From a virus, in the IMG/VR virus record IMGVR_UViG_3300042860_002342, positions 1 through 27,363 of that record: a DNA stretch of 27,363 nucleotides. The stretch is one strand, 5' to 3'. The notes below the pieces were generated by a model. That model did no database searches. It was not told the DNA's origin and was given only the letters and a program-made list of their open reading frames with translations. Both the position numbers and the translations under genes were made by a program. Shown piece after piece: positions 1 through 27,363 of the stretch (position 1 is the first letter of the stretch; each line of letters opens with the position of its first letter).

Positions 1-350
1 GTGCTGCCGATGCGGGTGGTCAGCATCCACAGGATCAACCAACTGACCAGCGCCGACTTGCCGATGCCGCGCCCCGACGCCGTCGCGTCCCGCAGCGCCT
101 GGAGGACCGCCGGGGCGTCGGCAGTAGCGTCGGCCCGGATCTCGCGGTTCTTGCGGATGTGGTTGGCCAGATCGCGCAGCACCCCGCGCTGCCACTTGCG
201 CGGGCCCTGGAAGTGCTCCAGCGGCGTGTTGGGCTGGCCCCACGGGAAGGCCAGCAACACGAACGCCTCAGGGTCGTCCTTGATCCGTGGCGACCACAGA
301 CGCGACATCAGCAACTGTTCGTCGTCTGGGCTGTAGATGGGCTTCTGCAT
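1..350 (-). CDS. Terminase large subunit, N-terminal part (runs off the left edge)
   Basis: This is the start of the phage DNA-packaging ATPase/nuclease that threads DNA into the prohead; about 116 residues are visible. The N-terminus (MQKPIYSPDDEQLL) leads into a phage-terminase-type FPWGQ segment. A Walker A-like stretch, SGRGIGKSALVSW, lies near residues 92-104, the usual place for the ATPase P-loop. The C-terminal ATPase and nuclease parts are outside the window. I chose ATG at 350 because the family usually begins with this YSPDxxxLM stretch; ATG at 308 is the alternative. No strong Shine-Dalgarno is seen, only GAGG about 15 nt upstream, so translation may be coupled to the small subunit, whose 3' end it overlaps by 83 nt. 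Confidence 0.88.
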   Translation of the reverse strand, partial: MQKPIYSPDDEQLLMSRLWSPRIKDDPEAFVLLAFPWGQPNTPLEHFQGPRKWQRGVLRDLANHIRKNREIRADATADAPAVLQALRDATASGRGIGKSALVSWLILWMLTTRIGS

Positions 351-768
351 ATGGGATCTGTTGGGCCTCAGTTACGTCAGTGGCTATGCCCTCGATCACG
401 CGCTCTTCCGCCTGCTTGAGCGCGGTGAGGATGCTGATCTGCTGGCTGACGTCCATCTGTATGTGCTGGGTCGCGGCCCAGTCGTGCTTGTGCTTGAGGA
501 CGTCGAGTGCCACCTTGGCGTCGCCCGCCAGCGCGGCGTTCATCATCACCTCGGACAACTGCGCTTCGGCGTCAGCGCGGCCTTTGGCCTCGGCCAGTTG
601 CGCCATCGGGTCGAATTCTTGCAAACGCCGCAGCTCGACGGGCAGCAGGTCAGCCTTTAAAGCCAGACTGTCGCCTTTGAGGCCCAGCCGCGCCGCCTCG
701 TAGATGCGGTTCAGCACGGCCTCAGTCGCCTTGATTTCGCGGACGGTGAGAGGGAGGCTCTTGAACAT
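268..768 (-). CDS. Terminase small subunit (probable)
   Basis: This 166-residue protein sits directly upstream of the large terminase gene in the same direction, the standard place for the small subunit that recognises the packaging site and loads DNA onto the ATPase. The N-terminal third (residues about 14-50, including AARLGLKGDSLALKA) reads like a helix-turn-helix, followed by an acidic/Ala-rich helical middle (KGRADAEAQ) and a segment around ALDVLKHKHDW typical of phage small terminases. The last 27 residues overlap the start of the large subunit and look low in conservation. The start at 768 lacks a clear Shine-Dalgarno and is preceded by a 6-bp hairpin at 770-791. Identification is by pattern and context. 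Confidence 0.75.
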   Translation of the reverse strand: MFKSLPLTVREIKATEAVLNRIYEAARLGLKGDSLALKADLLPVELRRLQEFDPMAQLAEAKGRADAEAQLSEVMMNAALAGDAKVALDVLKHKHDWAATQHIQMDVSQQISILTALKQAEERVIEGIATDVTEAQQIPYAEAHLQPRRRTVADVASVVATDQGRP

Positions 769-769
769 G

Positions 770-791
770 CGCGACTTATACCACAGTCGCG
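770..791 (-). repeat. Inverted repeat just upstream of the small terminase start
   Basis: CGCGAC (770-775) and GTCGCG (786-791) form a perfect 6-bp stem with a 10-nt loop, ending one base before the start codon at 768. In mRNA it would occupy the space where the ribosome binds, and no clear Shine-Dalgarno is visible there. It may restrain translation initiation, but that is inference. Confidence 0.45.
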
Positions 792-850
792 GGGGTTTGT
801 GTGGCGCGGTCAGGGTTGCTATTAAATGTTAGACAGGTGCTGTTTGCTAC

Positions 851-889
851 AAAAAATAAAAATTTTGTCTGGGGGCTCCTGAACCAGAC
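851..889 (-). terminator. Terminator-like hairpin followed by A4-T5-A-T6
   Basis: On the minus strand GTCTGG (889-884) pairs with CCAGAC (872-867) across an 11-nt loop. It is followed by AAAA, then TTTTT-A-TTTTTT (862-851). The T-rich tract makes it look like an intrinsic terminator, but the A4 insert weakens the match. It lies between the 29-aa ORF and the small terminase gene, so it could attenuate leftward transcription into the terminase genes. Confidence 0.35.
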
Positions 890-1025
890 CGGTCGCGCGT
901 CGGCCCTACCCGGGGGCTTCGCGCGGAACGCGGTCCGCCGACGGCGCCCAGGCACGCCGCTTGCTAGGCCCGACTGGGTGGCACGAAGGTTGCAGTGGCG
1001 ACTCGCGGCGCGGGGCGGGCGGCTA

Positions 1026-1047
1026 GGGGCCGGTGGTAACCGGCCCC
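1026..1047. repeat. Perfect 9-bp GC hairpin
   Basis: GGGGCCGGT (1026-1034) and ACCGGCCCC (1039-1047) are exact reverse complements with a 4-nt loop, a very stable stem. It starts 8 nt beyond the stop of the 29-aa ORF on the minus strand. No T-tract follows it in either direction, so it is not a canonical intrinsic terminator; it may be a transcript-stabilising or pausing hairpin. Confidence 0.55.
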
Positions 1048-1055
1048 CTGTCGGG

Positions 1056-1145
1056 TCAGCGGCGCAGCCCGCGATTGCACCACCAGTTGCTAACAGGGAT
1101 GGCCAGGGGTGCGATTGCGATTGCCCAGATGATGATGGTGACCAT
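1056..1145 (-). CDS. Small membrane protein, 29 aa, unknown function
   Basis: A short frame encodes MVTIIIWAIAIAPLAIP followed by a polar, basic tail ending NRGLRR. It is one hydrophobic helix long enough to span a membrane, with a positive C-terminus, suggesting an N-out/C-in single-pass peptide. Support for expression is good: a strong Shine-Dalgarno (TAAGGAG, 1160-1154) lies 8 nt before the ATG, and a consensus-like promoter lies just upstream (1192-1221). It would be the first gene of the leftward transcript leading towards terminase. I do not recognise a family. Phage micro-membrane proteins can act in lysis timing, exclusion or host takeover, but nothing here discriminates between these. 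Confidence 0.5.
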   Translation of the reverse strand: MVTIIIWAIAIAPLAIPVSNWWCNRGLRR

Positions 1146-1166
1146 GTTGTGCGCTCCTTAGTTGTC

Positions 1167-1184
1167 TGCCGTGACGTCACGGCA
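1167..1184. promoter_or_regulatory. Perfect 18-bp palindrome, likely operator
   Basis: TGCCGTGACGTCACGGCA is a perfect palindrome centred on TGACGTCA. It begins about where transcription from the leftward promoter at 1192-1221 should start, a classic place for a repressor operator. A second copy of the core with one mismatch (AGACGTCA, 1206-1213) lies inside the spacer of that promoter, which would suit a dimeric regulator binding twice. The regulator itself is not identifiable in the window. Confidence 0.6.
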
Positions 1185-1191
1185 TGTGCAG

Positions 1192-1221
1192 ATAATAGTT
1201 GAGCAGACGTCAGGCTGTCAA
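1192..1221 (-). promoter_or_regulatory. Leftward sigma70-type promoter
   Basis: On the minus strand a perfect -35 box TTGACA (1221-1216) is separated by 18 nt from TATTAT (1197-1192), a 5/6 match to the -10 consensus. Start of transcription is expected near 1185, followed by the palindrome at 1167-1184, the Shine-Dalgarno at 1160 and the 29-aa ORF. It probably drives that ORF and reads towards the terminase genes. Confidence 0.65.
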
Positions 1222-1290
1222 CAAGTTTCTTGCATCTTTTTGCGCGGTCATCCAGGCAGCTAGCGCCGCTCCGATGCGGCCGCGCGGCAG

Positions 1291-1369
1291 ACAGATATAT
1301 AGATCACAAATGCAATGTATCTGCCGTGCTGCCGAACAGATATATTGTATTTGGAATGCAATGTATCTG
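1291..1369. repeat. Two 33-34 bp direct repeats with dyad ends
   Basis: Unit 1 is 1291-1323 and unit 2 is 1336-1369. Both begin ACAGATATAT and end ATGCAATGTATCTG, with a variable middle; the starts are 45 bp apart. Within each unit the ends form an imperfect inverted repeat, CAGATA...TATCTG. This could be a pair of widely spaced dyad operators or iterons of a replication origin. The AT-rich tract at 1460-1530 lies about 100 bp away. Direct observation of the repeats is solid; the role is inference. Confidence 0.7.
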
Positions 1370-1370
1370 T

Positions 1371-1389
1371 TTTCCCGCATTGTGGGAAA
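1371..1389. repeat. Inverted repeat TTTCCC-N7-GGGAAA
   Basis: A perfect 6-bp dyad (1371-1376 and 1384-1389) with a 7-nt spacer directly follows the second 34-bp repeat. It could be another protein-binding site or a small hairpin. No gene overlaps it. Confidence 0.4.
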
Positions 1390-1419
1390 TGGGGGTGCTA
1401 ACGCGGCTGCTGGTGTAGG

Positions 1420-1439
1420 TACTGTATAGCTTTACAGTC
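1420..1439. promoter_or_regulatory. LexA (SOS) box, near consensus
   Basis: TACTGTATAGCTTTACAGTC contains CTGT-N8-ACAG (1422-1437), the exact core that LexA binds in beta/gammaproteobacteria, with the extended ACTGTA/TACAGT symmetry of strong E. coli sites. On the minus strand it overlaps the -10 of a plausible leftward promoter (TTGACC 1459-1454, 17-nt spacer, TGTAAA 1436-1431). Host LexA could therefore hold this promoter silent until DNA damage. The core match is seen directly; regulation is inferred from the known motif. Confidence 0.65.
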
Positions 1440-1459
1440 TTTTGGGTCGTTTGGGTCAA
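1431..1459 (-). promoter_or_regulatory. Candidate leftward promoter overlapping the LexA box
   Basis: TTGACC (1459-1454, 5/6 match to -35) is spaced 17 nt from TGTAAA (1436-1431, 4/6 match to -10). The -10 box lies inside the LexA site. The -10 match is weak and no gene starts immediately downstream, so this is a candidate only. Confidence 0.35.
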
Positions 1460-1653
1460 ATTGTCACGACTTAGGAAAAAGTTTTTTTGGACAAAAAGAC
1501 AAAAATAAATTCTGACCCATCCTATAACCTAAAGCTCACCTCGTACCCCCACAAGCACCCGCGATATCAGCCACTTACCCCCCCGCCCTCGATTGGCATC
1601 CGGCACCACCGCGACACCAAACCAGACACCCATACCGCCCAAAACGCAAGTTG

Positions 1654-1682
1654 TTGACAGACTGCAAGACAATCTGTAGCAT
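1654..1682 (+). promoter_or_regulatory. Rightward early promoter with dyad in the spacer
   Basis: TTGACA (1654-1659, perfect -35) and TAGCAT (1677-1682, 4/6) are separated by the ideal 17 nt. ACAGA (1657-1661) and TCTGT (1673-1677) form a dyad that lies on the promoter itself. A further dyad, TCGCG-N7-CGCGA (1693-1709), lies just after the expected start at about 1689. It is well placed to drive the rightward early operon starting at 1764. Confidence 0.6.
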
Positions 1683-1725
1683 CTCTACATGGTCGCGCAA
1701 ACGACGCGATCAGGGTCAAAAATAC

Positions 1726-1739
1726 ATTTGATATCAAAT
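1726..1739. promoter_or_regulatory. Perfect 14-bp palindrome in the early leader
   Basis: ATTTGATATCAAAT is a perfect palindrome between the early promoter and the Shine-Dalgarno (1749-1753) of the first gene. It could be an operator acting as a roadblock, or a hairpin in the 5' leader. Confidence 0.45.
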
Positions 1740-1763
1740 ACAGTTCACAAGGAGCGCAACGAC

Positions 1764-2465
1764 ATGCAAACACAACCTACCGGCCTGATCGTCTATGAAG
1801 GTCCGTCCCGCCTGGACGGGCAACCCATCGTCGCCATTCTCACCACGCATTCCGAGAACCGTAAGACGGGCGATATGTGCCAACTGTGGATCATTCGGTC
1901 CGACATGTCGCCAGTAGCCGCAATCAAAGCTGGTGCGGATGCATCCATCTGTGGTGATTGCATCCACCGCGGCGACGGCACGGGCGCCAAGCGTTCCTGC
2001 TACGTCAACGCAGGACATGCGCCCGGACAGATCTTCCGTTCCTATATTGACGGTCGCTACCCCGTAGCGACCGCGCAATCCCTGCGCGATGCCACCATTG
2101 GCCGCATGGTGCGCCTTGGCGCATACGGCGATCCCGCTGCGCTGCCGATCCGCACCATTCGCGCGGTTACCCGTCATGCCGACGGCTGGACGGGTTATTC
2201 GCACCAATGGCGCATCCGGCCGTCTTTGCGCCCCTTCGTCATGGCGAGCGTTGACACGCCGCAGGAAGCCGCACAGGCTCGCGCTAAGGGGTGGCGCTAC
2301 TTCCGCGTGTCACGCCTTGCCGATCGCGCTCAGGGTGAGGCGATCTGCCCTAGCGACAAAGGCATCCAATGCATTGACTGCGGTCACTGTAACGGTCATG
2401 CATCCGGGCGCCGCGGCTCCGTTGTCATTCAAGTGCACGGCTCTGGCGCCGTCCATTTCAACTAA
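1764..2465 (+). CDS. Conserved Cys-rich phage protein of unknown function
   Basis: This 233-residue protein opens the early operon. ATG at 1764 is chosen because AAGGAG lies 10 nt upstream; the frame is open to 1689 but without a ribosome site. Seven cysteines stand out: C63 and C66 (SICGDC), C79 (RSCY), C195, and C203/C206/C209 (CIDCGHC). This pattern suits a zinc site or an iron-sulfur cluster. A middle segment around residues 119-150 (GAYGDPA, then TGYSHQWR) is characteristic of a family I recall from phage genomes and plasmids, loosely like the mycobacteriophage gp88 group (possibly DUF7227). Function is unknown. As the first early gene it may be a host-takeover protein. Confidence 0.75.
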   Translation: MQTQPTGLIVYEGPSRLDGQPIVAILTTHSENRKTGDMCQLWIIRSDMSPVAAIKAGADASICGDCIHRGDGTGAKRSCYVNAGHAPGQIFRSYIDGRYPVATAQSLRDATIGRMVRLGAYGDPAALPIRTIRAVTRHADGWTGYSHQWRIRPSLRPFVMASVDTPQEAAQARAKGWRYFRVSRLADRAQGEAICPSDKGIQCIDCGHCNGHASGRRGSVVIQVHGSGAVHFN

Positions 2466-2481
2466 TCAGGAGGGCATGACC

Positions 2482-2616
2482 ATGAAGCAAACTGAAATTC
2501 AACGTGCTCGCACCATCGCCCGCAGCCTAGGACCGTCAGTCGCAGCCCGCTATCTCCGCAAGCGAGGATGGAGCCTAGAAGCAGCGTTCTGGATCATATT
2601 CCGGAAAGCGGTTTGA
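2482..2616 (+). CDS. Small basic protein, 44 aa, unknown function
   Basis: A 44-residue protein starts 16 nt after the Cys-rich gene. ATG at 2482 is preferred over ATG at 2476 because AGGAGG (2468-2473) is 8 nt from the former and only 2 nt from the latter. The sequence is basic and probably helical (ARTIARSLGPSVAARYLRKR, then a hydrophobic AFWIIF patch). The RSLGPSVAARYLRKRGWS part resembles a degenerate helix-turn-helix seen in short phage proteins, but it is too short to assign. It is co-transcribed with its neighbours from the early promoter, and a hairpin follows its stop codon. Confidence 0.65.
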   Translation: MKQTEIQRARTIARSLGPSVAARYLRKRGWSLEAAFWIIFRKAV

Positions 2617-2628
2617 TTGCCTAGCCTC

Positions 2629-2649
2629 AAGCGCCCCCACCGGGCGCTT
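2629..2649 (+). terminator. Hairpin after the 44-aa gene, possible attenuator
   Basis: AAGCGCCC (2629-2636) pairs perfectly with GGGCGCTT (2642-2649) across a 5-nt loop, 12 nt after the stop at 2616. No T-run follows, so it is at best a weak terminator or a transcript-processing/stability hairpin between two early genes. Confidence 0.4.
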
Positions 2650-2697
2650 CGGGCTGTGCGATCCTGCCAGCGCCATTAACTAACGGAGAGTCCAATC

Positions 2698-3018
2698 ATG
2701 TTCATTATCGAAGGTCTGTACTCTGGCCAATGGGAACCAGTACCTAACGGCGAATTCGGCTACCGCGATGCAGCGGAATCGGCCATGGGCGAGCTATACG
2801 ACATGGGGTGGCACAGCCTTCGCATTGTTGAGGAAATCCGCGACCCGTACCCGCCCGGGCTCGACAGCGAGTCCGCCCACGAGGCATACGACGGGCCCCG
2901 CGCCCAAGTGATCGCGGAACTACGGCGCATCCTCGACTTGTGCGTGGACTGGGGCACGGCGGAAGCGGAAAATCTCCGCGACGAATGCCGCGACTATCTC
3001 GATGACCTCGGAGCCTGA
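2698..3018 (+). CDS. Hypothetical acidic phage protein, 106 aa
   Basis: The protein is acidic, with an N-terminal beta-like stretch (MFIIEGLYSGQWEP) of the kind seen in small phage proteins that end in helical tails. Residues 68-106 are predicted helical and carry alternating acidic residues (AELRRILDLCVDWGTAEAEN). The ATG at 2698 has CGGAG about 9 nt upstream. It is separated from the previous gene by a hairpin and followed 2 nt later by the next start. No domain can be named. An acidic, strongly charged surface would fit a protein or DNA-mimic inhibitor, but nothing beyond charge supports that. Confidence 0.65.
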   Translation: MFIIEGLYSGQWEPVPNGEFGYRDAAESAMGELYDMGWHSLRIVEEIRDPYPPGLDSESAHEAYDGPRAQVIAELRRILDLCVDWGTAEAENLRDECRDYLDDLGA

Positions 3019-3020
3019 CC

Positions 3021-3347
3021 ATGAGAACCGCACGCTTGGACTACCGGCCCGGCACCACGCTGGCGCCCGTAGGCTTTCACAAGCCAAAACCCGACGCGCC
3101 CACGCCCCCGCGCAAAGCCCCCACAAAGGCTGCGCCAGAGCACAAGCCCGTGGAACTGGACGCCGACACGAGATCACGCCTTCGGAACCTTTTGGAAGTG
3201 CTTGGGACGCAGCAGACGGCACAGGCGCTCAGGACCTCCACCACGCACATAATGGACTGGTGGACCGGGCGCCGCCCGATTCCGGAAAGCATGCCTGCGA
3301 CCATCCGCAAGGTTCACAAGCTAATCATCGGCGAGGACGGACTATGA
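3021..3347 (+). CDS. Putative helix-turn-helix DNA-binding protein, 108 aa
   Basis: The first 45 residues are Pro/Lys/Ala-rich and probably disordered (KPKPDAPTPPRKAPTKAAPE). Residues about 48-100 look like a compact Cro/XRE-type helix-turn-helix: a first helix RSRLRNLLEVLG, then TQQTAQALRTSTTHIMDWWTG, followed by RRPIPESM, which resembles the turn after a recognition helix. It is the only candidate DNA-binding regulator in the early operon, so it may act on the dyads at 1167-1739. Its stop overlaps the next start (ATGA at 3344), implying translational coupling. The HTH call is by eye and could be wrong. Confidence 0.6.
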   Translation: MRTARLDYRPGTTLAPVGFHKPKPDAPTPPRKAPTKAAPEHKPVELDADTRSRLRNLLEVLGTQQTAQALRTSTTHIMDWWTGRRPIPESMPATIRKVHKLIIGEDGL

Positions 3348-4060
3348 GCACCATTACTGCTACGCAACAAACAGCAATTGCCGAATACCTTAATGGCCGA
3401 CACCTCGGGTCCGGCATCGGCACGGCGGAAGAACCATGCAGCATTGCAGCGATTAACTTGGCCTTGTCGGGACGTCTGACCGATGACATCCCCGATTGCA
3501 TGAGCCCGGCTGTCGGTCGATGGATTATCCGCATTCAAGATGCGATGCCGGATGACCTCAGGAACAGTGAGCGGTGGCGATCACTGCTGCCGCTGGCGGC
3601 AGAGACTGGACGGAACCACGAGGCGGAACGGGCGGCGGCGTTGTTGGATTGGTTGTGGGGCGCAGTTTTGCCTCGATTGCAGCCCCTCGCCGATGCGAAC
3701 GGTTTTGGCGCTGCATGGACAGCTATGCACCAAAGCCGAACCGCAGCGGCAGCACGGGAAGCGGCGAGGGAAGCGACGCGGGGGGCGGTGGCGCGGGCGA
3801 CGGAAGTGGCGGCGTGGGTGGGGCGGATATTGGCGGTGGAAACGGCAGACGCGGCGGCGCGGGCGGAGGCGGAAGCGACGGCGTGGGCGGGGGCCGCAGG
3901 GGCAACGAAAGAAACGGCGGAAACGACGGCCTGGGCGGCGCGGGCGGTGGAAGCGGCGCGGACGACGGCGCGAGCGACGAAGGCAAGCTCAGACTATTGG
4001 ACCGCCGTTGACCCTTGCGCCATGCTGGATCAATTGATCAACATCGGAACCGAATCATGA
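3344..4060 (+). CDS. Phage protein with Ala-rich helical repeat tail, 238 aa
   Basis: The ATG at 3344 overlaps the preceding stop and has GAGGACGG just upstream. Residues 1-130 form a well-composed domain (SIAAINLALSGRLTDDIPD, MSPAVGRWIIRIQDAMPD, LLDWLWGAVLPRLQPLADA) that I recognise as recurring in phage early regions without a known function. Residues about 131-225 are a long Ala/Arg/Glu/Thr repeat (AREAAREATRGAVARATEVA, AEAEATAWAGAA, ETTAWAARAVEAA) expected to form a long helix or coiled coil. The coding strand here is extremely purine/G-rich, which creates open Gly- and Arg-rich shadow frames. The repeat probably expands and contracts by slippage. Role unknown. Confidence 0.75.
   Translation: MSTITATQQTAIAEYLNGRHLGSGIGTAEEPCSIAAINLALSGRLTDDIPDCMSPAVGRWIIRIQDAMPDDLRNSERWRSLLPLAAETGRNHEAERAAALLDWLWGAVLPRLQPLADANGFGAAWTAMHQSRTAAAAREAAREATRGAVARATEVAAWVGRILAVETADAAARAEAEATAWAGAAGATKETAETTAWAARAVEAARTTARATKASSDYWTAVDPCAMLDQLINIGTES
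3745..3985 (+). repeat. Low-complexity purine/G-rich coding tract
   Basis: The tract encodes the Ala/Arg/Glu helical tail of the protein at 3344-4060. Almost every codon is GCG, GCR, CGG, GAR or ACG, giving a strongly G-rich plus strand with irregular 3-11 nt repeats (for example GCGGCGGC and GAAACGGC units). Repeats of this kind are prone to slippage and length variation. Confidence 0.6.
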
Positions 4061-4182
4061 TCCCCACCAGCTGGCCATTCCCTCGCTGGCGCTACGACGC
4101 CAAGCTAAAACGCTGGGTTCCCATCCTGAAACGGCTACCAAAGCCAGACCCCACGGAGGGGGCCGAGCCATGCATATTCTGA
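4057..4182 (+). CDS. Small hypothetical protein, 41 aa
   Basis: A 41-residue frame starts with an ATGA overlap on the stop of the Ala-rich gene. It is Trp/Pro/basic-rich (PRWRYDAKLKRWVPILKRL) and has no recognisable domain. The tight overlap on both sides (the next ORF starts inside its last codons at 4170) argues for a real, coupled gene rather than a chance frame. Without homologues in view it remains hypothetical. Confidence 0.5.
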   Translation: MIPTSWPFPRWRYDAKLKRWVPILKRLPKPDPTEGAEPCIF

Positions 4183-4238
4183 TGCCCCTAATAGTTATTC
4201 TCTTGGTCATCATCGCCGTGATAACATTGGACTTGTGA
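4170..4238 (+). CDS. Micro membrane peptide, 22 aa
   Basis: MHILMPLIVILLVIIAVITL is almost purely hydrophobic, a single transmembrane helix. GGAGG (4155-4159) lies 10 nt before the ATG at 4170, and the frame overlaps the 3' end of the preceding ORF by 13 nt. It is the last gene before the early terminator. Its size and composition resemble the single-helix peptides often found in phage and plasmid operons, but a family assignment is not possible. ATG at 4182 is an alternative start. Confidence 0.45.
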   Translation: MHILMPLIVILLVIIAVITLDL

Positions 4239-4270
4239 TTCTCCTCCTGCCCTCTAGCCCGGGGCACTCA

Positions 4271-4309
4271 AGGCCGACGCGCCCCCTCCTCGCGTCGGCC
4301 TCTTTTTTT
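4271..4309 (+). terminator. Strong intrinsic terminator of the early operon
   Basis: AGGCCGACGCG (4271-4281) pairs perfectly over 11 bp with CGCGTCGGCCT (4291-4301) across a 9-nt loop and is followed by C and seven Ts (4303-4309). It ends rightward early transcription between convergent operons. The T-run overlaps the stop codon of the primase-helicase gene on the other strand; in that direction the T-tract is poor, so leftward termination is less certain. Confidence 0.9.
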
Positions 4310-6638
4310 ACTTCACCACTTTCAACGCTCCTGGCGGCACGTCTTCGACTAGCCTGCGGATGTCTGATTTCGACATCATGCGGACCACGTCGGGCGCAGC
4401 GAAAACGTGCTTCTTCGTGCTGTACTCTGACGATGCTAGCCGCCCCATGTCGGTCCATCCGGCCTCGCTGAAGGCGTGCAGTAGCGCAGCCTGATAGACC
4501 CGCGCTCCTGGCGGCGCCATTGCCTGCACGCGCTCGCACAAAGCCCCATACGGGCCACAGACCGCCCCCCTAGAGAACTCGCCATGACGGCCACGGATCA
4601 TGCCGACTAGGAACGATTCGGTCTGGGACATAGAATGCTCAATTAGCGACGTTTTATAATCGGTCCACTTCGGCGACGCCCCAGCATCGAACGCCGTCAC
4701 ATCCCGGCGCCAGAGCCACGCAGCCACGGCGGCAAAACCACCCCGGCGGAACCATTGCCATAGCGCCTTCCCCTCGCCGTCGGACATCCGAGGCGCGTGA
4801 GACCAGACACAGAACCATCGCCGGTCCTGCGAGTCCAGTGATATCGGAACGTGGTAATTACTGAACGCGAGCACGAACGCCCGGTTGAGCACCTCATAAG
4901 GGTGTTTATGTTTCCTATTCACCGTCAATGTCATGGGTGGGGCCGCGATAATGGGCTTCAGTCGGTTGGCCAACGCTCGCCTTTCCGCAGCCGCTGATTC
5001 ATGCAGTTCGTTCAGCACGATGATCTCCGACTCCAACGCATAGCCCCATTGGGACTCAAGCTCAGCGGCATCCATTTTCGCGTGATTGCGCAGCGCGTCA
5101 ACGTCCCGACCACCGCAAACGGCCCACTGAAACGGTGCCCACAGGGTGTCTTTCCCGCACCCCTGCGTCCCAGCGTGCAGGACGGCGTGATTGATCTTCA
5201 CTTCGGGATGCTGGAGCTTGAACGCCATGATGTCCCATAGGTGCTCCAATTCCGACCGCTCCGGCACCAAGCGTTCGCACAGTTCCAACCACGGGCGGAT
5301 GTCCGCATCGATCTCGCGGTCCACCATCGCCCTGGCATCTCGCCAACGATTGCCGAAGACCTCGCCGTCGCTGTTCGCCACAAGCGCCGACTCGCCAGCG
5401 GCGTAGGTCATGCCGCTGATAACGCGACCGCCTGCTGCGCTGCGGTTTTCATCGAAGCAAACACTCGCTTCCACCCTGCGGCCATCGTGTATTGACCGGC
5501 AACCGATGTGCCTGTACAGCGCGTTGAAGCCCCTACGATCCAGCTCGCGCCGGGTCTCTAGGTGATAGAACGAATCGTCCGCGAGGACGTACGCATACGC
5601 TTCGAACCATTGGCCTTTCTCGACGCGCCCAAGCTCTTTCAATTCCACTTCCGCGACCACGGCGGCAGCGGCTTCGGTCAACTCGGCGGGCGGCTCGGGC
5701 AGTTGGCTTAACGTTGACGCCAGCCGGGTTGCGACCAGTTCCTCGCGCAGCCCTGGTTCATGTTTCGGACCGCCGTTGACCGCCACCCATCGCAAGAATG
5801 CCCGCGAGTCTAAGTGGAGACAGTGCGAGTGGAGGCAGCAGAACGAACGCGATGCCGGGTGATAACGCCCCTCCGGCGAGCCGTCGGTATGCTCTGCCGC
5901 GTTCGGGCACTGAACGCCCATCCAGCCGGTCGAGTTCGGGCGCGAGTACACCAGCCCCTGCCCCGCCAGCCACGCCGCGACGTCATCGCCACCGTCGTCA
6001 ACGACGTAGACGGGCGCTGGACCACTCCCCACCGCCTCGGGGTCATACGTGACGCCGAGGGCTGAGCAGATCTCATCGAGGGTGTATTCCCGCGACGGCG
6101 AGAACTCCACCAGCCGAGCGGCGAACTCGCCCTTGCCCTGCTTAAGGTTGACGGACCCGGGCAAACGGAAGTTACGAACGGGATTACCCGCGCCGGGGTC
6201 CGTGAAGCCCGCCTCGGCGATAGCAGCTATCGCGGCGGCGAAGTGCTGCTTGGGCGGCTGTTCCGAGAACGCATAGCCCCATTGGAAGTTTCCCGGCGAC
6301 GTCTCCATGACCCACGTCGGCGGGAGCGACGGCTCTTTCGATTTGGTGCTGACGTCATCGAGGATCATCACAAGGACGTATTCGCAATTCTTCGCCGCTA
6401 CCGACACCCGCTCGCGCATCCGGTCGAGGATGAACGAAGCGGTGTTGCCGTACCAGCTCTGCCCTTCGCGCATCGCCCTGGCACCCGGCCCTGGCATCGT
6501 GGCAAACCAAGTGCCCTTCACCGCTCCGTCGGCGTGGTACTGCAATGGCGTGAGCGGCTTCTGCCGCACCAACAGCGCCGTCTCGCCCTCCGGCGCCAGC
6601 GAGGAAAACCACTTAATGAACTCTCCGGTTGTTGTCAT
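4308..6638 (-). CDS. Phage primase-helicase (AEP-like primase, SF3-like helicase)
   Basis: A 776-residue replication protein. The N-terminus carries ILDDVS (about residues 92-97), a likely metal-binding pair of an archaeo-eukaryotic-type (RepB/NrS-1-like) primase-polymerase domain, followed by NPVRNFRLPGSVNLK (152-166). A central Cys/His cluster (C244, H250, C268, H270, C273) looks like a zinc finger. The C-terminal third is a DUF5906/D5-like helicase: Walker A GTQGCGKDT (490-498), a Walker B-like IIVLNELHE (539-547), and a sensor region AFSNYHVP (591-598). It should prime and unwind DNA for the polymerase encoded directly upstream. GAGG lies 8 nt before the ATG at 6638. The helicase call is firm; the primase call is by pattern. 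Confidence 0.85.
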   Translation of the reverse strand: MTTTGEFIKWFSSLAPEGETALLVRQKPLTPLQYHADGAVKGTWFATMPGPGARAMREGQSWYGNTASFILDRMRERVSVAAKNCEYVLVMILDDVSTKSKEPSLPPTWVMETSPGNFQWGYAFSEQPPKQHFAAAIAAIAEAGFTDPGAGNPVRNFRLPGSVNLKQGKGEFAARLVEFSPSREYTLDEICSALGVTYDPEAVGSGPAPVYVVDDGGDDVAAWLAGQGLVYSRPNSTGWMGVQCPNAAEHTDGSPEGRYHPASRSFCCLHSHCLHLDSRAFLRWVAVNGGPKHEPGLREELVATRLASTLSQLPEPPAELTEAAAAVVAEVELKELGRVEKGQWFEAYAYVLADDSFYHLETRRELDRRGFNALYRHIGCRSIHDGRRVEASVCFDENRSAAGGRVISGMTYAAGESALVANSDGEVFGNRWRDARAMVDREIDADIRPWLELCERLVPERSELEHLWDIMAFKLQHPEVKINHAVLHAGTQGCGKDTLWAPFQWAVCGGRDVDALRNHAKMDAAELESQWGYALESEIIVLNELHESAAAERRALANRLKPIIAAPPMTLTVNRKHKHPYEVLNRAFVLAFSNYHVPISLDSQDRRWFCVWSHAPRMSDGEGKALWQWFRRGGFAAVAAWLWRRDVTAFDAGASPKWTDYKTSLIEHSMSQTESFLVGMIRGRHGEFSRGAVCGPYGALCERVQAMAPPGARVYQAALLHAFSEAGWTDMGRLASSEYSTKKHVFAAPDVVRMMSKSDIRRLVEDVPPGALKVVK

Positions 6639-6647
6639 TTTGTGACC

Positions 6648-8633
6648 TCAGCAGTAACGGTCCATAATCTCCGACTTCGCATCGAGCGGCAGTCCGCTCG
6701 CCCACGGCGGCGGCTCCCGCATGATCGCCAGCAGATCCTCCTGCGCGGCTTCCGCCTTGCGGCGCGGCACCTCTAGAACCACCTCGTCATGCACGTGCAG
6801 TACTACGGCCCAACGCCCCTCCAGCCGCCGCAGCGCCGACCGTAGGATGTCGTTTGCCGCTGCCTGCGTTACGTTCTCGCACTGCAACCCAGCCCACAGC
6901 CGCGCTCGGGGCCACTCGGTCGCATCAGCGGATGGCTTCCACGCCGCTTTCGCATACGAGATGCTGCCGTCAGCGTCAAAGCGAGCGTATGGGTAGCGCA
7001 GGATGCGGCCAGACGGCAGGATGTACCACAAGTGCTCACGGTCATAGTAGTACGCCACCCGCGCAGCGAGCACTTCCTTACCCGGCGAGCGCATAGCGGC
7101 GCGGGCGGCAGCATCCAGCCGCCAGCCGTGCTCTTGCGCCCAAGGGTTCGCCTGCCGCCAGCCGTCCACGGCACGGCGGGCTTCGGCAGGCGGGACTCGG
7201 ACCCCGTAGGCCCGACCGAACGTCTCAAAGGCGCCGACACCGCCGAGGAAACCTAGCGCAAGCTCCTGCACCTTGCCGATCTGACGCTGCTCGCCCGTGA
7301 CGTCTTCGTATCGCGCCCCGAACGTCGCAGCCGCGTTTACCTTGTAGGGGTCCAGCCCCCGCCGGAACACGTCCAACTTGCGCTCACCGGCAGGCGAATC
7401 AGACAGCCACGGGTGGACCCGCCCTTCGATGGCCGACCAATCCGCACCCACGAAGACGTGCCCCGGCGCCGGGATCAGCGCGGGCCTGAGCATCCCTCGC
7501 AGGACGTCGGTCACCCTGGCGCCGAACTTCGGCACGATCTGGTGCCGTCGCACCATCGCCTCGCGGACGCTAGCGGGATCGTCGGCGACCTTGCGGGTGA
7601 AGTTATGTACTTGGGCGCCGTAAGACGAAGCCCTCCCCGTCGCAGCGCCGCCAGCGAAGACGAACGCCCCACGGACGCGGGCGTCCTCGACGTCGGCCAA
7701 CGCCTGCAACCTAGCGAACTTGGCGACACTGCTGGCCCACAGATCATCGGCGCACTGGAGCACGTCGGCCACGTCGGGCGGCACCTCGGCGGGGTCTTCC
7801 TCGGCCAGCACCAGCAGGTTAGCCCGCACGCTCTTGTCGAGGCTGTCCTTCTCCTGCTCGCCCTTAGTGACCTTGGCTAGCTTGCGGGCCTCGGGGCCGA
7901 TGCGCTCCAGCACCCATTGGCGCATCCGAGGCGAGCGGACGGACGTGACCTCGCCCTTGGTAATGTCCCGCACCAGCGCCTCAATCTCCACGCGCTCCGC
8001 CTCGGCGTACACCTGAGCGGCGGCGCACAGCGGCACGTCCACTCGGACGCCTCGGTCATTGATGCGCTCATTCACGTGGTAGTCGCGCAGTTCATCGTCT
8101 GACAGATCGCGCAGCGCCTTGCTGATCTCCCGCATAGTGCGGACGTCCTGCTCGCAATACGCAATCATCTCCCGCATCAGCGCCGCGTCTTCGCGGAACG
8201 TCCCGTCGGCCTGCGGGATGCACAGCAGCCGGATCAGTTGCGCCCCGCGATGGTCCTTCCGCATGTCGCTGCTAGCGAACCGCCCCACGTCCTCCAGCGA
8301 GCCGGGAGCGCAGTTAGCGCGGGCCTGCGCGCTGGTGCAGAAGAACTGCTCCAAGCGCGGCTCCGGAACGCCAAAATCGGGGCATACCACATGCCACAGA
8401 ATCAATCGGTCAAAACTCGCGTTATGGACTCGTATCTGACCACCATTAACGAAATGCTGTGCAATCCGCGAGGGGAAAGACTGTTCGGGCGTCCAAGTGC
8501 TGACGGCTTCATCGTCAAACGCATACGACAAACAAAGCAATTGAGTAGACGCGGCACGGGCATAGTTATAGGCGCCGCTAGATTTAAGATCGCATCTAGA
8601 CCTTGTTTCGGTGTCCAACCAGAGTACGCTCAT
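6648..8633 (-). CDS. Phage DNA polymerase, family A (PolA-like with 3'-5' exonuclease)
   Basis: The 661-residue protein has a proofreading exonuclease domain (ExoI LDTET with D7/E9; ExoII HNASFD with N71/D75; ExoIII YCEQD with Y159/D163) and a polymerase domain: motif A GADWSAIEG (D398), motif B RQIGKVQELALGF (R450, K454), motif C HVHDEV (H615-D616-E617). All catalytic residues appear intact. There is no 5'-3' exonuclease, as in phage T7-type enzymes. ATG at 8633 is chosen because it overlaps the stop of the HNH gene (ATGA); the frame is also open from 8645. Its stop lies 9 nt before the primase-helicase start. The 5' end, together with the HNH gene, is less GC-rich than the rest. Confidence 0.95.
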   Translation of the reverse strand: MSVLWLDTETRSRCDLKSSGAYNYARAASTQLLCLSYAFDDEAVSTWTPEQSFPSRIAQHFVNGGQIRVHNASFDRLILWHVVCPDFGVPEPRLEQFFCTSAQARANCAPGSLEDVGRFASSDMRKDHRGAQLIRLLCIPQADGTFREDAALMREMIAYCEQDVRTMREISKALRDLSDDELRDYHVNERINDRGVRVDVPLCAAAQVYAEAERVEIEALVRDITKGEVTSVRSPRMRQWVLERIGPEARKLAKVTKGEQEKDSLDKSVRANLLVLAEEDPAEVPPDVADVLQCADDLWASSVAKFARLQALADVEDARVRGAFVFAGGAATGRASSYGAQVHNFTRKVADDPASVREAMVRRHQIVPKFGARVTDVLRGMLRPALIPAPGHVFVGADWSAIEGRVHPWLSDSPAGERKLDVFRRGLDPYKVNAAATFGARYEDVTGEQRQIGKVQELALGFLGGVGAFETFGRAYGVRVPPAEARRAVDGWRQANPWAQEHGWRLDAAARAAMRSPGKEVLAARVAYYYDREHLWYILPSGRILRYPYARFDADGSISYAKAAWKPSADATEWPRARLWAGLQCENVTQAAANDILRSALRRLEGRWAVVLHVHDEVVLEVPRRKAEAAQEDLLAIMREPPPWASGLPLDAKSEIMDRYC

Positions 8634-9127
8634 GCCAACCACCATACATATCCGTATGCGGGGCGCCGGCGTCGCATCGCGCCGCTTATACCTCCCGTTT
8701 GTTTTCCCCTGAGCGCAATCTCGGCCGCAATTTGGCTTTCATACGTCACAATTTCTTTGGTGCGCAGATTTATGCCGCACACTTTCTTTTCGGGCAGCAC
8801 CCTTCTACCAGCAGCGATGGCGTGGGCTACGTTTTCTTTTCGCGTAACCCACTCCAAATTTACTGCGCAGTTGTCCGACCGATTAAAGTTCTTGTGATTA
8901 ACTTCGCGGCAATTCCTAGGGTTGGGGATGAATGTCCGCGCTACAAGTTGATGAATAGTCTTTACCGCACGGGTTTGTTTTCCGCCCGAATATAAGTGCA
9001 CGCCGCAGTACCCGTGAATCATCTTGTTAGGCTTTAGTAGCCGCCCAGCAGCGTTCCTAACGCGCCCCTGATCGCTAACTTCGTACCGGCCTTCATAGCC
9101 GGGTATAGGCTTCCAGACTTCCTGCAT
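8630..9127 (-). CDS. HNH homing-type endonuclease (NUMOD4 + HNH_3)
   Basis: A 165-residue free-standing endonuclease. Residues 1-30 are a NUMOD4 DNA-binding motif (VWKPIPGYEGRYEVSDQGRV). Residues about 55-105 hold the HNH core (TIHQLVARTFIPNP, then VNHKNFNRSDNCAVNLEWVT with the typical His/Asn residues). The C-terminus (SGAMRRRRPAYGYVWW) looks like a NUMOD-type DNA-reading tail. ATG at 9127 is preferred because GGAG lies 5 nt upstream; the frame stays open further up, through the hairpin at 9146-9221, but reads as non-protein there. The gene is less GC-rich than its neighbours and ends in a 4-nt overlap with the polymerase gene, suggesting a mobile intruder next to polA. Confidence 0.9.
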   Translation of the reverse strand: MQEVWKPIPGYEGRYEVSDQGRVRNAAGRLLKPNKMIHGYCGVHLYSGGKQTRAVKTIHQLVARTFIPNPRNCREVNHKNFNRSDNCAVNLEWVTRKENVAHAIAAGRRVLPEKKVCGINLRTKEIVTYESQIAAEIALRGKQTGGISGAMRRRRPAYGYVWWLA

Positions 9128-9142
9128 GCTGACTCCGCAAAC

Positions 9143-9221
9143 AAAAAGCCCTGTTCTGCACTCTCGTCCTTGCGAACGTTGGCGGACCTGTAAGGTACAG
9201 GCAGAGTGCAGAACAGGGCTT
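9143..9221 (-). terminator. Large hairpin with perfect 19-bp arms and T-tract
   Basis: The arms at 9146-9164 and 9203-9221 are exact reverse complements (19 bp) separated by 38 nt. The loop holds a second perfect stem, CCTGTA-AGG-TACAGG (9187-9201), and a GTCC/GGAC pair (9166-9169, 9184-9187). On the minus strand the stem ends in GGGC-TTTTT-GTTT, so it has the form of an intrinsic terminator between the 219-aa gene and the HNH gene. In addition, TAAGGTA in the loop (9191-9197) can pair with TACCTTA at 9221-9227, an alternative fold typical of attenuators. The structure is certain; its function is inferred. Confidence 0.7.
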
Positions 9222-9285
9222 ACCTTAGACGCGCCGCCAAGCGCGGTGCTAGTGTACATCAGTAAAAACGCGGGCCGAAGGTGGG

Positions 9286-9945
9286 TTAGGCTGCGACGCG
9301 ACGACGACGGCGCGGCTGCTCGGCGTCCTCTGCCGCCTCGACTTCCGGCTCGGCGTCGGCGTCAGCCGCGTCCTCGCCCGTCATCGAGACCCAATCCACA
9401 ACCCCAAACTCCGGGGTGTAAATCCTGCCGTACTGCTTGTGTTGGTAGTGCGACTTCGACAGCGTGACCACCGGCACCGGCTTGCCGGGGTCCTTCTCGA
9501 CCTGCTCGGCGATCTTCAGGGCCAGTTCCTGCACGGCGCGTTTGCCACCGACTGACGTCGTGGCGTAGCGCACCTCCAGCCCTTCGTCCTCACCGCTGAT
9601 GCACTTGGCCTGAAGACCGACCTGCAGCTCCCAGCCTTTGCGAGCACCGGGCGGCGCAGCGTCCACCTCCGGCAGCGGCTGCGTGATCGCCACCAACTTC
9701 TCAGCGAGGACGTCACCTTCACCCCAAGCGATAAAGCCATGCACAAATCCGTAGGGGTTGATGGCCCACCGGCTGCCCTCCTCCACCTCGGTTTGATCGG
9801 CGCCGAAGACCCAATGGCCGCCCTTGTCCATCTTGAGAATGGCGGACCCGGCGGGGCCGACGTCGGCTTGAATCGCCCGGAGGGCGGTGGACAGCGACTG
9901 CGCTGCGGGAAGGTTGGCACCAGCGAACTTAACAAGACCAGTCAT
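9286..9945 (-). CDS. Conserved phage protein of replication module, 219 aa, unknown
   Basis: It lies between the DUF2800 nuclease gene and the polymerase block, the slot that in many phages holds a single-stranded DNA-binding protein (DUF2815). Its own sequence does not show a DUF2815 signature to me. Features visible: LKMDKGGHWVFGADQTEVEE near residue 40, a region GWELQVGLQAKCISGEDEG, and the segment LSKSHYQHKQYGRIYTPEF near residue 170. The last 29 residues are a strongly acidic Ala/Glu/Asp tail ending in a basic patch (PRRRRR); acidic tails are common in ssDNA-binding proteins. An SSB-like or recombination-accessory role is plausible but unproven. The start at 9945 is 12 nt from the upstream stop. 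Confidence 0.7.
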   Translation of the reverse strand: MTGLVKFAGANLPAAQSLSTALRAIQADVGPAGSAILKMDKGGHWVFGADQTEVEEGSRWAINPYGFVHGFIAWGEGDVLAEKLVAITQPLPEVDAAPPGARKGWELQVGLQAKCISGEDEGLEVRYATTSVGGKRAVQELALKIAEQVEKDPGKPVPVVTLSKSHYQHKQYGRIYTPEFGVVDWVSMTGEDAADADAEPEVEAAEDAEQPRRRRRVAA

Positions 9946-9956
9946 GATTTACTCCA

Positions 9957-11042
9957 CTAGACGATTTTAGAGAGGGCGGCGGTCAACTGCCGCCCGATTT
10001 GCACGACGGCGGGCCGAGGGTCAGCCTCGGTCGCCAGCGTGACGCCTGACGACACCGCCACGACCAGATCGTCGGGCAATGCCTCCTTGCGTTTCTTCAG
10101 CACCTTCTCGACCTGGGCGGGCGTCATCAGCGAACGCTCGACGAACTCCTCACCCAACACCTCCAGTGCTCGGGCCTCATCGACCCACTTACGCCGCGCC
10201 TGCTTCTGCACCAGCTTCCAGCCGGGAACGCCAACGCTGTTCTCCAGCATCTGCTGGCCAAGCTCACGGACGCTCTTGATCCAGTCCTCCAGCAGATCCG
10301 CCTGCTGGAGGTGCTCACCGATAGCCGCAGCGTCGAGGCCCTCCAGCGAGGCCCGCAGCGCACGGTCCGCCGCACCCGTCATCATAGGGCAGATCGGCTT
10401 GGCCGTGCACCACCGGCAGTGCGGCCCAAGGGCCATCGGCGGCTCGGCGGACTGGGTTAACTTGACCGCGATCAACAAGTCCGTTTCGAACTGGTCCACC
10501 CGCGCCCAGTCGGTCTGCCACTCGCGGACGTAGGGCGGCTGGACGATGATGAGGCGCAGGCGGCTGGTGCCATGCAGATGCCCCGAGGCGCGAGCGGCAG
10601 CGGCGTAGAACAGCAGTTGCTCGTTCTCGATGGCGTCCACCGCCACGCCGTCGCCGAATTTCCAGTCCAGCACGTAGCCGACGTCGTTCAGTTTGCCCAG
10701 CATGTCCACCGTCCCGAACACGCCTTGCAACGCTCCGTCGAACTCCACCCGCTGCTCCGGGCGCCACTCAACCTCGAACAACGGGTCGATCAGGTCGAGC
10801 GTTTCCTCGCAGAAGCGCAGCTTCTCGATCTGCGAGTCAGTCAGGCCCATCTCCAGCCCGACGTCCACAGCCGACTCGCCCGACTCGACCACCATCTGGA
10901 TGGCCGAGTGGAGAAGGGTGCCCTCCTGCGCGTACTCGCTAGGCACCTGCGGCGGCATCTTGGCGCAGAGCGCCACGCTGCCGGGACAAGCGATCACCCG
11001 CTTGGCGGTAGACCCGCCAACGATAGAACTATGCGCGGTCAT
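9957..11042 (-). CDS. DUF2800 family PD-(D/E)XK nuclease (Cas4/RecB-like)
   Basis: The 361-residue protein has the full RecB-type nuclease signature: H45 (GTLLHSA), D113 (TVDML), D126-x-K128 (LDWKFG), and the QhxxY motif Q142-Y146 (QLLFY). Cysteines C19 or C26 with C209, C212 and C218 (CRWCTAKPIC) match the Fe-S cluster ligands of Cas4-type enzymes. It likely resects DNA ends for phage recombination or replication. AAGGAG lies 8 nt before ATG 11042, inside the end of the 53-aa ORF it overlaps. It heads the module with the polymerase and primase-helicase downstream. Confidence 0.85.
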   Translation of the reverse strand: MTAHSSIVGGSTAKRVIACPGSVALCAKMPPQVPSEYAQEGTLLHSAIQMVVESGESAVDVGLEMGLTDSQIEKLRFCEETLDLIDPLFEVEWRPEQRVEFDGALQGVFGTVDMLGKLNDVGYVLDWKFGDGVAVDAIENEQLLFYAAAARASGHLHGTSRLRLIIVQPPYVREWQTDWARVDQFETDLLIAVKLTQSAEPPMALGPHCRWCTAKPICPMMTGAADRALRASLEGLDAAAIGEHLQQADLLEDWIKSVRELGQQMLENSVGVPGWKLVQKQARRKWVDEARALEVLGEEFVERSLMTPAQVEKVLKKRKEALPDDLVVAVSSGVTLATEADPRPAVVQIGRQLTAALSKIV

Positions 11043-11190
11043 CAGTCGTCTCCTTAGTCTCGATCACCGCTTTCTTGAAGTAGCCGTAGGCGCAGTCGAA
11101 CTCGACGGCGCTCCACTGCGCGGGGTAGACCTCGCGGATGTGACGCAGCACGATGTCCTTCACCTCTGCTTCAGTCAACTCAAGTTTCAC
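11029..11190 (-). CDS. Small hypothetical protein, 53 aa, first gene of the replication operon
   Basis: A GTG-initiated frame preceded by AAGGAG 7 nt upstream encodes a 53-residue protein. It starts VKLELTEAEVKDIVLRHIRE and continues with an aromatic patch (FDCAYGYFKKAV), reading as a small helical/beta domain. It overlaps the start of the DUF2800 gene by 14 nt, and a promoter lies just upstream, so it is well supported as the operon's first gene. The N-terminal TEAEVKDIVLRHI pattern is common in short phage proteins next to DUF2800 genes. Function unknown. Confidence 0.7.
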   Translation of the reverse strand: MKLELTEAEVKDIVLRHIREVYPAQWSAVEFDCAYGYFKKAVIETKETTDDRA

Positions 11191-11222
11191 GGCACTCTCC
11201 TTTGGTTGGTACTGCTGGACGA

Positions 11223-11252
11223 ACTCTAGCGCAAGGCTTAGGGGTTGTGCAA
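11223..11252 (-). promoter_or_regulatory. Leftward promoter of the replication operon
   Basis: TTGCAC (11252-11247, 5/6) and TAGAGT (11228-11223, 4/6) are 18 nt apart on the minus strand, about 30 nt upstream of the first Shine-Dalgarno. An ACAC-T6-GTGT dyad (11252-11265) touches the -35 box and lies in the 90-bp gap between divergent operons, so one regulator could control both. Confidence 0.45.
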
Positions 11253-11280
11253 CACTTTTTTGTGTGGCAAGCTGTGCAGC

Positions 11281-11727
11281 ATGAACATACGACCTATCTC
11301 TCTAAAACAAGCGCAGGCGTTTGTGCGCGAACATCATCGGCACAACCGACCGCCGGTCGGCCACAAGTTCAGCGTCGGGTTGTTCCAAGGCGACGTCTGC
11401 ATTGGCGTCGCGGTTGCCGGACGCCCAATTGCGCGGATGCTGGATGACGGACTGACCCTAGAAGTGACACGGACGTGTACGGACGGCACCAAGAACGCCA
11501 ACTCCAAGTTATACGGCGCTATCGTCCGCGCTGCGACTGCGCTTGGGTACCGTCGTTGCATCACTTACACGCAGGCCGATGAGACCGGCGCTTCTCTGCG
11601 TGGCGCTGGGTGGACGCCTGTCGCACAGCTGGCGCCCCGCGCTGGCTGGGACGCCCCTAGCCGTCCTCGTACCGATATTCAAAGCGGGGGTGTGCCTCGC
11701 ATCCGATGGGAGCGCCGTTGTGCTTGA
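11281..11727 (+). CDS. XF1762 family protein, GNAT-like fold (probable)
   Basis: A 148-residue protein beginning MNIRPISLKQAQAFVREHHR. The series VGHKFSVGLFQGD, GVAVAGRPIARMLDDG, LEVTRTCTDGTKNANSKLY and the late SRPRTD motif are the hallmarks of the phage/prophage XF1762 family, whose layout resembles an N-acetyltransferase (GNAT) fold. No substrate is known to me. ATG 11281 fits the family start; the frame is open from TTG 11245, but no strong Shine-Dalgarno is seen for either. It is the first gene of a rightward operon and overlaps the VRR-NUC gene by 8 nt, suggesting coupled expression with DNA-processing enzymes. Confidence 0.85.
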   Translation: MNIRPISLKQAQAFVREHHRHNRPPVGHKFSVGLFQGDVCIGVAVAGRPIARMLDDGLTLEVTRTCTDGTKNANSKLYGAIVRAATALGYRRCITYTQADETGASLRGAGWTPVAQLAPRAGWDAPSRPRTDIQSGGVPRIRWERRCA

Positions 11728-11989
11728 GAAAGACATCGAAGCCTACCTTGTCCGCCGCGTGCGGGAGCGGGGAGGCGTAGCGTACAAGTTCACCAGCCCG
11801 GCGCATAGGGGCGTGGCGGACCGCGTCGTGTGCCTGCCGGGGCAGACGTGGTTCGTTGAGGTCAAGCGCCCTGGTGGCAGGTTGACCGGCTTGCAGACGT
11901 TGTTTGGCCGAGAGATGGAACGCCTCGGGCAACGGTACATTGTAGTGTGGTCCAAAGAGGAGATCGACGCATGGCTCTCATCATGTTGA
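11720..11989 (+). CDS. VRR-NUC domain nuclease, 89 aa
   Basis: A minimal stand-alone VRR-NUC enzyme of the PD-(D/E)XK superfamily. Residues visible: GVADRV (D34), then FVEVKRPGGRL (E47-x-K49), and a conserved Gln (Q59) in GLQTLF, matching the catalytic core; the family is known for structure-specific or Holliday-junction-type cleavage. GTG at 11720 is the start because GGGAG (11708-11712) sits 7 nt upstream; it overlaps the previous gene by 8 nt. The next two genes overlap in turn, and a VRR-NUC gene next to an SNF2-type helicase gene is a recurrent phage pairing, likely for branch processing. Confidence 0.9.
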   Translation: MLEKDIEAYLVRRVRERGGVAYKFTSPAHRGVADRVVCLPGQTWFVEVKRPGGRLTGLQTLFGREMERLGQRYIVVWSKEEIDAWLSSC

Positions 11990-12090
11990 TAGCGTTAGGG
12001 TGGGCGGTCGTGGTGCTCTACAGCACCGGTCACTGGGTACTGGCGTCGCTGCTGGTCGGCGGCGTCATCATGAGCATGTTCGACTTATGA
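11971..12090 (+). CDS. Small two-helix membrane protein, 39 aa
   Basis: The frame reads MALIMLIALGWAVVVLY, a short polar turn (STGHW), then VLASLLVGGVIMSMFDL: two hydrophobic helices in a hairpin. AGAGGAG (11955-11961) lies 9 nt before the ATG. It overlaps the end of the nuclease gene by 19 nt, and its stop overlaps the helicase start (ATGA at 12087), so it is wired into the operon by translation. The two helices would place it in the inner membrane. I know of no reason for a membrane peptide between a nuclease and a helicase; a holin-like or membrane-anchoring role is speculation. Confidence 0.6.
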   Translation: MALIMLIALGWAVVVLYSTGHWVLASLLVGGVIMSMFDL

Positions 12091-13373
12091 CCCTGCGCCC
12101 TTACCAGCGAGCCGCTGCTGACTTCTTGTACGACAACGACCGCGCGATGGTGCTGGCGCCGGTCGGCGCGGGCAAGACGGCCACGGCGCTGGACGCGATC
12201 TATAGTCTGGTGCAAGACACCGGCTACCGGGTGTTGGTGCTGGCGCCGCTGCGGGTGGCGCAGCACGTCTGGCCTGCGGAAGCGGAGAAGTGGGCGCCAG
12301 AGCTGCACGTCGAGGTCGCTTGCGGCTCGCCCAAGGAGCGCGTCGAGGCGCTGCGGTCGCGGGCCGAGGTGGTCGTCACCAACTACGACAGCATCGAGTG
12401 GCTGGTGCAACAGCCGGAGATCGAGACGTTCCGGGCTGTGGTGTTCGACGAACTGACGCGGCTGAAGAACCCGAGCGGCAAACGCTTCAAGGCGCTAGAG
12501 AAGGCGATCAAGCACATCGAGGTGCGCTGGGGCCTGACGGGCAGCTTTACCAGCAACGGTCTGGAGGACGTTTTCGGGCAGTGCAAGATCGTCCAGCAGA
12601 CGATGCTGGGTCGCAGCAAGGGCGCTTTCCTCCAGCAGTATTTTTACTGCGTCAACCAGGAGTTCAACCAGTGGGCGCCCCGGCACGGCGCACTGGAGCA
12701 CGTCATGGGCCGAATCCGCCCGTGGACCTACCTGCTGGAGGCGGGCGTGTACACCGACACCCTGCCGCCGCTGCACACGGTCGAGGTGCCGTGCCAGATG
12801 GACATGGCGCCGTACCGAAAGATGCAGAAGGAATTCGTGCTGGAGTTTGAGGGCCAGACCATCAGCGCCGTGACCGCTGCGGCGGCGGGGCAGAAATTGC
12901 AGCAACTCGCGGCGGGGTTCGTCTACGACGAGGAGCGCGAGGCGCACTGGACGCACACGGTCAAGTTGGACCGGCTCGCGGAACTGTTGGAGGAGAACCA
13001 GCGAGCGCCGACCATCGTGTTCTATCAGTTTCAAGCGGAATACGACGCCCTGCGCCAACGCTACCCGCACGCCGGGACGGTGGACGACATCGACCTCTGG
13101 AACCGTGGCGATCTGGAAGTCTTGCTGCTGCACCCCGCAGCCGCAGGGCATGGGCTGAACCTCCAGCACGGCGGGCACCATGTCGTGTTCCTGTCGCTGC
13201 CGTGGTCGCTGGAGCTATACGAGCAGGCTATCGGGCGACTGCACCGTAGCGGTCAGCAGCACCCGGTCTGGTGTTATGTCATGTTGATGGAGGGTACCGT
13301 GGACGAGAAGATGTGGACTGCATTACGGAACAAACGCAGCGTGTCAAACGCTGCACTGGAGGCACTGCGATGA
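12087..13373 (+). CDS. SNF2-like DEAD/DEAH-type superfamily 2 helicase
   Basis: A 428-residue helicase/translocase. Motif Q/I region: RPYQ and APVGAGKT (24-31); motif Ia VLVLAPLRVAQHVWPAE; motif II VVFDELTRLKN with D121-E122; motif III LTGSF (150-154); C-terminal RecA fold ends in motif VI YEQAIGRLHRSGQ (378-390, arginines 384 and 387). This is the standard architecture of phage SNF2-type ATPases that remodel or branch-migrate DNA. The C-terminus is short, with no extra domain. ATG 12087 overlaps the stop of the membrane peptide gene. Together with VRR-NUC it likely acts on recombination intermediates. Confidence 0.92.
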   Translation: MTLRPYQRAAADFLYDNDRAMVLAPVGAGKTATALDAIYSLVQDTGYRVLVLAPLRVAQHVWPAEAEKWAPELHVEVACGSPKERVEALRSRAEVVVTNYDSIEWLVQQPEIETFRAVVFDELTRLKNPSGKRFKALEKAIKHIEVRWGLTGSFTSNGLEDVFGQCKIVQQTMLGRSKGAFLQQYFYCVNQEFNQWAPRHGALEHVMGRIRPWTYLLEAGVYTDTLPPLHTVEVPCQMDMAPYRKMQKEFVLEFEGQTISAVTAAAAGQKLQQLAAGFVYDEEREAHWTHTVKLDRLAELLEENQRAPTIVFYQFQAEYDALRQRYPHAGTVDDIDLWNRGDLEVLLLHPAAAGHGLNLQHGGHHVVFLSLPWSLELYEQAIGRLHRSGQQHPVWCYVMLMEGTVDEKMWTALRNKRSVSNAALEALR

Positions 13374-13411
13374 CGATTATCGAAATCCGCATAGACAGGG
13401 GCTGCACATGA
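13370..13411 (+). CDS. Possible 13-aa leader/coupling peptide
   Basis: MTIIEIRIDRGCT starts in an ATGA overlap with the helicase stop, has GGAGG 7 nt upstream (13358-13362) and ends in an ATGA overlap with the next gene at 13408. It may be only a translational bridge that carries ribosomes over the 34-nt gap. No other evidence supports a functional product. Confidence 0.3.
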   Translation: MTIIEIRIDRGCT

Positions 13412-13791
13412 CAACCAGGGATTGGAAAGTCTGGATCGAACTGAAGACCGTTCGACTTGAAGAAGCGGTCAAGCTGGCGCTCGGACTCGACCCAAGCGAC
13501 CAAGGCAGCTTGCATCACCCCAAGCACGGCTACATCGTAGACGAGTATTTCGAAGCCTTGCGACAGGCGAGGGTAGCTGCGAGACCTGGGGAGATCATCA
13601 AAGTCTTCGCGCCTACTGAGACCGATGGCGCTGCAGAAGGCGCCAACTTTGTATCGCTCGCCGAGGTCGCAGCCTTCTTCGCTCGAATCTGGGGCGCGAA
13701 AGACCTCCTCCCAGTACCACTGCAAGAGCTAGTGTCCTCCCCCGCCGGGGGGGAGAAGCAATCGCTATCGAGACCGACGGAGAAATTATGA
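13408..13791 (+). CDS. Hypothetical protein, 127 aa
   Basis: The protein begins MTTRDWKVWIELKTVRLEEAVKLALGLDPSD, a pattern seen in proteobacterial and phage proteins of unknown function in which a WxxW-type start precedes a helix with a 'xALxLDPxx' ending. The middle is alpha/beta (SLAEVAAFFARIWGAKDLLPVPLQEL); the last 20 residues are polar and probably flexible. AGGGG lies 6 nt before ATG 13408. It overlaps the next gene by 4 nt. It is in the same rightward operon as the helicase. No function assigned. Confidence 0.65.
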   Translation: MTTRDWKVWIELKTVRLEEAVKLALGLDPSDQGSLHHPKHGYIVDEYFEALRQARVAARPGEIIKVFAPTETDGAAEGANFVSLAEVAAFFARIWGAKDLLPVPLQELVSSPAGGEKQSLSRPTEKL

Positions 13792-13973
13792 ACTGGCGCC
13801 AAATGAACCAAAGATTGCCCGACCTGAGTGAGTCGGAACTGTACGAACTGATCCAAGCGGAACGGACCGGCGCCCGCCGCAAGACCGTGATGCTACGGCT
13901 CCACCAGCGGTACTGCGTTCTGCGCGACGCCCGCGAGCGGCAGGAAATCATGGGAGACGGCGATGCGGCGTGA
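13788..13973 (+). CDS. Small conserved phage protein, 61 aa
   Basis: Starting with MNWRQMNQRLPDLSESELYELIQ, this basic, all-helical protein (then RTGARRKTVMLRLHQRYCVLRDARERQE) matches the look of short proteins that follow the SNF2/VRR-NUC block in related phages. It may be a DNA- or RNA-binding helper because of its arginine content, but no motif is diagnostic. Its ATG overlaps the preceding stop, and it overlaps the next start by 11 nt. Confidence 0.7.
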   Translation: MNWRQMNQRLPDLSESELYELIQAERTGARRKTVMLRLHQRYCVLRDARERQEIMGDGDAA

Positions 13974-14121
13974 CCTCTTGACCCGCGCCTGCCGCCTCTG
14001 GCGCTCCGGTGACAGGGACTTGGATCGGTACAACCGCCGCGCTTGGCTGCGGTCTGTTCGCATCCTTGGCGACAAATGGATTCTTGCGAGGCCCATCAAT
14101 GAACGTCAGACCGACATCTGA
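13963..14121 (+). CDS. Small basic protein, 52 aa, last gene of the rightward operon
   Basis: A 52-residue, arginine-rich protein (MRRDLLTRACRLWRSGDRDL, then NRRAWLRSVRILGDKWILA). GGGAG lies 6 nt before ATG 13963, and the gene overlaps the previous one by 11 nt. Short proteins with this RLWxSGDxxLDRxNRR pattern recur at this spot in phage genomes; function unknown, perhaps nucleic-acid-binding. Its last 16 nt overlap, tail to tail, the end of the endolysin gene on the other strand, with no terminator in between. Confidence 0.7.
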   Translation: MRRDLLTRACRLWRSGDRDLDRYNRRAWLRSVRILGDKWILARPINERQTDI

Positions 14122-14621
14122 GTGGCAACAGCTTCCACTTCCCTTACCCGAGCCGACCAGCCCCGACCGAACACCGGGAACGTCCGCAGGCCTTGAAGAA
14201 ACTCCAGCCGCTCCTGACAGTAGCGCCGGATCAGTTCCGCCTTGGGGAAGTCTCTTGCCGCACCCAGCGTAACGAGACCGACCGCGCCGTCTTGTGGCAC
14301 ACCCAAGACTTCCTGTAGCCACTTGGCGGCGCGGCCAGGACCGCTGTTCACTGCCGCGTCGAACACGCAGTAGTCCACGCCTAGCGGCAGGTCATCGCCC
14401 CTTACGCGGTCCCAGAAGCGCCTGCGGTAGAGCGGCTCGACGTCAATGGGCTTCAGCCGCCGCATCTCCGCCGTTGTTACCGGGCGCCCGCGCCACTCTT
14501 GCCAGACTGCCTTGGTAACGCCTAGGTTCGTGGCGCCCCCAGGGTCCTGCGGGTGGTTGACGAACCCGCCTTCGTGCGCCAGCACCAAGGCGAGACAGCG
14601 GTCGAAGTTAGTTACGGCCAT
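14106..14621 (-). CDS. Endolysin, glycoside hydrolase family 108 (muramidase)
   Basis: The 171-residue enzyme has the GH108 signature at its N-terminus: LAHEGGFVNHPQDPGGATN, with E17 as the expected catalytic glutamate, followed by the C-terminal peptidoglycan-binding part (about residues 82-165) including DAAVNSGPGRAAKWLQ. It cleaves the glycan backbone of peptidoglycan at the end of infection. There is no signal peptide, so it needs a holin; two small membrane proteins are encoded just upstream (14608-15002). Its start lies inside the end of the holin-like gene. No strong Shine-Dalgarno is visible, so coupling is likely. Confidence 0.92.
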   Translation of the reverse strand: MAVTNFDRCLALVLAHEGGFVNHPQDPGGATNLGVTKAVWQEWRGRPVTTAEMRRLKPIDVEPLYRRRFWDRVRGDDLPLGVDYCVFDAAVNSGPGRAAKWLQEVLGVPQDGAVGLVTLGAARDFPKAELIRRYCQERLEFLQGLRTFPVFGRGWSARVREVEAVATQMSV

Positions 14622-14781
14622 CCGGCAGCAGCACGCCCAGCAGACCGGCGACGCCTAGGCCCGCCGTCACAATGGCCTCGGCCAGTTGCGGGGCCAACGG
14701 TACGCCCAGCGCCGTGAGGAACAGCGTAATGCCGCGCCACGTTGACGCCTCTTTCGATCTAGCCAGCAGGAACGCTCTCAT
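14608..14781 (-). CDS. Probable holin, 57 aa
   Basis: A short protein (MRAFLLARSKEASTWRGITL) with two hydrophobic helices, about residues 17-30 and 37-53, and a polar ARSKEASTW motif that is widespread in phage proteins annotated as holins or holin-associated. It lies immediately upstream of the endolysin and overlaps it by 14 nt, the normal lysis-cassette position. ATG 14781 overlaps the preceding stop by 4 nt, and GGCGG lies 8 nt upstream. The frame is open further upstream but has no valid start support. It would form the membrane hole that releases the endolysin. Confidence 0.65.
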   Translation of the reverse strand: MRAFLLARSKEASTWRGITLFLTALGVPLAPQLAEAIVTAGLGVAGLLGVLLPDGRN

Positions 14782-15002
14782 GACTTGTCCGCCTTTGCGT
14801 CGAGTTTGTCGAAAAGTTTGCCCAGCATGTCCTTGATGTCCTTGATGTCGTCGCGGTAGTCGCTGCGCGACACGTAGGTGTGTGGCATGGCCCGCACGTC
14901 CTGGTCCAACCGCTCGATGGACCTGTAGATGGTGTTCAAGATCCACCCGCCGAAGCCGCCCGCGAGCGCGACGGCGATGTTGAATAGGGTCTGAAGGTCC
15001 AT
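14778..15002 (-). CDS. Lysis-cassette membrane protein with coiled coil, 74 aa
   Basis: Residues 5-25 (TLFNIAVALAGGFGGWILNTI) form one membrane helix; the rest is charged and helical (SIERLDQDVRAMPHTYVSRS, then IKDIKDMLGKLFDKLDAKAD). This layout recurs next to holins in many phages and may act as antiholin, pinholin partner or spanin-like accessory; the exact role cannot be told. Its gene follows the 532-aa virion gene and overlaps the holin-like start. No convincing Rz/Rz1 spanin pair was found in the window. Confidence 0.65.
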   Translation of the reverse strand: MDLQTLFNIAVALAGGFGGWILNTIYRSIERLDQDVRAMPHTYVSRSDYRDDIKDIKDMLGKLFDKLDAKADKS

Positions 15003-15003
15003 G

Positions 15004-16602
15004 CTATTCCACGACTAGTGCGTTTGTGGGGTCTTGAAAGTAAGGCGAGGACATGGCGCCCCTCGCCGCCGTAATCGGCACTGCGTCGAACGGCCCTTGA
15101 ATTATGCCGGGACGCTGGCCCAGCCGCATCTGTTCCGCCAGCCGATTGACGTCTCGGGTGCGCAGTTGCCCGCCCAGTTGACGGGCGGCAAGCCCCGCGC
15201 CTGCCAACCCAGCACCGTAAGGGCCAGAGACCGCGGTAAAGATAGCGGCGGCAGGCGTCATCGGCGTGAACTTAGCCACAACCCGCATCATGTCCTGCAA
15301 CTTGCCGCCCTTCGCCGCCGCCTTGATCTGCTCCTGCTCATCGGGCGTGAATACGCGCATGCGCCGCTTGTTGCGGGCCAGTTGTTGCAGCGCGGTCGTC
15401 AGCGCCTGCTCCTTGCCAGCAGTAGTAAAGTCGGCGTTCTCAATCATGTCCTGGAACACCTCGCTCTTCTTCATGCGAGAGTAGTCCTTCCGCGCCTGCT
15501 CCCACGCCTTGAGGACATCTGTGCGGCCCGCGACAATGTCGCTGGAAGGGGCGTTTACGATGTAGTCGTCAAAGCGGTCCATCAGTTCAGACGCGATTAG
15601 ACGCTCCTGCGCGTCTGTACTGCCTTTCGCGCCTTGAATCATCTTGCGCAGGCCTTGCAGTTCCGCCACGTCTTTAGGCATCGCAGCGGACATTTCCTCA
15701 ACTATCGCCGCGATGCGCGGATACGCCGTCGGCGTGTAGCCGACCGTGCGCCGCATGTCCGCTGCCTCGTTCGCCATGCGAGCAGCGAACTTGTCAGCGT
15801 CCATGCGGAAGCCAGACTTGTCGAGGATCTGATAGTTCTGCTTCGCTTTCTTGGTCAGATCTTCGGCGGACGGCACCGCCTCGCGCACCGTCTTGCGCAC
15901 CCCGGTCGCCCCGCCAGCTACAGTGCCCGCCGCCAAGCCCGCCAGCGGGCTGTCGGTGGCCTCGACCGTCGCCTGCCCTGCGACGCCTGCTGCCGGGGCC
16001 GCAATCATCTGCCGGGTCGGCTCTGCGCCAACCACACGCCCGACTGCCTGGGCGGCAGGGCGGGCAGAGCCTGCCAGCACCCGCGCAGCGCCGACCTGCG
16101 GCGCCGTGCCCAGCAGCGCCTCGGCGCCGGAGGAGAACACGCGCTCGCCTGCCGTCTCTGGTGTCGGCCCTGGCAGGTAATTGCGGATGATGTCGGACGG
16201 CAACCGCACCTGCCCGCCCATCAGCGCGTTGTACGCCATCACACCTGCGTCGGCGACGGGCACTGCCAGCCCGCCGATCAGCGCCCCCGCCGCCATGCCG
16301 GGAGGGCCCGCAGGAGATCCCAGCAGCGCCCCAGCCGTTGTACCAATGGCCGCAGGCGCAGCGGCTTTGCCTGCCAGACCTCCAAAGCGGGCGACGGTGC
16401 CCAACACACCCCGTTTTTGCGGCGCGGCGGCGGGCGCTGGGGCGCTTCCCGGCGACAAGAACTGCATGATCTCCTGCGACGAATAGCCTTCCTTCAGCGC
16501 CCGCTCGACCTTGGGGTCTTTGCTGCGTAGATGCTGAATGATCTCGTCGTCGGCGTAGCCTTGCCGCCGCGCTTCGTCTATCTGTGTCTGATAGTCAGCC
16601 AT
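15004..16602 (-). CDS. Internal virion/DNA-ejection protein, 532 aa (probable)
   Basis: An Ala/Gly-rich protein with an N-terminal helical repeat (GYADDEIIQHL and EGYSSQEIMQFL, similar short 'x-G-Y-S/A-x-x-E-I-x-x-(H/F)-L' units), a Gly/Ala-rich hydrophobic region (about 70-120) that could enter membranes, and a long helical C-terminus. It lies downstream of the gp7-like ejection gene and upstream of lysis, the slot of P22 gp16/gp20-like proteins that form the trans-envelope conduit. Assignment is by context and composition. The start at 16602 has no strong Shine-Dalgarno, and the gene is 9 nt after the previous stop. Confidence 0.65.
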   Translation of the reverse strand: MADYQTQIDEARRQGYADDEIIQHLRSKDPKVERALKEGYSSQEIMQFLSPGSAPAPAAAPQKRGVLGTVARFGGLAGKAAAPAAIGTTAGALLGSPAGPPGMAAGALIGGLAVPVADAGVMAYNALMGGQVRLPSDIIRNYLPGPTPETAGERVFSSGAEALLGTAPQVGAARVLAGSARPAAQAVGRVVGAEPTRQMIAAPAAGVAGQATVEATDSPLAGLAAGTVAGGATGVRKTVREAVPSAEDLTKKAKQNYQILDKSGFRMDADKFAARMANEAADMRRTVGYTPTAYPRIAAIVEEMSAAMPKDVAELQGLRKMIQGAKGSTDAQERLIASELMDRFDDYIVNAPSSDIVAGRTDVLKAWEQARKDYSRMKKSEVFQDMIENADFTTAGKEQALTTALQQLARNKRRMRVFTPDEQEQIKAAAKGGKLQDMMRVVAKFTPMTPAAAIFTAVSGPYGAGLAGAGLAARQLGGQLRTRDVNRLAEQMRLGQRPGIIQGPFDAVPITAARGAMSSPYFQDPTNALVVE

Positions 16603-16611
16603 CGTCGCGGG

Positions 16612-18219
16612 TCACTTGAAGATGTCGCCAAGCGGCTTGCGCTGCCCACCTGCTGCGGGCGCGGCAGGAGCTTTGCCGCCAGTAGCAGGCGCGTATTTTT
16701 TCAGCGCCGGGTCATCAAAAATAGATTTGCTGGCAGGGCCTTCCACCCAAGCGTCTTCGGCGCCGTCGTAAGTCTTGTTCTTGCGATACCAGTCAGCATA
16801 GAACTTACGTTCGGCAATATCGCGGTTTGCCAAGGCCGTAGTAACCGCCAAAATAAACTCGTTAGCCTCGCGTTCGTTAGTGAGCGAAGCGGCTGTTTGG
16901 TCAAGCCGTTTAGCGTCGTTATCAGTTTGCGGGCCTTTCTGAGCCAGCATTTTTTCCTGAACAGTTTCACGGGCCATCGCCAAAAACGACTGAGCGTTCG
17001 CCGCGTATTTTTCGGCGTCTTTACTAAGGCCCAACGCGCTAAGCACCGAAGCCGCTGACGCCTGCGCCTCAGCACCCCACCCAGTTCTAAAACCTCTATC
17101 AAGCACGGACTTGGCTATGTCTACCCGCGCTATAGTACGCCGCGCTTGGTCGGCCCGCTGACTGATAGTCTTAAACGTATCCATCAAAAATCCGCCGCGC
17201 TGCGTCTGCTCGGCTTTTTCTGACGGGGGTAGTTGAACCGTAGTGCTGGCGGCGCTAAGCGGTTTGATTCGTTTTTGCCACTGTTCAAACGTACCCGTAA
17301 ATTTGTCAAATTTGCGGGCGTATTCGTACTCTTTCAGGTCCGAAGTCAGCCCGGCAGTCTGGCGCTCAAAAGCAAATTTTGCTTCGTCGCGGTAATTTTT
17401 CGCAAGATCACTACGGCCAGTACCGTCAAGTCTTTCGGCCATGGTAAGCGCGTAAGCGACCGGGTCAACCGGCGCTTGCCCAAACTGAACTTCGTTAGCG
17501 GCCACATCGCGCCCCTGCCCTAAAGGCGTCGGTTGGCCAACAGCAGACTTATCACGAACGGGGGGACCGAACGCTTGGTCGGCGTATTTTTTCGCATCTG
17601 AGATGGCAGCAGAGTCTACCCGTGACTTTGTGAGGGACTCCAACGACTGCGCCGACTGCGCCGCGAATGCCGGCACTTCTTCGTCAGGCAGCGCCTTAAT
17701 CTTGGCTTCGCCTTCTGCGGGGTCGACCCCAAGTCGCTTCAAAAACGGCCCAACCGTCGGGTCTGTGTGCGCCGCGTTGTGCAGCGCCAACAAACCTTCA
17801 CGGGAGGTAACTTGCGCGTGCATGTTGCGGAACTGCTCCAGCCGCGCATTGATCGCCTTGTCTTGCTCCTGCGACGCCTTAAACTGCGCTTCCTGCGCTT
17901 CCCGCGATGCCTTTTTTTGCTTAAGTTGCATCTCGGCATACTTCGGAACTTGACCGCCCAGCCCGTACCTCGGCGCCGCCTGCATAATCGCGCCGTAGTT
18001 GATCTCGCCCGTCTCAGGGTCAAACATGCCGGGTTGCCCGAGCAGCGCGTTGGTCGCCTGCTCCTGCTCCTGTTCTCGCTGCGCCTTCTGAAGTTGCAGC
18101 GCGTTTAGTTGCCGTTGCTGCTGGGCGGAACGGATCGCCTCAAACTGCGTCAGCGTGTTGAACAGGTTCTCTGCTTGCGGCGGGCGATAGCTGCCAAGAA
18201 TCGAAGTATCAATTGGCAT
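16612..18219 (-). CDS. Internal virion/DNA-ejection protein, 535 aa (probable)
   Basis: ATG 18219 is chosen (AAGGA 8 nt upstream) rather than the more upstream open frame. The N-terminus (MPIDTSILGSYRPPQAEN, then FNTLTQFEAIRSAQQQ) is typical of phage internal proteins, followed by long Gln/Glu/Ala-rich helices (about 30-150) suited to coiled coil. It lies between the gp7-like gene and the 532-aa gene, so it is probably one of the three ejection proteins. Codons in the C-terminal two thirds use more A/T at third positions (runs such as AAA, TTT) than neighbours, suggesting a mosaic exchange. Length is compatible with P22 gp20/gp16-type proteins. Confidence 0.65.
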   Translation of the reverse strand: MPIDTSILGSYRPPQAENLFNTLTQFEAIRSAQQQRQLNALQLQKAQREQEQEQATNALLGQPGMFDPETGEINYGAIMQAAPRYGLGGQVPKYAEMQLKQKKASREAQEAQFKASQEQDKAINARLEQFRNMHAQVTSREGLLALHNAAHTDPTVGPFLKRLGVDPAEGEAKIKALPDEEVPAFAAQSAQSLESLTKSRVDSAAISDAKKYADQAFGPPVRDKSAVGQPTPLGQGRDVAANEVQFGQAPVDPVAYALTMAERLDGTGRSDLAKNYRDEAKFAFERQTAGLTSDLKEYEYARKFDKFTGTFEQWQKRIKPLSAASTTVQLPPSEKAEQTQRGGFLMDTFKTISQRADQARRTIARVDIAKSVLDRGFRTGWGAEAQASAASVLSALGLSKDAEKYAANAQSFLAMARETVQEKMLAQKGPQTDNDAKRLDQTAASLTNEREANEFILAVTTALANRDIAERKFYADWYRKNKTYDGAEDAWVEGPASKSIFDDPALKKYAPATGGKAPAAPAAGGQRKPLGDIFK

Positions 18220-18229
18220 GGTCAGTTCC

Positions 18230-19000
18230 TTAAGGCGTGGTCGGCCCAATCGGAATCAAGTTGTTGCGGCTGAAGAACGGCAGCGAAAAACCGCCGCCCC
18301 CGCCTTCTGCCGGGTAGAGTTGATTCATCATCGCGCCTTGCATGAACGCGCTTCCCGCGCCTTGCAGCGCCCCGCCAAGAGCGTTGGCGCGGTTCATGTA
18401 TTGGCTGGCGCGGATATTGCCCAGCGTCGCGGCGGTCTCGCCTGCCTGTTGGCCGTAGGCGCCTGCGGCGCCGGTCATCACGTTGGTGGCGGATTGGCCT
18501 GCGCCCATCAGGGACTGGAGTGGGTTCAGCCGCGCTTGGCGCTCGATCTGGTAGCGATTGAAGGCGTTTTGGTACTCCTGGCTGGCCAGATCCTGACCGA
18601 ACCGCGTGATGCCGCGCAGCGCACCGCCGGACAGCATCCCGCCCCGCGCTGCGGCTGACCGCTCCAGCGCCTTCATGCCCTCCGACATGCGAAAAGCGTA
18701 GCCCGGATCGTTCTCGAACTGCTCCATGCCGAACGGTCGCGCCGCCATGCCGTAGTCGGCAGCGGTCGTGTCGCCGCCCAGCCCAAGCAGTTGCATCAGC
18801 CGGTTCTGCCCGGTTAGCCCGGCCTGTCGGAACGGCTCTTGCAGTTCCATTTGGCGGTTGAACATGCGCTCCTGCACAGCGGCTTGCGACATGGCGGCTT
18901 CGCGCTGCGCTTGCGCGGCTTTGTCGCCTGCGCGGGAGCCGATGATGCCGCTGACAATCTGCGACCCACCTAATACTGCGGCTGCTGTGACCCAAGTCAT
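18230..19000 (-). CDS. DNA transfer (ejection) protein, P22 gp7-like
   Basis: A 256-residue Ala/Gly/Gln-rich protein. The segment FENDPGYAFRMSEGMKALER (about residues 95-114), followed by ARGGMLSGGALRGITRFGQD and a helical stretch LASQEYQNAFNRYQIERQA, is the signature of P22 gp7-type DNA-transfer proteins, which leave the virion with the DNA and help it cross the envelope. A hydrophobic start (VTAAAVLGGSQIVSGIIG) could be a membrane anchor. ATG 19000 overlaps the cupin gene stop and has AAAGG 8 nt upstream. Confidence 0.85.
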   Translation of the reverse strand: MTWVTAAAVLGGSQIVSGIIGSRAGDKAAQAQREAAMSQAAVQERMFNRQMELQEPFRQAGLTGQNRLMQLLGLGGDTTAADYGMAARPFGMEQFENDPGYAFRMSEGMKALERSAAARGGMLSGGALRGITRFGQDLASQEYQNAFNRYQIERQARLNPLQSLMGAGQSATNVMTGAAGAYGQQAGETAATLGNIRASQYMNRANALGGALQGAGSAFMQGAMMNQLYPAEGGGGGFSLPFFSRNNLIPIGPTTP

Positions 19001-19425
19001 GTCAACACCTTTAATCTGTTGTCGGCCAGAAACGGGCAGGTCGGATCGTATTCCACCAGTTCATCTTCCGCCGCCGCGACATCCGTTTCGTCGGTGCGGT
19101 GGATGGTCATGTACAGCGTGTCGGTGATCGCGTAGATCGCCCGCTTGTCGCCCGGATGGCTGGTCAGCAGGAACGGGGCGCGTAGCTCTTGCGCTTCTTC
19201 GCCAACCGACACCGCGACGCACCCCGACACCACCATGAAGAAGTGTTCCTTCTTATGGACCTTGCCGACGATTATAGTCCCAGCCGGTTGCCACACCTGA
19301 CGGCAATACATGCCGCCGTGGAAGATGTGCTCGGTCGGCAGTTCCACCTGGGGCTGCTTGAGGATCTCCTCTTGCAGCGCCTGCACTTTGCCGCGCAGTT
19401 GCGCGGTCTGAACGTCCGCGCTCAT
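18997..19425 (-). CDS. Cupin-fold phage virion-operon protein, 142 aa
   Basis: Residues 33-112 form a cupin-like beta-barrel: HIFHGGMYCRQVWQPAGTII, GKVHKKEHFFMVVSG with paired histidines as possible metal ligands, and a second half with RAPFLLTSHPGDKRAIYAIT. An N-terminal coiled helix precedes it (LRGKVQALQEEILKQP). Cupin proteins like this recur between tail-fibre and ejection genes of podoviruses; whether they are enzymes or structural is not known to me. ATG 19425 overlaps the fibre-gene stop (ATGA), so expression is coupled. No catalytic function is claimed. Confidence 0.75.
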   Translation of the reverse strand: MSADVQTAQLRGKVQALQEEILKQPQVELPTEHIFHGGMYCRQVWQPAGTIIVGKVHKKEHFFMVVSGCVAVSVGEEAQELRAPFLLTSHPGDKRAIYAITDTLYMTIHRTDETDVAAAEDELVEYDPTCPFLADNRLKVLT

Positions 19426-20624
19426 TCGTAGAGGATGTTCACGGTGCCTGCGTCGAACGTCACGGTGCCGTCAACATACAGCCGGACGCGGTCAAGGGTC
19501 GCGGACAGCGTCTTGTTGCCACCCGTCACGTGGCTGACAAACGGCGACGTGATAAGCGTCGAACTGCTCACCCATGCGTTCGTGCTGACGTCGATCAGCA
19601 TCAGCGTAATCATGCCGTTCAGCGTACCCGCAGCGGTAACGCCGTTGGTCAGAACGAAGCCGGTCTGCGACGCGCCGCCGATGCCCGCAACGCCCGTGTT
19701 AGTCGCTGCGATGCCGTAGCTGTTGTAGTTGGTCGTCTCATACCCGCCCGAGTCGCCCAGATGCACCACCGGCGTGACAGTGCTGCTGGTGGACAGGTTG
19801 CTCAGACCGATGGTGATGCGCTTGACCCACGACGGAATGTCGGTAAACGCCAGTTCTGTCTGACCGCTGGCGGTCAACATAGCTGCCGATACTACCGGCG
19901 AGGCGAACGACAACACACCGCTGCCATTGGTGCGCAGGAACTGCTGAACGCTGCCGTCGGCGTCGGGCAGCGTGAACACACGATTGGCGGACAACGTTGC
20001 CGGTGCGGTCAACTGCACATAGTTGGTGCCGTTGTCGGTGTCCTCGTACAGCCGCACGATGCCGCCGCTGCTGCTGGTGCCGGTAGCGTTGACGATTGGT
20101 GCGTTGACCGTGGCGCTGCCGGTGACGTCTTGCGCGGACACGTCGCTGTCCTTCAGCAGCACGCCGTCCACCGTCACGCCGACGCCGGGGGTGGCTTCAT
20201 TAATGACATCAACGTTGGGCAGCACCAGCGTGGGGGCGTTAGCAAACACCAGCGCCCCCGTGCCGGTCTCATCCACCATCGCGGTGCGCAGATTGGCGGA
20301 CGTCGGGTTGCCCAGCCAAGTCTGGATGCCGGTGGCCAGATCGGCGACGGACAGTTGCGAGCCGATGTCGTCTACCGACCACACCTCGACGTCCGCCGCC
20401 GTGGCCAGCTTGAGCTTGTAGGTGCCAGGGCCGAACCAGACGTTCGCCTCGCCGCGAGAGTCGAGGATGACCGGATTGGTGTTGGTGACGGTGCCGGTCT
20501 CGTCGGTGAACGTCGCCTGCGGCGTGGTCGTCCCAGCGACGTAGGTGTAGAGCCTGCCGCCCGACAACGGGTTGCCGTTGTTGTCGAAGAACTGAAGTTT
20601 CGGCTGCGGGGCCAGAGTTGCCAT
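19422..20624 (-). CDS. Tail fibre protein, 400 aa
   Basis: The N-terminus (LQFFDNNGNPLSGGRLYTYV, then PQATFTDETGTV) is the phage fibre/tailspike attachment domain that anchors to the tail (about residues 8-80). The middle (about 110-245) is repetitive beta structure with 'VTVDGVLLKDSDVSAQDVTG'-like units, as in fibre shafts. The C-terminal 140 residues (starting about SWVKRITIGLSNLS) are probably the receptor-binding tip. No catalytic motif is seen, so it is adhesive rather than enzymatic. AAGGA lies 8 nt before ATG 20624. Confidence 0.8.
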   Translation of the reverse strand: MATLAPQPKLQFFDNNGNPLSGGRLYTYVAGTTTPQATFTDETGTVTNTNPVILDSRGEANVWFGPGTYKLKLATAADVEVWSVDDIGSQLSVADLATGIQTWLGNPTSANLRTAMVDETGTGALVFANAPTLVLPNVDVINEATPGVGVTVDGVLLKDSDVSAQDVTGSATVNAPIVNATGTSSSGGIVRLYEDTDNGTNYVQLTAPATLSANRVFTLPDADGSVQQFLRTNGSGVLSFASPVVSAAMLTASGQTELAFTDIPSWVKRITIGLSNLSTSSTVTPVVHLGDSGGYETTNYNSYGIAATNTGVAGIGGASQTGFVLTNGVTAAGTLNGMITLMLIDVSTNAWVSSSTLITSPFVSHVTGGNKTLSATLDRVRLYVDGTVTFDAGTVNILYE

Positions 20625-20632
20625 GTCGGTCC

Positions 20633-21748
20633 TTACTGTTGAGTCTGCTGCACGGTCAGCACGATAGCAGGCGCGGTGGGTGCAGACGCCGCCAGACCAG
20701 AGACGGTGTTGATCGAGACGTCGATATTATTCGATGCGTAGGCCAGTTCAACGTAATCGTTCGCGTTCAGCGAGAACGTCTCGATGAACGCCAGTGGGGT
20801 GTACCCGTTATTGATGTTGCTCGTCACCAGCCGCGACGTGTTGGCGATATTAACGCCGTTCTTTTTGAACCAGAACCAGACGTTTTTCGAGCTGGCGCTG
20901 CTGCTGGTCAACTGCACGGTGACGTTGAACTGATACAGCCCCGACACCGGCACGACAACACGCGACGCGGGCGTGCCGAGCGCCACCCCGTTAGCGACTT
21001 GGGTGGAACTGAAAGCTAACAGATACTCGGTGTTTGTGACCGCAGGCGTCACCGTGTCGGTCTTCACAAACACGCCGTAGTACTGCTGCTGTTGGATAGT
21101 CGGGCGCACAAAGATGACGCCGTTCGTGCCGACGCTCATCACCGCCGCCACCGGGATAACGTTGTTTGGCGCCGTGGGCTTGACGTTGGTGTACGCGCCC
21201 GCCACCGTGGTCGAGGGGTAGAGGATGTCGCCCGCGTTGAACGCTGTCGTGTCGATGCCTTGGATCGCGCCCCAGACGGTGCAATAGCCCTGCTGCCCAC
21301 TGTCGGGCAGGTCGTGCGCCATAACGCCAAGGATGTACAGCGACGGCTGCGAGCCGTCAGCGAGATACGGCGCCACGGCCAGCGTGTTGCCGGTGCCGAC
21401 GCCCGCGAAGCCCACGACCGTACCGCGAGGGATCGTGCTGCCGGTCTGGTTCTCCACGCGAGCGTACAGTTCCAGCCCGATCTGCTGGACCACGCCGTAG
21501 TTCATGCCGAGGTCAAGCGTCGCGTCTGTCCCGCCCCACGCCAGCGTGCCGGAGGAATACGCGACCGGCGGCGAGGGTGTGTTGTCGAAGTTGATCCGGC
21601 GAACGTTGTCAAAGTTGACCGAGTCCGCTGACGTCGCGTCCGTCTGGAGGTTGACGAAGAAGCGATACCACTCCCGCGCCATCAGCCCTGTGGCGGCGTC
21701 CAGCAGCGGCACCCGCGCCGCCGGGATCTGGGTGTTAGCCTCAGCCAC
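20633..21748 (-). CDS. Structural/tail protein, 371 aa
   Basis: GTG at 21748 opens a protein whose N-terminus (VPLLDAATGLMAREWYRFFV) contains the REWYRFF motif common in phage tail/capsid-fibre proteins. Residues about 95-220 contain a compact beta domain (IPRGTVVGFAGVGTGNTLA), and the C-terminal 140 residues look like a C1q-type jelly roll (SGLYQFNVTVQLTSS, VWFWFKKNGVNI). C1q-like folds in phages are usually at fibre tips or virion surface. It follows the gp10-like gene with an 8-nt overlap. Exact position in the virion unknown. Confidence 0.7.
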   Translation of the reverse strand: MAEANTQIPAARVPLLDAATGLMAREWYRFFVNLQTDATSADSVNFDNVRRINFDNTPSPPVAYSSGTLAWGGTDATLDLGMNYGVVQQIGLELYARVENQTGSTIPRGTVVGFAGVGTGNTLAVAPYLADGSQPSLYILGVMAHDLPDSGQQGYCTVWGAIQGIDTTAFNAGDILYPSTTVAGAYTNVKPTAPNNVIPVAAVMSVGTNGVIFVRPTIQQQQYYGVFVKTDTVTPAVTNTEYLLAFSSTQVANGVALGTPASRVVVPVSGLYQFNVTVQLTSSSASSKNVWFWFKKNGVNIANTSRLVTSNINNGYTPLAFIETFSLNANDYVELAYASNNIDVSINTVSGLAASAPTAPAIVLTVQQTQQ

Positions 21749-23366
21749 TGGTCGGACTCAGTTGCAGTTCAGCGCCCAGCAGCGCGATCTTGACCGGGTC
21801 AGTCCCGCTGACCTCGTACACGCGGTCGCGCAGCTTGAGGGTCATGCCCAGCCGCCGCCAGATGACGCGGTGGCTGTGCTCGCCGATGCGGCCCATCTCC
21901 CGCCAGTGCTCATTGCTCCAGGTGTGCCCGCCGTCGTCGCTCCAGCGCAGCATGACGCGAGGCAGCGCCCCAACCGTAGCCACCGAGTCGAGGATGTTGA
22001 TGTTGATGTCCGACTCGGTCGCCAGCGGCGTGGAAACTGCCACCGGATAATACTCGGTATAGAACAGGTCGCCGTCTTCGGAGCTCAGCGTGTCGCCGCT
22101 CTCCAGCAAGAGGTATTCGTAAACCTCGGGGCTGTCCTCGGTCGCAAGGTCGATGAAGTCGAACTCGTCGTTGCCGTTCAGCCCGACGCCCGTCTCGCAA
22201 TCGAGTTGCAGCGCGTGGTGCGCGGTACGGTTCAAGTTGTTCTGGCCCGTCGGCAGCGCCCGCCAGGACCGCACCCACTTCTGGATCTCGCCCGCGTCCG
22301 AATGGACGTCCATGTCGAAGGCGTAGACCTTGCCGTTTTGGTAGTCGCCTACCAGCACTTCGCCGTTGTACGCCATCTGGCAGTTGCTGCGGTGCCGCCC
22401 CAGCCGGTTGGTGATCCAACTGGCCCGCTCATGCCACGCCCCAGTCGCCACGTCGAACACCCAAGTAGCGTTGGCCGTCGGGAACGTCAGCACATAGAAG
22501 GAATGCCCGTCCTGCTGGTAGGTGTAGCCGATGGCATCATCGATGCGACTGTAGCTCTGAATCTGCCACTCGATAGCGTGGGTGCTGACCCGCGTGCCGG
22601 TGTAGCCGTTGCTGCGGTAGACGATGCCCTTGCCGCGAGCGTCTGCGCCCAGCCAGAACAGCGCGTTGTCGAGCTTGGCGACTGAGTACGCCGCAGCGCA
22701 ACCGAGTTCGTTGAACGCACCCTGAATCCGCTCCAGCGGAAAGTCCACGCCTCCGGCGTTGTACCAGACCTCGACCGAGGACGTGCCAAACAGCCACACC
22801 TCGCGGTGATCGACAATCAGCGACACCAGCCGGTCAGGCGATCCTTCGGCGCTGGCGAAGTCCAGCGGATCGACCGAAGTGCCGTCGAGCAGACTTGTCA
22901 CCCAGAACTTCTGCGAGTCGGGCTGGCTGAAGACGAAATAGCCGTCCAAGAACGAGACCGTCTTCGCGCCGGGGAAGTCTGGGTCGGTGATTTCCTGAAA
23001 GACGCCTGTCGTCGCGTTGTAGATGTAGCTCTTCGGATCGCAGGCGACGAACAACTGGTCGCCGTTGTCCGCCATGCTGACCGGCCCCGAGCCGCTGACC
23101 GTGCCGAGCAGCGTGACGTTGTAGTACTGGTCGATGCGGTACAACTCCACGCCGCTGACGACGTAGCCAAACCCGCCGTAAGCCAACATCCCTCGGATCG
23201 GCCCGGCACCCACGGTCGTCACCAGACGCAGGCCCGGAGCACGGGTCAGGAACGCCGCCTCCTTGCCACCCTCGGCGAGAATTTCCGGGTACAGGTTCAC
23301 CATGCGGTTGTCCGCAGCGTTTACGCTGCGGGCCACATAGCTGGAGCCGAGGAACGGTGTCTTCAT
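21741..23366 (-). CDS. Packaged DNA stabilisation protein, P22 gp10-like
   Basis: A 541-residue protein with the hallmarks of P22 gp10-type tail accessory proteins: N-terminal YVARSVNAADNRMVNLYPE, repeated blades such as YGGFGYVVSGVELYRID, SFLDGYFVFSQPDSQKFWVT, and the segment EVWLFGTSSVEVWYNAGG, consistent with a beta-propeller. It caps the portal/tail neck after packaging to stop DNA leaking. P22 gp10 is 472 aa, so this is longer at the C-terminus (TWSNEHWREMGRIGEHSHRV). Start ATG 23366 overlaps the previous gene's end by 4 nt. Confidence 0.88.
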   Translation of the reverse strand: MKTPFLGSSYVARSVNAADNRMVNLYPEILAEGGKEAAFLTRAPGLRLVTTVGAGPIRGMLAYGGFGYVVSGVELYRIDQYYNVTLLGTVSGSGPVSMADNGDQLFVACDPKSYIYNATTGVFQEITDPDFPGAKTVSFLDGYFVFSQPDSQKFWVTSLLDGTSVDPLDFASAEGSPDRLVSLIVDHREVWLFGTSSVEVWYNAGGVDFPLERIQGAFNELGCAAAYSVAKLDNALFWLGADARGKGIVYRSNGYTGTRVSTHAIEWQIQSYSRIDDAIGYTYQQDGHSFYVLTFPTANATWVFDVATGAWHERASWITNRLGRHRSNCQMAYNGEVLVGDYQNGKVYAFDMDVHSDAGEIQKWVRSWRALPTGQNNLNRTAHHALQLDCETGVGLNGNDEFDFIDLATEDSPEVYEYLLLESGDTLSSEDGDLFYTEYYPVAVSTPLATESDININILDSVATVGALPRVMLRWSDDGGHTWSNEHWREMGRIGEHSHRVIWRRLGMTLKLRDRVYEVSGTDPVKIALLGAELQLSPTSG

Positions 23367-24700
23367 ACCCTAGCGGTGCGGGGCAGGACGGCCATGTAAG
23401 CGCCAATCGGCACAAAGTTGGGCCGCAGCCGCCCGTTGGCGAGGGTAACGCCGGAGACGTAAGTGCCTGCGGTGGCGACCGGCGACGAACTGCGTATGCT
23501 GCCGTCGGAGTTCAACTGAGGGTCCGCGTACACCGTGCCGGTGCCCGCAGATATCGCAACATTTGATGCATCCCGCACAGCCGTCGTGACTTGATAAAAG
23601 TCGTTGTAGCTGTCCACCGCCAGCGCCCCGCGCCGGATGCCGGTGTTGAAGCCGACAATGATGTTGTTCCGGTAAAGGTTGGCCGCGTTGCTGGTGTTGT
23701 TGCGGATGGCAGCGTCGGCTACGTCAGTGCCCGCGATGCGCCAGATGACGTTGTTCTGCACCACCATGCCGTCGAACGAACCCCATACCGCGCCCGTTAG
23801 CGCCGTGCCGCCGCCTTGAATAATGACGTTACCTTCAACGCGCGCGTTCGCAACGTTGATGAACACGCCAGAGCGCCATGTCTGGATGAAGTTGTTGCGA
23901 ATGACGCCGGGGAGTGATAGATAGATGCCAGTGTGATCTACGGAACCGTCAACAAAATAACCGTTGCAGATATTGCGCTCAATAATGGCAAAGCCAGTGC
24001 TGCCCCCGTCTTGAATGATGCACTGTTTCGTGTCCTTGTTCGTGTGATCGAGGTTGTTGTCGTAGATGTGAAGAAGGGCGATGTTACCGTTTGCGGCAAC
24101 GCAGTCGCCAGTCGTTGTGTCGAGCGACGTATTTTTAACGGTGTTTCGGGCGATAATTACCGTCCCGGTGCAAACAATAGAGATGCCGTCGTTTGCAATG
24201 CCGTCGATTTCGTTGTCAGTTACCGTAACCGTGCCGGTCAGCGCCGTTGACGAACCAACAACAACAAATCCTTCGTTGCCTGCCGCTGTCCCGCGAATCT
24301 GCGTAGCCTTGCAGCGCCGCACAGTCAGATTCGCAACGCCCGATCCGTAGATGATGTGGCAGTTGTTGGTGTTGGCGAAGTGCAGATCCTCGAACACGCA
24401 GTCGGAAGTGAAAAACCGAAACAACCGTCCGCCAGCCGAGCCAGTGTAATTCGCACTAATGATCGGCATTGCCCCGGTACCGTAGGCGCCGAAACGAATT
24501 TGCCGGTTGACGGTGAAAGCGTCCCCCGGAGTGCTGGGTGTGTTGCCCCACGACGGCGTGTACGTCGTGCCGCGCTTGAAAAGGAACACGTCGCCGTTAA
24601 CGTAGCCTGCGCTGGAGAAGTTGGCAGGCAGCGCGTTAAATGGCGACGACTCGGTGCCAGAGCCGTTAGGCCCGCTCGGGTCAACGTAGTAGGTCGCCAT
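23363..24700 (-). CDS. Beta-helix tailspike-like protein, 445 aa
   Basis: ATG 24700 is chosen: it overlaps the upstream stop (TAATG), and MATYYVDPSGPNGSG is a common spike start. From about residue 45 there are regular short beta-strand coils rich in Asn/Gly/Val (VFEDLHFANTNNCHIIYG, VTVTDNEIDGIANDGISI, GVIRNNFIQTWRSGVFI), a right-handed parallel beta-helix of the pectate-lyase-like type with asparagine ladders. Such phage proteins bind or cleave capsular or O-polysaccharide. No catalytic residues can be fixed by eye. It could recognise a different glycan from the spike at 25627-27072. Confidence 0.82.
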   Translation of the reverse strand: MATYYVDPSGPNGSGTESSPFNALPANFSSAGYVNGDVFLFKRGTTYTPSWGNTPSTPGDAFTVNRQIRFGAYGTGAMPIISANYTGSAGGRLFRFFTSDCVFEDLHFANTNNCHIIYGSGVANLTVRRCKATQIRGTAAGNEGFVVVGSSTALTGTVTVTDNEIDGIANDGISIVCTGTVIIARNTVKNTSLDTTTGDCVAANGNIALLHIYDNNLDHTNKDTKQCIIQDGGSTGFAIIERNICNGYFVDGSVDHTGIYLSLPGVIRNNFIQTWRSGVFINVANARVEGNVIIQGGGTALTGAVWGSFDGMVVQNNVIWRIAGTDVADAAIRNNTSNAANLYRNNIIVGFNTGIRRGALAVDSYNDFYQVTTAVRDASNVAISAGTGTVYADPQLNSDGSIRSSSPVATAGTYVSGVTLANGRLRPNFVPIGAYMAVLPRTARV

Positions 24701-25107
24701 TAGGTGAACGCCCCCACCGCCAGTATGTAAATTTGCGCCATTGTTCCGACGCAAGTGATGTTAATTTTCCAGCCGCCGTTCTTGGATTCGAGACACCCGC
24801 CGGGTGCCGTGAACGTCGCTCGCGCCCCGTCTGCAAGGGTCGTAAACGATGAGGTGTCGAGAACCGTCAAGGCTGTTGATCCGTCCTTGATTGAAAACGC
24901 CGTGAATGGATCGCCGCTATCGTTGAAGACGGTAAACGCGAAGAGCTTGTCTCCGGCTGCACCAAGGCTACCGATAGCGATGTCGGCTGCGCTCGTTGCG
25001 CCGACTGCGGTGACATAGGTACCGGGCGACGAAGTCTCCAGTACGCCGAGCGACTGGTTCTCGCCCGTAATCAGGGTCGTCAGGTTTACGGGATAGCCGG
25101 TGCTCAT
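24700..25107 (-). CDS. Small virion protein, 135 aa (tail-associated, probable)
   Basis: A beta-rich 135-residue protein (MSTGYPVNLTTLITGENQSL; AFTVFNDSGDPFTAFSI; ending AQIYILAVGAFT). It starts with GGAGG 7 nt before ATG 25107, overlaps the previous gene (ATGA) and ends overlapping the beta-helix spike gene (TAATG). Its place between two tail modules suggests a tail fibre tip, chaperone or decoration protein. I recognise no family. Confidence 0.65.
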   Translation of the reverse strand: MSTGYPVNLTTLITGENQSLGVLETSSPGTYVTAVGATSAADIAIGSLGAAGDKLFAFTVFNDSGDPFTAFSIKDGSTALTVLDTSSFTTLADGARATFTAPGGCLESKNGGWKINITCVGTMAQIYILAVGAFT

Positions 25108-25487
25108 GCCAGAACCTCCAAGGTGACCCCTGCCGGGTAGGTGGCTCGCATCTCGACAGCCGCGTCGCCCAGGTACGGGAATTCGATCTGATTAGTGGCG
25201 CCGGAGACCGTGTAGGTCTCAACGGCAGTGGTGATGGTGCCCAGCCGGTCGCGGGAATCCAGAGTGATCGTACCCGTACCGACCAGCCTCAGCCGAAAGA
25301 TGGACGGAGCGCTGATCCACTCACCAGAGAAGCTAACGCCGTTCCATGTCGTCTGCCCCCGCGCCGCGAGGATGAACTGATCGACGGTCGTGCGTTCCGT
25401 CGCCCCGCCCTGCACCAACGGCACTAGCTCGTCGCCAGTCAGGGGCGTCGAGGCGACCGGCAGTTGAGAGATCTTGATGTTTGCCAT
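25104..25487 (-). CDS. Small tail protein with KISQLP module, 127 aa
   Basis: The first 30 residues (MANIKISQLPVASTP, then LTGDELVPLVQGGAT) match, position for position, those of the 481-aa tailspike (25627-27072). The remainder is a compact beta domain (TITLDSRDRLGTITTAVETY; TNQIEFPYLGDAAVEM). This suggests a short adaptor or alternative cap that uses the same docking site as the spike. It is followed by an ATGA overlap with the 135-aa gene. No strong Shine-Dalgarno: GAGCT directly precedes ATG 25487. Confidence 0.7.
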   Translation of the reverse strand: MANIKISQLPVASTPLTGDELVPLVQGGATERTTVDQFILAARGQTTWNGVSFSGEWISAPSIFRLRLVGTGTITLDSRDRLGTITTAVETYTVSGATNQIEFPYLGDAAVEMRATYPAGVTLEVLA

Positions 25488-25531
25488 AGCTCAGGTTTGC
25501 TCAAACGGGGAAAGTTTTTTGGCCATAGTAG

Positions 25532-25630
25532 TTACGCTAAAGTCCACACGCCGATGACCGCCACGACCAGCGCCACGTTGCTGGTCTTGGAGTAGAGGCA
25601 GCCGCGAAGTTTGTAGAGGAAGTCGGTCAT
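25532..25630 (-). CDS. Small membrane protein, 32 aa
   Basis: MTDFLYKLRGCLYSKTSNVA is followed by LVVAVIGVWTLA: a basic/amphipathic start and a C-terminal hydrophobic helix, giving a tail-anchored look. It starts in an ATGA overlap with the tailspike stop (25627-25629) and ends 44 nt before the next start. The coupling makes it plausible; no Shine-Dalgarno of its own. A membrane peptide between tail-adsorption genes is odd; it might act in superinfection exclusion, which is speculation. Confidence 0.5.
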   Translation of the reverse strand: MTDFLYKLRGCLYSKTSNVALVVAVIGVWTLA

Positions 25631-27072
25631 GGTGAAAATTTCACGCGGTTTGAATCGGTAGGGTCGTACCAAAAACGCTTAGAACCTGCACCGGGATCGG
25701 ACGACGGAAGCAAATTAAGTTGCAAACCAGACCCATCAAACAGCGCATACTGCGTCAGCGTGCGCGGATTTACTCCAGCAGCAGCAAAGAAAATTTTGAT
25801 TTGACCACTTGTGTCCATGTAAATAGCAGCGCCATTTTTCGACGTATCGTCCAGATTTCCGGCCGTTCCAGATGTGAGGGTCAGGTTATTTGCGGAAACC
25901 AAAATATCACCGTCGTATGGCAAACCAAATCTGTGAACTGTACTAAAGCCAGAGTTTCTTAACGCGTATCCTGGAAGCGATCCGTAACGCCGCATTTCAT
26001 CAGCGCCGCCGGTGATGTTCTTATCGTCAAACACGCAGCCAGCAGACGGCGTTCCAATGAGGTAATTGGAAGTCGTTACATTGGCGGTCTGGTTCCCAAT
26101 AGACACAATGTCTCTATTTGATGCACCTTGCAGCACATACACCTGACCGCCGCCGCTGATTTCAAAGTCACCACCCAGACAGGTCAGCCCGGCGACGTTG
26201 GTGAGATCAAAGAAGTTGCCGTTTCCCTGAATAATCGGCTGCAAAAAAGTTAGCGCAATAGCATTGGTTGCGACAACTGATGTCAGACTGCATCCGGTAA
26301 AGGTAAGCGTCGTTGTTTTCTGCGGAATGGTTGCGCCAATCAGAACCTTGCCGCCGATGAGGTTGTCGTAGGTGCTGACGTAGGCGCCGCCGTAGGATCC
26401 CGTTGGACCAGGAACTCCGGTATAGGTGGAATAAACGCGAAGGGTGTAGCTGGAAGCCGCTTCGCCAGCAATATCGACAGCCACGTTCTTAATCGACACA
26501 TACCAGCCGCCGTCGTGGTTGATGCCGACGACGTTGGCGACATTGTTTAAATCGAGCGTCAAGTTCCAGTAGTTGCAGCTAAGAGTCTGGTTATTGAAGA
26601 TGAGAGCAGTGCAACCCGTGTGAGCCTTAAGAATTGACTTTGCCGTGCCCTCAACCGCTGAATTATTGGCCTGAATGTGAAAAAGATAGCCAGTAAGATA
26701 AGCGTGAATTGTGGTGGCGCCAATTTGCCACTTGACAGGCTTAGAGCAAACAATGGACGACGTAATTTTGTATCCAGTTGCATCAGGGACAACGATCACG
26801 CCACCGGTTGAAGGCAGAGCCGCATGAGCCGCAACAAACGCTGCTGTATCGTCAGCCACCCCATTACCGACAGCACCAAAGTCTTTGACGCTAACAACGT
26901 CGCGCAGCTTGTCTTGAATCGTGCGCGTAACCGCGCTAGTGCCTGCGGGTAAAAAGCCCAACTGAGCCACGGACGCTTTTTTGGTGGCGCCGCCCTGCAC
27001 GACAGGCAGCACATCCGTAGACGCGACCGGCGAAGTAACTGCGGGCAGTTGAGAGATCTTGACGTCGGCCAT
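25627..27072 (-). CDS. Tailspike with pectate-lyase-type beta-helix, 481 aa
   Basis: Residues 1-40 are the KISQLP docking module (KISQLPAVTSP, then VLPVVQGGATKKAS). Residues 60-80 contain VSVKDFGAVGNGVADDTAAF, the classic start of the Pectate_lyase_3 fold in phage tailspikes, followed by beta-helix coils (about 85-370) and a separate C-terminal domain (about 390-481, ending SKRFWYDPTDSNRVKF), which may trimerise the spike. It is likely the receptor-binding or depolymerising spike. Its start overlaps the upstream gene stop (TAATG). No ribosome site is evident. Catalytic residues cannot be assigned without a structure. Confidence 0.85.
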   Translation of the reverse strand: MADVKISQLPAVTSPVASTDVLPVVQGGATKKASVAQLGFLPAGTSAVTRTIQDKLRDVVSVKDFGAVGNGVADDTAAFVAAHAALPSTGGVIVVPDATGYKITSSIVCSKPVKWQIGATTIHAYLTGYLFHIQANNSAVEGTAKSILKAHTGCTALIFNNQTLSCNYWNLTLDLNNVANVVGINHDGGWYVSIKNVAVDIAGEAASSYTLRVYSTYTGVPGPTGSYGGAYVSTYDNLIGGKVLIGATIPQKTTTLTFTGCSLTSVVATNAIALTFLQPIIQGNGNFFDLTNVAGLTCLGGDFEISGGGQVYVLQGASNRDIVSIGNQTANVTTSNYLIGTPSAGCVFDDKNITGGADEMRRYGSLPGYALRNSGFSTVHRFGLPYDGDILVSANNLTLTSGTAGNLDDTSKNGAAIYMDTSGQIKIFFAAAGVNPRTLTQYALFDGSGLQLNLLPSSDPGAGSKRFWYDPTDSNRVKFSP

Positions 27073-27363
27073 TAGTATGATCCGGCGTAGATGTTATACC
27101 GGCCCCGCCGCGCCACGATGCTGTAGGGCATCGACATGACGTCGTCGGGGAAGTTGACCCGCTTGAGGTTACGCTTGCTGGTCATAGCGATCCGCTGCAC
27201 GGTCGGCGGCGGCTCGATGCCAAACTCGTTAGCGATCTCGCAGGCGAGGCTGTACTTGAAGCAGCGCAGGTATCCTGGCGGGAACCCCAGCGTCGTCGCT
27301 GCGTTGACAGGCTGGGTCAGCGGCTCCACGGACACGAAATGCCACTCCAACGGCCTTGTAGCC
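27072..27363 (-). CDS. P22 gp4-like head-completion/tail accessory protein, C-terminal part
   Basis: The frame is open to the right edge, so its start is outside the window; about 96 residues are visible. The internal TTG at 27350 is not a supported start. The sequence RPLEWHFVSVEPLTQ, then LGFPPGYLRCFKYSLACEIA and IAMTSKRNLKRVN, NFPDDVMSMPYSIVARRGRY, matches the C-terminal pattern of P22 gp4-type adaptor proteins in podoviruses, which join the portal to gp10. Upstream, outside the window, coat and portal genes would be expected. Its stop overlaps the tailspike start by one nucleotide. Confidence 0.72.
   Translation of the reverse strand, partial: ATRPLEWHFVSVEPLTQPVNAATTLGFPPGYLRCFKYSLACEIANEFGIEPPPTVQRIAMTSKRNLKRVNFPDDVMSMPYSIVARRGRYNIYAGSY

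Follow-up and report, generated by a model that had tools for sequence, protein, structure and literature searches.

Direct control of phage promoters by the LexA protein of the host is known for a few temperate or filamentous phages, in which it couples induction to DNA damage. The antirepressors of temperate phages such as coliphage 186 (tum), N15 (antC) and the Gifsy and Fels-2 phages are repressed by LexA, and in CTXphi, a filamentous and integrating phage with a repressor of its own, RstR, LexA acts at a phage promoter. Closest in logic to the locus described here is the Bacillus thuringiensis betatectivirus GIL01, a non-integrating phage in which host LexA acts together with gp7 at promoter P1 (PMC4551915). 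The DNA analyzed in this study, a stretch of 27.4 kb from a virus record (the window), is a fragment of a freshwater P22-like podovirus which shares with GIL01 an SOS box among its control sequences and, judging by the records tested, in which neither an integrase (PF00589) nor a self-cleaving repressor was detected, the lack of a stress-sensitive repressor of its own and of chromosomal integration. However, GIL01 is temperate, linear and tailless, and its LexA acts at Gram-positive dinBoxes with a co-repressor, whereas the window phage has a CTGT-N8-ACAG box and no known gp7-like helper and probably differs in lifestyle, its lysogeny being at most putative. Judged by its sequence, the phage appears to work like a LexA-wired phage, while its membership of the GIL01-like lysogenic class is only putative. 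As in the phages with LexA-repressed antirepressors, a host LexA box would gate a phage promoter; in contrast to those phages, neither a CI-type repressor nor a lysogeny module was detected in the records tested for the window phage. With CTXphi the phage would have the direct use of host LexA in common, but not the filamentous form, the integration or an RstR.

In the window, the terminase region (3-768) is oriented leftward and the early genes run rightward from 1764, followed by leftward genes for a primase/helicase, DNA polymerase A and a DUF2800 exonuclease, by rightward genes for a Mom-like protein, a VRR-type nuclease and an SNF2 helicase, and then by lysis and structural genes. The Mom-like DNA modification protein is encoded at 11245-11727 (PHROG 1384, E=2e-38). 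Near-complete, collinear sequences exist for the close relatives G003 (41 kb) and G005 (38 kb); no close nucleotide relatives were found among named phages. Structural homologues are shared with three freshwater P22-like podoviruses, MW202483 (ctNMl277), which also shares TerL and DNA polymerase, OR003940 (DSL-LC05), which also shares TerL, and P26218, but a LexA-type site above 7.4 bits is absent from all three, thus also from MW202483 and OR003940 as the closest annotated phages. The box of the window phage is located in the space of roughly 1 kb which separates terS from the early genes (Table 1).

Table 1. Features of the control region and flanking genes (positions within the window).
Feature	Position	Strand	Description and basis
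terS, small terminase subunit	268..768	-	First large leftward gene; ORF; homologue directly before terL in relatives; no Pfam or PHROG match
Leftward promoter-like site	1192..1221	-	TTGACA-18-TATTAT (11/12); kept in L004, L005 and L007, not in L006
First conserved inverted repeat	1291..1323	.	ACAGATATATAGATCACAAATGCAATGTATCTG; may be an operator bound by a phage regulator; close-relative comparison
Second conserved inverted repeat	1335..1371	.	AACAGATATATTGTATTTGGAATGCAATGTATCTGTT; close-relative comparison
LexA (SOS) box	1420..1439	.	TACTGTATAGCTTTACAGTC; motif match and close relatives
Weak promoter-like site toward terS	1431..1459	-	Predicted; -35 TTGACC (1459-1454), 17-bp spacer, -10 TGTAAA (1436-1431) inside the box
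9-bp tandem doublet	1441..1458	.	TTTGGGTCG and TTTGGGTCA; adjoins the box; other words but same layout round boxes of relatives
Rightward promoter-like site	1654..1682	+	TTGACA-17-TAGCAT, ahead of the early genes; promoter scan
First large rightward early gene	1764..2465	+	PHROG 2554 (function unknown), E=1.9e-65
Small helix-turn-helix-like protein	3021..3347	+	By eye; no significant Pfam match

The initial annotation had described a near-perfect CTGT-N8-ACAG LexA site spanning 1420-1459. The motif is indeed present, but it is confined to the first 20 bases of this span on the plus strand, and bases 1440-1459 lie outside it. No other perfect CTGT-N8-ACAG occurs in the window (0.38 expected per Markov sequence of the same length), and the box matches the E. 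coli LexA consensus at 16 of 20 positions, while the best of 200 simulated windows reached 14; thus, the observation is right and the match is more than chance. The palindrome with its A/T-rich spacer has the form of a beta/gammaproteobacterial LexA operator. To score it against the likely host clade, lexA genes were collected from Burkholderiales genomes, their upstream regions were read, and a matrix was built from the boxes found there. Most of the collected genes with a recognizable lexA frame are preceded by boxes resembling TACTGTATA..TACAGTA, that is, this plausible host clade carries a CTGT-N8-ACAG-type motif at its lexA promoters. In one of them, the lexA promoter box CACTGTATAGCTTTACAGTA of L199, the 16-base core (CTGTATAGCTTTACAG) is identical to that of the window box; this site was omitted from the matrix used for scoring. 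The window box obtained 15.9 bits, the runner-up in the window 5.6 bits, and 0.0007 matches as good are expected per 580 bp of local composition. Scored leave-one-out, the Burkholderiales lexA boxes themselves range from 12.7 to 27.9 bits (median 22.6), so that the window box falls inside the range of the clade, conditional on a Burkholderiales host.

Such a host is probable from sequence comparison, as a Rhodoferax-MAG contig carries a collinear phage and as the lytic Rhodoferax phage P26218 has a homologous tail protein, which is 43% identical to that of the window phage. No proof came from CRISPR or prophages, and the host assignment is based on MAG contigs and on homologues that are scrambled within a single Burkholderiales contig of 4.2 Mb; each match among genome contigs is an individual contig, and the MAGs into which these were binned belong to several phyla. 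In the 4.2-Mb contig (G161 C1, 959-997 kb; L227-L229), homologues of the portal, tail and nuclease genes are fragmentary and reordered, and no integrase was found near them. This region is not convincing as a host prophage and represents either the decayed remains of a prophage or an artefact of the assembly.

The case for a LexA operator in the control region is stronger than could be known from the window alone, since the box recurs in many diverged relatives. It is identical in three close relatives (L002, L006 and L026), altered to TACTGTATGGGCTTACAGTC in L007 (10.3 bits) and degraded to TACTGTATGGCCATTCAGTG in L004 and L005, where its 2.9 bits are close to the chance level for such a region. 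When the region upstream of terS was scanned in TerL relatives with sufficient upstream DNA (65 contigs, from a scan of 600 candidates), 13 had a site of at least 12 bits in the terS/early-gene intergenic region, compared with a mean of 1.35 and a maximum of 5 for 20 column-permuted control matrices on the same contigs. Near-perfect boxes occur in nine contigs (L307, L287, L241, L305, L291, L235, L309, L237 and L282), and that of L307 and L287, TACTGTATATATATACAGTA, is identical to the E. coli consensus. Similarly, when each of the 256 possible half-sites of four bases was counted at 15 spacings, without LexA being assumed, LexA frames came out at the top (TACT-N12-AGTA, 10 versus 0.25 expected; CTGT-N8-ACAG, 13 versus 0.88 expected). 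After each 90% TerL cluster had been reduced to a single sequence (37), the LexA dyad still ranked first (8 versus 0.5 expected), and the four top dyads were all frames of one 20-mer. A scan of IMG/VR for TACTGTAN6TACAGTA returned, among the 80 matches listed, at least five in the TerL family, every one with its box near terS. In the phage contig of the Rhodoferax MAG (G010 C22), whose replication proteins are only 55-65% identical, the two best LexA matches also lie in the terS/early-gene intergenic region. Taken together, simulation, matrix score, family recurrence and the unbiased dyad count rule out a chance match.

In the TerL tree, the boxed contigs are spread across several deep lineages, while contigs with a TerL near-identical to that of L287 are without a box, indicating that the site turns over quickly and is recurrent yet labile. 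Its retention across relatives is nevertheless above chance, as for a LexA operator, despite the loss in some close relatives. The box is unique in most genomes scanned, and for these it can be ruled out that it belongs to a phage promoter motif occurring in several copies. In G263 (the L368 contig), two sites partly resemble the box, one intragenic and one in a gap before a 255-aa ORF. The latter, TACTGTATAGATTTACACCC (L435, 16106-16125), is located in the short gap ahead of the ORF at 16164, and a TTGACA-16-TATAGA promoter-like match was seen over it by eye. As the best overall explanation, which includes repression until the SOS response, we regard 1420-1439 as an operator for the LexA protein of the bacterial host, with a probability of roughly 0.55; binding of host LexA to the box, taken by itself, is considerably more probable than this and is likely.

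The box had also been proposed to overlap the -10 element of a leftward promoter. A TGTAAA hexamer does lie within the box, but the corresponding TTGACC-17-TGTAAA match is weak (score 7.4; shuffle p=0.11). The two better promoter-like sites (Table 1) are not overlapped by the box, each being about 200 bp away; a rightward-type site similar to that of the window (TTGACA-16-TACAAT) is visible in G010 C22. Just past the leftward one, a possible 29-aa leftward ORF was noted by eye (1056-1145, minus strand), whose ribosome-binding stretch AAGGAGCGCA mirrors that ahead of the gene at 1764. Across the boxes of the family, promoter-like sites beneath the box score slightly above shuffles in the direction of terS (Fisher p=0.01, with rows that are not independent) but not in the direction of the early genes (p=0.59), which weakly points to a terS-directed promoter under the box. 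There is about an even chance that LexA represses a promoter there. In an undamaged cell, LexA dimers would occupy the box, which is central in the divergent control region and adjoins the phage-specific 9-bp repeats, and would repress transcription starting under it, most likely toward terS and the packaging and late genes; bound LexA might also restrain origin firing in the iteron-rich region. Single-stranded DNA, arising from damage or from phage replication, would cause RecA to make LexA cleave itself and would so lift the block. The phage would in this way couple one step of its programme to the SOS state of the host without a repressor of its own. Since the near-ideal boxes are mostly without a convincing overlapping promoter, they might instead serve as decoys, many replicating genomes titrating LexA and thereby switching on the repair and nucleotide-supply genes of the host. 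However, one box per genome adds few sites compared with the LexA pool of a cell, and a decoy would not need a fixed location in the control region, so that we consider this very improbable.

The surroundings of the box are rich in further repeats. The inverted repeats at 1291-1371 (CAGATATAT...ATGTATCTG) are better conserved in the close clade than the LexA box and are candidate operators of a phage regulator. In many phages of the family, 9-bp tandem repeats surround the box, often inverted between its two sides, with a word that varies (TTTAGGTCA, TGTGGGCAA, TGTGGACAA, TTTGGGTCA and others). Upstream of terS in L282, L237, L239, L278 and others, the word of the doublet differs between phages but its layout is constant, possibly reflecting a fast-evolving specificity of an initiator or repressor. 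This suggests that the repeats serve as iterons for an initiator encoded by the phage or as operators for one of its regulators. Given a control region so rich in fast-changing operator-like words, the palindrome could itself be the operator of a phage-encoded repressor, which reads a LexA-like sequence by accident or has evolved to share the operators of the host, and by eye several relatives seem to have a different palindrome at the place of the LexA box. Yet the consensus that recurs agrees with LexA even at the outer TA and the inner TAT positions, the records tested yielded neither an S24 nor an HTH_3 protein, and the helix-turn-helix-like protein of the window was not found in the box-bearing G010 C22. 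We regard such an operator as unlikely.

The position between clusters of iteron-like 9-bp tandem repeats would also fit an A+T-rich palindrome of the replication origin, whose likeness to a LexA site is incidental or at which LexA acts on replication instead of transcription. DnaA-box-like repeats occur in one relative, G010 C22, where clusters resembling TGTGGACAA/TTATCCACA flank the two LexA-like sites (L231, 4130-4560), and another, MW202483, encodes a stand-alone DnaA domain IV protein (L083, 31423-31719; Bac_DnaA_C, E=1e-17) and has TGTAAAC/GTTTATGTAAACA words repeated in its control region. As a general partner of the 9-bp repeats, this protein was discarded, being present in only 1 of 27 records. 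Matches to host DnaA boxes are at chance level, the entire window containing only five with one mismatch, and the cumulative GC skew is inconsistent between genomes; neither marks the box in all of them. As the domain is absent from the 26 other records and the skew is inconsistent, an origin at the box is hypothetical. Moreover, an incidental likeness would not account for a LexA consensus that is perfect in several lineages which have diverged, and we consider an origin element still less probable than an operator of a phage repressor.

With regard to lifestyle, no tyrosine integrase (PF00589) was found in the window, G003, G005, two annotated phages and 17 family records, in a search which covered PF00589 only. 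HTH_3 domains were absent from the window, G003, G005 and the two annotated phages, and S24 peptidases from the 17 family records, which do not include the window. For G003, 47 proteins were scanned against all of Pfam, and the first 25 of the 37 matched families were listed. Thus, the statement of the initial annotation that no CI-like repressor adjoins the box agrees with these searches, while its comparison to temperate phages does not extend to the lifestyle: as the family records tested contained neither an integrase nor an S24 repressor, ordinary lysogeny and the temperance of the window phage are unsupported. The relative DSL-LC05 is predicted to be virulent (PMC10611076), and Rhodoferax phage P26218 is lytic (PMC4657236).

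It might be speculated that the phage instead persists extrachromosomally by lysogeny of the GIL01 type, with host LexA, perhaps together with a phage co-repressor, as the sole repressor and SOS as the inducing signal. The SOS box in the control region and the lack of detected integrases and S24 repressors in the records tested are what such a phage would have, and iteron-like repeats could support plasmid maintenance. However, a site which is gained and lost among near-identical phages would be intolerable as the sole lysogeny switch, and the published relatives are described as lytic or virulent. A comparison of the primase and TerL with plasmids provided no convincing phage-plasmid relatives either, as none of the plasmid records contains a genuine primase relative and the TerL matches on plasmids are below 60%. 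Lysogeny of this kind is therefore rather unlikely, if the least so of the alternatives.

No earlier report of LexA sites in virulent phages was found in the literature searched, most subscription journals being outside it. At somewhat less than even odds, we tentatively propose for the family that freshwater P22-like podoviruses in which neither an integrase nor a self-cleaving repressor is detectable use host LexA in their control or origin region, repeatedly gaining and losing the site, and that virulent phages in this way time late expression or replication by the DNA-damage state of the cell. The family offers boxed and box-less close relatives for comparison, and lexA mutants provide an easy genetic test. 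The recurrence of a LexA-type box in phages in which integrases and self-cleaving repressors were not detected may mean that apparently lytic viruses sense the DNA-damage alarm of their hosts. If so, SOS control would extend from temperate and filamentous phages to apparently lytic infection, raising the question of whether infections take a different course depending on the SOS state of the freshwater host, for instance following exposure to UV.
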